NCBI RefSeq assembly: GCF_030020805.1
Contig: NZ_CP125098.1
Coordinates: 2,398,001 to 2,462,000 of the forward strand
Direction: 5' to 3'
Origin: Paenibacillus sp. RC67
GTDB lineage: Bacteria > Bacillota > Bacilli > Paenibacillales > NBRC-103111
Length of the DNA stretch: 64,000 nucleotides
The number at the start of each line of letters is the position of its first letter. The stretch's first letter is position 1. A model generated the notes under the pieces. The model saw only the letters and a program-made list of their open reading frames with translations. It ran no database searches and was not told the origin of the DNA. Shown one piece after another: positions 1 through 64,000 of this stretch. The translations under genes and the position numbers were made by a program.

Positions 1-2
1 GT

Positions 3-239
3 CACGGGATCATCATGCTTAGAGGGCAGACTAGAATCATGGTATGGTCGCAAGCGTTCAACGTTGTCGTCACTTTGGTGACACTGTTTGTGCTGGTTAA
101 GCTAGTACCAGGGTGGAGCGGATCTATCGGCGCATTGGCACAGTCGCTTGGACTGACGGGAGAGATCCTCATTGTTCTTTTCATTCTCCGTTCCACTGGT
201 CATACGCGGCTAGGAGCGTCGTTTGGGCGTTCGTTGTAG
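3..239 (+). CDS. C-terminal fragment of a multi-spanning membrane protein (possibly MATE/flippase-like)
   Basis: The frame is open from the left edge of the window to a TAG stop, so this is the tail of a longer gene; an internal ATG at 15 need not be a start. The visible 79 residues hold two long hydrophobic stretches (around VVVTLVTLFVLVKLV and GEILIVLFIL) separated by a short polar loop, followed by a basic tail. This layout resembles the last helices of MATE or polysaccharide-flippase transporters, but there is too little sequence to name the family. It lies about 60 bases ahead of the DsbA-like gene, with no clear terminator between them. Confidence 0.45.
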   Translation, partial: HGIIMLRGQTRIMVWSQAFNVVVTLVTLFVLVKLVPGWSGSIGALAQSLGLTGEILIVLFILRSTGHTRLGASFGRSL

Positions 240-300
240 ATATTAGTTTCAAGCTTTATAATAAACATGAACTAGATTCAAGATAGGGGAGGGTTCTACG

Positions 301-1023
301 ATGAAAGTAGAAATTTGGTCGGACATTATGTGTCCATTTTGTTATATTGGCAAAAGACGCTTTGAAGCCGGGCTGGAGCAGTTTGCGCACAAAGAAGATG
401 TAGAGATTGTTTATCGCAGCTTCGAGCTCTCACCGAACTCTCCAAAAGATTCAACGAACAACATTCATGAAATGCTTGCCTCCAAGTACGGGATGAGCAT
501 TGAGCAAGCAAAGGCTATGAATGCGGATGTCGGGAAGCAAGCAAAGGCAGTCGGTCTTGATTTTGAATTTGATACGATGGTATTAACGAATACGTTCGAC
601 GCACATCGCTTAATCCAGTTCGGAACTCAGCACGGTAAAGGGAAAGAAGTCGCGGAATTGCTCTTCAAAGCATACTTCACCGATTCCCGTCATGTAGGTG
701 AGCACGAGACATTACTCGAGATCGCCGAGAAAGCGGGACTTTCCCGTGAGGAAACGGCAGCTATGCTGACAGGCACTCAATACTCGGAGGAAGTTAGGGC
801 TGATGAAGAAGAAGCTCGCCGACTTGGCGTGAACGGAGTACCGTTCTATGTCATTAATCGTAAATACGGCGTTTCAGGAGCGCAGCCGAGTGAAGCTTTC
901 TTGGAAGTGCTTGAGAAGGTATGGGATGAAGACAAACCGCTTCAAGTTATTCAAAGTGATGCGGGTCAAGCTTGCACAGACGGGGTTTGCGCACCGGGGG
1001 AACCGAATCAAGGCAGCAAGTAA
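301..1023 (+). CDS. DsbA family thiol oxidoreductase (FrnE-like)
   Basis: The 240-residue protein has a thioredoxin-fold N-terminus with a CPFC redox motif at Cys11-Cys14, a helical insertion, and a cis-Pro loop (GVNGVPFYVI) near residue 180. This is the pattern of the FrnE subgroup of DsbA-like proteins. There is no signal peptide, so it should act in the cytoplasm, where FrnE-type proteins are thought to act as disulfide oxidoreductases or isomerases. The start ATG follows a GGGGAGGG ribosome binding site. Two further cysteines (CTDGVC) lie near the C-terminus and may form a second redox pair. The natural substrate cannot be read from the sequence. Confidence 0.9.
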   Translation: MKVEIWSDIMCPFCYIGKRRFEAGLEQFAHKEDVEIVYRSFELSPNSPKDSTNNIHEMLASKYGMSIEQAKAMNADVGKQAKAVGLDFEFDTMVLTNTFDAHRLIQFGTQHGKGKEVAELLFKAYFTDSRHVGEHETLLEIAEKAGLSREETAAMLTGTQYSEEVRADEEEARRLGVNGVPFYVINRKYGVSGAQPSEAFLEVLEKVWDEDKPLQVIQSDAGQACTDGVCAPGEPNQGSK

Positions 1024-1041
1024 GTAGTTCATAAACATGGC

Positions 1042-1070
1042 AAAACCGTCCTTCATTCAGGACGGTTTTT
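1042..1070 (+). terminator. Rho-independent terminator after the DsbA-like gene
   Basis: A perfect 10-bp stem (AAAACCGTCC / GGACGGTTTT) encloses an 8-base loop and is followed by T residues. The A-tract on the other side lets it also serve the convergent exonuclease gene. Confidence 0.85.
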
Positions 1071-1090
1071 GTCGTAGGAGCGTCTTCAGT

Positions 1091-1843
1091 TTATGCAAGC
1101 TGCTGTTTTCTGGCTTTTCTGCCATACTTGGCTTGAAAAAATTTGGTGAACAGCTCTTTGACCATCTCGATTTCCTCAGGCTTCAGCCTCATCACCTGCA
1201 CATATTTTTGCGTTTTTTCATCCTTGATGAATTGATTCCAGGTTAACGTTTGTTCCTTTTCCAACGCGCTGTCCAATGAAAGAGTAATCCATTTTTTTAT
1301 TCCGCCTGTACATAGCTTGAATTGATTCGGTACAAAATAGTCTGTAGATGTCACGACTTCAGGCTTCAATTGAAGCAGCTGGGCCGTATTCAAAGCGTCA
1401 TCCAGCGCGGAATGATGCTGTCCTATAGGCTCCAGATGATGATCCGCCAGCGCCTGCTGCAGTCCGCCTTCAAAATAAGCCGTAACGTCCAGTAGATTGA
1501 CGAGCCATGCATCACTCAGTTGATTTACCTTACAGTCCAGGAACAGGTGGAAAAAGTCGCCGCCTCCCCAAGCCAGCAGGGTGTATTCCTCACCGCAAAA
1601 ATCTCGAAAGGCTTGTACCACATCAGCAAAACGTTTGCTCCGGTGCAGCGTTTCTTTAGATATACCGCAAAATTGCAGGGCAAATCTATTAATATAAAAA
1701 TTAGGATTAATATAGCTTTGGAACGTATCGATGACCTCCAACTGTTCATTTAGCTTAACAGCTCCGATTTCGATAATTTCCATGGGATAAATATCGTAAT
1801 GCTTTCTACCGTTAAATTCGAGGTCTATCACGATGTAATTCAT
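1091..1843 (-). CDS. DEDDh-type 3'-5' exonuclease (KapD/RNase T-like)
   Basis: The protein begins MNYIVIDLEF, which supplies the first acidic pair (Asp7, Glu9) of the ExoIII motif, and carries HHSALDDALN around residue 145, the HxxxxD of motif III in DEDDh exonucleases. It resembles KapD and other small RNase T/epsilon-like nucleases. I chose the ATG at 1843 because AGGGGGTG lies just upstream; an in-frame ATG eight codons earlier lacks a binding site. At 250 residues it is longer than B. subtilis KapD (about 205), with a basic C-terminal extension ending KYGRKARKQQLA. Substrate (RNA or DNA) is unknown. Confidence 0.8.
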   Translation of the reverse strand: MNYIVIDLEFNGRKHYDIYPMEIIEIGAVKLNEQLEVIDTFQSYINPNFYINRFALQFCGISKETLHRSKRFADVVQAFRDFCGEEYTLLAWGGGDFFHLFLDCKVNQLSDAWLVNLLDVTAYFEGGLQQALADHHLEPIGQHHSALDDALNTAQLLQLKPEVVTSTDYFVPNQFKLCTGGIKKWITLSLDSALEKEQTLTWNQFIKDEKTQKYVQVMRLKPEEIEMVKELFTKFFQAKYGRKARKQQLA

Positions 1844-2045
1844 TCTTTCACCCCCTGGTACAAGCATACCACGTTAGGGGGCTATTTTTGTAATGTTTTT
1901 CGTTACCAGCCTTGACGAAACAAGTCGACAGAAGGTCATTTATCGGTTTTCTCACAAACCTTTCGTACTTTAACGCTTTTCTTGTTCATAATGTGACGAG
2001 TTTTTGGTATAATAAAGTGAATTTTCGTACGCGAAGGGGATTAGT

Positions 2046-3437
2046 ATGGACTATATAAGCACGCGAGGAAAAGTAGAGAAGTGTGGATTCATCGATGCCT
2101 TTTTGATGGGGCTTGCCAATGACGGCGGTCTGGTGATTCCAAGTGAAATTCCGGTCATATCGGAGCAGAAGCTGCAGGAATGGGAAAATCTATCCTACCA
2201 GGATCTGATGCTTGAAATATTCTCTTATTTTACAAACGACGAAATTCCTTATGAAGACTTGAAAAAGCTGGTTTACGACAGCTACTCTACCTTCAGGGAT
2301 GAGAACGTAACGCCACTTAAAAATATCAATGATTCGCTGTATGTGTTGGAGCTGTTCCATGGACCGACCTTTGCCTTTAAAGATGTCGCGCTTCAATTCA
2401 TGGGCAATCTGTATTCTTACGTAGCAACCAAGAGAAATGAAATTATTAATATTCTCGGGGCTACTTCGGGCGATACAGGCGCTGCGGCAATTCAAGGGGT
2501 AAAAGGTAAGGAAGGTATTCGAATTTGTATCCTTCACCCTCACCAGAAGGTAAGTAAGGTTCAAGAGCTTCAGATGACTACGGTACAAGATGATAATGTA
2601 TTGAATTTGTCCGTAAAAGGGAATTTTGACGATTGCCAGCAGTTCATTAAAGAATTGTTTGCCGACGTGGAATTCAAGCACCAATATCATCTGCGCGCGA
2701 TCAATTCCATTAACTTTGTGCGTATCTTGTCCCAAACTGTGTACTACTTCTATGCTTATTTCCAAATTTCCAAAACAAAACCGGTGGGCAAAGTCAATTT
2801 CAGTGTTCCCACTGGCAACTTCGGAAATATTTTCTCCGGCTATTTGGCGAAACAAATGGGTCTGCCGGTCGGTAAGCTGATTTTGGCAACCAATGAGAAT
2901 AACATCTTGGAGCGCTTTGTTAAAGAAGGCGTTTATATGCCTGGAGATTTCCACAGCACCTACAGTCCGTCGATGGATATTCAAATCGCCAGCAATTTCG
3001 AACGGTATTTGTATTACTTAACTAATAAAAGTTCGGAAAAGGTTGCTTCCATCATGAACCAATTCCGTTCCGAAGGCAAAATCGAGATCGGTGCTGAAGA
3101 TCTTCAAAAAGTACAATCGGATTTTGAAGCCAAAGGGGTTCAAGGCAAAGACTGCCTGCAAACCATTGATAAATATTACAAAGAGTACAGCTATTTGTTC
3201 GATCCGCATACAGCTTGCGGCGTTACCGCTTATGAATCCTGCAGCGGCGATGACGAAGTGTGTGTCGTATTTGCAACGGCTCATCCGGCCAAGTTCAATG
3301 AGTCGATCGCGCTTGTTGACATTGAGCAGTCATTCCCTGCTGAAATTCAGCAGTTGTTTGACAAAGCTCAGTATCAAACCGTTATCGATAATGAGAAGCA
3401 GGAGCTGGTTAAACAGCTGGAAGCTTTCTTCGCATAA
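2046..3437 (+). CDS. thrC: Threonine synthase
   Basis: This PLP enzyme converts O-phosphohomoserine to threonine and phosphate, the last step of threonine synthesis. The 463 residues match the long E. coli/yeast-type threonine synthase: N-terminal TRG...DGGLVIP, the PLP-lysine motif PTFAFKDVALQ with Lys112, the phosphate-binding GATSGDTGAAAI and SVPTGNFGNIFSGY. The start follows GAAGGGGA, and an extended -10 (TGGTATAAT, 2005-2013) lies about 35 bases upstream. It stands alone: no homoserine dehydrogenase or kinase gene is adjacent, unlike the B. subtilis hom-thrC-thrB operon. A strong bidirectional terminator follows. Confidence 0.95.
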   Translation: MDYISTRGKVEKCGFIDAFLMGLANDGGLVIPSEIPVISEQKLQEWENLSYQDLMLEIFSYFTNDEIPYEDLKKLVYDSYSTFRDENVTPLKNINDSLYVLELFHGPTFAFKDVALQFMGNLYSYVATKRNEIINILGATSGDTGAAAIQGVKGKEGIRICILHPHQKVSKVQELQMTTVQDDNVLNLSVKGNFDDCQQFIKELFADVEFKHQYHLRAINSINFVRILSQTVYYFYAYFQISKTKPVGKVNFSVPTGNFGNIFSGYLAKQMGLPVGKLILATNENNILERFVKEGVYMPGDFHSTYSPSMDIQIASNFERYLYYLTNKSSEKVASIMNQFRSEGKIEIGAEDLQKVQSDFEAKGVQGKDCLQTIDKYYKEYSYLFDPHTACGVTAYESCSGDDEVCVVFATAHPAKFNESIALVDIEQSFPAEIQQLFDKAQYQTVIDNEKQELVKQLEAFFA

Positions 3438-3450
3438 GCTTGAAATGCAC

Positions 3451-3484
3451 AAAAAGACATCGCTCTCGTGGGCGATGTCTTTTT
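3451..3484. terminator. Bidirectional terminator between thrC and the MFS gene
   Basis: A 13-bp perfect stem (AAAAAGACATCGC / GCGATGTCTTTTT) with an 8-base loop has A-runs and T-runs on either side, so it can end transcription from both convergent genes. Confidence 0.9.
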
Positions 3485-3533
3485 GATCACTATGAAAGAA
3501 TTGCGATAGACGTTTTTCTCATGCCCGCGGCTC

Positions 3534-4769
3534 CTATTTGTGCTTAGAGGCTGCCCCGACATGTGCGTTTCGGCCCGCACCTACTCCGAAAATAAGGTAC
3601 AGCGCGGTGACGACGACAAGGACCAGTATTGGAGCAATCCATGCCCCAGTTAAGTCATGCAGCCAACCGATTAAGATCGGTCCAATTGCTGCGAGTAGAT
3701 ATCCTAACGATTGGGCCATTCCTGACAGTACCGCTGCTTGCGAAGGGCTTGTCGTGCGAAGAGCAAAGAAGGCTAGCGCCAAGCTGATGCTTCCTCCTTG
3801 CCCGATACCGATCAGAACAATCCAAAGGGGCGCTATGGAAGGGGAGCTTGTAAGAAGCAGCCCGACATAGCCTAATAAAGCAGAAGTGGCACTGAAGGCG
3901 ACCAAACCGCGCTGACTTGCTCTTCTGCCAGCTAACAGCGGCATAATGAAGGAAGCTGGCAGACTGACAGCCTGCATAAGAGATAACATCCAACCGGCCG
4001 TTGTGGCACTCATGCCTCTATCATGCAAAATAGCGGGCAGCCAAGCGATTGTTACATAAAAGGCTAGGGATTGTAAGCCCATGAACAAGGTAACCTGCCA
4101 TGCAAGAGATGAACGCCATAAGCTTACTGAAGCAGTTTGTGTGTTCGTAGAACTACTTGATTGTTTGGCAGAACGCAGCTGCGGCAACCAGACTATGATC
4201 CCAACAGCCGATAGGATGGCCCAGCACCCAAGCGACCCGCGCCAACCAATACCAAGTCCCGTAGCCAAAGGAACGCTAATCCCAGAAGCTAGGGCGGCCC
4301 ATGTGCTCATTGACATGGAATATAACCCAGTCATCAGTCCGACCTTTCCGGCAAAATCCCGCTTGATTAGGCTAGGAAGTAATACGTTGCCGACGGCGAT
4401 CCCAGCTCCCAGAATCGCTGTACCAGCAAATAAAGTTGCGACTGAAGGAACGGAACGCAATATAATGCCTAAAGTTAAAGCAACCAAGCTTGCGAACAAA
4501 GTTTTCTCCGTACCGATGCGACGTGCAATGACCGGTGCTAACGGGGATAACAAGGCAAAAGCAAGCAGCGGAAGTGCGGTCAGCAAGCTGGCCAGCACAT
4601 TAGACAAGCCGGTATCCGTGCGAATGGATGAGATCAAAGGGCCGACTACGGTAATGGAAGCCCGAAGATTCGAGGCTACCAGTACAACACCCAGCATTAA
4701 TAGCAGACTGCCGCTGCGGGCTGCTCCAGCTGAATGAGAATGTAAGGATGATGATGTATTAGTTCTCAT
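3534..4769 (-). CDS. MFS transporter, CynX/NimT family
   Basis: This 411-residue protein has about 12 hydrophobic segments and the N-terminal signature of the CynX/NimT branch (VVLVASNLRASITVVGPLI), which includes cyanate and nitroimidazole transporters. The substrate is not predictable; many Bacillota members are of unknown specificity. AAGGAG lies about 11 bases before the ATG. It is transcribed divergently from an XRE-cupin regulator across a 120-bp AT-rich gap holding two direct repeats, so the regulator probably controls it. Confidence 0.85.
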   Translation of the reverse strand: MRTNTSSSLHSHSAGAARSGSLLLMLGVVLVASNLRASITVVGPLISSIRTDTGLSNVLASLLTALPLLAFALLSPLAPVIARRIGTEKTLFASLVALTLGIILRSVPSVATLFAGTAILGAGIAVGNVLLPSLIKRDFAGKVGLMTGLYSMSMSTWAALASGISVPLATGLGIGWRGSLGCWAILSAVGIIVWLPQLRSAKQSSSSTNTQTASVSLWRSSLAWQVTLFMGLQSLAFYVTIAWLPAILHDRGMSATTAGWMLSLMQAVSLPASFIMPLLAGRRASQRGLVAFSATSALLGYVGLLLTSSPSIAPLWIVLIGIGQGGSISLALAFFALRTTSPSQAAVLSGMAQSLGYLLAAIGPILIGWLHDLTGAWIAPILVLVVVTALYLIFGVGAGRNAHVGAASKHK

Positions 4770-4826
4770 ATATGAATTGACTCCTTCTCAAGCAACAAAA
4801 TGTGTATGTGTGACATTGCTTGTAAT

Positions 4827-4870
4827 AGTAAATTATAATATACTTATAACATGAAAAAGTAAACTATAAT
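4827..4870. promoter_or_regulatory. Paired direct repeats in the divergent regulator/transporter intergenic region
   Basis: Two 13-base direct repeats, AGTAAATTATAAT (4827-4839) and AGTAAACTATAAT (4858-4870), differ at one base and are spaced 31 bp start to start, about three helical turns. They lie between the divergent transporter and cupin-regulator genes. The placement and helical phasing suggest operators for the neighbouring regulator, though AT-rich promoter elements could also explain them. Confidence 0.4.
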
Positions 4871-4889
4871 TTATTGGGGCGTGGAATAG

Positions 4890-5468
4890 TTGGATTCTTC
4901 AAAAGATATCGAGCAGCAGGATATGATGGAGATGGTTCGTAGAATAGGCAATCAGCTCAGACAGATGCGCAAGGAGCAGAAGCTGAGTCTTGACGATCTT
5001 GCAGATCGAACGGGAGTCAGTAAGCTGACGCTGGGGAAGATTGAACGTGGGGAAACAAATCCAAGCTTGACAGTTATTTGGAGAATAGCAGATGGTTTAG
5101 CCATTCCGATGTCCTCCTTGTTTGAGACAGAGAAGGTCATTCAGCTGTCACGTGCAGGGGAAGGAATCTATTTTACGGACGGACCTTGGCGGGTGGAGCC
5201 GATATTTACTCATTCCTCTAGCGGAACGGTGGATAGCTGTCGCGCTTTTTTACAGCCGCATAGCACATATTCCGCCGAATATCATCCCACAAGCGTCATG
5301 GAGACGGCTACCGTTATGGAAGGCTCCGTCCGTATTCTTGTATGTGATAAACCCTATGAGCTTCAAATGTATGATTCTATCCGATTCCGCGGCGATTCTA
5401 GCCATTCTTATGTGAACAAGACGGATACTGTAGCTATTCTTTACATTACCTTTGAGCGGTATGTGTAA
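4890..5468 (+). CDS. XRE-family regulator with C-terminal cupin domain
   Basis: Residues about 14-70 form a Cro/CI-type helix-turn-helix (LRQMRKEQKLSLDDLADRTGV, then LGKIERGETNPSL). Residues about 105-190 form a small cupin barrel typical of ligand-sensing XRE-cupin regulators (YELQMYDSIRFRGDSSHSY). Such proteins usually repress a neighbouring catabolic or transport gene until a small ligand binds the cupin. The TTG start at 4890 has GGGG about ten bases upstream; an ATG at 4923 is a possible later start that would still keep the HTH. The divergent CynX-like transporter is the likely target. Confidence 0.85.
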   Translation: MDSSKDIEQQDMMEMVRRIGNQLRQMRKEQKLSLDDLADRTGVSKLTLGKIERGETNPSLTVIWRIADGLAIPMSSLFETEKVIQLSRAGEGIYFTDGPWRVEPIFTHSSSGTVDSCRAFLQPHSTYSAEYHPTSVMETATVMEGSVRILVCDKPYELQMYDSIRFRGDSSHSYVNKTDTVAILYITFERYV

Positions 5469-5485
5469 GAGAACAAGTCCAAATC

Positions 5486-6748
5486 CTACCCAGCCTCATA
5501 CCAGCTGAGAACTTCCCCCCAGTCCCACTGCTCATAGTAATTGGAACCCGTGTCCAATGAGCTGATCCATGTACTTGCGCCAGATCCATCCGTTTGTCCA
5601 AGCATGACATAAGCCTTCGAGCGATCTGAGCGAATCCAACCCAGCTTGTTAGATGCCTTAAGATAAGCAGGGGCATAGTCGCCAAAGCCGGCCGGAGGCG
5701 TAGTAATGGGATGTTGGACCGGGCTCTGGAGTGTCAAGCGAACCAATACTGGTAGTGGACGTTCTGCAGTGTCGCTTGACCATTTGCTCTCCGTAGTGCG
5801 TGACACCGTAATCGTGTCGTCGTTAAGCCAAACAAAGTTTCCATCGGCATACCCTTCAGGGGTTAACGTCGGCGAACGCAGTGCAGGGAGCTCCTTAACT
5901 TTCAAATGTTTATTTTCTAGCGCCATTCTTCCGCCGCCTTGAATATAGGCTAAGCGAGTCTTTACAGGGGCCCATTGAAACCAGCTCGAATTGGCCAACA
6001 TTTCATCCAATGGAATGAATTTTTTACCGTTGGATGACAGCAGGCACAGCATATCGCTATCTGCCGACCAGGATGCGGTGGGATGAACGACGAATGCAAT
6101 CCATTTCCGGTCATAAGACCATTTGAAAATAGTCGTCCCGATCGATAGCACCATCACGTCCCCTTTGGTTAGCTCAGACGGGATCGTAAAGAAATGCTTG
6201 ATCTTTTTGTCATCCATTTTGGCATCGACTGGTATTTTGTACAGCATAGGATGGGTCCAGCCATCTGGCAGACGAGCCGCAGTGGAAGAAGCGAGAAAGC
6301 CGGATCCATCTGGGAGCCAAGAGTAATTATTCACTCCTAATGCCACGTTCTCAAAGCTGTTTTCGGTCATATGACCGGTATCTGTAATATTCAACACCGA
6401 CTCGTCTTGAAAGGCCAATATGTTGGTTGTTGGCGACCACTGCAGATTCGTTCCGCTGCTTCCATACGCTTGCACATGACGGTCCGTATCCGAGTTGTAT
6501 ACCCATACTTCATGGCTTTGTTGTCCAGTCGCCTTCATATAAGCAATCCAAAGCCCGTCATGAGACCATCTCGGATGCGATGCCCCTCCGTCTTTGGTCA
6601 ACTGCTTCTCCAGCTCGCCTTCTTTCATCCACAAATTACCGCCACGTATAAAAGCCGCCTTTACTGGATTGTCGGGAGACGCTTCCGCTATCGGATAAAA
6701 ACCGGAAATCCCTATCAAAACGACACAAATGAACACTATAGCTCGCAA
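5486..6748 (-). CDS. Secreted TolB/WD40-like beta-propeller protein of unknown function
   Basis: A hydrophobic signal peptide (AIVFICVVLIGISGFYPIAEA) precedes about 390 residues with repeated PD40/WD40-like units, for example HPRWSHDGLWIAYM, LQWSPTTNILAFQD and YSWLPDGSGFLAS. That pattern suggests a six- or seven-bladed TolB-type propeller at the cell surface or outside. No enzyme motif was seen. The TTG start is supported by AAAGGAGGAG seven bases upstream. It converges on the cupin regulator and has no obvious functional partner nearby; it is also divergent from fabH. Confidence 0.7.
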   Translation of the reverse strand: MRAIVFICVVLIGISGFYPIAEASPDNPVKAAFIRGGNLWMKEGELEKQLTKDGGASHPRWSHDGLWIAYMKATGQQSHEVWVYNSDTDRHVQAYGSSGTNLQWSPTTNILAFQDESVLNITDTGHMTENSFENVALGVNNYSWLPDGSGFLASSTAARLPDGWTHPMLYKIPVDAKMDDKKIKHFFTIPSELTKGDVMVLSIGTTIFKWSYDRKWIAFVVHPTASWSADSDMLCLLSSNGKKFIPLDEMLANSSWFQWAPVKTRLAYIQGGGRMALENKHLKVKELPALRSPTLTPEGYADGNFVWLNDDTITVSRTTESKWSSDTAERPLPVLVRLTLQSPVQHPITTPPAGFGDYAPAYLKASNKLGWIRSDRSKAYVMLGQTDGSGASTWISSLDTGSNYYEQWDWGEVLSWYEAG

Positions 6749-6873
6749 ATGTTCTCCTCCTTTACCATTTCATCTGCAGTTCTTCCTTAATTTGCTCTTT
6801 AGGCAGTCGCTTCATTCAGCCTGATCTACAAGCCATCAGTGTTTACGGCTGGTCATTTCTCTCGAATTGTCCA

Positions 6874-6902
6874 TTGACACGACCGTTAGCGCAGGTTATA
6901 TT
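6874..6902 (+). promoter_or_regulatory. Sigma-A promoter of fabH
   Basis: TTGACA (6874-6879) is separated by 17 bases from TATATT (6897-6902). Transcription should start near 6909, inside the adjacent inverted repeat. Confidence 0.75.
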
Positions 6903-6905
6903 AAA

Positions 6906-6924
6906 ATTAGTACTAGGTACTAAT
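6906..6924. promoter_or_regulatory. FapR-type operator overlapping the fabH promoter
   Basis: ATTAGTAC-TAG-GTACTAAT is a perfect 8-bp inverted repeat with a 3-base centre. It agrees with the operator bound by FapR, the malonyl-CoA-responsive repressor of fatty-acid and phospholipid genes in Bacillus. It begins four bases after the -10 box and covers the expected start site, a position suited to repression. The fapR gene itself is not in the window. Confidence 0.85.
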
Positions 6925-6949
6925 ACTTGATAATAAAAGGGTGAGGGCT

Positions 6950-7972
6950 ATGGAAATCCAAAAGGCCAGAATAACCGCTATCGGCACCTACGTGCCAGAA
7001 AAACGATTAACGAATCACGATTTGGAACGCATGGTTGAGACTAGTGACGAATGGATTGTTCAGCGCACTGGAATCCGAGAGCGTAGAATCAGCGAACCCA
7101 AACAATATACAAGCGATTTGTGCGTAGCCGCCGTCAGCAATTTAATGCATAGATACGGGAAATCTGTGACAGATGTAGATTTTATTATTGTAGCGACGAG
7201 TACGCCGGATTTTCCTTTTCCCAGTACGGCATCTATTATTCAGGACCAGCTTGGCATATCTTCCGCAACAGGAGCTATTGATATAAGCGCGGCCTGCGCG
7301 GGGTTCGTATATGGACTACATATGGCGAACGGATTGATTGCAGCCGGTTTGCACCGCAAGGTTCTCGTCATTGGAGCAGAGACGTTAACGAAAATAACAG
7401 ATTATACAGATAGAACGACATGCGTATTGTTCGGGGACGGCGCGGGTGCCGTACTCGTAGAGAAGGAGGAGGGAGAGCTGCCGTCGAGCTTCCTTTCCAC
7501 CCATTTGTCTACCGAGGGCAGCGGGGGCACACACATCTATCAAACCAGAATCGCTAATCAATGGAATGGCGTAGAATTAATCGATAAGCAGCTATTAGTG
7601 CAGAATGGCAGGGAAGTATTCAAATGGGTTGTGAGGACGGTACCGGATGGAATGCAGCAAGTGCTTCAAAAAGCCCAGATGGAACTAGAACAGGTGGATT
7701 GGTTTATTCCTCACAGCGCGAATTTGCGGATAATCGAGCCCCTTTGTGAACGGAGCGGCGTTCCAATGGAGAAAGCATTATATAGCTTGGTGCATTTCGG
7801 CAATACTTCTGCCGCTACGATTCCTCTTGCTTTGGATTTAGGCTTACGCGAGGGAAAGGTGCATAACGGGGATAGTGCACTTATTTATGGATTTGGAGCT
7901 GGACTTGTCCAAGCGGGAATGGTTATCCGCATTCATATGGATTCCCAGTTGAACGCTCCCATGCCTTTGTGA
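6950..7972 (+). CDS. fabH: Beta-ketoacyl-ACP synthase III
   Basis: FabH condenses acyl-CoA with malonyl-ACP to start fatty-acid elongation. The catalytic triad is readable: Cys116 in DISAACAGF, His255 in WFIPHSANLR and Asn285 in VHFGNTSAA, together with the N-terminal GTYVPEKRLTN and ETSDEWIVQRTGI signatures. I chose the ATG at 6950, which has GGGTGAGG just upstream; a GTG at 6941 would sit directly against the binding site. The length (340) is slightly above the usual 310-325. It is monocistronic rather than part of a fab cluster, so it may be one of several FabH paralogues; the upstream operator points to FapR control. Confidence 0.93.
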   Translation: MEIQKARITAIGTYVPEKRLTNHDLERMVETSDEWIVQRTGIRERRISEPKQYTSDLCVAAVSNLMHRYGKSVTDVDFIIVATSTPDFPFPSTASIIQDQLGISSATGAIDISAACAGFVYGLHMANGLIAAGLHRKVLVIGAETLTKITDYTDRTTCVLFGDGAGAVLVEKEEGELPSSFLSTHLSTEGSGGTHIYQTRIANQWNGVELIDKQLLVQNGREVFKWVVRTVPDGMQQVLQKAQMELEQVDWFIPHSANLRIIEPLCERSGVPMEKALYSLVHFGNTSAATIPLALDLGLREGKVHNGDSALIYGFGAGLVQAGMVIRIHMDSQLNAPMPL

Positions 7973-8070
7973 AAAAGGTATAATTTCCAGAATCCATTTG
8001 GTTGCCTGCCGATTTCTTGGTATGATGGTAGGTAGGCGGATAATTATCCTAGATGGAGGAGTGATAAGAA

Positions 8071-9057
8071 GTGGATTCCAATACAAAACAAGAAAATCAG
8101 CAGGAGTTGGCCACATTTGCGGGAGGATGCTTCTGGTGCATGGTAACCCCGTTCGACCAGCTGCCCGGCATTATAAAGGTCGTATCAGGCTATACGGGAG
8201 GTCACAAGCCCAATCCCACCTACCAGGAGGTATGTTCCGAGACAACAGGACATGCGGAAGCGGTGCAGATTACGTTTGACCCTTCTGTATTTCCTTATGA
8301 AAAGCTGCTGGACACATTCTGGCAGCAAATAGATCCTACGGATGCTGGGGGACAGTTCCACGACCGTGGACCGTCCTATCGTACCGCCATTTTTTATCAT
8401 ACAGAAGAGCAGCGTCAGAAGGCGGAAGCTTCAAAGGCAGTGCTAGAGCAGAGCGGCCGATTCGCTCGTCCGATTGCGACAGAGATTGTCCCAGCAAGCG
8501 AGTTTTACGAGGCTGAGGAGTATCATCAGGACTACTATACGAAAAATCCGCTTCGCTATAAAATGTACAGAAAAGGCTCCGGGCGCGATGCCTTTATCGA
8601 GCAGCATTGGAATACGGCTAAAGATAAAGAACGTCTTAGAGATAAACTGTCAACTATGCAGTTCGAAGTGACACAAAACAACGGGACGGAGCCTCCATTC
8701 CAAAATGAGTTTTGGGATCATCACGAAGAGGGGATTTATGTAGATATCGTATCAGGAGAGCCGTTGTTCAGCTCCAAGGATAAATTCGATTCCGGCTGCG
8801 GCTGGCCGAGCTTTACTCAACCGGTGATTTCGGCAAATGTTAAAGAGAAGCAGGATTACAGCCATTTTATGATACGTACTGAGGTGCGGAGTCGTGAAGC
8901 GGATTCGCATCTGGGCCATGTATTTAACGACGGTCCTAAGGAGGCAGGAGGACTTCGTTACTGTATCAATTCTGCCGCACTCCGGTTTATTCCTAAGGAT
9001 CAGCTTGAGCAGGAAGGCTATGGCTCGTATTTAGCATTGTTTGAAGGACAAAAGTAA
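8071..9057 (+). CDS. msrAB: Bifunctional peptide methionine sulfoxide reductase MsrA-MsrB
   Basis: The first ~155 residues are MsrA (catalytic GGCFWC motif with Cys20 and Cys23, then SGYTGG and ETTGHAEAV), reducing methionine-S-sulfoxide. Residues ~175-320 are MsrB ([29 protein letters not shown] with the catalytic Cys), reducing the R form. No signal peptide is present, so the fusion repairs cytoplasmic proteins. The MsrB part lacks the two CxxC zinc motifs. The start is GTG with GGAGGAG upstream. It is probably a single-gene unit, with a short hairpin and T-run after the stop. Confidence 0.95.
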
Positions 9058-9076
9058 TCTTGAGGTAAGCACGCGG

Positions 9077-9099
9077 GCGCACTTAGGTGCGTCTTTTTT
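9077..9099 (+). terminator. Probable terminator after msrAB
   Basis: A short stem (CGCAC / GTGCG, extended by one wobble pair) with a TTAG loop is followed by a seven-T run. Confidence 0.6.
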
Positions 9100-9298
9100 T
9101 ATTGTAAAGCAATTGTCGAAATTTGTAATTCGAGATACAATAATTAGCATATGAGCATGAAATAATCGGTATAGATTTGTCCAAAATGTGAACGTGACGT
9201 TTTTAAATATGGAAAATCTTTGAAAAAGTACTGCAATTCTCCACAGATGCATTATATGATGGAGCAGAATTGTAAACCGTACTTATTTCGGAGGAATT

Positions 9299-9880
9299 AT
9301 GTCTAAATCCATATTACTTTTATTGACCGGTGATATCAGGTCCATTGACCCGATGCTGCAGGAACAAGTATATAAAGAATTTTACCGGCTCATTTACCCG
9401 TTAATCATATATATTGTCAAGGATCATCCGACTACGGAAGATATTATTCACGAAACATTTCTACTCATTATTCGGAAAAGCCCTCATGATATCGAGGAAG
9501 TCCGGTTAAATGCCTGGATTCGTGCGGTAGCCCGAAACGCAACTATAAGTTATTTAAGAAAAAATAAAAAAAGGCGTGACGAACTTCTTTCTGATGACGT
9601 CTATATAGAACATGCTGCTTCTTTTCTGCATGAACCTGTATGTTCTACGGAATCCGAGGTAGAGGCCAAGCTTCTGGAAGAAGCTATTATCCACTATATT
9701 CATGAGTTGAAGCCGATTTATCGTCAGGTCATTCAAATGCGTTGGACCGAATGTTTATCCTACAAGGAAATGGCGGATCGGTTAGGCGTCACGGAGGAAA
9801 AGATCCGTCAAACGCTGCACCGCTCCAGAGAAGCTATCAAGAAAAAACTGCAGCGTGATTGGAAGGTGAACGAGCCTTGA
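9299..9880 (+). CDS. ECF-type RNA polymerase sigma factor
   Basis: The 193-residue protein shows sigma-70 region 2 (residues about 20-90, including TTEDIIHETFLLII and LNAWIRAVARNATISYLR) and region 4 (about 135-185, LKPIYRQVIQMRWTECLSYKEMADRLGV and a basic recognition helix). The two-domain layout and size are those of extracytoplasmic-function sigma factors. Its stop overlaps the TTG start of the next gene (TTGA), so translation is coupled to a membrane anti-sigma-like protein. The start has GGAGG eight bases upstream. The inducing signal is unknown; the membrane partners suggest envelope stress. Confidence 0.9.
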   Translation: MSKSILLLLTGDIRSIDPMLQEQVYKEFYRLIYPLIIYIVKDHPTTEDIIHETFLLIIRKSPHDIEEVRLNAWIRAVARNATISYLRKNKKRRDELLSDDVYIEHAASFLHEPVCSTESEVEAKLLEEAIIHYIHELKPIYRQVIQMRWTECLSYKEMADRLGVTEEKIRQTLHRSREAIKKKLQRDWKVNEP

Positions 9881-10661
9881 ACAGTTCTGAATTTGAGGAT
9901 GAATTTGATCGCTTGTTTGAAGAAGCAGTCTCCAAAAGCGAGAAGAATGTTCCCGCACCCGACGCCGATCCTTCTTGGCAGCGTATGCTGTCTAAACTCC
10001 GCAGGGAGCGACTTAGAGCGAAATGGCTGCGTGCGGCCAAGTGGTCTGGGATTGCTGCGGCTTCATTAATACTGGGCACCTTTCTGTTTCAATCTTTACA
10101 GCCTACAGAAGCGTTTCGTCCGATGTTTGAGATGGTGTACAAGGTAAAGGGTGGATCGGTAAGTATGAACGTGGGGAGTACGGACAGAGGCTCCACGGAA
10201 GGAGCTAAGACGGCACCGCCCCCGCCGGATGACGAGCTTGCGCCTCAACCGTTGAAGGATAATCGGGACTTGCCAGAGGAGAACGCTTTTAGACGGGAAA
10301 AAGTTACGATGGACGAGGCTGTGGTAAAAACGCAGTTTGTGCTGCCGGTACCGGGCTATATTCCAGAAGGATATATTTTACAAGAAGTCACGATCCATTA
10401 CTCGATAGGGGAATCGAAAGCGAGTGCCGCTAAGCTAACGTATTCTCACGAGGAGGATTCCGGACAGCTTTCTATATTGGTTCGAAAACGTTCGTTCAGC
10501 GAAAAAGCAGATCAGCCAGACGGTAAAAGAGAATTGACAGCGTCTCCATCTGGTATAAAAGAGCTTGAGGTGAATGTCGGGGACATAAACCTCATTGTGA
10601 AGGAGCACTGGAGGAAGGTGTGCTGAACCGAGTTACAGATAGCATGCTCACAAGCAAATAA
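9877..10661 (+). pseudogene. Anti-sigma-like membrane protein with DUF4367-type domain, apparent 3' frameshift
   Basis: The TTG start overlaps the sigma-factor stop and has AAGGTGA upstream. A cytoplasmic head (residues 1-52, including DPSWQRMLSKLRRERLR) is followed by one membrane helix (about 55-75) and an external domain with the PGYIPEGYIL pattern seen in DUF4367-like anti-sigma proteins. The uninterrupted frame ends at 10626 in HWRKVC. The next frame from 10602 reads GALEEGVLNRVTDSM and stops at 10659-10661, just before the next gene's binding site, and looks like the normal end of such a domain. One G seems to be missing near 10602. The truncated 249-residue form keeps the sigma-binding head and helix, so it might still work. 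Confidence 0.65.
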
Positions 10662-10676
10662 GCCTTAGGAGGTTTT

Positions 10677-11618
10677 ATGAATACAGGGTGGCTACTGTTA
10701 TTTAAAGAAGATATCGTTGCCCTCGGGGCTTCCATACAATATGCATTGTTCGAGGAGTATGTCAAAATCGTCTTCGAACAGGGGCTGCTGCTAAGACTGG
10801 ACGGAACTAGCGCTCGGCATGTCGTAAAGAGTGTCTTTCTTCAGGCATCCTCCAGACGATTTACAGAAAGGAACGAAGAGCAAATAGCGGAACGGTTAAT
10901 AGAAATGACAGAAGGACTAGCGGCACGACAGCCATTTCGAGCGGCTCACATCGTTGGAGAGAACGCGATACTACCTTCACAGCTATTGGAAGCGTGGAGC
11001 GATGTTACTTCGGTTCTCCAAAGAAAACGGAGACGACGAAGTCGCGCTCGTCTGATGATTTCCGTTAGCTCATTGGCTATCATGCTGCTTGTCGGAGGAA
11101 TTGCCTTCAGTACAGAAGCTCCTGCACAAAAGGCGGGTAAAGAGGTCGCAGCTTCAAGCGGCGAAGATTCCGACGAGACAGATGAATCGGCAACGGATGT
11201 CCGTGTTCACGAAGTCAAGGATTTGAAGGTGACGGCTGATCAAGCAAAAAGCTATGCGAATTTTAAGATGGGGCTTCCGCTGTTTTTGCCGGACGGATAT
11301 CATTTTGAAGAAGCTAGAGTTTTTTTGGATGAACGGAAAACCAAATCTAACAATATCATTTTGGTATATACCAACGAGAAGGAGCACCTGCTTAGAGTCT
11401 CTTATTTTAAGTTAGCTCCCCGGAGCGTGTTGTCTACCGGCGTGAATATGCCGGAAAGCACGGAGGAAGTTTTTTTACGAGGCAGCAAAGGGCTTCTTAC
11501 CAAAACGAAAAGCAATTTCGTCCAATTGGATTGGCTGGAAAGCGATACCTTTATCAGTATCAATGGCAGAGAGATTGACGGCAAGCAGTTGATAAGAATG
11601 GCGGAAAGCCTTAAGTAA
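10677..11618 (+). CDS. Anti-sigma-like membrane protein with an N-terminal sigma-region-2-like domain and DUF4367-type C-terminus
   Basis: The third gene of the sigma operon has TTAGGAGG upstream. Residues 1-120 do not look like a usual anti-sigma head. They line up without gaps with the first ~80 residues of the adjacent sigma factor: shared LLL at 6-8, DI at 12-13, Gln21, Glu27, Asp42, FL at 54-55, Glu67, and similar hydrophobic spacing. A basic stretch (QRKRRRRSRAR) and one membrane helix (about 125-145) follow, then an acidic linker and an external domain with LPLFLPDGYHFEEA and a C-terminal INGREIDGKQLIRMAESL. The protein may compete with or hold sigma partners at the membrane; this role is inference. 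Strong terminator downstream. Confidence 0.65.
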   Translation: MNTGWLLLFKEDIVALGASIQYALFEEYVKIVFEQGLLLRLDGTSARHVVKSVFLQASSRRFTERNEEQIAERLIEMTEGLAARQPFRAAHIVGENAILPSQLLEAWSDVTSVLQRKRRRRSRARLMISVSSLAIMLLVGGIAFSTEAPAQKAGKEVAASSGEDSDETDESATDVRVHEVKDLKVTADQAKSYANFKMGLPLFLPDGYHFEEARVFLDERKTKSNNIILVYTNEKEHLLRVSYFKLAPRSVLSTGVNMPESTEEVFLRGSKGLLTKTKSNFVQLDWLESDTFISINGREIDGKQLIRMAESLK

Positions 11619-11644
11619 TGGTTGGTTGTGTAAGATGAATATAG

Positions 11645-11674
11645 AAAACCGTCCGGTGACCCGGACGGTTTTTT
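11645..11674 (+). terminator. Terminator of the ECF sigma operon
   Basis: A perfect 12-bp stem (AAAACCGTCCGG / CCGGACGGTTTT) with loop TGAC runs into six T residues. Confidence 0.93.
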
Positions 11675-11767
11675 GACATATAATTTATAAGTTTCGGGGC
11701 TCCCCGCTAAGTACCTGAATCCACTTCTAAGCTAAAAGCTCCACTTTGTGGGGATATTTTGCACTGA

Positions 11768-12754
11768 TTAGGCTAAGATGTGATCAATGGCAGCCAATTC
11801 CTCACTGCTAAATGACAAATTGGACAATGCGGCTACGTTTTCTACGATTTGGCTTGGACGGCTAGCGCCGATAAGAGCCGTAGTTACACGCTCTTCACGA
11901 AGCACCCATGCAAGTGACATTTGCGCAAGGCTTTGGCCGCGCTGTGCTGCTATTTCATTGAGCTGGCGAACTTTGGTGATTTTTTCCTCCGTTACGTCGG
12001 ACTCTTTCAAGAAGGTTGAAGGTTTAGCAGCTCTGGAGCCCTCTGGAATGCCGCCTAAGTACTTGTTTGTCAACAGTCCTTGTGCCAGTGGGCAGAAGGC
12101 AATGCTGCCAACGCCGCGTTCCTTGAGCACATCCTGCAAGCCATTCTCGATCCAACGATTAAGCATCGAATAAACAGGCTGATGGATAAGCAGTGGGGTA
12201 CCAAGCTCCGTTAAAATGCGGATAGCTTCTTCAGTCTTCTCAGGAGTGTACTGAGAAATGCCCACATAGAGCGCTTTGCCTGAACGAACGGCCTGATCAA
12301 GAGCAGCCATCGTTTCTTCCAATGGCGTGTTCGGATCAAACCGATGTGAATAGAAAATATCGACATAGTCGAGACCCATCCGTTTTAAGCTCTGATCAAG
12401 GCTGGACAGGAGATTTTTTCTCGATCCCCATTCTCCGTAAGGTCCAGGCCACATCCGATGACCTGCTTTGGTCGAAATAATGAGCTCATCGCGGTAAGGT
12501 GCCAAGTCTGCTTTCAGCAGCCTGCCGAACATTTCTTCCGCAGAGCCTGGAGGAGGACCGTAATTATTTGCAAGGTCAAAGTGCGTGATGCCGAGATCAA
12601 ACGCAGTTCTAATCATAGCACGTCCGTTTTCAAAGGTGTCTACACCGCCGAAATTATGCCAGAGCCCAAGGGAAATTGCTGGGAGAAGAAGGCCTGACCG
12701 CCCGCAGCGGTTGTATTTCATTTCTTGATACCGATTTTCATTAGCTTGATACAT
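11768..12754 (-). CDS. Aldo/keto reductase, YghZ/GPR type
   Basis: The 328-residue protein fits the Kv-beta-like aldo/keto reductase branch that includes E. coli YghZ (L-glyceraldehyde-3-phosphate reductase). Seen are the NADPH-enzyme start RSGLLLPAISLGLWHNFGG, the catalytic-Tyr region FDLANNYGPPPGSAEE, the Lys strand IISTKAG and the His in FYSHRFDP, then an NADP-binding C-terminus (RVTTALIGASRPSQIVEN). It probably reduces short toxic aldehydes with NADPH. AGGAGG lies ahead of the ATG, and a tandem hairpin repeat lies upstream in its leader region. It is monocistronic as far as visible. Confidence 0.88.
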   Translation of the reverse strand: MYQANENRYQEMKYNRCGRSGLLLPAISLGLWHNFGGVDTFENGRAMIRTAFDLGITHFDLANNYGPPPGSAEEMFGRLLKADLAPYRDELIISTKAGHRMWPGPYGEWGSRKNLLSSLDQSLKRMGLDYVDIFYSHRFDPNTPLEETMAALDQAVRSGKALYVGISQYTPEKTEEAIRILTELGTPLLIHQPVYSMLNRWIENGLQDVLKERGVGSIAFCPLAQGLLTNKYLGGIPEGSRAAKPSTFLKESDVTEEKITKVRQLNEIAAQRGQSLAQMSLAWVLREERVTTALIGASRPSQIVENVAALSNLSFSSEELAAIDHILA

Positions 12755-12770
12755 AAGGGATTCCTCCTAA

Positions 12771-12868
12771 GAGTTTTTGCGCCAGCAAAAACTGGCTACG
12801 AAAGCATGTACTGAGTTTTTGCGCCAGCAAAAACTGGCTACGAAAGCATACACTGAGTTTTTGCGCCA
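12771..12868. repeat. Tandem 42-bp hairpin repeat (2.3 copies)
   Basis: Units start at 12771, 12813 and 12855; the first two are 42 bp and nearly identical, and the third stops after 14 bases. Each full unit holds a perfect 9-bp inverted repeat (AGTTTTTGC-GCCA-GCAAAAACT) followed by GGCTACGAAAGCA. The array lies between the aldo/keto reductase start and a small membrane-protein gene. It resembles REP-type extragenic palindromes. The rest of the 328-base gap (12755-13082) shows nothing further that I can name beyond AT-rich sequence. Confidence 0.85.
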
Positions 12869-13082
12869 ATTATCTGCTAGTAGGTAATGTTGTAATGCCT
12901 GGTCTCAGTATAAGGAATACAGGCAGCGGAGAAAAGTACTGAAAAGATGTTGCCTAAGTAACATTTGGGTAAGTAAGGTCTATTTTCATGTATGCATTTT
13001 GGATTTTATTCGAAAAAAATGGTAAAGTAGGTTTTAGTAAAAGAAAGATTGAGAAACGGTTGGTAAAAGGAGATTCGCAGGA

Positions 13083-13265
13083 ATGATATTATTGTTTATC
13101 TTGTTTATTTTAATCATGGGGTCCTTTTTTAGTGGTGCGCTGGTTTTGTTTTTTCAAAAGAAAACGAAGATGGGATTTGTCATGCTTATCCTCGGCATAA
13201 TAGCAACCTTCTTTTTCTATTATTCCATCTATCAGGGCTGGATTACGGTTCCCTCCCAGAGCTAA
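13083..13265 (+). CDS. Small two-helix membrane protein of unknown function
   Basis: The 60-residue protein is almost entirely two hydrophobic helices (about residues 1-22 and 30-50) joined by a basic turn (QKKTKMG), with a short polar end. AAAGGAG lies about 11 bases before the ATG, and a terminator-like hairpin follows the stop by 20 bases, which supports a real transcription unit. No family was recognised. Confidence 0.6.
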   Translation: MILLFILFILIMGSFFSGALVLFFQKKTKMGFVMLILGIIATFFFYYSIYQGWITVPSQS

Positions 13266-13285
13266 TTAAAAGAGATAAGAATATG

Positions 13286-13318
13286 AAAAGGTCGTCGGGA
13301 CGTTCCGGCGATCTTTTT
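13286..13318 (+). terminator. Terminator after the small membrane protein gene
   Basis: AAAAGGTCGTCGG pairs with CCGGCGATCTTTTT through GC, AU and two GU pairs around a GACGTT loop, ending in five T residues. It separates the small gene from the next one. Confidence 0.75.
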
Positions 13319-13483
13319 GCGTTGTTAGCAGGAAAGGACAAACGCACAATTATGTGTGGGCTGTTCATGTACCCAAGCTCTCAAGGCCAAAGTCGAATAG
13401 TGTATAGTACAGAAAAGTGGATGTTAGCAGGTTATCTTCCACTTCCCATACAAATGAGGATACTGCAAAGGAAAGGGATTCGT

Positions 13484-13978
13484 ATGAAAAAGACCATTGT
13501 GTCCAGACCGACGAGGCCATCTGTGCATGCCTCCAGACCACAGACGAGAGCGTCGGCTCGTGCCACGACCAGAAACGTGAGCCCACGTAAGCAGCAGCCC
13601 GCGAGGCTAAAGCAAAAAAGAAACAGATATGCAAGAGATACGTTTCGCGACAGTGATATTATTTCATCGAGGTCCGCTGGCATCAACGGACTGATGGGGG
13701 GAGCGGACGAAGCGTCGGCTGCTCTGCCTGCAGCCCAGGAAGCAGCAGCTCCAGCGGGAGGAAACGAAAGAGGCATTGGCTCGTTATTAGGTGGCTTCGG
13801 AGGATTCGACGGTATCATCTCGATGATGACGAAGGCGCAGCAAATGTTCAAGTTGTTTCAGCAGATGGGTCCGATATTTAAATTGATCGGATCTTTCAGT
13901 GGAGCAAAAGCGACAACAGCTAGTGTAAGAACGAGCCGGGGAACGAAGGCTATGCGTTCGCGAAAAGGAAGGCGTTAA
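13484..13978 (+). CDS. Basic, low-complexity protein with glycine-rich hydrophobic core (possibly YqfQ/YppG-like)
   Basis: I chose the ATG at 13484, which has AAAGGAAAGGG upstream; an earlier in-frame ATG at 13283 would place a terminator hairpin inside the gene. The 164-residue product has an Arg/Lys/Ser/Thr-rich first third (VSRPTRPSVHASRP), an Ala-rich middle, and a core of Gly and hydrophobic residues (GIGSLLGGFGGFDGIISMM, then QQMFKLFQQMGPIFKLIG), and ends in a basic tail (SRKGRR). The core recalls the YqfQ/VrrA spore-associated family, but similarity is loose. A spore or envelope role is only a guess. Confidence 0.55.
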   Translation: MKKTIVSRPTRPSVHASRPQTRASARATTRNVSPRKQQPARLKQKRNRYARDTFRDSDIISSRSAGINGLMGGADEASAALPAAQEAAAPAGGNERGIGSLLGGFGGFDGIISMMTKAQQMFKLFQQMGPIFKLIGSFSGAKATTASVRTSRGTKAMRSRKGRR

Positions 13979-13982
13979 GCTG

Positions 13983-14017
13983 AAGCCAGTCTGGTCACAG
14001 ACCAGGCTTTTTCTTTT
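13983..14017 (+). terminator. Terminator after the basic glycine-rich protein gene
   Basis: An imperfect hairpin (AGCC-A-GTCTG, loop GTCA, CAGAC-CA-GGCT) is followed by a T-rich tail interrupted by one C. Confidence 0.7.
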
Positions 14018-14174
14018 TTTATAAAGGCTCCGTTACCTAAAAGTAACTTAATGAATTCTTCTTCACTCCTTATATTTCTTCGCATTATTTTATATGATGG
14101 TAAGGAGTGCTTAAGCTTTTGTACATACCTTCAAGCGCAGTGGATAGATAATAGATGACGGGAGGTAATGATCT

Positions 14175-14588
14175 ATGTTGATCAAACGGATCGGACATTT
14201 GGCTCTTACTGTAGAGGATATGGTGAAATCGCTTCATTTTTATTGCGATGTTCTTGGTTTTACGAAAGCCTTTGAGCTGCATGACGCAGAGGATAAGCCA
14301 TGGATTGTTTACTTGCGCATTTGTGAGGGACAATTTATCGAGTTGTTTTATGGTGGCATGAACAAGCCAGAGCCGGTGCAGCGTCCGATAGGCTTTAATC
14401 ACCTTTGCTTAGAAGTAGACGACATACATGAGATTGCTAGCCATTTAAAGAGACACGGCATTACGCTTGATGTAGAGCCCAAACAGGGTAAAGACACGAA
14501 CTATCAGTGCTGGGCGAAAGACCCGGACGGCAACCGGATTGAATTTATGCAGTTGATGCCTGGTTCTCCGCAATTGACCGTTCGTTAA
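14175..14588 (+). CDS. VOC family protein (glyoxalase I-like)
   Basis: The 137-residue protein has two beta-alpha-beta-beta-beta units of the vicinal oxygen chelate fold. Likely metal ligands are His in IGHLALTV, Glu in FIELFY, His in GFNHLCLEV and Glu in NRIEFMQ, as in glyoxalase I and related lyases. It could detoxify a 2-oxoaldehyde; the substrate is not certain because VOC enzymes vary. A GGGAGG binding site precedes the ATG. It leads a close-set run (27 bases to the next gene) with two aldo/keto reductases and a TetM-like GTPase, so a shared carbonyl-stress or drug-stress response is possible. Confidence 0.82.
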   Translation: MLIKRIGHLALTVEDMVKSLHFYCDVLGFTKAFELHDAEDKPWIVYLRICEGQFIELFYGGMNKPEPVQRPIGFNHLCLEVDDIHEIASHLKRHGITLDVEPKQGKDTNYQCWAKDPDGNRIEFMQLMPGSPQLTVR

Positions 14589-14615
14589 TTATTTAAAATC
14601 AGGAGGTTATATCAA

Positions 14616-15584
14616 ATGGAATACCGTACTTTGGGTAAAACAGGAATTCAAGTGTCTAGTCTTTGTTTTGGAACGATGTCGTTTGGAGGTCCGGCTAATG
14701 AAGAGGAATCCAAGGCCATGTTTCACCGCTGCAGAGAGGCGGGCATTAATTTTTTCGATTCGGCTAACGTCTATAACCGGGGTTTATCAGAGGAAATATT
14801 AGGACGCTGCATTGCAGATTGTCGCGACGAGATCGTGTTGACATCCAAGGTGAATTTCTCGATGGGACAAGATGTCAATGCGAAAGGGTTATCACGCCGA
14901 CACATAATGCTGGCGGTGGAACAGAGCTTAAAACGGCTCGGTACCGATCGGCTTGATTTGTATTTCGTTCATCATTTTGATCCGAAAACTCCAATGGAGG
15001 AAACACTGCGCGCTTTGGACGACCTCCAGCAGCAGGGCAAAATTGTGTATCCGGCGGTCAGCAATTGGGCAGCCTGGCAAATAGCGAAAGCTCAAGGCAT
15101 ATCAGCCAAAGAAGGCTTGGCACGATTCGAATGCATACAGCCCATGTACAATTTGGCAAAGCGTCAAGCAGAGGTCGAAATTTTGCCGTTGGCGGCTTCA
15201 GAGCAAATTGGCGTTATCTCCTACAGTCCGCTTGGAGGAGGCTTGTTGACAGGGAAATACGGGAAAGACCGCAAGCCTGAACAAGGGCGGCTGGTCGATC
15301 AAAAAAATTATACCGAGCGCTATCGGGAATCGATCTATTACGACATTGCCGACAAGTTTACAGACTACGCGCTTGAGCGTGACATCCATCCTGCAACATT
15401 AGCGGTTGCATGGGTTATGCACCATCCTGCGATTACCGCTCCTATTATTGGAGCACGTAATGTCGAACAGCTGGAACCGTCGCTTGCGGCGCTGGATATC
15501 CCCATGACGCCTGAATGGCGCGAGGAAATGTCCGCATTGTCAATAACACCGCCCCCGGCAACCGACCGAACCGAAGAAAGATGA
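14616..15584 (+). CDS. Aldo/keto reductase
   Basis: The 322-residue (beta/alpha)8 oxidoreductase shows the family's start (GKTGIQVSSLCFGTMSFGG), the catalytic Asp-Tyr region FDSANVYNRGLSEEI, Lys in VLTSKVN, His in YFVHHFDP, and the NADP site near APIIGARNVEQL. Substrate unknown. AGGAGG precedes the ATG by eight bases. It sits between the VOC gene and the TetM-like GTPase with gaps under 30 bases, which suggests one transcript. Confidence 0.9.
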   Translation: MEYRTLGKTGIQVSSLCFGTMSFGGPANEEESKAMFHRCREAGINFFDSANVYNRGLSEEILGRCIADCRDEIVLTSKVNFSMGQDVNAKGLSRRHIMLAVEQSLKRLGTDRLDLYFVHHFDPKTPMEETLRALDDLQQQGKIVYPAVSNWAAWQIAKAQGISAKEGLARFECIQPMYNLAKRQAEVEILPLAASEQIGVISYSPLGGGLLTGKYGKDRKPEQGRLVDQKNYTERYRESIYYDIADKFTDYALERDIHPATLAVAWVMHHPAITAPIIGARNVEQLEPSLAALDIPMTPEWREEMSALSITPPPATDRTEER

Positions 15585-15607
15585 GGTGAACGCTCGTAAG
15601 CGGCAGC

Positions 15608-17623
15608 ATGAGCATACATAAAACAGCTCGTATTAGAAATGTCGGCATTGTTGCCCACGTCGATGCCGGCAAAACGACGACCACCGAACATATGCTGTTC
15701 GAAAGCGGTCGGATTCGCAGCCTGGGCCGGGTTGACGCAGGAACGGCAGCAACCGATTGGATGGACGTCGAACGGGAACGAGGCATTTCAGTGCGGGCGG
15801 CAACTACCGTATTTCAGTGGAATGATTGCACGATTAATTTGATAGATACACCCGGACACGTCGATTTTTCATCAGAGGTGGAACGTTCGCTTAGGGTGTT
15901 GGATGGAGCTGTTCTGATCGTCTCTGCTGTGGAGGGCGTTCAGGCCCATACAGAAACGCTCTGGAATGCCCTTCGGACATTGCGAATCCCAACCATTGTA
16001 TTGATTAATAAAATGGATCGTGTCGGTGCAGACGCACAGCGTGTGTTGAATGAAATGAAGAAGTATTTATCGCCGGATGTAATCCCCATTCAGCAGTATG
16101 ATGGATTAGAGGAAGCTTTTCTTGGTGTAAAGGGACTGTGGGATCTTGACGAAGAAGGCGAGAATCACAGAATAGCCGACTCGCAGGAGCTTTACGAAGG
16201 CGTGCTGGAGCGAATGGCCGAGCATGACGAGTCGCTGCTTGATGCCTATATTAGTGGGAATAAGGTTCCGGATTCAGTATTGGTCGAACGATTGATCGGA
16301 CTGACCCGTCAAGCAGAGGTCTATCCCGTATTATTCGGCGCGGCGAGTAAAGGAGTAGGCATACAAGAACTGATGAATGCGATAGTAGAGTATTTGCCCG
16401 CCCCTGCGGGGAAATCGGAGGACCCCTTATCCGGTGTTGTGTTCCGGCTGGAACGAGATAAGGTAATGGGGAAAATCGCGATGGTGCGCCTCTATGGTGG
16501 GCGTATTCAGAATCGTGACGTCATCCGAAATACGACATTGGAGCTGGATGAGAAGATAACGCAAATCCGCAAAGTACATGCAGGTCATCACGATGATGTA
16601 GGAATGCTTGAAGCGGGAGACATTGCGGGGGTGTGCGGGTTAAGCCGTGTGCGTATCGGGGACATCCTAGGCAGTGAGGATTCCGTTCCTCCTGCTCATA
16701 GGCTTACGCTGCCTTTATTGACGGTACAGGTAAGCCCTGTTCAAACGGCGGATTATCCGCAGCTGGTTGCTGCTCTGCAGGAGCTTTCCGACGAAGACCC
16801 ACTGCTGGATTTGCAATGGCATCAGGAAGAACGCGAGCTGCATATGAAGATCATGGGTCCGATTCAGCTTGAAGTGCTGACCCATGTGCTGCAAACTCGC
16901 TTCGGTCTTCAGGCATTGTTCGGGCAGCCGACTATTATTTACAAGGAAACGCCCACGTGTGCCGGATTCGGTTTCGTTGCCTATACGATGCCTAAGCCTT
17001 GTTGGGCGATACTCAAGTTTCACATTGAGCCTGGTCCCAGAGGAAGCGGTCTTGTTTATCATTCGATCGTCAAACCGGAAAAGCTGCTGCCGGGTTACCA
17101 GAACGAAGTCGCGCGCAGAGTACCCGAGGCGCTTCAGCAGGGGCTACGCGGATGGGAGGTCACAGATTTAAAAGTGACTCTTGTCGAGGGGGAGCACCAT
17201 GTCTGGCATACGCATCCGCTCGATTTTGTATTGGCAACCCCGATGGGGATCATGGACGGATTATCCAATACGGATACGACTCTGCTGGAGCCCTATTTGC
17301 ATTTTCGAATTACCGCTCCAGAGGAAGCTAACGGAAAAATTATGCACGAGCTCATTCTGATGCGCGCGGTATTCGACTATCCGGTTATTGCTGGCGAACG
17401 GTTTACGGTGGAAGGAACGATTCCTGCAGCTACCTCGCTTGATTTTCCTGTCAAGCTAAGTACTTTAACGGGCGGAAGAGGGACATTTACGACCCGCTTC
17501 GACGGCTACAGAGAATGCCCTTCAGGATCAGAAATGACGAGACAGCGAAGAGGGATAAATCCGCTCGATACATCGAAATATATTCTCAGCATGCGCAATG
17601 CATTAGGATCACAACGGTCTTAG
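15608..17623 (+). CDS. TetM/EF-G-like ribosomal protection GTPase
   Basis: The 671-residue protein is an EF-G-like translational GTPase of the Tet(M)/Tet(O)/OtrA class. The G domain has AHVDAGKT (16-23), DTPGH (80-84) and NKMD (134-137). Domain II, a GPIQLEVL segment and EF-G-like domains III-V follow. Acquired Tet(M) proteins remove tetracycline from the ribosome and are about 640 residues. Chromosomal relatives of this kind are common in Bacillota and their activity is often untested, so resistance should not be assumed. No strong binding site precedes the ATG; translation may be coupled to the preceding reductase gene. No mobile element is adjacent. Confidence 0.85.
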
Positions 17624-17676
17624 GGAGCAGAGGAATCAATGTGTTTATTTGCAATTACAAAAGGAGGCTTTCAGTC

Positions 17677-18555
17677 ATGTTAACACGTCAAGTAGGTCGA
17701 CTAGGCCATCAAAGTTCTGTTGTCATGTTCGGAGCTGCAAGCTTAGGCAGCGTGACACAAAAGGAAGCAGACGAATCAATTTCGTTCGCATTACAGCGCG
17801 GGGTTAATCATTTTGATACCGCTGCAAGCTATGGCGAAGCTGAGCTTCGAATGGGACCGTGGATGCCACGAGTTCGCAGCGATATTTTTTTGGCAACCAA
17901 GACAGGAGAACGAACGAAGGAACAGGCGAAGGCACAGATCTATCGTTCTTTGGAGCGGCTTCAGACCGACTATATTGATCTATTGCAGCTTCATGCGGTA
18001 GGGACGGTGGAGGAGCTGGATAAATGTACGGCTAAAGGCGGAGCATTGGAAGCCGTTCTCGAAGCGAAGGCAGAAGGCATTGTAAAAGCCATTGGAATCA
18101 CAGGCCATGGACATATGGCTCCTGTGACTCATTTGGAAGCGATACGGAGATTCCCTTTCGATACGGTCTTGCTGCCGTTAAATTATTACTTGTACTCCCT
18201 ACCAGACTACCGTACGGCATTCGACGCGTTGGTAGAGGAAGCAGGTCAGCAGGATACAGCGGTTAGAGTTATTAAAGCAATTGCCAAGGGACCATGGGGG
18301 GAGCAGCAGGAACGTACATACGCAACCTGGTACGAGCCGTTCGACCGTCAGGAAGTTATCGACGCCTGCGTCCATTTTGTATTGTCATTCCAAGGCGTTG
18401 CAGGGTTTGCGAGCGCAGGGGACATTCATTTGTTCCCCAAAATTGTGGATGCAGTAGAACGTTACGGTTCTATGAGTAACGAGGAGGCGACACGCATATT
18501 GAGTGCCATCAGTGGCTACAGCTCGCCGTTCGGAGCGTCAACTTCCATTGCCTAA
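17677..18555 (+). CDS. Aldo/keto reductase family protein
   Basis: I chose the ATG at 17677 because AAGGAGG lies upstream; an open frame reaches further left but overlaps the preceding GTPase. The 292-residue protein keeps the family's start ([20 protein letters not shown]), the catalytic Tyr region [15 protein letters not shown], Lys in LATKTG and His in LLQLHAV. The C-terminal half differs from typical NADP-binding reductases ([12 protein letters not shown], then [16 protein letters not shown]) and resembles the shorter, partly redox-inactive AKR branch. It follows the TetM-like gene by 53 bases and probably ends that operon. Confidence 0.85.
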
Positions 18556-18620
18556 CGTGGTTTCGTACACACGGAGTCTTTCGTGGAGTTTCTGACGCAC
18601 GACTGATTTCTATTGAACAT

Positions 18621-18666
18621 GCCTCCAGTTTCCGCTTCCTGCGGGAATATGGGGGCTGTATTTTTA
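18621..18666 (+). terminator. Probable terminator after the VOC-AKR-TetM-AKR operon
   Basis: GCCTCC pairs with GGGGGC and TTCCGC with GCGGGA (some GU pairs) around TTCCT, followed by TGTATTTTTAT. The T-tract is imperfect. Confidence 0.45.
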
Positions 18667-18822
18667 TACAAACACATTCAGCATCAGTGAAGCGTAAGGG
18701 ATTTGTCAGTGAACGAGCATTACCATATGAATCTAAAATAGGGTAGAATAAGATCATATGCATTTATGCAATCCATAATAATTTAATGTGAAGATATTGT
18801 AAAATCATGGGAATATTATAAA

Positions 18823-19566
18823 ATGAATTTAGTAACTTCAACACTACTAGTTGAACAGCATACATCGGAGGGAATCCAGCTGGACACTTACGCATGTCTT
18901 TATATAATCCGGGGGGAACCTCATCGAGCAGGGACCTGCATTAATTTAAGCACAGATGAATGGATTGTCGGACGAACGTCCAATGACGAGGTTCCGGACC
19001 TTGCATTTTCTACTGCATTCATTTCACGCAAACATTTGATGATTCGAAAAGAAGGGGAAAAAGCGATTTTATATGATATGGGCAGCAGGCATGGTACGGA
19101 GCTGAACGGTACACGTATCGAACCGCATACCCCACACCCGCTGCAAGCCTTCGATATTATTAAGCTCGCCAAAGGGATGGTAGTCATCCATTTCTCGTAT
19201 TTATTCGCCGATCAGACGTTAGAATTCGAGCCTATCAGCTATACGCAGCAGTTCAACTTTCAGGAGCTTGGTTTTTCGATTAACTGGGAGAAGCGGGAAT
19301 GCACGGTAGAAGGCCAGCGTATCGTGATGTCGGAGAAGGAATATGGGCTTATCAAGCTGCTTTATGATCGGGCCAATCAGCTTGTGCCGTTCGACGAGAT
19401 TAAGAAAACGGTCTGGCCGGAAAGAACCTCCGGTGCTGACGGTGTTCCAGATGTCAGTATGGATGAACTGAATGCTTTAATCTATCGAATCCGTAAGAAG
19501 TACGGAAAAGATACATTTACGATCAGCGCTGTCCGCGGAAGCGGGTATGTTTTGGAGAAAGACTGA
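18823..19566 (+). CDS. FHA domain-winged helix (OmpR-type) fusion, putative phospho-responsive transcription factor
   Basis: Residues about 45-125 form an FHA domain with the phosphothreonine-pocket residues readable (GR at 50-51, SRKH at 69-71 region, SRHGTELNGTRI). Residues about 150-247 form an OmpR/PhoB-type winged helix (FSINWEKRECTVEG, EKEYGLIKLLYDRANQLV, IRKKYGKDTFTISAVRGSGY). There is no receiver domain. FHA-linked DNA-binding proteins such as EmbR are controlled by Ser/Thr kinases, so a PrkC-like kinase is the expected partner (inference). No good binding site precedes the ATG, only an AT-rich stretch, so it may be weakly translated or leaderless. It lies 64 bases upstream of a murA paralogue. 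Confidence 0.85.
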   Translation: MNLVTSTLLVEQHTSEGIQLDTYACLYIIRGEPHRAGTCINLSTDEWIVGRTSNDEVPDLAFSTAFISRKHLMIRKEGEKAILYDMGSRHGTELNGTRIEPHTPHPLQAFDIIKLAKGMVVIHFSYLFADQTLEFEPISYTQQFNFQELGFSINWEKRECTVEGQRIVMSEKEYGLIKLLYDRANQLVPFDEIKKTVWPERTSGADGVPDVSMDELNALIYRIRKKYGKDTFTISAVRGSGYVLEKD

Positions 19567-19630
19567 TCCATCTCGTAGAGTAAGTGAACTGGGAATCCAA
19601 AAGTAATGTATGAGGAAAGAAGGAACGACT

Positions 19631-20926
19631 GTGAGATATATTCAAGTACAAACGTCCGGGCCGCTTCATGGATCGGTAACGATTCAAGGCTCCAAGAACA
19701 GCTCTCAAGCGCTGCTCGCCGCAACCTGTCTGGCGGATGCCGCAGTCGTACTCGAGGGGATACCCAATAACAACGATTTTAAAACGATCCGTCAAATCGG
19801 CAAAGATATCGGACTTAAAATAGAACGTCAAGCTTCAGGGGACATGCATATCGATCCTCGTTATATCCACAGTGCTTCCATTGATCCAGGCAAGTCCTCC
19901 GCCTATCGGGCTTCGTATTACTTTGTTGGTGCGCTTCTGGCTAAATTCGGCAAAGTGACTGTCGGTTTTCCAGGTGGAGATAACTTTGTATCTCGTCCGA
20001 TAGACCAGCATCTCAAGGGCTTAAGGGCGTTAGGCGCTCAAATAACGAATTATAACGATTACTACGTTGTTGAAGCCAAAGAGCTGAAGGGTGCCGATAT
20101 TTACTTCGATATGATCACGTCCGGTGCTACCATCAACTGCATGCTGGCAGCCGTTCGGGCTAAGGGGCGCACACGGTTGTTCAATGCGGCTTTGGACCCG
20201 GAAGTAGTGGATACCGCCAATTTCCTGAATCAGCTTGGAGCTAAAATTGTCGGTGCCGGAACCGAGCAAATTCGCATCGAAGGCGTACCCTATCTTAGCG
20301 GTGGGAAGTATTCTGTCATTCCAGACCGTTTGATTGCGGGATCATTTTTAATGGCAGCAGGAATGCAAGGAGGAAGCGTTACTGTAAACAATGTCATCCC
20401 GGAGCATATGGGATCTTGTATATCAAAGCTGAAGGAAATTGGTTTGGAGCTTGAAATCGGGGATCAGAGCGTAACGGCGCATTCTTATGGACGGCTGCGC
20501 GCCACTCGTGTGAGAACCGGTATGTATCCGGCTTTTGCTACCGATCTTCAGCAGCCATTGACCGCTCTCCTTACGCAGGCACAAGGAAAAAGCATTGTGA
20601 CGGAGAAAATTTTTACCCAAAGATTCAACCACATTATGCAGCTGAAGAGAATGGGTGCCGATGTGTCGATTCGCAAGGAAAGCGCCTATATCAAGGGCGG
20701 AGTTCCGTTGAAGGGCGACTGGGTGCATGCGACGGATGTTCGTGCGGGTACCTGCCTCATTTTGGCCGGACTTGTGGCTGAAGGCAGCACGAAGATTACC
20801 GGTATCGAGCATATTGAACGGGGCTATGAAGACGCCATTGGACTATTTAGCTCCTTAGGCGCACGGATTTCACTAGAAGAGCTATCGGATCATACAGAAT
20901 CCCCATTGGAATGGGGACGAATCTAG
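19631..20926 (+). CDS. murA: UDP-GlcNAc enolpyruvyl transferase (MurA) paralogue with Asp at the usual catalytic Cys
   Basis: MurA moves enolpyruvate from PEP to UDP-GlcNAc, the first committed step of peptidoglycan synthesis. Present are GSKNSS with Lys22-Asn23, the RP pair (Arg122), DLQQPLTALL and ATDVRAGTCLILAG with the conserved Asp and Arg. The mobile loop reads GGDNFVSRPID where E. coli has GGCTIGARPVD, so the general acid Cys is replaced by Asp117. That change is known from naturally fosfomycin-insensitive MurA of mycobacteria and chlamydiae. I chose the GTG at 19631 for its GAAGGA binding site; an ATG at 19610 lacks one. It is probably an extra paralogue beside a standard MurA elsewhere, coupled to the FHA regulator upstream. 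Confidence 0.85.
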   Translation: MRYIQVQTSGPLHGSVTIQGSKNSSQALLAATCLADAAVVLEGIPNNNDFKTIRQIGKDIGLKIERQASGDMHIDPRYIHSASIDPGKSSAYRASYYFVGALLAKFGKVTVGFPGGDNFVSRPIDQHLKGLRALGAQITNYNDYYVVEAKELKGADIYFDMITSGATINCMLAAVRAKGRTRLFNAALDPEVVDTANFLNQLGAKIVGAGTEQIRIEGVPYLSGGKYSVIPDRLIAGSFLMAAGMQGGSVTVNNVIPEHMGSCISKLKEIGLELEIGDQSVTAHSYGRLRATRVRTGMYPAFATDLQQPLTALLTQAQGKSIVTEKIFTQRFNHIMQLKRMGADVSIRKESAYIKGGVPLKGDWVHATDVRAGTCLILAGLVAEGSTKITGIEHIERGYEDAIGLFSSLGARISLEELSDHTESPLEWGRI

Positions 20927-20963
20927 ACAGTAATCACGATATATTCGGGGGAGGATGTTGCGG

Positions 20964-21782
20964 ATGGACCCTATACTAACGCTTGCTGAGGAGATTGCGG
21001 TACAGGCAGCAAAAGCGGCGGGAGCTGTGGCCAGAAATTTGTTTCAACAAGGCTTCAAGGTCGAAGAGAAGGATGAGAGCGGAGATTTGCTGACGGAAGC
21101 GGATTTGTTGGCCGAGCAAATCATTATACATAGCATTCGAACAATATTCCCTGATCATCAAATTCGTAGCGAAGAGTCAGGCCTGTCCGGAAACGAAGGG
21201 GATTGGCTGTGGATGGTAGATCCGCTGGACGGAACGAATAACTTTGCCATCGGTCTTCCTTTGTTCGGTGTATCCATTACATTGGTTTATCAGAATCAAC
21301 CTGTTTTGGGTGTTATTTATGATACGATGCAGGACAAGGTTTATGTTGCAAAACATGAATTAGGAGCTGCTTGCAATGAAGAGGAGCTTCGAATGCCGTG
21401 GAAACCGGAGTCGAAACGTTTGACAGTCGGCTGGATTCAGGGCCATGCAGTGCAGCAGGATGCACATGCTCTTCGTTTGAGAAAGCATATTGAAGCCAAC
21501 ACGAAGCGGATGCTGCGGCTCTGGGCTCCAACCCTTCAGTGGGTAATGCTTGCACGTGGTCAAATCGACGGAATCGTTCTTTACAATTCAGAAGGTGACG
21601 ATCTATATTCCGGTCTCCTGCTAGTACGGGAAGCCGGAGGGCTAATAATGGACTTTGAGGGCCGTCCTTTCGAAGGTATGAATGCAGAGCCTTACATTAT
21701 CGCCTGTCCTCCGGAACGAAAACAAGCTATGCTGCGGTTGGTGCAGGAAGGTATGCTTTCAGCAGCAGGCAGCTTTAATTAA
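20964..21782 (+). CDS. Inositol monophosphatase family protein
   Basis: The Mg-dependent phosphatase motifs are readable: Glu pair in RSEESG (about 69-73), WMVDPLDGTNNF (about 83-94) and a C-terminal EGDDLYSGLLLVREAGG that stands where the family normally has WDxAAG. The loss of the Trp in that last motif may shift substrate choice, as in CysQ or fructose-bisphosphatase-like members. I chose the ATG at 20964, nine bases after GGGGGAGG; an ATG at 20955 touches the binding site. It follows murA by 37 bases and is probably co-transcribed. Substrate (inositol phosphate, PAP or a sugar phosphate) is unknown. Confidence 0.85.
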   Translation: MDPILTLAEEIAVQAAKAAGAVARNLFQQGFKVEEKDESGDLLTEADLLAEQIIIHSIRTIFPDHQIRSEESGLSGNEGDWLWMVDPLDGTNNFAIGLPLFGVSITLVYQNQPVLGVIYDTMQDKVYVAKHELGAACNEEELRMPWKPESKRLTVGWIQGHAVQQDAHALRLRKHIEANTKRMLRLWAPTLQWVMLARGQIDGIVLYNSEGDDLYSGLLLVREAGGLIMDFEGRPFEGMNAEPYIIACPPERKQAMLRLVQEGMLSAAGSFN

Positions 21783-21892
21783 TTCATAAAACGTTTTTTT
21801 ACGCTTGTCTTCATAATTATGTCATATTTGATCGTTACAATGTCCCTGTCACCTGGATATATCCAAATTCATCAGGCGGAGGGAATAATCAT

Positions 21893-22459
21893 ATGTTTAT
21901 GAAAAAAATAGCTGCCATCAGTATAGCCGGAAGCCTTCTTTTAAGCTGTGGCATTGCCAGCGCGGCAGAAGCGACAGAGACTCAAGCTGCGAAATCTAGC
22001 TCGAACAGTGCCCAGAAGGGAACTCATGTTAAGACAAAGCTTACAGCAGAAGAGCGCAAGCAAAAGGTGCAGGAAGCAGCAAGAAAGCTTGGCATCAATC
22101 CAGAAGGCAAGACGGATAAAGAGCTGCAGGAGCTTGTGAAACAGAAGGTAGCTGAGTCTGCGAAACAGAAGCAAGAGGAGAAGCTGAAAAAGCTTCAGGA
22201 AGAGGCGGTTAAGCAAGGAATCGAGCCGGGACAACAATCGGCGAAGGAGCTGTCAGCTACAATCCACGAGAAGCAAAAGCAACTTAGAGAGCAGAAACAG
22301 CAAGCGCTACTCCAAAAGCTGAAGGATGAAGCGGTCAAGCTTGGCATTGATCCTGCCAATAAAACTACGAAAGAGCTTGGGCAAGCAATCAAAGCTAAGC
22401 ACAAGGAGCTTGCAGCTCAAAAGCACAGCAGCAAAAAAAAGAAAGCGTCTGAACAATAA
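21893..22459 (+). CDS. Secreted Lys/Glu/Gln-rich coiled-coil repeat protein
   Basis: A signal peptide (residues 1-25, hydrophobic core then GIASAA) leads to three similar units of about 45-52 residues. Each has a charged coil, the pattern LGINPEGKTDKELQELV, QGIEPGQQSAKELSATI or LGIDPANKTTKELGQAI, and another charged stretch. The tail is very basic (HSSKKKKASEQ). LLSC inside the signal could be a weak lipobox, but an AxA cleavage site fits better. GGAGGG precedes the ATG by eight bases. The function is unknown; the composition suggests binding to the cell wall or to anionic polymers. Confidence 0.75.
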   Translation: MFMKKIAAISIAGSLLLSCGIASAAEATETQAAKSSSNSAQKGTHVKTKLTAEERKQKVQEAARKLGINPEGKTDKELQELVKQKVAESAKQKQEEKLKKLQEEAVKQGIEPGQQSAKELSATIHEKQKQLREQKQQALLQKLKDEAVKLGIDPANKTTKELGQAIKAKHKELAAQKHSSKKKKASEQ

Positions 22460-22482
22460 TCGGAGGCTGATCATATAAAGAG

Positions 22483-22518
22483 AAACGGCAGTGCCCAACA
22501 TGGCGCAGCCGTTTTTTT
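22483..22518 (+). terminator. Terminator after the secreted repeat protein gene
   Basis: AAACGGC pairs with GCCGTTT and an inner TGCC/GGCG adds four pairs; a seven-T run follows. Confidence 0.85.
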
Positions 22519-22544
22519 GTGTTGTTTGTAAAGGTTATGGACCT

Positions 22545-23411
22545 TTATCGATTGGCATTTTGTACAGGGATGCGAAAATGGCTTGGAGGAGAACCAAAGT
22601 ACAAGCTGAACGAACGAGAGAATGAGGCCGCATCCGAATATTGCAGCGTGAAGGCAATTTCCGCAACGGTGAACGACGTTTCTTTTAGCAGCTGCATCGC
22701 TTTATTCATACGGAGCTTTATTAAATATTTAATAGGCGTCAGTCCCAAATGCTCAGTAAACACTTTGGAGAAATAGGACCGATGAATGCCGACATGTTCA
22801 GCGATATGATGAACGTCAATGGGTTCGCAATAATGAGTGTTCATGTAATCAAGACTCTTTTGAATCCATTCCTTCTGGCTATCTCTTTGCGGTTCTATGG
22901 TCGTATCTGTTTGCCGTTGCATAAGGTCGAATAATTGATACAGCAGACTAAGGAACATCAATCGGGTTCGACCCGGATGAAGCGTCCCCACCGACCAGAA
23001 ATGTTGCAGTGTTAATTCAACCTCCGTAGAAACCACCCCTCTTACATAGGGCTTGCTAGGTAATATACCCACTAAGGAAAGCAATGTTGGAGCCTGTGCT
23101 CCGTGAATGCCGATCCAAGTCATTTCCAGAACAACATCCAGATCGGCCGGTCGGTATTTGTAGGAAAGGTCGGGAAACAAGCAAAACATATCCCCTTTGT
23201 TCAACATAACGGTGGTGTCCTCATATTGAAAACGTACCGTTCCTGACCTGACAAAATGCATGCTGTAATGCCCAATGGCGCGCGGTCCTGCGTTGTAGTT
23301 CGGCTTGGCTTTATTGCGTCCAGATCGAACGAGCCATAGTCCTAAAGATTTATCTATCTCGTCTGGAGTAAAGTACATCGTGTCCGCATATTCCTGAGCG
23401 AATTCCTGCAC
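22545..23411 (-). CDS. AraC family transcriptional regulator
   Basis: Residues about 30-130 form an AraC-type cupin sensor (HYSMHFVRSGTVRFQY, then NKGDMFCLFPDL). The last ~100 residues carry two helix-turn-helix motifs (VHHIAEHVGIHRSYFSKVF and FTVAEIAFTLQYSDAASFSRSF), the full AraC DNA-binding domain. It is divergent from the first sulfatase gene across about 150 bases, so it most likely activates the sulfatase locus when the sensor binds a sugar. An AAGAAGGGA binding site lies before the ATG. Confidence 0.9.
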   Translation of the reverse strand: MQEFAQEYADTMYFTPDEIDKSLGLWLVRSGRNKAKPNYNAGPRAIGHYSMHFVRSGTVRFQYEDTTVMLNKGDMFCLFPDLSYKYRPADLDVVLEMTWIGIHGAQAPTLLSLVGILPSKPYVRGVVSTEVELTLQHFWSVGTLHPGRTRLMFLSLLYQLFDLMQRQTDTTIEPQRDSQKEWIQKSLDYMNTHYCEPIDVHHIAEHVGIHRSYFSKVFTEHLGLTPIKYLIKLRMNKAMQLLKETSFTVAEIAFTLQYSDAASFSRSFSLYFGSPPSHFRIPVQNANR

Positions 23412-23564
23412 GTGTATCCCTTCTTTTATCGTTTCTTTTTAGTATAATCGCAACCTAACAAAATGCAAAGTCCATCGGACATAATGCAATTGTACGTCGT
23501 ACGGGATGACGTTATATTGGTGCTAGGACTGAAACCATTACAAACTTGAGAGGACTTTCTGCCA

Positions 23565-24953
23565 ATGACTCGCACAAATGTATTATTCATTCTTTCAGAT
23601 GACCAAGGAGCCTGGGCCATGGGGTGTGCAGGGAATAAGGAGATCCGCACGCCTAATTTGGATCGGCTCGCTGCTACGGGCATCCGCTTCGATAATTTTT
23701 TCTGTACATCGCCAGTTTGCTCACCGGCAAGGGCGACCTTGTTAACGGGACGCATACCGTCGCAGCACGGAGTACACGACTGGATTAAAGAAGGCAGTAT
23801 GGGCGAGAGAGCACTGGCCTACCTAGAAGGCCAGACGGCCTACACGAATATACTAGCTGCTGAAGGCTACTATTGCGGAATAAGCGGCAAATGGCACCTC
23901 GGTGATAGCATAACGCCGCAGCACGGATTTTCTCATTGGTTTGTGCATCAATCCGGAGGGAGCCCTTATTACGATGCGCCCATGATTAGAGACGGCAAAC
24001 CCGGCAAGGAGCCCGGCTATGTAACAGATGTTATTACAGAGGATGCCTTGCAATTTTTGGATAGACAGGCTGGAGAGCAGCCGTTTTACTTAAGCGTTCA
24101 TTATACGGCGCCGCATAGTCCGTGGATCAATAATCATCCGGAGGAAATCGTCGCGCTTTATGATGATTGCAAGTTTGAATCATGTCCTCAAGAACCCGAA
24201 CATCCGTGGACAATACCTGACGCGCCGTGGGGCAGCGATTGGCAAGCTAATTTGAAAGGCTACTTTGCTGCGGTCACAGCGATGGATATCCAGATTGGAC
24301 GATTACTCGACAAGCTGGAGGAAAAGGGATTGAGGGAAAACACGTTAGTCGTATTCATGGGGGATAATGGTTTCAACTGCGGGCATCACGGCTTTTGGGG
24401 CAAAGGAAACGGGACATTCCCACAAAATATGTACGATACTTCAGTGAAGGTCCCGGCTATATTCAGCCAACCGGGAACGGTTCCCGAAGGGAGGGTCTGC
24501 TCCTCCTTACTGAGCGGGTATGACTTCATGCCAACCTTATTGGATTATCTTGGGGTGGGCAATTCAGCCGAGGCTTCCGATAATATCAAATTGCCTGGAC
24601 GTAGCTTTGCTCCATTGCTTATGGGTAAGCCGACGGAGGAACGCGAGCATATATTCGTGTTCGACGAATACGGGCCTGTTCGTATGATCCGAAGCCGCGA
24701 TTGGAAGTACATTCATCGCTATCCTTATGGACCTCACGAGTTATATGACTTAATCAATGATCCTGACGAGCGCGATAATCTGATGCTTGCCGGTGAGGAT
24801 CACGAATATGCCGTTCAATTGAAAGCCGAGCTTGATGAATGGTTCGTGCGTTATGTGAACCCTAAACTGGATGGCGTTCGTGAACCGGTCAGTGGGGGAG
24901 GTCAGTTAACACTGGCGGGGACCTTAGGTAAAGGTAAGAAGGCGTTCTCATAG
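23565..24953 (+). CDS. Sulfatase (type I, Cys-type), first of three
   Basis: The 462-residue protein is an alkaline-phosphatase-fold sulfatase that hydrolyses sulfate esters. The formylglycine motif is CSPAR (Cys52-Arg56) followed by ATLLTGR; metal and sulfate ligands appear in LFILSDDQG, SGKWHLG, HYTAPHSPW and MGDNGFNCGHH. There is no signal peptide, so it should be cytoplasmic. The Cys needs conversion to formylglycine by a maturase that is not in the window. It opens a five-gene forward run behind a divergent AraC gene. The specificity cannot be read; the neighbouring GH123-like gene hints at sulfated amino sugars. Confidence 0.9.
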   Translation: MTRTNVLFILSDDQGAWAMGCAGNKEIRTPNLDRLAATGIRFDNFFCTSPVCSPARATLLTGRIPSQHGVHDWIKEGSMGERALAYLEGQTAYTNILAAEGYYCGISGKWHLGDSITPQHGFSHWFVHQSGGSPYYDAPMIRDGKPGKEPGYVTDVITEDALQFLDRQAGEQPFYLSVHYTAPHSPWINNHPEEIVALYDDCKFESCPQEPEHPWTIPDAPWGSDWQANLKGYFAAVTAMDIQIGRLLDKLEEKGLRENTLVVFMGDNGFNCGHHGFWGKGNGTFPQNMYDTSVKVPAIFSQPGTVPEGRVCSSLLSGYDFMPTLLDYLGVGNSAEASDNIKLPGRSFAPLLMGKPTEEREHIFVFDEYGPVRMIRSRDWKYIHRYPYGPHELYDLINDPDERDNLMLAGEDHEYAVQLKAELDEWFVRYVNPKLDGVREPVSGGGQLTLAGTLGKGKKAFS

Positions 24954-25019
24954 AGCTAATAGTTTGCAATGTAGGAATGGCAACACACAATTAGACAACG
25001 AGCAAATGGAGGCAGCGGC

Positions 25020-26540
25020 ATGAAGCGTAATAAACCGAACATCCTTTTAATTACGAGCGATCAGCAGCACTGGAATACGATAGGCGCCTTCAACGAGGAG
25101 CTTCTGACTCCGAATTTAGACCGGCTCGTTCATGAGGGGACAACATTTGACAGAGCTTACTGCCCTAATCCTACATGCACACCGACAAGGGCATCGATTG
25201 TCACTGGCATGTATCCGAGTCAGCACGGTGCATGGACTTTGGGCACTAAGTTGTTGGAAGACAGGGAAACCGTAGGCGAAATGCTTAGCAGCAGCGCCAA
25301 CTACAGAACGGCCTTGATTGGAAAAGCGCATTTCCATCCCATTGGCTCTACTGAGCAGTACTCCTCTCTGGAAGGTAGAGAGAAGCTGCATGATTTTGAT
25401 TTTTGGAAATCATTCACTGGCCCCTACTACGGCTTTGAACGGGCGGAAATGCTGCGTAATCATACAAATGAATGGCTGGTGGGACAGCATTACGCTTTAT
25501 GGATGGAAGAGAAGGGCTGCACGAACTGGCGTGATTATTTCACACCGCCGATAGGAACTATGGATGCTAAGGAACAGTTTCATTGGCCCATTCCCGAGCA
25601 ATATCATTATAATACTTGGATTGCAGAGAGAACGAACGATCTTCTGGAGCAATATCAGCAAGCAGACGATGCTTTCTTCTTGTGGGCCAGCTTTCCGGAC
25701 CCGCATCCTCCTTATTTGGTTCCTGAACCATGGGCGAGCATGTATGACCCGGAGAAGCTTACGATACCTGGATTGACGCCAGGAGAGCACGATAGCAATC
25801 CGCCTCATTTCGGCATGACGCAAGAGCTCGAGCCTGACTTCTCTGATTATAAGGAAACGGGCTTCGGCATTCATGGCTATCATTCACATGTCAAAATGAC
25901 GGAAGCAGAACATAAGAAAGCGGTAGCGGTTTATTACGGAATGATCAGCTTCATGGATAAATATATTGGTTCCATTTTGGATAAATTGGATGCACTCGGG
26001 CTGAAGGAAGACACGATTGTCATTTTCACGACCGATCACGGTCATTTCTTCGGCCATCACGGGCTGCAAGCCAAAGGGGGCTTCCACTACGAGGATCTGA
26101 TCAAGGTTCCGTTCATCGTCAGGTATCCAGGTGAGGTGCCTGCAGGCAAGGTATCCGATTCGATGCAATCCTTAGTGGATCTGGCTCCGACGTTCCTTTC
26201 TTATGCAGGAGTGCCCGTTCCCCCAACTATGACGGGAGTGAACCAGCTCCATGTATGGAAAGATCCGCAAACTAAAGCAAGAGATCATGTGATCTGCGAA
26301 TTTCATCACGAGCCGAATACCATTCATCAGAAAACCTACGTCAATTCAAGATATAAAATCACGGTGTACTATAACCAGACCTACGGTGAACTATTTGATC
26401 TGGAAGAGGACCCAGGCGAAGTCAGAAATCTGTGGCATGATGAGAAATATAAGGAGCTAAAGCTGAAGCTCTTAATGAAATATATATGGGCGGAGCTGGG
26501 CAAAGAACCGATGCCTATGCCGAGAGTTTCCCACGCGTAG
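25020..26540 (+). CDS. Sulfatase (type I, Cys-type), second of three
   Basis: The 506-residue sulfatase has the formylglycine motif CTPTR (Cys53-Arg57) followed by ASIVTGMYPSQHG, N-terminal ILLITSDQQ metal ligands, GKAHFHP, and TTDHGHFFGHHG near residue 340. It lacks a signal peptide. It differs clearly from the first sulfatase (longer middle region, His-rich GHFFGHHG), so the two probably remove sulfates from different positions. GGAGGCAGC precedes the ATG. It lies 66 bases after the first sulfatase in the same direction. Confidence 0.9.
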   Translation: MKRNKPNILLITSDQQHWNTIGAFNEELLTPNLDRLVHEGTTFDRAYCPNPTCTPTRASIVTGMYPSQHGAWTLGTKLLEDRETVGEMLSSSANYRTALIGKAHFHPIGSTEQYSSLEGREKLHDFDFWKSFTGPYYGFERAEMLRNHTNEWLVGQHYALWMEEKGCTNWRDYFTPPIGTMDAKEQFHWPIPEQYHYNTWIAERTNDLLEQYQQADDAFFLWASFPDPHPPYLVPEPWASMYDPEKLTIPGLTPGEHDSNPPHFGMTQELEPDFSDYKETGFGIHGYHSHVKMTEAEHKKAVAVYYGMISFMDKYIGSILDKLDALGLKEDTIVIFTTDHGHFFGHHGLQAKGGFHYEDLIKVPFIVRYPGEVPAGKVSDSMQSLVDLAPTFLSYAGVPVPPTMTGVNQLHVWKDPQTKARDHVICEFHHEPNTIHQKTYVNSRYKITVYYNQTYGELFDLEEDPGEVRNLWHDEKYKELKLKLLMKYIWAELGKEPMPMPRVSHA

Positions 26541-26693
26541 AAGGCTTCTGGGGCCTTTGTGCAAATTTGGCATATGCCGTAAAAAATGACTTATATACAA
26601 GTGGAATTCAATTTTATTAATCTGGCAGTGAGCCGACCAGACATGTAATGATAGAAGGTCGGCGCTCACCGGGTACTATGGGAGGTAAGTCAA

Positions 26694-28346
26694 TTGACAA
26701 TCTTATTGAAAACCCAAGTGTTAAGTTCGCTATCCAAGGTGTTCGCAGATGAAGCCTTATCGGAACCATTACTGAAAAAAGCAAGCGCATTCAAAAACGA
26801 GACATACTCTTTTCAAGTGGCCATTCAATCTCCAATGCTCATCAAATCCGTTCAAGTAAAAGTACGAGGCGAGCTCGAAGAAATGACAATGGCAAGAACG
26901 GTCGGTCTTGTGCCCTCAGAGCTTCCATGGATGCATGATGCCGATCTGCACGTTCTGCGCACTACGCCTGGACTTTACCCAGACCCGCTGTACTCGGTGG
27001 ATGATCAGGAAGGGCTGACTCTGTTTCCTGAGCAATGGCGATCTGTTTGGATCACGGTTTCATTAGACGGAACGGTGAAGCCAGGAGTTTACGAAATTGA
27101 AGTTGGCTTCGAAAATGCACAGGGCGAGGAGTTGGGCTCACAGAAGCTGGAGCTTGAGGTCATTGATGCTGATTTACCGGAACAAAAGCTCATCCATACT
27201 GAATGGTTCCATGTGGACTGTCTAGCTGTTCATTATGGGGTGGAAGTGTTCTCTGAACGCCATTGGGAGCTGATCGATAAGTATATCCATACAGCGGTTC
27301 AGCACGGCATCAATATGATTCTGACTCCAATTTTCACTCCGCCTCTGGATACGGCTATCGGTGCAGAGAGACCTACGGTCCAACTCGTTGATGTGAAGAA
27401 GTCGGGAGACACGTACGAGTTTGCTTTTGACAAGCTGAAACGTTGGGTTGACCTTTGTACCGAGCGGGGAATACGTTTCTTCGAGTTCTCTCACTTATTC
27501 ACCCAATGGGGAGCAAAGCATGCCCCAAAAATCGTCGCAGTGGAAAATGGGGAGCACAAAAAGATTTTCGGTTGGGAGACCGACGCCAACAGCGATGAAT
27601 ATCGCAGTTTCCTGACGCAGTTTTTGCAAGAACTGGTTGCCTTCATCCAAGCGAATGGATTAGAAGAAAGAAGCTATTTCCATAATTCCGATGAGCCAAG
27701 AATGGAAGACATGGAGCAGTACAAACGTATCAGCGATTTTACGAAAAAGCACTTGGGCGATTACCCGATCATCGATGCGCTCTCGGATTATGCCTTTTAT
27801 GAAAAGGGCGTAGTGGAGAGGCCGATACCTGCGAACAATCACATCGAGCCGTTCATTGAGAACGGGGTTAAGCCATTATGGACCTATTATTGCGTCTCGC
27901 AAAGAAAGCTCGTTTCCAATCGTTTTTTCAATATGCCGTCAGCTAGAAACCGGATTATCGGTATGCAGCTGTATAAATTTGAGGCGGAGGGCTTCTTGCA
28001 CTGGGGTTACAACTTCTGGTTCTCTCAGTACTCCAAGAAACCTATCAACCCGTTCCTAAACACGGACGCTAATCATTCGTTCCCATCTGGCGATGCTTTT
28101 CTTGTGTATCCAGGTCCGGAGGGTCCAATTGAATCGATTCGTATGGAGGTCTTTTATGAGGCGCTGCAGGATTTGCGTGCACTTCAGCTGCTGGAAACCT
28201 TCATTGGAAAGGAACAAGTCGTCGCTCTGCTGGAAGAGGGCTTGGAGCAGCCTTTGACGTTCAGCGAGTACCCTCGGTCCATGGAATGGCTGTTGGCCAA
28301 AAGAGAACAAGTCAATCGCAGCATTCAGCAGTATATAACGAATTAA
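26694..28346 (+). CDS. DUF4091 protein, GH123-like putative beta-N-acetylgalactosaminidase
   Basis: The N-terminal third is beta-rich (residues about 1-165) and the rest forms a (beta/alpha)8-like domain ending in a DUF4091-type region. An Asp-Glu pair sits at 333-334 in NSDEP; an adjacent Asp-Glu pair is the catalytic feature of GH123, whose founding enzyme NgaP came from a Paenibacillus. GH123 enzymes release GalNAc by substrate-assisted catalysis. There is no signal peptide, matching the sulfatases. The TTG start has GGGAGGT upstream. The location between sulfatases suggests GalNAc-sulfate-containing oligosaccharides, but DUF4091 proteins are diverse and this is a hypothesis. Confidence 0.75.
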   Translation: MTILLKTQVLSSLSKVFADEALSEPLLKKASAFKNETYSFQVAIQSPMLIKSVQVKVRGELEEMTMARTVGLVPSELPWMHDADLHVLRTTPGLYPDPLYSVDDQEGLTLFPEQWRSVWITVSLDGTVKPGVYEIEVGFENAQGEELGSQKLELEVIDADLPEQKLIHTEWFHVDCLAVHYGVEVFSERHWELIDKYIHTAVQHGINMILTPIFTPPLDTAIGAERPTVQLVDVKKSGDTYEFAFDKLKRWVDLCTERGIRFFEFSHLFTQWGAKHAPKIVAVENGEHKKIFGWETDANSDEYRSFLTQFLQELVAFIQANGLEERSYFHNSDEPRMEDMEQYKRISDFTKKHLGDYPIIDALSDYAFYEKGVVERPIPANNHIEPFIENGVKPLWTYYCVSQRKLVSNRFFNMPSARNRIIGMQLYKFEAEGFLHWGYNFWFSQYSKKPINPFLNTDANHSFPSGDAFLVYPGPEGPIESIRMEVFYEALQDLRALQLLETFIGKEQVVALLEEGLEQPLTFSEYPRSMEWLLAKREQVNRSIQQYITN

Positions 28347-28379
28347 GTACAATCATGAAAGCCGCTGGGAGAAGATGAG

Positions 28380-29759
28380 ATGAGTCATAAAAAACCAAAC
28401 CTGCTGTTTATTTTCCCAGATCAATGGCGAAGACAGGCCGTAGGTTACCGTAAGGAAGACGAAGTGATCACGCCGCATATCGATCGTTTTGCCCAGGAGA
28501 GTCTGGTTATGAATAATGCGATCAGCTGCTTTCCGCTGTGCTCTCCTAACCGCTCGGTTATGCTGACAGGAAGGTACCCGCTATCGACGGGGGTTACGAC
28601 GAATTGCAAGCTGGGTCTTCCCGTGAAAATGAACGACGATGAGTTAACGATAGGAAATGTTTTGAAGAGGGAAGGATACCAGACGGGCTACATCGGAAAA
28701 TGGCATCTTGATTTGCCGGAGCAGTCCACAGTGGAGGAACCGGTGTCGGGCGCTAGGCATTGGGATGCCTACATACCGTCAGGACCAAGAAGATTCGGAT
28801 TTGATTTCTGGTATTCGTATAACGCCTATGATCAGCACCTAAGCCCGCATTATTGGCAGGATACGCCGCAAATGATCGAGCCTAACGAATGGTCAACCAA
28901 GCATGAGACGGACGTTGCGATCGATTTCATCCGCAATCGGAACCACGAGCAGCCATTTTGCTTATATGTATCCTGGAATCCGCCTCACCAGCCTTTTGAG
29001 CAGGTGCCGGAAACCTACAAGCAGATGTATGCCGATAAGCCTGTTACGTACCGTCCCAATGTCCAGGGAAAGGGGCTCGCTCAGGCAGAGCAGCATCTTC
29101 GTAACTATTACGCCGCAGTGACGGCTACGGATGATCAGTTCGCTCGCTTGCTTCAAGCGCTGGAGGATGAGGGGGTGTCCGACGATACAATCGTTGTGCT
29201 TACTTCGGATCATGGGGAGATGATGGGCTCCCACGGATGGCTGGAGCATAAAAACATTTGGTACGAAGAGTCCATCGGCGTTCCATGCTTCATACGCTAT
29301 CCGGGTCATGTTAAGGCAGGCACCGAAGAATGCCTGTTCAACAGCTCCGACCTTGTGCCTACGCTGCTAGGCTTAATGGATATCACTGCCCCGGCACAGG
29401 TTCAAGGGAGCGACTATTCGTCCCTTCTTCGAGGAGAGGGAGGAGATCGTCCTTCATCCACCTTCATCTGCCATTATCCTGGAGCAATAGGAGAGCACGA
29501 GCAAGCGAGGGTGCAGGGCTTGGACATTAACGCATATGGCTGGCGTGGAGTTCGCACGAATCGATACACCTATGTGGCCAAACGTAATTTCGGTGAGAAC
29601 ACAGTCGTAAGGTTGTGCTATGACAACGAGAATGACCCGTATCAATTGAATCCTTTGAAGCTGGAGAGCACCCCATCAGAGGGACCGGCGTCTGCGCTTG
29701 AGCAGGAATTGAAAGTTTGGCTGGAACAGCTTCAAGATCCTTTTAGCCTAGAGCCTTAA
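28380..29759 (+). CDS. Sulfatase (type I, Cys-type), third of three
   Basis: The 459-residue sulfatase carries CSPNR (Cys54-Arg58) followed by SVMLTGRYPLSTG, N-terminal LLFIFPDQWR, GKWHLDLP, VSWNPPHQPF and TSDHGEMMGSHG. No signal peptide is seen. It lies 33 bases after the GH123-like gene, so the two are probably co-translated. A weak GGGAGAAG binding site precedes the ATG. Its active-site signatures differ from those of the other two, consistent with a third sulfate position. Confidence 0.9.
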   Translation: MSHKKPNLLFIFPDQWRRQAVGYRKEDEVITPHIDRFAQESLVMNNAISCFPLCSPNRSVMLTGRYPLSTGVTTNCKLGLPVKMNDDELTIGNVLKREGYQTGYIGKWHLDLPEQSTVEEPVSGARHWDAYIPSGPRRFGFDFWYSYNAYDQHLSPHYWQDTPQMIEPNEWSTKHETDVAIDFIRNRNHEQPFCLYVSWNPPHQPFEQVPETYKQMYADKPVTYRPNVQGKGLAQAEQHLRNYYAAVTATDDQFARLLQALEDEGVSDDTIVVLTSDHGEMMGSHGWLEHKNIWYEESIGVPCFIRYPGHVKAGTEECLFNSSDLVPTLLGLMDITAPAQVQGSDYSSLLRGEGGDRPSSTFICHYPGAIGEHEQARVQGLDINAYGWRGVRTNRYTYVAKRNFGENTVVRLCYDNENDPYQLNPLKLESTPSEGPASALEQELKVWLEQLQDPFSLEP

Positions 29760-29867
29760 AAAAATCAAGTTTGACTGCAAGCTTTGGATACTGCTGGAGG
29801 GCTAATTACCGTCCTTCAGCAAATCCTTCAGCTATATACAGTACATATAAATTAGGGGGACTACACA

Positions 29868-31172
29868 ATGAAAAGAAAACGTTTTCAAAAATTAGGTACA
29901 GCTTCACTTGCGGCAGCTCTTTTGTCCACTGTTGTAACCGCTTGCAGCTCGGGGACTGATAGTGCAGCAACAGCGCCTAAAGAAGCTCCAGCGGTCAAAG
30001 ACAGCAAAGAGCCTGTTGAGCTGGTCGTCTATAATGCATCCAACTCGACGGCTACGGCGGAAGCCTTTATGGACAGTGATATAGGAAAGGAAATTAAGGC
30101 CAAGTTTCCCCAGGTAACGATCAAGTTTATTGCTACGGGAAAAGGAACGACGCCTAACGAGCTTATCGTATCTGGACAAGCGGTGGATTTGGTTCTATGC
30201 TCGGTGTTTTCGTTTCCGTCTCTTGCAGACACCCAGCTATTGTTCGACATGAGCGAACTGATAAAGAAAAACCGTTACGATCTCAATCGTCTTGGTCCCA
30301 ATACGGTTGAATTTCAGAAGCAGTTTGGTGGAGGGATCTATGGTTTCCCAGTGTCGAGCGCTCCGACGGCCCTATTTTACAATAAAGACATCTTTGACAA
30401 ATTCGGTGTTCCGTATCCGAAGGATGGGATGACTTGGGATGAGACATATGAATTGGCCAAAAAAATGACACGTACGGATGCCGGCACGACTTACTACGGC
30501 TTTGCGACCCGATATCCTTTTATGTATAACACGAATCAGCTGTCACTTTCGTACTACAACCCGACAACGCAAAACGTTCAAGTCACAGATGACAAGTTCA
30601 AGCTGTTTATGGAGAATTTTACGCGTTTCAGTCAAATTCCTGGCAATGATAAGGTGAATACGGATATGTTCGGCAAAGAAAAGAACGTCGCTATGATGGC
30701 TTATCAGATTGGGAGATGGGATTTTGACAGCTGGGATATGGTCAGCCTGCCTACCTTTAAAGAAGCGCCGGGAATTGGACCGCAGGATTATGCAACGTAT
30801 ATGAATATTTCCAGTACAAGTAAAAATAAAGATTTGGCGTTTGAAATATTGACGGCACTGACGTCCGATGAGTACCAGATGAAAATATCTAAAGCCGGTA
30901 CACTTCCTGTGGTTACGACTCCTGAGGTTATCAAGGCTTTCGGTCAATCTGCCGATGGATCTAATGGAAGAAACTTCAAAGGGAAAAATGTCGGTGCCTT
31001 CTTTGCAAAAGAAAGAGCAAAACCATCCTTCGTGACCAAATATGACGATATCGTCGCCAAACGAATGACTACAGCCTTCAATGCAATAGTAGCAGGCGAA
31101 AAAGATTCCATCAGCGCATTGCGCGAAGCCCAAGAGGGAGCAACGAAAGATATTGCCTCGGTGAAAAAGTAA
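29868..31172 (+). CDS. Extracellular solute-binding lipoprotein (sugar ABC transporter type), sulfatase locus
   Basis: A signal peptide with lipobox TAC (Cys26) anchors the protein to the outer face of the membrane. The mature part is a family-1-type binding protein (VELVVYNASNST, then YGFPVSSAPTALFYNKDIFDKFG and PKDGMTWDETYELAKKM). It should capture an oligosaccharide for an ABC importer, yet no permease or ATPase gene is beside it, so it must use shared components elsewhere. A cre-like site overlaps codons 3-7. It ends the forward run of the sulfatase locus and resembles the second binding protein at 57489-58811. Confidence 0.88.
   Translation: MKRKRFQKLGTASLAAALLSTVVTACSSGTDSAATAPKEAPAVKDSKEPVELVVYNASNSTATAEAFMDSDIGKEIKAKFPQVTIKFIATGKGTTPNELIVSGQAVDLVLCSVFSFPSLADTQLLFDMSELIKKNRYDLNRLGPNTVEFQKQFGGGIYGFPVSSAPTALFYNKDIFDKFGVPYPKDGMTWDETYELAKKMTRTDAGTTYYGFATRYPFMYNTNQLSLSYYNPTTQNVQVTDDKFKLFMENFTRFSQIPGNDKVNTDMFGKEKNVAMMAYQIGRWDFDSWDMVSLPTFKEAPGIGPQDYATYMNISSTSKNKDLAFEILTALTSDEYQMKISKAGTLPVVTTPEVIKAFGQSADGSNGRNFKGKNVGAFFAKERAKPSFVTKYDDIVAKRMTTAFNAIVAGEKDSISALREAQEGATKDIASVKK
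29874..29887. promoter_or_regulatory. Cre-like site inside the start of the binding-protein gene
   Basis: AGAAAACGTTTTCA matches the CcpA operator pattern TGWAANCGNTNWCA on the reverse strand. It lies within codons 3-7, where a bound CcpA could block elongation. Basic residues at this point (KRKRF) could also produce the match by chance. Confidence 0.45.
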
Positions 31173-31376
31173 AAGGAGTAAGGTACGGAACGAATTGGAC
31201 CTTTGCGGGCGCGAGTGTTTTTGAGTAGAGGAAGCTTGCGCCTTTGCCTTAGATAATGACTTACCTTGACTCGCGGTTGCTGATCAGGCATGATACTGTT
31301 AAACGGCTTGTTGACGTCCCCATGACTTTAAAACCACAGGACGAGCAGAGGCTGCTGACAGTCAGGAGGCGCATCT

Positions 31377-31619
31377 ATGAAAAAATTGCTGCAGGGCGGG
31401 GTCAAATTTTATCGAAAGTTTATTTCGCCGCTGAAGCCGCCGACATGCCGATTTTATCCTACTTGTTCCCAATACGCGCTGGATGCGCTGGAAATACACG
31501 GTCCTGCCAAAGGAACCTGGTTAGCCGTAAAAAGAATATGCAAGTGCCATCCGTTTCATCCAGGAGGGATCGATTACGTTCCTCCAGCGACGGAAAAGCA
31601 ACGCAAAGAAAATAGATGA
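31377..31619 (+). CDS. yidD: Membrane protein insertion efficiency factor YidD
   Basis: The 80-residue protein has the full YidD signature: an amphipathic start ([18 protein letters not shown]), [31 protein letters not shown] and DYVPP. YidD assists YidC/Oxa1-mediated insertion of membrane proteins at the inner face of the membrane. CAGGAGG lies nine bases before the ATG. It stands alone; the 204 bases between the binding-protein gene and yidD hold nothing I can identify. Confidence 0.93.
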
Positions 31620-31672
31620 AGATCGGTGAACGGAAAGCTGAACACTTGATTGACCTATGAGGGTTCGGTTAC

Positions 31673-31701
31673 TTGACATAGTTCGGCTTTATCGCTATAT
31701 T
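31673..31701 (+). promoter_or_regulatory. Sigma-A promoter of the metS leader
   Basis: TTGACA (31673-31678) and TATATT (31696-31701) are 17 bases apart, placing the transcript start just upstream of the T-box leader. Confidence 0.7.
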
Positions 31702-31707
31702 TGCCTT

Positions 31708-32008
31708 AACCCTATATTTTGTATAGCCTATGAACGGATGAGTACTTTGCCGACGCCACACAGAGAGCCGGGTTTGCTGAGAGCCGGTTGACGGAAGCAG
31801 GGGAAGATGGTCCTGGAGGTAATGAAGGCGAGCTTGAAACAGCTAGAGCTGCTGTGATGCCGCAAGCCTTCGTCGTAATTCCGGCGTTAACGGAAAGTCG
31901 CATGAAGACTACTGAGCCTTGCTACTCGTAACCGATTAGCGGGGGAAGTTGGGTGGTACCGCGTGAGCACAAGCTCTCGTCCCAAGCTGGACAGGGCTTT
32001 TTTTGCAT
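31708..32008 (+). ncRNA. T-box riboswitch, methionine-type, before metS
   Basis: The leader shows the AGTA internal-loop element (GGATGAGTACT), the stem-I arms AGAGAGCCGGG and TGAGAGCCGG, the specifier region GAAGATGGTCCTGGAG with codon ATG (Met) at 31807-31809, and the antiterminator T-box AAGTTGGGTGGTACCGCG at 31946-31963. A terminator (AGCTCTCGTCC / GGACAGGGCT, seven Ts) ends at about 32004. Uncharged tRNA-Met should bind and favour readthrough into metS. The start coordinate is estimated from the promoter. Confidence 0.95.
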
Positions 32009-32023
32009 TTTTCTGAATTTTAA

Positions 32024-34045
<2,022 letters not shown>

Positions 34046-34112
34046 GGATTGTTCACGTTAACATTTTTTTTGAAATGAATAATCATGACTCTTACCAGGA
34101 GGCCTAACCATT

Positions 34113-35186
34113 ATGCAAACCAAAGACGGAATGAATTACGCGCCGCAAGGCAAACCGAATCCAGTTGTTGCTAAGGGAGAGTTCGCTTTTGCTGCAATCG
34201 CGTTGGATCACGGACATATTTATGGCATGTGCAATGGCTTGATCGAAGCAGGTGCTGATCTTGTTGCCGTGTATGATCCAGATCCTGCCAAAGTGGAAGC
34301 ATTCGTCAAAAAATTTCCGCAAGCCAAAGCAGCTTCCTCTGAAGCTGAAATTTTGAACGATCCATCTATTAAGCTGATTGCCGGTGCAGCTGTACCATCT
34401 GAACGCTGCGCTCTGGGTCTTCGCGCAATGGATCACGGAAAAGACTACTTTACGGATAAAACTCCTTTCACCACCTTGGAGCAGGTAGAGCAAGCTAGAG
34501 CCAAAGCTAAGGAAACCGGCAAGAAGTATATGGTTTACTACAGCGAACGCTTGCATGTAGAGAGTGCTGTCTTTGCAGGTCAATTGATCGAGCAAGGCGC
34601 TATCGGCCGCGTAGTACAAGTTATCGGCTTTGGTCCACATCGCTTGAATGCGCCATCCAGACCGGAATGGTTCTTCCAGCATGAAAAATATGGCGGCATC
34701 CTGTGCGATATCGGCAGCCATCAAATCGAGCAGTTCCTGTATTTCACTGGTGCGAAGGATGCACAAGTGCTTCACAGTAAAATTGCCAACTACAACAACA
34801 AGGATTATCCGGAGCTTGAAGATTTCGGTGACGCTACATTGGTTGCTGATAACGGCGCGACCAACTACTTCCGTGTAGACTGGTTAACTCCGGAGGGCTT
34901 GGGTACTTGGGGCGACGGACGTATGACGATTCTCGGTACTGAAGGATATATTGAAATCCGTAAGTACATCGACATCGCACGCGATCCGCAAGGCGACCAT
35001 CTATACCTGGTTAACAAAGAAGGCGAGAAGCACTATTCGCTGAAAGGCCAAGTAGGCTATCCATTCTTCGGCCAACTTATTCTCGACTGCATTAACCGTA
35101 CGGAAAATGCAATGACACAGGAGCATGCTTTCAAGGCAGGCGAGCTGTGCATCAAAGCGCAGATGCAAGCTGTGCGTGTAGAGTAG
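34113..35186 (+). CDS. Gfo/Idh/MocA family oxidoreductase
   Basis: The 357-residue protein has an N-terminal Rossmann NAD-binding half (FAFAAIALDHGHIYGMCNGL, VAVYDPDPAKVEAF) and a C-terminal alpha/beta half. The usual EKP motif reads DKTP (DYFTDKTPF), and GGILCDIGSHQIEQFLYFTG matches the family's metal/active-site region. It probably oxidises or reduces a sugar or inositol derivative with NAD(P). AGGAGG precedes the ATG. It is followed by a strong terminator, so it is monocistronic or read through from metS. Substrate unknown. Confidence 0.88.
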   Translation: MQTKDGMNYAPQGKPNPVVAKGEFAFAAIALDHGHIYGMCNGLIEAGADLVAVYDPDPAKVEAFVKKFPQAKAASSEAEILNDPSIKLIAGAAVPSERCALGLRAMDHGKDYFTDKTPFTTLEQVEQARAKAKETGKKYMVYYSERLHVESAVFAGQLIEQGAIGRVVQVIGFGPHRLNAPSRPEWFFQHEKYGGILCDIGSHQIEQFLYFTGAKDAQVLHSKIANYNNKDYPELEDFGDATLVADNGATNYFRVDWLTPEGLGTWGDGRMTILGTEGYIEIRKYIDIARDPQGDHLYLVNKEGEKHYSLKGQVGYPFFGQLILDCINRTENAMTQEHAFKAGELCIKAQMQAVRVE

Positions 35187-35224
35187 TTCACGTTTGATGC
35201 CACGGGGCATCAAGTGAGGTAAAG

Positions 35225-35266
35225 CCTCCATCTTCCCGATTTTGGTCGGGGAGATGGAGGTTTTTT
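35225..35266 (+). terminator. Terminator after the Gfo/Idh/MocA gene
   Basis: A 15-bp stem (CCTCCATCTTCCCGA / TCGGGGAGATGGAGG, one GU pair) with a six-base loop is followed by six Ts. The remaining bases to 35406 include a short inverted repeat (GCGCTG / CAGCG) and nothing else recognised. Confidence 0.95.
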
Positions 35267-35406
35267 GTTGCGCCGTGTGCCGGCGGCGCGAGAAGGGAAG
35301 AGTTAGCGCTGTAAAACAGCGTTATAGCACTCCTCTGCACGTATACTCGATATAAATAGCGGATTATCGATAGTAGATCTGCCGCGATCTCAACGAGAAC
35401 ACCTAC

Positions 35407-36000
35407 CTACATCTGAATAGAATCAATATGTACATCCTGGGCCAGCTTATAGCTTCTAACGCGTTCGATACCACGTCCGTCCGGCGAAATAAAGCTGTGA
35501 TTAAGCCTTACAGCCATCCTTATAATCTCCTTTTCCTCAATGGTTAGCAGACCGGCTTTTTCTATTTTTCTAGTAACCCATATCCCCATGAATTGCTGAA
35601 GCAGCTGAGCGCACATTCTAGGGCGATCGTTCACATCGTCATAGGAGAACCTTAATACTTTCCAACCATCGATGATAAGATGATTTTGTCGAATCCATTG
35701 ATCAGAAAATTGAGTCCTGCTCATCTTTTGATAATGGGGACCAAAACCATCGATCTCTATTGCGAGCCTTAGCGGCCCCCTTACATAAGCAAAGTCCAAA
35801 AAACGGACTCCGTCGCGGAAATCTTGGACCTCATACTCTGGATGAAGATTTTCAAAATCTCTGAAGGCAGGCCACCAGACATGCTCCATAAACATTCGTT
35901 CTGCATGTCCATGCCTTTCATTAAGTCTTCGCAATCGCTCTCCAGTACGCTTTTGTTCATGCCGCTTTATCATTTCTTGATAAGCACTATGAAAACTCAT
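35407..36000 (-). CDS. DUF559-type putative PD-(D/E)XK nuclease
   Basis: A PD-(D/E)XK-like core is visible: FLDFAYVRG supplies the Asp, LAIEIDGFGPH supplies the E-x-D, and WKVLRFSYDDV matches the final strand of DUF559/Vsr-like nucleases. The 20 residues before MSFHSAYQEM lack a binding site, so I chose the ATG at 36000, preceded by AAAGGAG. Such small proteins are often DNA-repair or restriction-associated endonucleases, but no methylase or partner gene is nearby. A terminator-like hairpin sits just ahead of its ribosome binding site. Confidence 0.72.
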   Translation of the reverse strand: MSFHSAYQEMIKRHEQKRTGERLRRLNERHGHAERMFMEHVWWPAFRDFENLHPEYEVQDFRDGVRFLDFAYVRGPLRLAIEIDGFGPHYQKMSRTQFSDQWIRQNHLIIDGWKVLRFSYDDVNDRPRMCAQLLQQFMGIWVTRKIEKAGLLTIEEKEIIRMAVRLNHSFISPDGRGIERVRSYKLAQDVHIDSIQM

Positions 36001-36013
36001 AAATGGTAACTCC

Positions 36014-36065
36014 TTTAAAAAAATAAGCCGCCTACGGCAAGCAATATGCTTGACCAATAAGCGGC
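36014..36065 (-). terminator. Terminator-like hairpin in the leader of the DUF559 gene
   Basis: Read on the minus strand, GCCGC pairs with GCGGC and an inner CAAGCA/TGCTTG stem closes a three-base loop; TTATTTTTTT follows. It stands directly upstream of the AAAGGAG of the DUF559-type gene and has no minus-strand gene to terminate, so it may act as an attenuator. Confidence 0.55.
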
Positions 36066-36186
36066 GTGTGCTTCACAACCTTTGATTTTCAAAGGAATTG
36101 TATCCTGTTTTCGTTGGTATAGTCAATAGATATTCTTAAGTCTCGTAGGATAAGAATCTAGCTTTCTATTATATTACTGCATCCCG

Positions 36187-36271
36187 TTAATCGTAAATAT
36201 TATTAACTGTTGACATGGGCAAAAGCCGGACGTATAATCGTATTCGTCTAATAAAAAAGTTTACGATTTAC
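36187..36271 (+). promoter_or_regulatory. znuA promoter region with putative Zur sites
   Basis: TTGACA (36210-36215) and TATAAT (36233-36238) with a 17-base spacer make a consensus sigma-A promoter. Sequences resembling Bacillus Zur half-sites flank it: TAATCGTAA near 36188, TAATCGTAT around the -10, and TTTACGATTTA near 36260. None forms a full-length perfect palindrome, so the Zur assignment rests on the matches and the downstream zinc-transport genes. Confidence 0.6.
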
Positions 36272-36293
36272 ATTTCAGGAGGAGCGTTTTTAC

Positions 36294-37250
36294 ATGTCGT
36301 TGCGTAATAAAACCATCATCATTCCTATTTTGTTGGTATTGATAGTTTCTGTTGTTCTAACAGGCTGCGGCAAGTCGCAGGCAACGCTGATCAACGGCAA
36401 AGTGAATGTCGTAGCCAGCTTTTATCCATTATATGATTTTACGAAAAAAATAGGCGGGGATCATGTCAACGTAATTAACCTGGTACCAACTGGTGTAGAA
36501 CCGCATGATTGGACGCCTAAAAGCCGGGATATGCAGAATTTGTCCAAGGCTCAAATGTTTGTGTACCTTGGAGCCGGTTTTGAGGGCTGGGTGAAAGATA
36601 CACTCGACAGCTTGCCGAAGGATTCCAAGGTAGCTATCGTGGAGGGAAGCAAAGGCGTTCAGCTTCTGGCTTCTACCGGTGACGAGCATGAGCAGCAGGG
36701 CCAGAAAGACGATCATACGAATGAAGCTCACTATGATCCTCATGTGTGGTTGAGCCCGGTTAATGCCAAAATCATTGCCCAAAATATTAAGGACCAGCTT
36801 GTCAAAGTAGACCCTGCCAACCAAGCCGATTACGAAGCTAATTTTAAGCAGCTGGCGGCAAATTTGGATCAGCTAAATAACAAATACAAAGATGCGCTAT
36901 CCAAAACGACGAAAAAAGAAATTGTTGTAACCCATCAGTCATTCGCTTATTTGGCAAAGGAGTACGGTTTGACGCAGAAGGCCATTATGGGCTTGTCTCC
37001 CGATGCGGAGCCGACCTCCAAGGATTTGAAAGAAATTAATGAATTTATTCGTTCCAACAATATTAAGTATATTTTCTTCGAGGAACTGGTCTCGGACCGT
37101 TTGGCCAAAACGTTAGCGAAAGACGCCAAAGTCGAGACGATGGTGCTGAATCCTTTAGAAGGATTGACGGATGCACAGCTGAAATCCGGAGCTGATTATA
37201 TATCATTGATGGAAGCGAATTTGAATAATTTAATAAAAGCATTACAATAG
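36294..37250 (+). CDS. znuA: Zinc ABC transporter substrate-binding lipoprotein
   Basis: A lipobox signal (LTGC, Cys24) is followed by a cluster A-I metal-binding fold. Likely zinc ligands are His in GVEPHDWTP, His in HYDPHVWLSP, His in VVTHQSFAYLA and a late Asp/Glu. A loop rich in His and acidic residues (DEHEQQGQKDDHTNEAH) marks zinc-type ZnuA/AdcA proteins. It is lipid-anchored outside the membrane and hands zinc to the permease encoded downstream. AGGAGGAGCG precedes the ATG. The promoter is consensus and flanked by Zur-like half-sites. Confidence 0.92.
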   Translation: MSLRNKTIIIPILLVLIVSVVLTGCGKSQATLINGKVNVVASFYPLYDFTKKIGGDHVNVINLVPTGVEPHDWTPKSRDMQNLSKAQMFVYLGAGFEGWVKDTLDSLPKDSKVAIVEGSKGVQLLASTGDEHEQQGQKDDHTNEAHYDPHVWLSPVNAKIIAQNIKDQLVKVDPANQADYEANFKQLAANLDQLNNKYKDALSKTTKKEIVVTHQSFAYLAKEYGLTQKAIMGLSPDAEPTSKDLKEINEFIRSNNIKYIFFEELVSDRLAKTLAKDAKVETMVLNPLEGLTDAQLKSGADYISLMEANLNNLIKALQ

Positions 37251-37283
37251 AAGTAGGAACCTGCGAAAAAGGAGCTTGCAGCT

Positions 37284-38062
37284 ATGAAGCCAGTAAATGC
37301 AGGATGTCATCGGAGCATCGTCTCGATTGATGACGTCTTTTTTTCTACGAAAATAAAAAAGTCATTGAAAATCTTAACTTTACCGTACTTGAGCGCGATT
37401 TTATCGGCTTGATCGGGTCCAACGGAGCAGGTAAAACAACGCTGCTTAAAATGATTGTCGGATTACTGAAGCCATCCCAAGGCGAGATCCGGTTGTTTGG
37501 GGAACCCATTTCAACTTTTCGCGACTGGGAACGAATAGGATATGTGCCGCAAAAGAATGCGTTCAATCCTTTGTTCCCTGCTACCGTACGTGAGGTAGTA
37601 CTGTCTGGACTGTATGGTAAGAAAAAGATGTTTCGTCGCATGACCAAAGAGGATCTTCAAAAATGTGAGGACGCACTTTATGTCATGCGTATCGAGGATT
37701 TGGCCGACCGCCGTATCGGTCAGCTTTCTGGTGGTCAACAGCAGCGTGTGTTTTTGGCACGTGCACTTATTAACAACCCGGAGCTGCTCATCTTGGACGA
37801 GCCTACGGTAGGTATTGATGCTGAGACTCAAGCGGGCTTCTTCAGAATGATCCGTCATATGCATCAGCATCATCACATCACGTTTATTATGGTATCCCAT
37901 GACATGGATATGGTACAATCGTATATTGGAAATGAGCCTATTCAAAAGAGCGGTTCGCTCTCGTTTTATGTTAAGCACACCCATGAGCCTGAAAACTGCC
38001 AGGAGACGAATTTGACTCATTCCATCCAGCAGCTGCGGGAACAAATTGAAGTCTTATCGTAA
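37284..38062 (+). pseudogene. znuC: Zinc ABC transporter ATP-binding protein with apparent frameshift near its start
   Basis: From an ATG at 37284 (AAAGGAG upstream) the first frame reads MKPVNAG...VSIDDVFF, up to a run of seven Ts at 37338-37344. The rest of the gene continues one frame back, as YENKKVIENLNF, then Walker A GSNGAGKTT, signature LSGGQQQR, Walker B LLILDEP and the switch His. Adding one T would join the parts into a normal ZnuC of about 260 residues. The downstream part alone starts at TTG 37409 after the first beta strands and would probably not fold. The rest is intact, so an error or slippage is more likely than decay. Confidence 0.8.
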
Positions 38063-38101
38063 GAACGATAGGCAAGGAAGCTGAAGCTAGGAGAGAAACA
38101 G

Positions 38102-38905
38102 GTGGATATTTTTTCGGAATATTTTTTTCAACGCGCCTTGTTGGGGGGCTTGCTCATTGGGCTTGCAGCTCCTATGATGGGAGTATTTCTCGTGTTAAGA
38201 AGGCTCTCTATGATTGGAGATACCCTTGCGCACGTGTCGATCGCGGGGATCGCCCTCGGTTTTTTAATCAATGTGTACCCAATCGGAGTGGGGCTGCTAT
38301 TTGCTGTGCTGGCTTCATTTGCGATTGAGAAGCTGCGCAAGGCTTACAAGACGTATGCCGAGCTCTCTATTGCAATAATTATGTCCGGCGGCGTCGCATT
38401 GGCTACCTTATTGTTTACATTGGGAAAAGGCTTCAATATCAATGTCATGAGCTATTTTTTCGGGAGTATCTATACCTTGGATTCCATCGATTTATGGGTT
38501 GTCCTAGGGGTAACGATCATCGTTGTTGGAGTTATATTGGTCAACTACAAAGAGCTATTCCTGATGTTTTTTGATGAAGATGCAGCAGGGGTTAGCGGTT
38601 TGCCGCTGCGCTTTTATAACATGATGATTACTATATTGACAGCTCTTGTTATTACAGTGGCTATTAAGATCGTTGGAGCGCTCTTGGTTTCATCGCTGTT
38701 GACTATACCGGTTGCATGCAGTCTTCTTATAGCCAAAAGCTTTCGGAATTCGTTGTTTTGGTCCGTTTTGTTCTCCGAAATTGCTGTAGTCGGCGGTTTG
38801 GTAGCTGCGGGAGTATGGGGAACGGCACCAGGCGCGACTATCGTGCTATGTCTCATCGCGCTGCTTATTATCAGCATGTTTATCAAACGTGGTTTTAGGT
38901 CGTGA
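38102..38905 (+). CDS. znuB: Zinc ABC transporter permease
   Basis: The 267-residue protein has about eight membrane helices and the ABC-3 family pattern (GLLIGLAAPMMGVFLVLRRLS, then GDTLAHVSIAGIALG with the EAA-like loop). It forms the channel for zinc uptake with the adjacent ATPase and binding protein. The GTG start has AGGAGA eight bases upstream. It follows znuC by 39 bases and completes the ABC operon. Confidence 0.93.
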   Translation: MDIFSEYFFQRALLGGLLIGLAAPMMGVFLVLRRLSMIGDTLAHVSIAGIALGFLINVYPIGVGLLFAVLASFAIEKLRKAYKTYAELSIAIIMSGGVALATLLFTLGKGFNINVMSYFFGSIYTLDSIDLWVVLGVTIIVVGVILVNYKELFLMFFDEDAAGVSGLPLRFYNMMITILTALVITVAIKIVGALLVSSLLTIPVACSLLIAKSFRNSLFWSVLFSEIAVVGGLVAAGVWGTAPGATIVLCLIALLIISMFIKRGFRS

Positions 38906-38968
38906 GTCGTGTTTTCGAAGCCAGTTTTCTTAAGGAAACTCAGGGAAAACGTTTAGAAAGGAGTCAAC

Positions 38969-39676
38969 ATGGAAGTTAACTTATGGATCGCGTTATGGGC
39001 AGGCGTAGCGTCGTTTATCTCACCTTGCTGTTTACCCTTGTATCCTTCCTATTTATCATACATAACAGGCATCTCGGTCAGCCAGCTGAAAGACGGCTCC
39101 GCTGTGGGTGTCCGTAAAAGAACAGTGTTGCATACACTATGCTTCATCCTGGGCTTCTCGATTATTTTTTACAGCTTGGGTTGGGGTGCAGGACTTGTAT
39201 CTAATTTTTTTATTGATTACAAAGATTTGCTTAGGCAAATTGCCGCAATATTAATCTTTGCAATGGGATTATTTTTGCTAGGTATTTTTCAGCCACAGTG
39301 GCTGATGAGGGAACGGAAATTGCAGTGGAAATTCAAACCGGCGGGTTACCTTGGCTCTGTAGTGATCGGTATGGGGTTCGCGGCAGGCTGGAGTCCTTGT
39401 ATCGGACCTATTTTGTCGGCTATACTGGCACTGGCTGCGACAAGCCCGGATTCATGGCTGCCTTTGATTACCGCTTACTCGCTAGGCTTTGCCATTCCAT
39501 TCTTTATTTTGGCTTTTTTCATTGGCAGCACGAAATGGATTCTTCGGTATTCATCAAAGATTATGAAGATAGGCGGGGGCTTAATGATTATCATGGCCGT
39601 CCTGCTGTATACAGACCAAATGACTCGAATCACGATTTGGCTGAATTCCATTACCCCCGACTACCTTAAATTTTAG
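38969..39676 (+). CDS. ccdA: Cytochrome c biogenesis protein CcdA (DsbD-like)
   Basis: Six or seven membrane helices and two conserved half-repeats are seen, each with a redox Cys in a Pro-rich setting (SFISPCCLPLYPSY and AGWSPCIGPILSA). CcdA passes electrons from cytoplasmic thioredoxin to extracytoplasmic thiol proteins needed for cytochrome c and spore cortex formation. AAAGGAG precedes the ATG. Its stop overlaps the stop of the convergent splB gene. No thioredoxin-like partner is adjacent. Confidence 0.92.
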   Translation: MEVNLWIALWAGVASFISPCCLPLYPSYLSYITGISVSQLKDGSAVGVRKRTVLHTLCFILGFSIIFYSLGWGAGLVSNFFIDYKDLLRQIAAILIFAMGLFLLGIFQPQWLMRERKLQWKFKPAGYLGSVVIGMGFAAGWSPCIGPILSAILALAATSPDSWLPLITAYSLGFAIPFFILAFFIGSTKWILRYSSKIMKIGGGLMIIMAVLLYTDQMTRITIWLNSITPDYLKF

Positions 39677-40734
39677 GTGAAATAATCGATGCTTGAATTA
39701 GGGAACTTATCAAATATTTGCTCGGTTATAAATTCACGCAGTGCCGTCGCTTGCTCGTCTGGATATACATATTTGCCTTGGCCCCAACGGCCCCATTTAT
39801 ACTTACGCTTAGTCTCGTCGAGTTCCAGCTTAGTCTTAGGGTAACGCTGCTGAATGACGGTTTTAGCTGTTTTCGTAAAGCGATGTTGAATCAATTCAAA
39901 GGTCAAATCAGAGGTTGCTTCTTTGGGAAGCGCCTCTTTTAGTTTTTCCAGCAGCTCACGATATCCATCCTCCCATCCTTCATGCCATATGATGGGGGCG
40001 ATTATAAAGCCTAGAGGATATCCTGCTTTCGCCACTTTCCCAGCTGCTTGAATTCGTTCATAGAAGCTGGACGTTGCGGGCTCGAAGTTTTTGATGACGT
40101 AATCTGCATTGACACTGAATCGGAATCTTGTGTGCTTGTTATGCTTAACGTCGAGCAGGGGCTCCACATGATGAAATTTAGTGACAAAACGAAGCCGACC
40201 TAAAGGCTCTTGTCCCATAAATTCGATGAGTTCCTTTAAAGAGCCGCTGATATGTTCTAAACCCACTGGATCCGACGTACATGCGGCTTCAAAACGGGTG
40301 ATCTCAGGAGCACGCTCTTCAATATATTGCTTTGCTGCTTTCAAAATATCGTCGGTATTCACATATACTCGAATATACGGCTTGGCGCCGAGTGTGGTTT
40401 GCAAATAGCAATAATGACAATGGGCCATACATCCAGTAGCAATAGGGATTGCATATTCAGCCGATGGCTTGGACGTATCGAATTTTAACGTTTTACGGAT
40501 TCCTACGACAAGCGTCCGCTTCGCTATCCGGTATTTCTCCAAATCGCTGTCTCCGGGCAGATTCGTAATTCGGTTATGAGATGTCGTCATGTGGATAGGC
40601 AAGTCTTGTTTTTTCGCCCATTCCATAATTTTTTGGCCTTTAGGATAATTTAGCGCATCAGGTTCAAAATAAACGAGCTCGGGGACGAAGACTTCGGTTT
40701 GTCGTACCGGAGGTATCAGTGTTTCTAATGTCAT
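39673..40734 (-). CDS. splB: Spore photoproduct lyase
   Basis: This radical SAM enzyme repairs the UV-induced spore photoproduct in DNA during germination. The cluster motif CMAHCHYCYLQT and the H-donor Cys in FEAACTSD are present, and much of the sequence (KTLKFDTSKPSAEYAIP, LRFVTKFHHVEPLLD, FELIQHRFTKTAK) follows B. subtilis SplB. At 353 residues it matches the family. A GGAG binding site lies before the ATG. It marks the organism as a spore former. The splA gene is not adjacent. Confidence 0.96.
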   Translation of the reverse strand: MTLETLIPPVRQTEVFVPELVYFEPDALNYPKGQKIMEWAKKQDLPIHMTTSHNRITNLPGDSDLEKYRIAKRTLVVGIRKTLKFDTSKPSAEYAIPIATGCMAHCHYCYLQTTLGAKPYIRVYVNTDDILKAAKQYIEERAPEITRFEAACTSDPVGLEHISGSLKELIEFMGQEPLGRLRFVTKFHHVEPLLDVKHNKHTRFRFSVNADYVIKNFEPATSSFYERIQAAGKVAKAGYPLGFIIAPIIWHEGWEDGYRELLEKLKEALPKEATSDLTFELIQHRFTKTAKTVIQQRYPKTKLELDETKRKYKWGRWGQGKYVYPDEQATALREFITEQIFDKFPNSSIDYFT

Positions 40735-40956
40735 AAAAGATCTCCTTTTGGGTACCGTATCCGGTCGATTTTGGTGACTAACTTGCTTCGATCATTCGGC
40801 TGTGTTATAGTAAAAGGCGCTTATAATGACCATAGTTTGAACCTGAACGCTTACGCTCATTCGTGGGAAATAACAGATCGATGAGCGCTTTTCATTGTTC
40901 ATCCAGGTTTTTACGGGATACTTACGTATGGTTTATGATGTACGGGAGGAAAGAAA

Positions 40957-41379
40957 ATGGCTACACCTAGTATGGAGGACTATCTGGAGAGGATCTACAA
41001 GCTGATCGACGAGAAGGGATATGCTCGTGTGTCCGATATCGCCGAGGGGTTGGAAGTGCATCCTTCTTCCGTTACGAAAATGATCCAAAAATTGGATAAA
41101 GACAATTATTTGGTTTATGAAAAGTACCGTGGTCTCGTGCTGACCTCTAAAGGACAAAAAATGGGGAAAAGACTCGTTGACCGTCATCAATTATTAGAGG
41201 AGTTTTTAACTCTGATCGGCGTTTCGGAAGATACGATTTATAAAGATGTAGAAGGTATTGAGCATCATTTGAGCTGGGATTCCATTACATGCATCGAAAC
41301 GTTGATTGAATATTTCAGAAAAGATCCTTCTCGCATAGAAGATTTGTTGAAGCTGAAAAAGGAAATGGACGAATCGTAA
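40957..41379 (+). CDS. mntR: Manganese-responsive regulator MntR
   Basis: This DtxR-family repressor has an N-terminal winged helix ([44 protein letters not shown]) and a dimerisation/metal domain with Asp8, Glu11 and the later His/Glu residues ([12 protein letters not shown]) that bind Mn. It controls manganese uptake and efflux. GGGAGGAAAG precedes the ATG. The nearby transporter is of zinc type, so its own targets are likely elsewhere. Confidence 0.93.
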
Positions 41380-41385
41380 AAGCGG

Positions 41386-41417
41386 GCATCCGACGACTGA
41401 ATCGGGTGCTTTTTTTG
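41386..41417 (+). terminator. Terminator after mntR
   Basis: GCATCCGA / TCGGGTGC (one GU pair) with an eight-base loop is followed by eight Ts. Confidence 0.9.
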
Positions 41418-41515
41418 TTCAAGTGAACCCATCTCAGTATCCTTTTTCTTTTTGCAACAAAAAGGCCAATTATGGTATAGTTTGCGTATATATGCTTGTT
41501 TTGAGGTGACTATTT

Positions 41516-42013
41516 TTGCTAAAAAAGCTTGTTCCACAGTTGCAAGTAAATACCATTTACGATATTGACCTTAATGACTTATGGAAGCAAGGCAAGCGCG
41601 GCATCATCACAGATCTTGACAATACGTTAGTTGGTGCGAAGGCTCCTCTGGCAACACCGGAGTTGATTGACTGGCTTAAGGTGGTTGGACAGATAGGATT
41701 TCAAGTCGTGATAGTGTCGAATAATAACAAGCCCAGAGTGAGTAAATTTGCGGAGCCGCTCTCGCTTCCTTTTATTTATCGTGCCAAGAAACCGACAAGC
41801 GCCGCTTTCCAAAAAGCGATGCATCTAATGAAACTTGCTCCCGAGGAAACTGTTGTTATTGGCGACCAGATGATGACTGATGTACTTGGAGGTAACCGAA
41901 TGGGATTATACACTATCTTGGTGCTTCCGATTGCAAGGCGGGACGAAGGCTTTTTTACTAAAGTGGTGAATCGTTCCTTGGAAAAAGCCGCTTTAACTTG
42001 GATGAGAAAGTAG
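41516..42013 (+). CDS. yqeG: YqeG family HAD-type phosphatase
   Basis: The HAD motifs are readable: I as ITDLDNTLVG, II as VIVSNNN, III at Lys in RAKKPTSAAF and IV as VIGDQMMTDVLGGN. YqeG belongs to the HAD-IIIA group; its substrate is not firmly known. The TTG start has GAGGTG upstream. It opens the yqeG-yqeH-aroE cluster, with 13 bases to yqeH. Confidence 0.92.
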   Translation: MLKKLVPQLQVNTIYDIDLNDLWKQGKRGIITDLDNTLVGAKAPLATPELIDWLKVVGQIGFQVVIVSNNNKPRVSKFAEPLSLPFIYRAKKPTSAAFQKAMHLMKLAPEETVVIGDQMMTDVLGGNRMGLYTILVLPIARRDEGFFTKVVNRSLEKAALTWMRK

Positions 42014-42026
42014 GTACACACACAAT

Positions 42027-43148
42027 ATGACAGAAATGCAACATGTAGATGCCGCCTGTGCAGGCTGCGGAGTAAAGCTGCAAACCGAGAATGCGGATAA
42101 GCTTGGGTATGTTCCCCAACAGGCTTTGGACCGTACTCCGGTTATTTGCCAGCGCTGCTTTAGAATTAAGAACTATAATGATATGTCAGGAAACACGTTG
42201 AATCAGGACGATTTTTTGAAGCTTCTGGGTCATGTGGGAAGCACTCAATCTTTGGTTGTGAACATCGTCGATATTTTTGATTTCGAGGGAACCTTGATCA
42301 GCGGGTTGGCCCGTTTCGTTGGAAACAATCCGGTGGTGCTAGCCGTCAACAAGATCGATTTGCTGCCCAAAGTGACCAATTTCAATAGAATCGTCAATTG
42401 GGTTCAAAGACAGGCCAAGGAATTCGGTCTGAAGGTTGTGGATGTCGTATTGTGCTCCGCAAAGCAAAATATGGGATTTGAACGGGTTATTGAATCGTTG
42501 GATAAGCATCGGGACGGCCGTGATATCTATGTTGTGGGAGCTACGAATGTTGGGAAATCTACGTTGATTAATCGGCTTATTCGCGACTACAGCGACCTTG
42601 ACGCTGAACTTACGACTTCACAGTATCCAGGTACTACCCTCGACTTGGTAAAAATTCCACTCGATGACGGGACGTTCATTATTGATACTCCAGGAATCGT
42701 GTATACACACCGTCTGACGGAATTGGTCAACAAGCAGGATCTTAACAAGGTTATGCCGGAAAAGCCGATTAAACCGTTAGTATTCCAGTTGAATGAGAAG
42801 CAGACTATTTTCTTTGGAGGCTTCGTTCGTTTTGATTTTGTGCAGGGCCAACGTCAGTCATTCACCTTCTACGTTTCCAATGCGCTGTCACCGCATCGTA
42901 CCAAGCTGGAGCGGGCGGATGAGCTGTACGAAGAACACAAGGGTGAGCTTCTTGCTCCGCCTAGCCGCGAAGCGTTGGAGCTGTTGCCCAAGCTGACCAA
43001 GCATCCTGTAAGGATTGCCAAGGGCAAGCTGTACGATGTATCGATTTCGGGGCTTGGTTGGGTAAAAGTGAACAGTGATGCAGGGGCTGACTTAGTGATT
43101 CATGTCCCTAAAGGAGTGAAGGTAGCTGTTCGTGAATCGATGATTTAA
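42027..43148 (+). CDS. yqeH: Ribosome biogenesis GTPase YqeH
   Basis: This circularly permuted GTPase has an N-terminal zinc finger (CAGCG...CQRC at about residues 11-50) followed by G motifs in permuted order: NKIDLLPK, then GATNVGKSTLINRLI, then DTPGI. YqeH is needed for 30S subunit assembly. The C-terminal domain should bind RNA. At 373 residues it matches the usual length. It sits 13 bases after yqeG and 23 before aroE. Confidence 0.95.
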   Translation: MTEMQHVDAACAGCGVKLQTENADKLGYVPQQALDRTPVICQRCFRIKNYNDMSGNTLNQDDFLKLLGHVGSTQSLVVNIVDIFDFEGTLISGLARFVGNNPVVLAVNKIDLLPKVTNFNRIVNWVQRQAKEFGLKVVDVVLCSAKQNMGFERVIESLDKHRDGRDIYVVGATNVGKSTLINRLIRDYSDLDAELTTSQYPGTTLDLVKIPLDDGTFIIDTPGIVYTHRLTELVNKQDLNKVMPEKPIKPLVFQLNEKQTIFFGGFVRFDFVQGQRQSFTFYVSNALSPHRTKLERADELYEEHKGELLAPPSREALELLPKLTKHPVRIAKGKLYDVSISGLGWVKVNSDAGADLVIHVPKGVKVAVRESMI

Positions 43149-43171
43149 AGGGGAACGGGGAGAACTAGAGC

Positions 43172-44026
43172 ATGGGGAATTATAAGCTGGACAGCCATAC
43201 GATTATGTACGGAGTTTTCGGAGATCCGATCCGTCATTCCAAATCTCCGATCATGCTGAACCGCGCTTTCGAAGAGACAGGAATTAATGCTGCCTATGCG
43301 GCCTTTCATATATTACCGGGCCAACTTAAGGATGCAGTAGCAGGGATTAGAGCCTTGCAGTTTAGAGGCATTAACGTAACTATTCCTCATAAAGTGGAAG
43401 TCATGGACTATATGGACGAGATCGATGAGGGAGCACGCGTTATCGGAGCTGTTAATACTATCGTCAATGATAACGGCCGTCTGACGGGATACAACACAGA
43501 TGGTATCGGTTACGTTCGTTCGTTGAAGGAAGAGACGGGCATTGATTTGCGCGGCAAAAAAGTGCTTATGCTAGGAGCCGGTGGGGCTGCACGCGGTGTA
43601 GGCTATGCGCTGGCCAAGGAAGGCGCTTCCCATATCTACATTTCCAACAGGAATCCTGAAAAGGCAGTTGATTTGGCCCGCTCACTTTCTCAGTTCACCC
43701 AAACAACCGGGTTGGGGACGGATGCGATACCAGAGGTTGTCGGTGATGTAAGTCTGGTCGTTAATATTACACCGGCAGGTATGCATCCTAATGTGGATAC
43801 TGTTCCTATGGATACATCCTTAATTCATGACAAGCTTGTCGTAAGCGACACCGTGTATACCCCGCTGGTAACCAGGTTTCTGCGTGAATCTGAAGCCAGA
43901 GGCGCCAAAATCCATTGTGGATTGGGAATGTTCATTTATCAAGGCGCGTATGCTTTTGAATATTGGACTGGCGTTCCAGCTCCTATCACTGCTATGCGCC
44001 AAGTCGTAGAACAATCTTTTAAATAA
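43172..44026 (+). CDS. aroE: Shikimate dehydrogenase
   Basis: AroE reduces 3-dehydroshikimate to shikimate with NADPH in aromatic amino acid synthesis. Seen are the substrate site GDPIRHSKSPIMLN, the catalytic Lys in NVTIPHKVEVM, NTIVNDNGRLTGYNTD, and the NADP motif GAGGAARGVGYAL. A GGGGAACGGGGAG site precedes the ATG. It stands in the conserved order between yqeH and the YhbY gene. Confidence 0.95.
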   Translation: MGNYKLDSHTIMYGVFGDPIRHSKSPIMLNRAFEETGINAAYAAFHILPGQLKDAVAGIRALQFRGINVTIPHKVEVMDYMDEIDEGARVIGAVNTIVNDNGRLTGYNTDGIGYVRSLKEETGIDLRGKKVLMLGAGGAARGVGYALAKEGASHIYISNRNPEKAVDLARSLSQFTQTTGLGTDAIPEVVGDVSLVVNITPAGMHPNVDTVPMDTSLIHDKLVVSDTVYTPLVTRFLRESEARGAKIHCGLGMFIYQGAYAFEYWTGVPAPITAMRQVVEQSFK

Positions 44027-44274
44027 CACACACGTGTTGAGCGATTGTTTTGATCTTTTCCCAGAGAAAATGTAAGATGGAGAGCTTAGCAAGTACCGTA
44101 GAAACGATAGTGTTCGCCTTTGTTTACGGATTTCATCCATGAACGATATATAATAAGAAATCCGGAAACAACAGCGATCGGAGGAACTTGCTGAAGCTTG
44201 TAATCTGATTTAATTTCTCATTTTGGTTTCAAACTATCGCCCAACACGCATCACAACAGAATTGAGGCAAAAAA

Positions 44275-44568
44275 ATGTTAACAGGTAAACAAAAAAGATA
44301 TTTGCGCTCTATGGCGCATCATTTGAACCCGATTTTCCAAGTAGGCAAAGGCGGCGTCAACGAGCATTTGATTCGTCACATTGAGGAAGCGCTTGAGGTT
44401 CGGGAACTGATTAAAGTAACCGTGTTGAACAATTGCATGGAAGATCGTAACGAAGTAGGTCAACAGTTGGCTGACGAAGCAGGTGCAGAGTTGGTTCAGG
44501 TCATTGGCAAAATCATCGTTCTCTACAAGGAATCCCGCGATAAAAAAACGATAGTTCTGCCAGTCTAG
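44275..44568 (+). CDS. yhbY: YhbY family RNA-binding protein (YqeI)
   Basis: The 97-residue CRS1-YhbY fold protein binds pre-50S RNA during ribosome assembly. The conserved LTGKQKRYLRSMAHHLNPIFQVGKGGVNEHL and VIGKIIVLYKES are present. A modest GAGG site precedes the ATG. A 248-base gap separates it from aroE; the gap contains a possible TATAAT near 44147 and a GGAGG near 44180 with no ORF that I can support, so the nadD half of the cluster may have its own promoter. Confidence 0.93.
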   Translation: MLTGKQKRYLRSMAHHLNPIFQVGKGGVNEHLIRHIEEALEVRELIKVTVLNNCMEDRNEVGQQLADEAGAELVQVIGKIIVLYKESRDKKTIVLPV

Positions 44569-44650
44569 GCTGAGATAGTGAAGAAGCCTCGCCTTTGGGG
44601 CTTACTGTTGTTCAAACGCTATAATAACTGGAGCAAAACGAGGTGGGAGC

Positions 44651-45238
44651 ATGAAGGTTGGCATCATGGGCGGCACCTTTGATCCGATTCATATCGGCCA
44701 CTTAATCGCGGCGCAATGTGCGTTCGAACAATCTGCGTTGGATGAGGTATGGTTCATGCCGACTAACGTGCCGCCGCATAAGCAGCAAGCTCCGGGGGCG
44801 ACTCCAAAGCAGCGCTGGGAGATGGTGTGCAAAGCGGTGGAGGGACATCCTTATTTCCGGCCCATCGACATAGAATTGCAAAAGGGCGGAGTTTCATACA
44901 GCATTGATACGGTGAAGCTGTTGAAACAGCAGCACCCCGGAATTCATTTTTCATATATTATCGGCGCTGATATGGTGCAATATTTACCCAAATGGTACAA
45001 ATTCGATGAGCTGGTTCAGCTGATTTCTTTTATCGGACTTCAGCGGCCCGGGTACGAATTGGATGTCAAGCAGTTATCGGATCAAGTGAGGCAAGCCGTT
45101 TCAATAGTGTCCATGCCACTTATGGAGCTGTCCTCGACATCCATTCGAGAACGGGTAGCTGAAGGCAAATCGATTCGGTATATGGTTCCAGATGGTGTAT
45201 ATGACTATATTGAGGTGAACGGGATTTATGGATCGTAA
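44651..45238 (+). CDS. nadD: Nicotinate-nucleotide adenylyltransferase
   Basis: NadD adenylates nicotinate mononucleotide in NAD synthesis. The nucleotidyltransferase motifs GGTFDPIHIGHL (residues 7-18) and SSTSIRER near residue 164 are present, with PTNVPPHK and the IIGADMVQYLPKW region. A GAGGTGGGAGC site precedes the ATG. Its end overlaps the start of yqeK by 11 bases, so the two are translationally coupled. Confidence 0.95.
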   Translation: MKVGIMGGTFDPIHIGHLIAAQCAFEQSALDEVWFMPTNVPPHKQQAPGATPKQRWEMVCKAVEGHPYFRPIDIELQKGGVSYSIDTVKLLKQQHPGIHFSYIIGADMVQYLPKWYKFDELVQLISFIGLQRPGYELDVKQLSDQVRQAVSIVSMPLMELSSTSIRERVAEGKSIRYMVPDGVYDYIEVNGIYGS

Positions 45239-45830
45239 ACAGCTGATGGATTCGGTTAAAGCTCAAATGCCGGCTAAACGGTGGGAGCATACGCTAGGCG
45301 TGATGGAATCGGCTGTCATGCTCGCGCGTCAATACGGATGTGATCCCGAGAAGGCATTCTTGGCAGCCATTCTTCACGATGTGTGCAAATACTGGCCTGT
45401 CAAGGATCAGGAAACCATCATCAGGGAAAACGGCTTGCCTCCTGATTTGCTCGATTACGACAAAGAGCTTTGGCATTCCTTTGCCGGTGCATTTATTGCT
45501 CAACGGGATTATGGTATCGAGGACGAAGAGGTTCTAGGTGCAATTCGCTATCATACTTCAGGCAGAGCGGACATGACGCTTTTGGAAAAGGTGGTCTGTC
45601 TGGCCGATTATATCGAGCCGGGACGGGATTTCCCAGGAGTGAATAATATCCGTGAAATCGCCGAACATAGTGTAGAGAAGGCATTAGTTGCCGCTTTTGA
45701 CGGAACGATTCGATTTTTATTAGAAAAGGGTAAGAAGGTTTACCCGTTAACCATGTATTCACGTAATAGTCTCATTGATGAAATCAAAAGGCAGGAACAA
45801 ATTGCCTTTAACATGGATAATGTGCAATAG
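45228..45830 (+). CDS. yqeK: HD domain phosphohydrolase YqeK
   Basis: The HD metal motif is seen as His20 (RWEHTLGV), AAILHDVCK and the later His/Asp residues in WHSFAGAF and CLADYIEPGR. YqeK-type proteins hydrolyse diadenosine tetraphosphate symmetrically. The ATG lies inside the end of nadD, the usual arrangement in Bacillota. 200 residues is normal for the family. Confidence 0.92.
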   Translation: MDRKQLMDSVKAQMPAKRWEHTLGVMESAVMLARQYGCDPEKAFLAAILHDVCKYWPVKDQETIIRENGLPPDLLDYDKELWHSFAGAFIAQRDYGIEDEEVLGAIRYHTSGRADMTLLEKVVCLADYIEPGRDFPGVNNIREIAEHSVEKALVAAFDGTIRFLLEKGKKVYPLTMYSRNSLIDEIKRQEQIAFNMDNVQ

Positions 45831-45865
45831 GATAACAGTGGGTTAAACATAGAGGAGGAAAATGA

Positions 45866-46213
45866 ATGAGTATAAGCCCGGATAAATTGATGGCCCTAGT
45901 AGTAGAAGCGGCTGATGATAAAAAAGCGATGAATGTGGTGACGTTGGATCTGCAGGGGATTTCCCTGATCGCCGACTATTTCGTGATTTGCCACGGGAAT
46001 TCGGAGACACAAGTGCAGGCCATTGCTACAGAGATTCGTAAGCGGGCCGAGGAGAAGGGCACAAGAGTTCGCGGTATGGAAGGAATGGATACGGCGCGTT
46101 GGGTTCTTGTAGATTTGGGAGACGTTGTTATTCATGTATTTCACCGCGATGACCGGGAGTATTACAATATCGAGAGACTCTGGTCCGACGCGAAAGTGGT
46201 TGAGCAGGTATGA
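45866..46213 (+). CDS. rsfS: Ribosomal silencing factor RsfS
   Basis: RsfS binds protein L14 of the 50S subunit and blocks joining with the 30S under starvation. The family pattern is clear: ADYFVICHGNSETQVQAIATEI, GTRVRGMEGMDTARWVLVDLGDVVIHVF and YNIERLWSDAK. GAGGAGGAAAATGA precedes the ATG. Its stop overlaps the start of the following gene by four bases. Confidence 0.95.
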   Translation: MSISPDKLMALVVEAADDKKAMNVVTLDLQGISLIADYFVICHGNSETQVQAIATEIRKRAEEKGTRVRGMEGMDTARWVLVDLGDVVIHVFHRDDREYYNIERLWSDAKVVEQV

Positions 46214-47115
46214 GGTTCGAAGCAGGAACCCGAATGAATCTGGAGGTGGCGAGAGAAGTCTCGCCCAACGGATATTTTCTCACGGATGGCTATGAGGACG
46301 TTCTGCTCCATTATAGTGAAGTGATTGGTGAGATTGAGATAGGCGACCGGGTTGACGTATTTTTGTTTTATGACACGGAAGATCGTTTGGCGGCTACGAT
46401 GCGAGAACCGTTAATTCAACTTGGCGAAGTGGCCTTGCTTGAAGTGGTCGATATTCATCGTCGCTTTGGATGTTTCCTGGAGATGGGCTTAGGACGTAAC
46501 CTGCTGCTTCCATTCCGTGAGCTGCCTGAATTGCCAGAGCTTCGTCCCCAGATAGGGGATAAAGTCTTCGTCCTGCTGGCTCATGACAGACAGGGACGTT
46601 TGGTGGCCAAGCTTGCAGGGGAAGCGGACTTGCTGCCGCTTTGCTTCGATGCTCCGGAAACATGGAGGAATAAATGGGTTAAGGGCAGAGTGTACAAGAC
46701 ACTGCAAATCGGTACCTTCGTGGTCTGCGATGGCGGTGTAGTCGGTTTTGGTGTGATTGGTATGGTTCACGCTTCGGAACGGACAAGGCTGCTCCGGCTT
46801 GGAGAAGAAGTCGATGTTCGAGTTAGCTATATCCGGGAGGATGGCAAAGTGAATTTAACGATGCGTGCTCCCAAAGAAATCGGGCGGGATGAGGATGCTG
46901 AGAAGCTATTACAGTTCTTACGAGAAAGACCAAACGGCTCCATGCCTTACTCAGATGAAACTCCAGCCGATGTTATTTTACAACGCTTCAAAATAAGCAA
47001 ATCTGCCTTTAAGCGTGCCGTCGGCAAACTGATGAAGGAAGGCCTCGTTTACCAAGAAGGAAGCTGGACTCATTTAAAGGATGAACATAAAGAACAAGGT
47101 GGAGAACAGAGCTAG
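46210..47115 (+). CDS. cvfB: S1-like RNA-binding protein CvfB (YitL-like)
   Basis: The 301-residue protein has tandem S1-type OB folds (YFLTDGYEDVLLHYSEV, then FGCFLEMGLGRNLLLPFREL and GVIGMVHASERTRLLRLGEEV) and a C-terminal winged helix (FKISKSAFKRAVGKLMKEGLV). That arrangement matches CvfB, an RNA-binding virulence regulator of staphylococci and YitL of Bacillus. The ATG overlaps the rsfS stop, so it is part of this operon; in B. subtilis the homologue lies elsewhere. Confidence 0.9.
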   Translation: MRFEAGTRMNLEVAREVSPNGYFLTDGYEDVLLHYSEVIGEIEIGDRVDVFLFYDTEDRLAATMREPLIQLGEVALLEVVDIHRRFGCFLEMGLGRNLLLPFRELPELPELRPQIGDKVFVLLAHDRQGRLVAKLAGEADLLPLCFDAPETWRNKWVKGRVYKTLQIGTFVVCDGGVVGFGVIGMVHASERTRLLRLGEEVDVRVSYIREDGKVNLTMRAPKEIGRDEDAEKLLQFLRERPNGSMPYSDETPADVILQRFKISKSAFKRAVGKLMKEGLVYQEGSWTHLKDEHKEQGGEQS

Positions 47116-47130
47116 TCTTCTCATCTTATA

Positions 47131-47208
47131 CCGGCAGCAGCCAAGTCATTGAATGCGATATAGACGGGGGAATTACCGTTCGCAGGCTGCAGGAATGCCG
47201 GTTTTTTT
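47131..47208 (+). terminator. Long-hairpin terminator after cvfB
   Basis: CCGGCA-GCAGCC (47131-47142) pairs with GGCTGC (47185-47190) and TGCCGG (47196-47201), with a five-base bulge and a loop of about 40 bases, followed by seven Ts. It probably ends the yqeG-cvfB operon. The large loop might hold further structure. Confidence 0.55.
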
Positions 47209-47247
47209 GTTGTTATATGGCTACATCAAGACTGGAGGTCGAATTTC

Positions 47248-48033
47248 GTGGCATATGAGTTGTTCGCATATCATTACGATCGTTTGATGGAAGAGATGCC
47301 CTATGCGGAATGGCTTGATTTTTTGAGTCAATGCTGGGATAAATATGGCCGGCCGAGAACGATAGCTGATCTGGGCTGCGGTACCGGGAATATTGCGATT
47401 CCATTGGCACAGCAGGGCTACGAGGTATACGGAATCGATTTATCAGAGGATATGTTGGCGGTAGCTCAACAAAAAGCCCATGAAGCTGAACGCGCTCAAG
47501 CTTTTTCAGGTAAAGGGGCCATCACGTGGCTTCAGCAGGATCTGCGGGATTGGAGCTTGCTTCAACCGGTTGATGCCGTCATCTCACTTTGCGATTGCAT
47601 GAATTATCTTCTTGAAGAGGAAGAGGTTGTCGAAGCACTAGGTCAGGCTTACGCTGCTTTAAAAGATGGGGGCGTGTTCGTATTTGATGTACATACTCCG
47701 TATCAGCTGGAGTCGTACGCTGAGGAGCAGCCGTTTTTTTTGAATGAGGATGACATTGCTTACATCTGGACTAGCGAGCTGGATGCAGAACGCTGCGAAA
47801 TCGAACACGCATTAACCATCTTTGTGCGGGAGAATGGCCGGGACAACGTATACGATGCAGCGGAACGGTTTCAAAGAGTCGATGAGGTCCATATACAACG
47901 CGCTTATCCATTGACTTGGATAAAACAGCAGGTAATGGCTGCGGGCTTCCATGAAGTGGACTGCTATGCGGACTTTATGTGGAAATCCGTTACGGATACG
48001 ACGCAGCGGGCGTTCTTTGTTGCACGAAAATAA
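47248..48033 (+). CDS. yqeM: Class I SAM-dependent methyltransferase YqeM
   Basis: The SAM-binding motif DLGCGTGNIAIPLAQQG (near residue 38) and the acidic VYGIDLSEDML are followed by VDAVISLCDCMNYL and the C-terminal methyltransferase fold. Substrate unknown. The GTG start has TGGAGGTC upstream. It keeps the conserved place between the rsfS block and comER, but leuS is inserted after it. The bases to the leuS promoter (48034-48243) show nothing recognisable. Confidence 0.9.
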   Translation: MAYELFAYHYDRLMEEMPYAEWLDFLSQCWDKYGRPRTIADLGCGTGNIAIPLAQQGYEVYGIDLSEDMLAVAQQKAHEAERAQAFSGKGAITWLQQDLRDWSLLQPVDAVISLCDCMNYLLEEEEVVEALGQAYAALKDGGVFVFDVHTPYQLESYAEEQPFFLNEDDIAYIWTSELDAERCEIEHALTIFVRENGRDNVYDAAERFQRVDEVHIQRAYPLTWIKQQVMAAGFHEVDCYADFMWKSVTDTTQRAFFVARK

Positions 48034-48243
48034 GTCACTGCAATGACTACTGGAGAAGGAAATGGATTACACTTAAAATGATGCCCCATAGTGGAAGGGA
48101 AAGAGCAATGCCATTGATGAGACCTGTCATATTTATCACCTCTTGCATAAGTTGAGAACTCTATGAAACCTAGTTTTCCCAGCTTCGGTGACGAATAATC
48201 ATGGACATTCCAATGATTTGATGACAGGATAAGGCACGCACAC

Positions 48244-48273
48244 TTGACACAGCTGCCGTTTTTTACATATAAT
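48244..48273 (+). promoter_or_regulatory. Sigma-A promoter of the leuS leader
   Basis: TTGACA (48244-48249) and TATAAT (48268-48273), both consensus, are 18 bases apart just upstream of the T-box leader. Confidence 0.8.
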
Positions 48274-48279
48274 CGCTTT

Positions 48280-48578
48280 ATATGCTGTTAACGGCTGGGA
48301 TAAGAAGTAGTAACTCCACACCCTATTTTCAGAGAGTCAGCGGCTGGTGAGAGCTGACATAGGAGAAGAGTGAACTCGTCTTGGAGCCAGAAGGTGAAGT
48401 TCAAGTATGCTGTAGACAGGAGCATAACCGCTCTGTCAGCGGTAGAACTTAGCCGGATCGTCGCCCCCGCGTTAAGGGGAAGAGTGAGCACAAGGCAAAG
48501 AATGCCTGTGTTAACTAGGGTGGTACCACGGGAATTATGCCTCTCGTCCCTAGCGTTGCGCTAGCGATGAGGGGCTTT
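48280..48578 (+). ncRNA. T-box riboswitch, leucine-type, before leuS
   Basis: The leader holds the AGTA element (GAAGTAGTAACT), stem-I arms CAGAGAGTCAGC and TGAGAGCTGAC, a specifier region GAACTCGTCTTGGAG with codon CTC (Leu) at 48375-48377, and the T-box GGGTGGTACCACGG at 48518-48531. A strong terminator (GCCTCTCGTC...GATGAGGGGC with an inner CTAGCG/CGCTAG stem) ends before the gene. Uncharged tRNA-Leu should promote readthrough. The 5' end is estimated from the promoter. Confidence 0.95.
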
Positions 48579-48617
48579 TATATTGAGAAGTTGAACTTTC
48601 GAAGGGGGCACAATCGA

Positions 48618-51068
48618 ATGACACAGGAAGTAAAAGAACAGCAGGGCTATAACCCGCTGGTCATCGAGCCGAAATGGCAAACATATTGGGAAAACAATAA
48701 AACGTTCAAAGTGCTGAACGACGATAGCTTGCCTAAATTTTACGCTTTGGATATGTTCCCATATCCATCTGGCGCAGGTCTTCACGTAGGTCATCCGGAA
48801 GGCTACACGGCAACGGATATCGTATCTCGCTACAAACGGATGCGTGGCTACAATGTACTTCACCCAATGGGATGGGATGCATTCGGTTTGCCAGCTGAGC
48901 AGCACGCATTGGATACGGGGGAGCATCCAAGGGATATTACGATCAAGAACATTAACAATTTCCGCCGTCAAATTAAATCACTGGGCTTCTCCTATGATTG
49001 GGACCGGGAAATCAGTACGACAGACCCGGATTACTATAAATGGACGCAATGGATTTTTATCCAATTGTACAACAAGGGACTTGCTTATGTTGACGAGGTG
49101 CCTGTGAACTGGTGTCCGGCACTGGGTACAGTATTAGCTAATGAAGAAGTTATTGACGGCTTAAGTGAACGCGGTAATCATCCGGTTATCCGTAAACCAA
49201 TGCGTCAATGGGTTTTGAAAATTACCGAGTACGCTGAACGTTTGTTGGAAGATCTGGAGGAGCTGGATTGGTCTGAATCGATCAAGGATATGCAGCGCAA
49301 CTGGATCGGAAAATCGAAGGGCGCGGAAGTGGTTTTCGAAATCGAAGGCCAAGCAAATGCTAACTTGAAAGTATTTACAACCCGTCCTGACACTTTGTTC
49401 GGTGCTACTTACTGTGTAATGGCTCCTGAGCATGAGTTGGTGGATAAGATCACAACTTCCGAACAAGCGACTGCTGTGAAGGAATATCAGGAAAAAGCAG
49501 CTCGCAAGAGCGATCTGGAACGTACCGACCTGGCTAAGGATAAAACAGGCGTATTCACAGGTGCGTATGCGATTAATCCGGTTAATGGCAGCAAAACGCC
49601 GATCTGGATTGCCGATTATGTGCTTGCCGGATACGGTACCGGAGCTATTATGGCTGTACCAGGTCACGATCAACGCGACTGGGAGTTTGCAAAGCAATTT
49701 GACCTTCCGATCATCGAAGTTGTTAAAGGCGGAGATGTGGAGAAGGAAGCCTATGCAGGCGATGGAGAGCATGTCAATTCCGAGCAGTTGAACGGCTTGA
49801 ATAATGAGCAGGCTATCGCTTCTATGATCGAATGGCTTGAGGCTAACGGCAAAGGGCAGGGCAAAGTGACCTACCGTCTGCGCGATTGGCTGTTCAGCCG
49901 TCAGCGTTATTGGGGAGAGCCGATTCCTATCCTTCATCTGGAAGATGGCACTATGAAAACTGTTCCTGTAGATCAGCTGCCATTGCTGCTGCCGGATGTG
50001 GATCAAATCGCACCGTCAGGCACTGGCGAATCCCCGTTGGCTAATGTAACAGAGTGGGTAGAAACCGTGGATCCGGAGACCGGCATGAAAGCGCGTCGCG
50101 AGACGAACACAATGCCGCAATGGGCAGGAAGCTGCTGGTACTACTTGCGCTTTATTGATCCGAAGAATGACAAAGAATTGTGCTCTCAAGACCTTCAACA
50201 AAAATGGCTGCCAGTCGATCTGTATATCGGTGGAGCGGAGCACGCGGTGCTTCACTTGCTGTATGCGCGTTTCTGGCATAAAGTCCTTTACGATTTAGGC
50301 GTTGTGTCGACGAAAGAGCCATTCTATAAACTGGTCAACCAAGGCATGATCTTGGGTGAAAATAACGAGAAAATGAGTAAATCCCGCGGTAATGTCATTA
50401 ATCCGGACGTTATTGTTAATGAATTCGGTGCAGACACACTTCGGATGTACGAAATGTTCATGGGGCCACTGGAAGCGACGAAGCCGTGGAATGTAAACGG
50501 AGTAGAAGGAACCTATCGTTTCTTGAATCGGATCTGGCGTTTGTTTATCGGAGAAAACGGTCAGCTTAGTGCTAAGATTAGTGCCGATGAGACGTTGGGA
50601 AGCGATACATTCAAACGGACCTGGCACCGTACCATTAAGAAAATTACGGAAGACCTGGACGCGCTTCGCTTCAATACGGCAATCAGCCAGTTGATGATTT
50701 TCGTCAATGAAGCTTACAAAACAGATACCTTGCCTAAGCAAGCAATGGAGCATTTTGTTCAGCTGCTGTCTCCAATTGCTCCACATTTGGCAGAAGAGCT
50801 GTGGGAGAAGCTGGGTCATACTGATACGGTATCCTATGCTTCGTGGCCTACGTACGATGAAGCTTGGACTGTTGACAATGAAGTTGAAATCGTTGTTCAA
50901 GTTAATGGTAAAATCGTCGATCGTACTCTTGTATCCAAAGATGCTAATGAAGCTGAGCTTCAAGAATTGGCTTTGGGCATGAGCAAGGTACAAGAGGCGA
51001 TGAATGGTAAATCCATTAAGAAAGTCATTGCGGTAAAAGGCAAGCTGGTCAATATAGTAGTAGGGTAA
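48618..51068 (+). CDS. leuS: Leucyl-tRNA synthetase
   Basis: This class I synthetase charges tRNA-Leu. The HIGH-type motif reads HVGH (56-59) in [16 protein letters not shown], and KMSKS is at 585-589; the CP1 editing domain lies between. At 816 residues it is of standard bacterial size. I chose the ATG at 48618, preceded by GAAGGGGG; the open frame further left runs into the T-box terminator. It lies between yqeM and comER, and transcription depends on the upstream T-box. Confidence 0.96.
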
Positions 51069-51129
51069 ACAAATAACCGCGCTGCCTCGGCAGGCGGTTC
51101 ATATTGGAAAAGCGTGAAAGCATCACGTT

Positions 51130-51963
51130 CTAATCGTCCTTCGATTCATGAAACAGGGCTTCCACCTTTTCCAAATCTTCTTCATATTTAGAATGAGTTG
51201 TACGGATGAGGTTATTAAACATCCCGTGCAGCTCTTTTTCCATTATACGGAGACCTTCCGCGGTAATACCTCCTGGAACGGATACTCTTTTTTGCAGAGA
51301 AGCAGGAGTAAAGCCGCCTGTTGTAAGCAGCTTGCCTGTACCGAGCGTCATTTCGCTAGCCAATTGAGTGGCCTCTTCCTCTGAAATACCGGTTTCCTCT
51401 ACAGAAGCCTGAATGAACTTTTGAACGAAATAGGCGAGGAAAGCAGGGCCGCAGCTGGATAGATCAGAAGAAATGCGAGTATGATTTTCTGACACCCGTA
51501 TGGGCGCGCTAATGTGAGACAGAAGATTTTCCAGTAGTTCCGTATCCTCAATCTCTAATCGACTGCCGAATATACATAAGGTAGCGCCGCTGAACACATA
51601 ATTGGTAATGCTCGGTATGATTTTCGCGATTTTGCAACGAAGCTGCTCCTCCAATAAACGTATTTGAACAGGACTAGTAATCGAAACTAGCAATTTCTCA
51701 GGTTCGGCCACGTCCTTGATTTCTGTAATTACGATTTTATAATCGGAAGGCTTTACGCACAAAAAAATAAGCGAGCAATCCTGTACGACTTCTATATTCG
51801 AATGGGCTACCTGGAGACCCGGATAGGCCGCAGCCAGCTGTTCCACTTTGCTAATGGTCCGGTTGGTGGCTACCATTTGATCCGGATTCAAAGCCCCGGA
51901 CTGTATAAATGCTTCTATCAGTATGCTGCCCATGCTGCCTGTGCCTATGAATCCTACTTTCAT
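51130..51963 (-). CDS. comER: ComER, ProC-like protein of the late competence locus
   Basis: The N-terminal Rossmann motif GFIGTGSMGSILIEAFIQSG and FLCVKPSDY, with a C-terminal helical region (SSCGPAFLAYFVQKF), match pyrroline-5-carboxylate reductase-like ComER. It lies divergent from comEA, as in B. subtilis, where its role in competence or sporulation is indirect. I chose the ATG at 51963, seven bases after GGGGGG; an ATG two codons earlier touches that site. Confidence 0.9.
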   Translation of the reverse strand: MKVGFIGTGSMGSILIEAFIQSGALNPDQMVATNRTISKVEQLAAAYPGLQVAHSNIEVVQDCSLIFLCVKPSDYKIVITEIKDVAEPEKLLVSITSPVQIRLLEEQLRCKIAKIIPSITNYVFSGATLCIFGSRLEIEDTELLENLLSHISAPIRVSENHTRISSDLSSCGPAFLAYFVQKFIQASVEETGISEEEATQLASEMTLGTGKLLTTGGFTPASLQKRVSVPGGITAEGLRIMEKELHGMFNNLIRTTHSKYEEDLEKVEALFHESKDD

Positions 51964-52110
51964 GACCATCCCCCCTGAAAAGTGCAGCCTTCTTAATCCT
52001 TATGCATCTTAGTTAATAAATATGATTGTCGGAGTTGTTGAGACGATTGCTATTTAAAAGTAAAGATCTATAGCTTGCTTATTAATCAGAAACTGAAGGA
52101 GGGAACTAAA

Positions 52111-52737
52111 TTGGCTTTATCCTTTGTGAATAAAACGAAATCCGGCACTGTGCTTCTTGTAGTGTCGCTGACGGTTGCCTTGGGAGGATGGTTCGGATAT
52201 ACGGCATGGAAGGAAGCGGCTCGGGAAACGGCCGAGTGGCGGTTGGCCAACGATGATATGCAGCGTTTGCTTATAGAGCAATCGGAGCAGCGGGTGGCGC
52301 AGAATGGAGCGGCAGGACGAAATGATACTAAAACACAAACGACAACTAAGAACAGCCCGGATAGTAAGGAAGCGGGTTCCAAGCCCACACCGCTCGAGCA
52401 AAATTCACAAGCTGCATCGACCGCTGCCACCAATAAAGAAAGCAGTCAGAGCACTGAGCAGCCGACTATCTCTACAGCGACGACGGAATCGACCCCTGTG
52501 CCCGTATCCAGCAGCACTGCAGCATCATCTAAAGATAGCAGGCTGAACATAAATAAAGCTACGGAAAAGGAGCTTGATACGCTGCCGGGTATCGGTGAGA
52601 GCAAGGCTAAGGCAATAGTCGCCTATCGGGAGAAGCTGGGTGGCCGCTTTAAGTCGGTTGATCAATTGAAGGATGTAAAAGGGATCGGAGACAAGCTTTT
52701 GGCTAAAATGAAGCCGTATATTACGGTAGATCCATAG
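52111..52737 (+). CDS. comEA: Competence DNA receptor ComEA, short linker-rich form
   Basis: A membrane helix (residues about 11-30) is followed by a long low-complexity Ser/Thr/Gln/Asn-rich linker (about 60-140) and a C-terminal double helix-hairpin-helix (LNINKATEKELDTLPGIGESKA, then VKGIGDKLLAKMKPYI) that binds DNA. The SLBB-like oligomerisation domain present in B. subtilis ComEA is not visible. The TTG start has AAGGAGGG seven bases upstream. Its partners are comEB and comEC, but a metY gene intervenes. Confidence 0.9.
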   Translation: MALSFVNKTKSGTVLLVVSLTVALGGWFGYTAWKEAARETAEWRLANDDMQRLLIEQSEQRVAQNGAAGRNDTKTQTTTKNSPDSKEAGSKPTPLEQNSQAASTAATNKESSQSTEQPTISTATTESTPVPVSSSTAASSKDSRLNINKATEKELDTLPGIGESKAKAIVAYREKLGGRFKSVDQLKDVKGIGDKLLAKMKPYITVDP

Positions 52738-54120
<1,383 letters not shown>

Positions 54121-54136
54121 ACGGAGCATTAAGAAC

Positions 54137-54652
54137 ATGACGACGACTCGCAAAGATTGGGATACTTACTTCTTGGATATGGCGTACATGGCATCGACTC
54201 GATCCCAATGCAGCCGCAGGCATGTTGGAGCGGTACTTGTGCAAGGGAAGAAGCTGCTAGGTGCCGCATATAACGGAGCTCCTATGGGAGTTCCAGACTG
54301 CTCGGAGGCCGGCTGCATGCTGGTTGAAGAGTATGAAATGGTAGAGCAGGGAGGTACGGAGCAGGTTGTCAAAAAACAGCGCTGCATTCGTACGATTCAT
54401 GCCGAGCAAAACTTGCTTTTATTTACGGACCCGAAGGACCGGGAGCGTTCTGTCGTTTACGTTACCGATCAGCCATGTTGGACTTGCGCCAATATGTTGG
54501 CTAACAGTGGTATCAGTGAAATTGTATACCATCGGCCCTATCCAAAGGATAGTGACAAGGTAAAAGCATTGATGGCGCAAAAAGGCATTACGTTTCGCCA
54601 TCTGGAAACCTATGAGCCTCCATCAGGAACCATGACAGAAGTTCAGCATTAA
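54137..54652 (+). CDS. comEB: ComEB, dCMP deaminase-like protein
   Basis: The 171-residue deaminase has the zinc motif HAEQN and PCWTCANML, with SRRHVGAVLVQGKKLLGAAYNGAP before it. ComEB proteins resemble dCMP deaminase and are encoded between comEA and comEC; the competence role is not essential. I chose the ATG at 54137, 16 bases after metY, with only a weak GGAG upstream, so coupling to metY is likely. Confidence 0.9.
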   Translation: MTTTRKDWDTYFLDMAYMASTRSQCSRRHVGAVLVQGKKLLGAAYNGAPMGVPDCSEAGCMLVEEYEMVEQGGTEQVVKKQRCIRTIHAEQNLLLFTDPKDRERSVVYVTDQPCWTCANMLANSGISEIVYHRPYPKDSDKVKALMAQKGITFRHLETYEPPSGTMTEVQH

Positions 54653-54671
54653 TGGAATGAATGTATGAGGA

Positions 54672-54709
54672 AGAACCTCTTTCGTTTATCGAAGGAGGTT
54701 CTTTTTTTG
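54672..54709 (+). terminator. Terminator between comEB and comEC
   Basis: AGAACCTC pairs with GAGGTTCT and an inner TTCG/CGAA extends the stem; seven Ts follow. comEC therefore may need its own promoter or readthrough. Confidence 0.85.
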
Positions 54710-54760
54710 TTGCTTAAATCATGGTTGGTATAACTGTGCTCATAAGAAAGGAGGAGAGAA

Positions 54761-57349
54761 GTGAATCGGCCTGTTGTTCTCTTTACTTTGCTCTGGACGT
54801 TCGGCTATATATTGGCCTATACGGCGGAATTTCCGTGGCTTTCCCTATATACAAGTCTTTTTGGAGGCATAGCTGTTATTGTGCTGTGGATGATTCGTGG
54901 GCCTTGGTCCAAAGCGGTGTGCATGCTGTTAGTTGTATTTATTGCTGCAGGGTATTACGAAGATTACGATCGTCGCAATCAAAGCGCAATTACTGCAGAT
55001 AGTACGGAAGCAGCCAGTTTTCATGTGGAAGGTATTATCGTAAACCAAGTAGAGGTAGACGGAGACAAGGCGGCATTTATTGTCCAATCGGATGATTATG
55101 AGGGGGAACGCATTATAGTTTCGGTTAGACTGCTTTCCAAACAAGAGCAGCTGGAAGCTATGACCTGGCAGCGTGGTGATCGTATGAATCTGCAGGGAGT
55201 TCTGCAATTACCAGGAGAATCTCGCAACTTTGGGGGCTTTGATTACCGTCATTATTTGCGATTTCAGCATATTCATTGGCAGCTCACAGTAAAAGGTGCC
55301 TCTAGTATTAACAATACTCCCCCTGAATCGTGGGCTTGGGGGCATGTGTTTCGCTGGAACGATCAATTTCGCTCTATGCTTGGTGATGGGGTAGATCGGT
55401 TGTTTCCGAAGGAGCAGGCGGGGTTTATGAAAGGAATGCTGATCGGATTGACCGACGACATTGACCCGCAGCAGTTTCAGCAATTTTCACAGCTTGGTTT
55501 AACGCATATTATCGCCATATCAGGCTTGAACGTAGCGGTTTTCTTAGCTTGTTTATTGTGGATCATGCGCAGATTGGGATTCACTCGGGAAACGTATTTA
55601 ATTACAGCGATGATTATGATGCCCATTTACATTGCTGTAACGGGAGCTTCTCCTTCCATCATCCGGGCAGGGTTAATGGCCATGATAGGGTTGTACGCGG
55701 CATACCGTCATACTTTAAAGGATGGGCTCCATACGGTCTTGATCGTCGGTTGTGTCATGCTGCTGTGGGAGCCTTACTATCTGCTTGACGTCAGCTTCCA
55801 GCTCTCTTTCCTGGTGACGATTGGACTCATTCTTGGCGTTCCTTATGCCAATAGATTAATGCCGATTCGCTCGCGCTCCTGGAGAGATGCGCTGTCCATT
55901 ACGATAGTCGCCCAGTGTATTTCGTTTCCTGTATCGATTTATTATTTCAATCAATTTTCATTGCTTTCCTTGGCAGCTAACTTTGCGTTGGTTCCCGTAT
56001 TCAGCATGTTCACTATGCCTGCGGGAACCGCTGCTCTTCTCATAAGCTTCGCATTCAAACCGGTCGGTCAAGCTCTAGCCTGGCTTGTTGCCAAAGTGAA
56101 TGAGTGGATCTTTATGCTCGTGTCTGCAGTCAGCAAATGGCATCTGTTTCAGACGATTTGGCCGACTCCTGGCCTTGTGTGGATCATCGGATATTATGCG
56201 GCTTGGAGCTTGCTTATTTGGGGGCTGCTAAACAGAAAGAGAGGGGACACAGCACTTCAGGCTAATGAAATTCCAGGCCCCATGCTTACTGGATTATCAT
56301 CTAAGAGCAAACCGGCTGGACCATTAGGCCCAAAGGTACGGTCAACTTTCAAAGTATCGCTATTTCCTGCGGCATCTTTATGTCTCATTATACTGCTGCT
56401 TTTCGCCTATCAGCCAGCGCGTTGGAGTCAGGAGGGGCAGGTGAATTTCATGGATGTCGGGCAAGGAGATAGTATATTCATCCGTTCTCCGTTGAGTCGC
56501 AGCGTCATATTAGTCGATGGGGGAGGTACGGTCACCTTTCGGAAGCAGGGGGAAGAATGGAAGCAGCGATCCGATCCGTATGAGGTAGGGCGCAAGCTGC
56601 TTGTGCCTTTGTTGAAGCAGCGTGGAATACAACATATCGATTATTTGATAGTAACGCATCAGGATGCAGACCATATTGGAGGGCTTCAAGCGGTTTTGGA
56701 GCAAATTCCAGTGAAGCAGCTCATATTTAACGGTACTGCTAAACCGACATCCGGTGCGGAGGAGCTGTTTCAAACGGCACTATATTATGGCGTTAAGCTG
56801 GTTAAAGTTTATGCCGGAGATGTATTGCAGATTGATAAAGACACCCGGCTTCGGTTTCTTTTTCCGCTCCCTACTAAACAAGGTGAGACAGGAATCAGGC
56901 TTGAAAAGGAACAGAATGCGGAATCGGTTGTCTTTTTGATGGAAATGCAGGACACAAGGTGGTTGTTTACAGGTGATATGGAACAAGCATCGGAAGCAGC
57001 TGTTCTCCGTATGATCCATGGCTCTAGCACTGCGGATGCTTCCCCAGGCGCTGCAGTGATCGGTCAGCAGCAACTGCTGCTGCCTTCAGGACAGATTGAT
57101 GTTCTGAAGATTGCACATCATGGCAGTAAAACGTCCACCACAGCCGCTTGGCTGGATGAATGGCAGCCGAAATATGCGGTGATTTCCGTAGGACAGAACA
57201 ATGTATACGGGCATCCCCATCCGACGGTGATGAGCAGGCTGGAAGAAAGGAATGTTCATATTTTACGAACAGATAACCAAGGGGAGATTCAAATGACGAT
57301 ACGGGATGGAGTGATCCGAATGCGTGCCAGGGTTGCTGAAGCAGATTAA
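54761..57349 (+). CDS. comEC: DNA internalisation protein ComEC/Rec2
   Basis: ComEC forms the membrane channel for single-stranded DNA uptake. The 862 residues hold N-terminal helices and an OB-like DUF4131 region (about 40-190), the multi-helix Competence domain (about 210-480, including QFSQLGLTHIIAISGLNV), and a metallo-beta-lactamase-like C-terminal domain (about 560-860) with THQDADHIGGL, TGDM and KIAHHGSKTS. The GTG start has GGAGGAGAGAA close upstream. Together with comEA and comER this supports natural competence genes, but not proof that the cell is competent. Confidence 0.95.
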   Translation: MNRPVVLFTLLWTFGYILAYTAEFPWLSLYTSLFGGIAVIVLWMIRGPWSKAVCMLLVVFIAAGYYEDYDRRNQSAITADSTEAASFHVEGIIVNQVEVDGDKAAFIVQSDDYEGERIIVSVRLLSKQEQLEAMTWQRGDRMNLQGVLQLPGESRNFGGFDYRHYLRFQHIHWQLTVKGASSINNTPPESWAWGHVFRWNDQFRSMLGDGVDRLFPKEQAGFMKGMLIGLTDDIDPQQFQQFSQLGLTHIIAISGLNVAVFLACLLWIMRRLGFTRETYLITAMIMMPIYIAVTGASPSIIRAGLMAMIGLYAAYRHTLKDGLHTVLIVGCVMLLWEPYYLLDVSFQLSFLVTIGLILGVPYANRLMPIRSRSWRDALSITIVAQCISFPVSIYYFNQFSLLSLAANFALVPVFSMFTMPAGTAALLISFAFKPVGQALAWLVAKVNEWIFMLVSAVSKWHLFQTIWPTPGLVWIIGYYAAWSLLIWGLLNRKRGDTALQANEIPGPMLTGLSSKSKPAGPLGPKVRSTFKVSLFPAASLCLIILLLFAYQPARWSQEGQVNFMDVGQGDSIFIRSPLSRSVILVDGGGTVTFRKQGEEWKQRSDPYEVGRKLLVPLLKQRGIQHIDYLIVTHQDADHIGGLQAVLEQIPVKQLIFNGTAKPTSGAEELFQTALYYGVKLVKVYAGDVLQIDKDTRLRFLFPLPTKQGETGIRLEKEQNAESVVFLMEMQDTRWLFTGDMEQASEAAVLRMIHGSSTADASPGAAVIGQQQLLLPSGQIDVLKIAHHGSKTSTTAAWLDEWQPKYAVISVGQNNVYGHPHPTVMSRLEERNVHILRTDNQGEIQMTIRDGVIRMRARVAEAD

Positions 57350-57428
57350 CCAATTTCATAAAGCAGCTAAATATTATCATAATTGCACTAAATCTGAACC
57401 TCCGTAATATTGCTATGATAAGAAGTAG

Positions 57429-57441
57429 GCAAGCGCTTTCA
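57429..57441. promoter_or_regulatory. Cre site before the second binding-protein gene
   Basis: The reverse strand reads TGAAAGCGCTTGC, matching the CcpA operator pattern TGWAARCGYTWNC. It is about 48 bases upstream of the start codon, consistent with carbon catabolite repression. Confidence 0.6.
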
Positions 57442-57488
57442 GTTATATTGACTGAGGTAGCTGAAATTCATACAATGGGAGGGTTTCT

Positions 57489-58811
57489 ATGAAACAGAGA
57501 AACAGATTCATCACTGCTGCTTCGCTACTAATATTCATTTCTGGGTGCAGCAGCAGTACGGGTGGAACAATAGGAACAGAAAGCAAAGGGGGTCCTACTT
57601 CGGCACCAAAGGTCATAGTTGATACGTCTCCAGTGACTTTAACCTTGTACATAGCAACGGGAATTGCAGACAAAGACGTCAAAAATTTGATCGTAGATCC
57701 AGTCAAGAAGAAATATCCTCATATCACCATTGAGCCGCTGATTCCCGGTCAAGGGACCAAAATTGAAGATTTGGTTACCGCAGGTAAAATCCCTGATTTG
57801 ATTTATACGTGGAATGGAGATCTTGGGAAATTCAAGCAAATGGATTTGCTGGAGGACATGACTCCTCTTGCCAAAAAGAACAATGTGGATCTTGGGCGCT
57901 TCGAGCCGGTCGTGCTGGAGTCGATCACCAAATTAGCGGAAAAATCGGAGTTGTACGCGCTGCCTTTTTCACTGAATTTTAATGCAACTTACTACAATAA
58001 AGAGCTGTTCGATAAATTTGGTGTTCCTTATCCGAAAGACGGGATGACCTGGGATGAGGCTATTGAGCTCGGCAAGAAAATGAGTCGTTTGGATAACGGG
58101 GTCACCTATCGAGGCTTGGACAGTGACCAATTGGGAAGGATGAGTACCCAACTTTCCTTAACGATGGTGGATGGAAAAGCGAATAAAGCGTCAGTCAACA
58201 ATGAGGGATGGAAAAAGCTATTCGAAACGGCCAAAAGAGTATGGTCCCTCCCGAACAATACGCCTCCCAAAATGATGACTTTTAATGGAGGCAAGTGGTT
58301 TATGGAGGATAAGAACGTGGCTATGCTTACCACAGCGAACATTTTATCTTCATTGGAGAGCGCGGAGAAAAACGGCTTGAATTGGGATGTCGTAACATTC
58401 CCGGTGTACAAGGAAAATCCTAACGTATATCGTTATGCAGAAGCTCATCTGATTGCCATTACCAAATCGACTAAGTACAAGGATCAGGCTATGCAGGCGT
58501 TGGATGTGATTACCTCGGAGGAGGTACAGCGGTTGAGCGTTCGGACAGCGGCTAAGCCGAGTCCGCTCAAGAACCCTGAGCTTAAGAAAGAATTGGGAGC
58601 GGATATGCCTTTTCTAAAGGGGAAGAATTTGCAATCCGTGATTAAGGATACACCAGCCCCAGCCCCTTATTTCTCCCCGTACGAGAATGATTCGAGAGGT
58701 TCAGTCTGGGGCAGCTTTGAGGAGTATTTTAACGATACCAAGGATCTCAATACAGCATTGCGAGAAGCCGACGAGAAGGTCAACAAGCTCCTGGACAGCA
58801 AAAAGAAATAA
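57489..58811 (+). CDS. Extracellular solute-binding lipoprotein, second copy
   Basis: A lipobox signal (ISGC, Cys20) leads to a family-1 binding protein of 440 residues. It shares the motif FGVPYPKDGMTWDE and the YNKELFDKFG stretch with the binding protein of the sulfatase locus. It probably binds an oligosaccharide for an ABC importer encoded elsewhere; no permease is adjacent. GGGAGGG precedes the ATG and a cre site lies upstream. With the AraC gene and pectate lyase it may form a pectin-use unit. Confidence 0.88.
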   Translation: MKQRNRFITAASLLIFISGCSSSTGGTIGTESKGGPTSAPKVIVDTSPVTLTLYIATGIADKDVKNLIVDPVKKKYPHITIEPLIPGQGTKIEDLVTAGKIPDLIYTWNGDLGKFKQMDLLEDMTPLAKKNNVDLGRFEPVVLESITKLAEKSELYALPFSLNFNATYYNKELFDKFGVPYPKDGMTWDEAIELGKKMSRLDNGVTYRGLDSDQLGRMSTQLSLTMVDGKANKASVNNEGWKKLFETAKRVWSLPNNTPPKMMTFNGGKWFMEDKNVAMLTTANILSSLESAEKNGLNWDVVTFPVYKENPNVYRYAEAHLIAITKSTKYKDQAMQALDVITSEEVQRLSVRTAAKPSPLKNPELKKELGADMPFLKGKNLQSVIKDTPAPAPYFSPYENDSRGSVWGSFEEYFNDTKDLNTALREADEKVNKLLDSKKK

Positions 58812-58852
58812 GTGTAGCTAGGCTAGTCTCCTAGGGCATAGTAAATAAAATG

Positions 58853-58896
58853 AAAAGAGCTCTTGCGTCCGTTGGATAAAAGCGAGAGCTCTTTTC
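58853..58896. terminator. Bidirectional terminator between the binding protein and AraC genes
   Basis: An 11-bp stem (AAAAGAGCTCT / AGAGCTCTTTT) flanks a 21-base loop with extra GC pairing; it can serve both convergent genes. Confidence 0.8.
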
Positions 58897-58912
58897 TGGT
58901 TTTCCTGATTAT

Positions 58913-59779
58913 CTAATTGGCATGAAGCTCGCGAAACTTAAACGGCGACAGCTGCTTTTGTTTTTTAAATAGCTGACATAGATAGGATGTGCTGCTAAAG
59001 CCGATACGTAAAGAGATTTCCTGAAGAGGCAAATCGGTTGACCGCAAAAGATGGCAAGCCTCTTTAATCCGCCGGGCAGTTAAATATTGTGAAATTGTGC
59101 TTCCGGTAGCTCTGCGAAATAAGGAGGAGATATGATTTTCCGATAGATGGATATCGCTCGCCAATTTTTCCAGCCGAAATTCTTCTTGAAAATGCTCCTC
59201 GATCCATTGCATGATCAATTCCGCATGGTGCGGAATCCTGGGTTGTCTAGTACCCAGGTCGACCGTGTAGGCTTTCAACCAATAAGGCCGGATACATTGG
59301 ATAAAACCAATCATGAATCCAGCATATTCTTCTACCCTATGTTCCGAGGGGAGCGATGCTAGTCTCTGGTGAAACAGCGCTAGCATTCCGCTGATATGAT
59401 CTGCTATCGGAGTTAAATCGATATAAGGAGCCTCCAACTGTTCCTTCCAAACGGAATGTAAAAAAGAACGGAGGCTGGGTAGCGATTTCAAATAGGTGTC
59501 CATGACAGCGGGCTCGAATGTAAGCACTGATCGTCTGTATCGGGGCGCTTCTTCCTTAGCGAATTGAATACGATGAAGCTGAAAGGGCTGAAAGTATAAC
59601 AGGATACCCGGCTTGATATCATACAGATGCCCGTTCACGATAGCTGTTCCATACCCGTCATATACAAATAGAAATTCCATTCCTTCATGGGAATGAAAGG
59701 TGTCCACTTTAGGTTCGGTTTTTAAATAGTCGAATTGAAACGGATTCGCTTTTAGATTAAGCTCTCTATTTATTCTCAT
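58913..59779 (-). CDS. AraC family transcriptional regulator, second copy
   Basis: An N-terminal cupin sensor (FHSHEGMEFLFVYDGYG) precedes a double helix-turn-helix (LEKLASDIHLSENHISSLFRR and LPLQEISLRIGFSSTSYLCQLF). I chose the ATG at 59779, seven bases after GGGAGGGGG; 18 earlier residues have no binding site. It is divergent from the pectate lyase gene, so it most likely controls pectin use. Confidence 0.9.
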   Translation of the reverse strand: MRINRELNLKANPFQFDYLKTEPKVDTFHSHEGMEFLFVYDGYGTAIVNGHLYDIKPGILLYFQPFQLHRIQFAKEEAPRYRRSVLTFEPAVMDTYLKSLPSLRSFLHSVWKEQLEAPYIDLTPIADHISGMLALFHQRLASLPSEHRVEEYAGFMIGFIQCIRPYWLKAYTVDLGTRQPRIPHHAELIMQWIEEHFQEEFRLEKLASDIHLSENHISSLFRRATGSTISQYLTARRIKEACHLLRSTDLPLQEISLRIGFSSTSYLCQLFKKQKQLSPFKFRELHAN

Positions 59780-60023
59780 GGAAGTGCCCCCTCCCGCTTG
59801 AAATACAATCCATTCTGTTATTGATTGTGTCATAAATTACTAAGAAATGGCAAGTTACAAACTAAAAGAAAACAAAAATAGCAAATATTTGATTTAATAA
59901 AGCATGGGATTGCATAGAAAATGGAAAATGTTTTGATTACAATAAGTTTGAAAGATTTTGCATCCGAGCGAACAAAGAGGTCATTGGGGGATCTAGTCAA
60001 ATCAATAGAAAAGGAATAGAAGC

Positions 60024-61536
60024 ATGAATCTAACTGGGAAACGTAAACTTGTCATCGCAACAGGCTCCATCCTGTTTATCGGTATTGCCACTGTGTTATT
60101 TGTCTTTTCAAAAGATCGTAATCTCATTCTAGAAACCAGTCCGACACCAACCCTAGTCTCAAGCAGCGCTCCTTCAGAATTGCAGGTAATCAGCTCCGTG
60201 CTGACAAATCCAAGCACAGTGGAGGTCACTTTTACCGGGAAAATGAGTTCCTTCAACGCAGGTGACCTAGCTATCAAAAAAGCGCAGGGTGCTTGGTATG
60301 GTCTCGAGCCGCTGCTAAGTGCCGGTTTGCCAGTCAGCAAAGTAACGACAAGTGAAAATAAGAACCATCAAACGGTTGCTGTCCTTGAACTGGAGCAGAA
60401 GCTGAACGAGGACGCCACGTTTCCCAAAGAGGAAATCATCGTGCCTGGTAAAGCCCCATACTTTACAGCCGATTATTATACTGGCAGCAAGGAACAAAAT
60501 ATAGAACAGGCGAATCATTTGATCACTTGGCAAATGGATAACGGCGGCTGGTTTAAAAAATATGGCCAACGAATATAAGAAGCCTTGGGACGGCAAAGCT
60601 CTCCGCTCCGAATGGCGCACCAAGGACGGTCAAGATATCGGAACGATCGATAACGATGGTACTACGAATGAACTGCTGTTTATGGCTATGGTGTACAAGG
60701 ATACGGGGGACAAGAAATACAAGGAATCGGCGTTGAAAGCGGTCGATTTCTTATTGAAAATGCAGTATTCAAGCGGCGGTTGGCCGCAGGTCTATCCTGC
60801 TAGAGGCAATTATTCCGATTATGCAACGTTCAACGACAATGCTATGATGAGAGTCATGAATGTACTAACATTGGCAGCGAAGAAGAAATACCCGTTCGAC
60901 ACGGATTTGGTCGATGATGACAGGCGTCAAGCCGTTCAATATGCTCTTGATCGCGGCGTTGATTATATTCTAAAGTCGCAAATCATCGTCAACGGTAAAA
61001 GAACGGCCTGGTGTGCGCAGCATGATCCTGTCACCTATGAACCAAGACCAGCTCGTGCTTATGAGTTCCCATCGATCTCGGGATCCGAATCAGTTGCTAT
61101 TGTTCAGTACCTGATGTCACTGCCGAAGCCTTCGGATGAGGTGAAGAGGGCAATTGAAGGCGCATTGAATTGGTTTGAGGAGGCACGCCTTAAAGGAATC
61201 AAGTATGTACCGCGGGACCCCAATAACGTGTATTTCGTCTCTGAAGCCAAAAGCTCGACCTGGTACCGTTTCTATGAGATTGGTACGAATCAACCGATAT
61301 TTTCGGGACGTGATGGGATCATCAAACATCAATTATCGGAAATTGAGGAAGAGAGACGCAATGGCTATGCATGGGCCGGCACTTGGCCTGAGAAGCTGCT
61401 TCAAACCGCCAAAACAACGGGTTATTTTGAAAATCATGTATATGTCCAAGTGGTTAAAACAGATTCAAAGGACACCGGAGGTCAATCCCTGAAGCAAGGA
61501 CAGTTATCTGTCATTACACCTTCCAGCTCCAAATAG
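60024..61536 (+). pseudogene. Pectate lyase, family PL10, with apparent frameshift
   Basis: The first frame starts at 60024 with a signal anchor (KLVIATGSILFIGIATVLFVF), an N-terminal beta-rich region and NHLITWQMDNGGWFKK, then stops at 60578. From 60562 another frame carries the catalytic module: TIDNDGTTNELLF, SGGWPQVYP, FNDNAMMRVM, RTAWCAQHDP and YRFYEIGTNQPIF, typical of PL10. Removing one A from the six-A run at 60555-60560 joins them as GGWFKNMANEYKKPW, matching the GGWxKN motif of PL10. PL10 cleaves polygalacturonate by beta-elimination with calcium. As sequenced the enzyme is split; it may be an error or slippage. Confidence 0.85.
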
Positions 61537-61570
61537 GTGAAGAATTTGTTTATGGTGGGAGAGGATCTTA

Positions 61571-62089
61571 TTGCCTGAGATTATTTTATTAAGGGGGCGC
61601 CCTGGTGTCGGCAAGACTACCATTTCTAATCAACTTAGTTCCCGGCTTAATCTTCCAGTAATCCGCAAAGATGATTTTTATGATGCAACGGCAGCATACC
61701 TAAAAGACCATGAACAAAGAAATAAAATATGCTATGGGATATTATTTCAATTTCTCGAAACCAACAAAAATGTAGAAGGCCGATGGATACTGGACTTTCC
61801 TTTTAACCGAGAGGATGAAATGATTAGGTTCAAATCCTTTCTGAACAGTCAGGGGTATATGCTTTCAAGCGTTTTATGCGTATGCAGCGATGAGACCGTA
61901 TGGGCTGAACGCTTTAATCAAAGAAAGCAGAACCCTTTACCGAATCAGCTTATTACGGATTTTACTGAGTTAAAGGCTTATTACGGTAATTTAAGTATCC
62001 AATCGATTCAGGATGAATTGACTGTGGATACAGTAGAGACACTGGATTCTATTTTGGAGAAAATCATGTCATTTATACATTCCCAATAA
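61571..62089 (+). CDS. Small P-loop ATPase/kinase-like protein
   Basis: The N-terminus has a Walker A (LLRGRPGVGKTTIS) followed by a substrate-binding-like Asp (IRKDDFYDAT) and a lid-like region (CSDETVWAERFNQRKQNP), the plan of small nucleoside- or sugar-kinase-like P-loop proteins such as AAA_33. Substrate unknown. The TTG start has GGGAGAGG upstream. It follows the pectate lyase by 34 bases but seems unrelated in function. Confidence 0.75.
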   Translation: MPEIILLRGRPGVGKTTISNQLSSRLNLPVIRKDDFYDATAAYLKDHEQRNKICYGILFQFLETNKNVEGRWILDFPFNREDEMIRFKSFLNSQGYMLSSVLCVCSDETVWAERFNQRKQNPLPNQLITDFTELKAYYGNLSIQSIQDELTVDTVETLDSILEKIMSFIHSQ

Positions 62090-62124
62090 GCGAAGGTCAG
62101 TTAAAAGTACACCAGGAGGAAGGA

Positions 62125-62373
62125 TTACCTTCCACGAGTGTACTTTATTTTTCGAGAGAAATGTTTGTCTTTATCATCCCCTTGGTCGTCCCGTTCTTCT
62201 TTCTCTTGTTTCTCCTCATGAATCTCAATGGGGGTTTGTCCGGTTATGTTATCGAATGGAGTAAAGTCATTGCTTGGGATACCTTTGCCGGAAATGATTT
62301 TGGCGCTTATGATTCCTAATAAGACTAAAATAGGCACAATCAGGGACAGAGTAACGTATAAACCAAAGTCCAT
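62125..62373 (-). CDS. Small membrane protein, DUF3951-like
   Basis: The 82-residue protein has one N-terminal membrane helix (LYVTLSLIVPILVLLGII), then NDFTPFDNITGQTPIEIHEEK, which matches the DUF3951 pattern of small Bacillota proteins, and an acidic-basic tail. GGAAAGGA precedes the ATG. Function unknown. Confidence 0.7.
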   Translation of the reverse strand: MDFGLYVTLSLIVPILVLLGIISAKIISGKGIPSNDFTPFDNITGQTPIEIHEEKQEKEERDDQGDDKDKHFSRKIKYTRGR

Positions 62374-62624
62374 ATAGATTAGTCCTTTCCATAGTGAATC
62401 AATGAGCTTACAATGCTAGGCTTCCGATGAAAATTACATATTATACGAATGGTATTCCAATTAGTTTCGATTTTAGTTCGAATTAGTTGATTCCATTATC
62501 TGTGAGAGGGAAAAACATAAACGACCGCTTGAATATTTCTGCCGCTTCGCTTATAGTGTTAGATTGTGTGAGTCTTTAACAGACTTCACGGGTGGGTGAG
62601 GGAAATCATAAAGAAGGAAAAGAC

Positions 62625-63527
62625 ATGACATCTCAGAACCGTTGGAAGGCCATTTGGTTCGTCTTGTTGGGCGCCGCCTCTTATGGCGTGTTGTCAACTT
62701 TCGTTAAGCTGGGTTACGAAAGCGGCTTTACGGCATCGGAAATTACGGGCAGCCAAGTGCTGTTTGGCTTAATTGTGCTGTGGCTCTTAAGCTTACCGAA
62801 GCTTCGTCAAATGAAAGGAATATCACGCAGCATCATTCTGAAGCTTATTGCGGGCGGTACGTTTACAGGACTAACTGGTTATTTTTACTACCAATCGCTT
62901 CAAGTGTTGGATGCATCGTTCGCGGTATTGCTCCTGTTCCAATTTACATGGATGGGGATGCTGCTCGATTGGATTGTGGCAAGAAGAGTGCCCACATTTT
63001 TTCAGTGGATAGCTATGGTACTGACACTCATAGGTACGATCATGGCCTCCGGTATTTTGTCGGGTACGATGGACCGACCAAGCGCAAGCGGCATTGGACT
63101 CGGCTTACTGGCTGCCTGCTGCTACACGATGTTCATCTTCTTCAGTGGAAGAGTAGCCACTCATTTACCCGCGCTGTTCCGCAGCACGTGGATGATTACA
63201 GGGGCTGCAGTGATCGTGTTGATCTTGATGCCACCGCAGTTTCTATGGAACGGTTCGCTTGGCCAAGGCTTATGGAAGTGGGGAATTTTATTAAGCGTAT
63301 TTGGCATGATTCTCCCACCATTCCTGTATGCCAAGGGAGCGCCATTTATTGAAACAGGGTTAGCCGCTGTATTGGGCTCTGTGGAACTTCCCGTCGTAAT
63401 TATTTGTTCCGCGTTGCTGCTTCATGAATCCACTTATGTTCTGCAGTGGGTTGGTATTGGAGTTATCTTGCTCGGTGTCATGGTGTCGGAACGAAAGATA
63501 GCAGCTCCAGCTGAAGGAAAAGCTTAA
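62625..63527 (+). CDS. EamA/DMT family transporter
   Basis: Ten hydrophobic helices in two EamA half-repeats are seen (WFVLLGAASYGVLSTFVKLG, then GIGLGLLAACCYTMFIFFSG and AVLGSVELPVVIICSALLLHE). It probably exports a metabolite or drug; the substrate is unknown. I chose the ATG at 62625, preceded by GAAGGAAAA. A terminator follows. It stands alone. Confidence 0.88.
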   Translation: MTSQNRWKAIWFVLLGAASYGVLSTFVKLGYESGFTASEITGSQVLFGLIVLWLLSLPKLRQMKGISRSIILKLIAGGTFTGLTGYFYYQSLQVLDASFAVLLLFQFTWMGMLLDWIVARRVPTFFQWIAMVLTLIGTIMASGILSGTMDRPSASGIGLGLLAACCYTMFIFFSGRVATHLPALFRSTWMITGAAVIVLILMPPQFLWNGSLGQGLWKWGILLSVFGMILPPFLYAKGAPFIETGLAAVLGSVELPVVIICSALLLHESTYVLQWVGIGVILLGVMVSERKIAAPAEGKA

Positions 63528-63567
63528 ACGACCCGATTGAGAGTATCGTGAGCATATACTAAACGTT

Positions 63568-63607
63568 AAAAAAGCAGCACCTGTTTAAACAGGTTGCTGC
63601 TTTTTTT
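63568..63607. terminator. Bidirectional terminator after the EamA transporter gene
   Basis: AAAAAAGCAGC pairs with GCTGCTTTTTT through an inner CCTGTTT/AAACAGG stem, giving U-tracts on both strands for the convergent genes. Confidence 0.9.
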
Positions 63608-63647
63608 GTAATTTGTTGGAGCAAGAATATGACAACTCAGTTGAGTG

Positions 63648-64000
63648 TTAATATAGCGCTTTGTCGATAGGGAAGCTTTGAGCGTTCCAAGCTTTCTTAT
63701 TAGTCCAGTCCGCCTCGCCTTGCCAGAACGGGTCATTGGCAGGCAAACCGAGAGGAAGAAATACGGCAGAGCATAAGTAGAGGCTTCCTGTAGAAATATA
63801 AGTTTCTCCGATTTCTGGCTGATGACCGCAGAAGCCAATAGTAAGCCATCCATCCTCATCAAAAGTCCCCGGCGCGTTGATCACACGTTTCATAACGGCT
63901 GTTAATGCGCAGCGTACTTGAGCTGGCTCAAGGCTTGCATCCAATTGATGCTGGAGAGCCATCTGACTGAGCAGTTGGAAGGCTCCGAACCGATACGCCA
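63648..64000 (-). CDS. DUF2264 protein, C-terminal part at the window edge
   Basis: The frame is open through the right edge, so this is the C-terminal part of a longer protein. The visible ~117 residues (from YRFGAFQLLSQM) include TAVMKRVINAP, YISTGSLYLCSAVFLPLGLP and FWQGEADWTNKKAW, the conserved end of DUF2264 proteins. I recall DUF2264 being linked to glycoside-hydrolase clusters and uronic-acid sugars; the match fits a polysaccharide-use role beside the pectate lyase, but the activity is uncertain. Confidence 0.8.
   Translation of the reverse strand, partial: AYRFGAFQLLSQMALQHQLDASLEPAQVRCALTAVMKRVINAPGTFDEDGWLTIGFCGHQPEIGETYISTGSLYLCSAVFLPLGLPANDPFWQGEADWTNKKAWNAQSFPIDKALY

Follow-up and report, generated by a model that had tools for sequence, protein, structure and literature searches.

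Sigma-like domains are already known within bacterial regulators, including PhyR and RsoA. In Alphaproteobacteria, PhyR is an established sigma mimic (PMC8103513, PMC8999054). PhyR, the anti-anti-sigma factor of the EcfG/NepR system, is a soluble protein that combines sigma2- and sigma4-like parts with a receiver domain and is switched by phosphorylation. In the SigO-RsoA system of B. subtilis, a free-standing region-2-like protein (RsoA) is encoded beside its partner gene and works in transcription as sigma2. ECF48, ECF52, ECF53 and IutY unite sigma with membrane or anti-sigma parts in one polypeptide, and each keeps a complete working sigma factor. The class II anti-sigma factor CnrY uses its first helix to bind sigma4 and its last to bind sigma2 (PMC7406223). 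Finally, sigma-M of B. subtilis is encoded in a three-gene operon together with a membrane anti-sigma made up of two proteins, the anti-sigma factor YhdL and a second membrane protein, YhdK (PMC6827917).

We examined a three-gene operon of like layout in a 64,000-nucleotide stretch of the genome of Paenibacillus sp. RC67 (the window), in which the third gene joins a sigma region 2-like head to an anti-sigma-type body. A first-pass annotation of the window had singled out the interval 10677–11036, corresponding to the first 120 residues of that gene. The features of the locus are as follows.

9299–9880, plus strand: gene 1, ECF sigma factor of 193 aa, with region 2 at residues 1–98
9877–10626, plus strand: gene 2, membrane anti-sigma factor, whose TTG start overlaps the stop codon of gene 1
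10668–10673, plus strand: ribosome-binding site of gene 3, AGGAGG (read from the sequence; conserved in orthologs)
10677–11618, plus strand: gene 3 (313 aa)
10677–10931, plus strand: gene 3 head (residues 1 to about 85), a degenerate domain of the sigma region 2 type
10992–11054, plus strand: gene 3 basic juxtamembrane helix, AW-x2-phi-x3-L (residues 106–126; homologous to the SW helix of gene 2)
11055–11120, plus strand: gene 3 predicted transmembrane helix (residues 127–148; hydropathy and an invariant GG motif in alignment A1)
11283–11618 including the stop, plus strand: gene 3 DUF4367 domain, predicted to be extracytoplasmic (residues 203–313; PF14285, E 1.3e-7)

Gene 1 is matched by both Pfam sigma domains (Sigma70_r2, 1.8e-8; Sigma70_r4_2, 1.4e-11) and by NCBIfam TIGR02937 (3.5e-24). 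Gene 2 comprises a short two-helix cytoplasmic domain resembling that of class II anti-sigma factors (an acidic helix 1 and a basic SW helix), a transmembrane helix and a DUF4367-type body, the last recognized by a weak Pfam DUF4367 match and from ortholog alignment A3. At its end (window 10595–10626) it is one G short of its orthologs (AAGG-AGCACTG, versus AAGGGCGCGCTC in L004). Because of this missing base its last ∼20 residues lie in another frame and it terminates early at EHWRKVC, which reflects either a real mutation or a sequencing error. Alignment of the regions upstream of the sigma genes revealed no shared promoter beyond the ribosome-binding site.

The first-pass annotation had aligned the head of gene 3 without gaps to region 2 of the sigma factor encoded two genes upstream, and every match that it cited is present in a Met-to-Met register (LLL at 6–8, DI at 12–13, Q21, E27, D42, FL at 54–55 and E67). 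In this ungapped register the head and the sigma factor (9299–9880) share 12 identities over 90 positions, with a register score greater than that of every one of 20,000 shuffles; the best local score for the pair covers residues 1–55 (p about 5e-4). LLL, D/N12, I/V13, Q21 and F54 are kept across ten orthologs, and E27, D42 and E67 vary. BLASTP of the pair gave no match, and no sigma match for the head was obtained in single-sequence searches of Pfam, NCBIfam or PDB sequences. The best PDB-sequence match, to FliS (E 0.41 over the C-terminal half), was judged to be due to chance. Since single-sequence tools show nothing and the identity of the pair is low, we gathered gene 3 orthologs for the construction of profiles.

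With these profiles, hhalign aligned the cytoplasmic part of gene 3 to region 2 of the cognate sigma factor from Met to Met, free of gaps, over 80 columns (E 4.6e-7); full-length gene 3 aligned to the sigma profiles, also gap-free, over 80–81 columns (E 1.8e-5). The observed score was 42.2, against 23.5 for the best decoy among 1200 column-permuted alignments. Most of the signal lies in residues 1–55; residues 31–90 alone give a weak match, on the same diagonal. A general ECF sigma2 profile, built from the other sigma factors of the same genome with the cognate group left out, matched residues 22–87 of the head in the correct register (E 0.0014) and scored above all 500 decoys. A head HMM was run over 395 genomes of the order, with the best candidates (at most ten) scored per genome, and among the candidates so scored it matched the ten orthologs and only two further proteins. 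Both of the latter are complete ECF sigma factors beside DUF4367-like anti-sigma genes (E 1.3e-4 and 2.7e-4). At a fixed database size, an HMM of the same kind reached E 4e-6 on members of this sigma family, which is widespread in Paenibacillaceae, compared with E 0.37 for the best of 1240 shuffled decoys. The sigma-70 similarity on which the annotation had staked its claim is thus found by hhalign, by HMMER and in the decoy-calibrated scores, and family profiles make secure the assignment, at the level of sequence, of the head as a diverged homolog of sigma region 2.

Structure prediction was consistent with this assignment. An AF2 model of the head based on a shallow alignment of two gene 3 rows only (pLDDT 51.7) placed helices at residues 4–15, 18–34, 43–57 and 67–84, a pattern that fits sigma2 within a low-confidence model, and Foldseek returned no meaningful match for it. 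When two sigma rows were added, one of five models reached a pLDDT of 81.6 and a pTM of 0.77. Foldseek found nothing significant with this second model either; in a structural comparison over model residues 1–93, its top six matches were all ECF sigma2 domains (Z 4.8–6.5; SigC, SigE, sigma-E, SigL and SigR are those named), and only unrelated helical proteins appeared below them, at lower Z. The predicted fold is therefore not unlike region 2, albeit for a model that includes sigma rows and is to that extent circular, and we count it as consistency rather than proof. We consider it highly improbable that the sigma resemblance reflects chance or convergence between small helical domains: the absence of a single-sequence Pfam match, the confinement of most of the signal to residues 1–55 and the low confidence of AF2 when sigma rows are withheld would all fit such an origin, but it is opposed by the decoy-calibrated profile scores and by the genome-scale HMM search, in which the sole non-orthologous matches listed are sigma factors.

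The remainder of gene 3 resembles the adjoining anti-sigma gene. Residues 105–313 align with gene 2 (hhalign probability 99.1, E 7.7e-19) across the tryptophan-led juxtamembrane helix, the membrane helix and DUF4367. This alignment begins at the SW helix, and the N-terminus of gene 2 does not match the gene 3 head. Gene 3 lacks the first, acidic helix of gene 2, the sigma2-like head standing in that place, and with it the two-helix anti-sigma domain whose first helix binds sigma4. Pfam and NCBIfam searches found DUF4367 as the sole domain (the PF14285 match spans residues 203–312) and no receiver domain. Judged by these alignments, the body of gene 3 belongs with the DUF4367 anti-sigma factors, minus their complete two-helix domain. 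The membrane anti-sigma-type body described in the first-pass annotation is borne out by the DUF4367 match; its membrane helix, placed there after ∼80 residues, lies later, at ∼127–148, so that the predicted topology leaves ∼126 cytoplasmic residues ahead of it.

Because the head is a sigma2 homolog and residues 105–313 are a paralog of gene 2, we regard gene 3 as a sigma2/anti-sigma chimera. In a phylogenetic tree the gene 3 heads group together (support 1.0); their long branch lies inside the sigma family and adjoins, with weak support (0.68), the L072 and L073 sigma factors. Since the heads form a single clade, the fusion of head and body probably happened only once, with the head probably derived, as far as the tree indicates, from this ECF sigma family. 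Among 18 heads tested from 30 sampled loci, only those of gene 3 orthologs matched, and no sigma-like head was found on the other DUF4367 proteins so sampled in the bacterial family.

This architecture differs from each of the systems described above. PhyR resembles gene 3 in being an ECF-system regulator with a degenerate ECF-like domain from which the core and promoter contacts have gone; unlike PhyR, the gene 3 product is, by prediction, anchored in the membrane, has sigma2 only and has an anti-sigma-type body. The locus shares with SigO-RsoA a region-2-like protein beside a partner gene, but the gene 3 head has lost its contacts with core and DNA and is attached to the membrane. In CnrY-type class II anti-sigma factors and in gene 2, as in gene 3, the last cytoplasmic helix before the membrane is basic and of the sigma2-binding type; in gene 3, however, a sigma2-like domain replaces the first, sigma4-binding helix. 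Whereas the single-polypeptide ECF48, ECF52, ECF53 and IutY proteins retain a working sigma factor, gene 3 does not. The likeness to YhdK lies in operon layout and proposed function, no sigma-like head being reported for YhdK in the accessible portion of that source. The literature that we searched, with incomplete coverage, yielded neither a description of a sigma-like domain joined to a membrane anti-sigma body nor a mention of DUF4367. The remark in the first-pass annotation that such a design is not established for ECF systems was too strong, sigma mimicry being known from PhyR; for the chimera itself we found no described counterpart in the literature searched.

The fused region 2/membrane anti-sigma protein recurs in ten genomes of two genera, and in all ten it directly follows the sigma and anti-sigma genes; it was seen only where those two genes adjoin. 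A protein search found it in 10 of 104 genomes of the bacterial family, and the matches listed for 395 genomes of the order contained the same ten orthologs; among 399 genomes drawn from the class, none was found besides the window's own. The cognate sigma family is present in 81 of 103 genomes of the bacterial family.

Comparison of the orthologs showed that gene 3 is under purifying selection, as judged from coding sequences. The head has a dN/dS of 0.17–0.23 in the closest two pairs whose dS is finite (the other pairs being saturated), similar to that of the DUF4367 part and below the linker values. Identity to the window protein is 33–72% for head residues 1–60 and 10–41% for the linker, and DUF4367 is the best conserved part. 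The ten heads can be aligned with each other without difficulty: W5, L7, F9, Q21, L24, F25, L41, F54, L74 and W107 of the cytoplasmic part are invariant across the ten orthologs, and the set W5, K10, Q21 and E26 is nearly so. One ortholog (L010, 714–1226, minus strand, 171 aa) keeps the head, the W-helix and the membrane helix and is without DUF4367, and the cytoplasmic module therefore seems to matter on its own. A convergent gene lies directly after this shortened gene 3.

Other loci with this sigma family are arranged differently. In L084 (genome G008) a frameshift after residue ∼32 divides the sigma gene, which is followed out of frame by a recognizable gene 2 start, and no gene 3 was found; this operon, in a genome of smaller size, seems to be in decay. 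In many relatives (L088–L093 and L097–L102, mostly genus g21) the sigma gene is closely followed by a DEAD-box helicase gene, and a DUF4367 anti-sigma gene is absent from the stretch listed after it. In L094 the gene after the sigma gene (2030–2455) encodes a 141-aa membrane protein whose cytoplasmic domain is short, possibly a minimal anti-sigma factor of another type.

For inspection of the functional surfaces of the head we used the numbering of the window's sigma factor (P0001), which by register is shared with E. coli RpoE around region 2.2. In published complexes, helix 4 of the anti-sigma factor touches sigma2 at positions 22, 23, 26, 27, 31, 35, 47, 51, 54 and 58 (PMC7406223, Table 2), and this contact surface is the one that binds the beta-prime clamp helices (PMC7406223). 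E22, Q23, L31, E47, D48, F54 and I58 are invariant in the sigma factors. In the gene 3 orthologs, position 22 is Y/F/R/K, 23 is A/S/T, 47 is R/Q, 48 is H/Y/L/Q/N/R (never acidic) and 58 is mostly A; with position 31 also changed, F54 is the only sigma-invariant anti-sigma contact kept throughout. The region 2.2 contacts (E47, D48, Q/H51, E52 and I58 in sigma) are changed, often to basic residues, the region 2.3/2.4 residues W73, N80, Y85 and R87 are lost, and Pfam found no region 4. What the head retains are buried-looking hydrophobic residues together with D/N12 and Q21. The interface positions sum to a net charge of −3 to −4 for the sigma factors and of −1 to +3 for gene 3, as read from residue identity at positions defined for class I complexes. 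The head is, on this residue-level evidence, a sigma2 homolog that is not a functional sigma factor.

These losses bear on the proposal, made in the first-pass annotation, that the head might capture core polymerase. Such a decoy would bind the beta-prime clamp helices and hold RNA polymerase at the membrane or compete with sigma factors; sigma factors bind core chiefly through region 2, the fold of which is kept in the model that includes sigma rows. The proposal nevertheless finds no support at the residues concerned, since the beta-prime contacts of region 2.2 are gone in every ortholog, and with the acidic face now neutral or basic we consider core capture very improbable.

Mimicry of sigma towards the anti-sigma factor is possible, if on balance doubtful. 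The membrane-tethered head would, on a signal from DUF4367, capture the gene 2 anti-sigma factor and free the sigma factor, as a one-component analogue of PhyR. The head comes from the same sigma2 family as the partner sigma factor and is encoded in the same operon, and the restriction of gene 3 to genomes with adjoining sigma and anti-sigma genes also fits. Mimicry is not weakened by the missing core and promoter residues, because the sigma-like domain of PhyR is reported to have lost these contacts too (PMC8103513). The replacement of sigma-invariant E22, Q23, L31, E47 and I58 does weigh against it, as does the loss of acidic charge from a head that would face the strongly basic helix of gene 2, although contacts could have been remade; a sigma4-like part is also absent from gene 3. 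The fuller form of this scheme, a Firmicutes one-component membrane sigma mimic in which the DUF4367 signal leads the head to capture the gene 2 product or to gate its sigma-binding helix, so that sigma is freed without phosphorylation or proteolysis, strikes us as rather unlikely.

The reading that we prefer, at somewhat less than an even chance, is that gene 3 acts as an accessory membrane regulator (a co-anti-sigma factor or modulator) of the same sigma/anti-sigma pair. The operon order of sigma, anti-sigma and gene 3 in all ten genomes agrees with this, and gene 3 keeps a sigma2-binding type of helix (W, a hydrophobic residue at about +3 and L/I at +7). The W-helix carries a net charge of +7 to +10 in the gene 2 proteins and of +4 to +8 in those of gene 3; given these and the interface charges, the gene 3 helix would suit a genuine, acidic sigma2, and its own head would be unsuited to a basic helix. 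An anti-sigma system of two membrane proteins has a precedent in YhdL/YhdK (PMC6827917). The charge argument uses class I contact positions, however, and the positive-inside rule may account for part of the basic character of the juxtamembrane helix. Moreover, a simple co-anti-sigma factor would have no need of a strongly conserved sigma2-like head, the retention of which hints at a more specific role.

We infer the membrane topology, binding partners and sign of regulation of such an accessory regulator as follows. The DUF4367 domain would sense outside the cell, the basic, W-led helix next to the membrane would contact the genuine sigma2 on its acidic face, and the dead sigma2-like head would serve as a repurposed protein–protein module in place of the first helix of gene 2. 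Alone, gene 3 would be a weak anti-sigma factor because it has no counterpart of the helix with which gene 2 would bind sigma4; together with gene 2 it would hold or tune the same sigma factor at the membrane, as YhdK does with YhdL.

The head may instead be a structural cap or dimerization module left from the fusion, with the transmembrane/DUF4367 sensor acting on gene 2 through the membrane. The loss of all functional sigma surfaces with retention of the core hydrophobics, and the conservation of DUF4367 above all other parts, speak for this reading; we nonetheless think it quite unlikely, since L010 lost DUF4367 yet kept the head, and W5, K10, Q21 and E26 hardly vary.

Whether it is an accessory regulator or a mimic, the parts of gene 3 and its partners are small (about 85 aa for the head and about 25 aa for each anti-sigma helix), and binding tests and genetics should consequently be straightforward. 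The locus offers a compact natural case in which to ask whether sigma mimicry occurs beyond PhyR and whether a membrane-bound pseudo-sigma2 is able to function. It shows how a regulator can be built inside an operon, with its head from a sigma gene and its body from the anti-sigma gene, apparently once, and then kept under selection.
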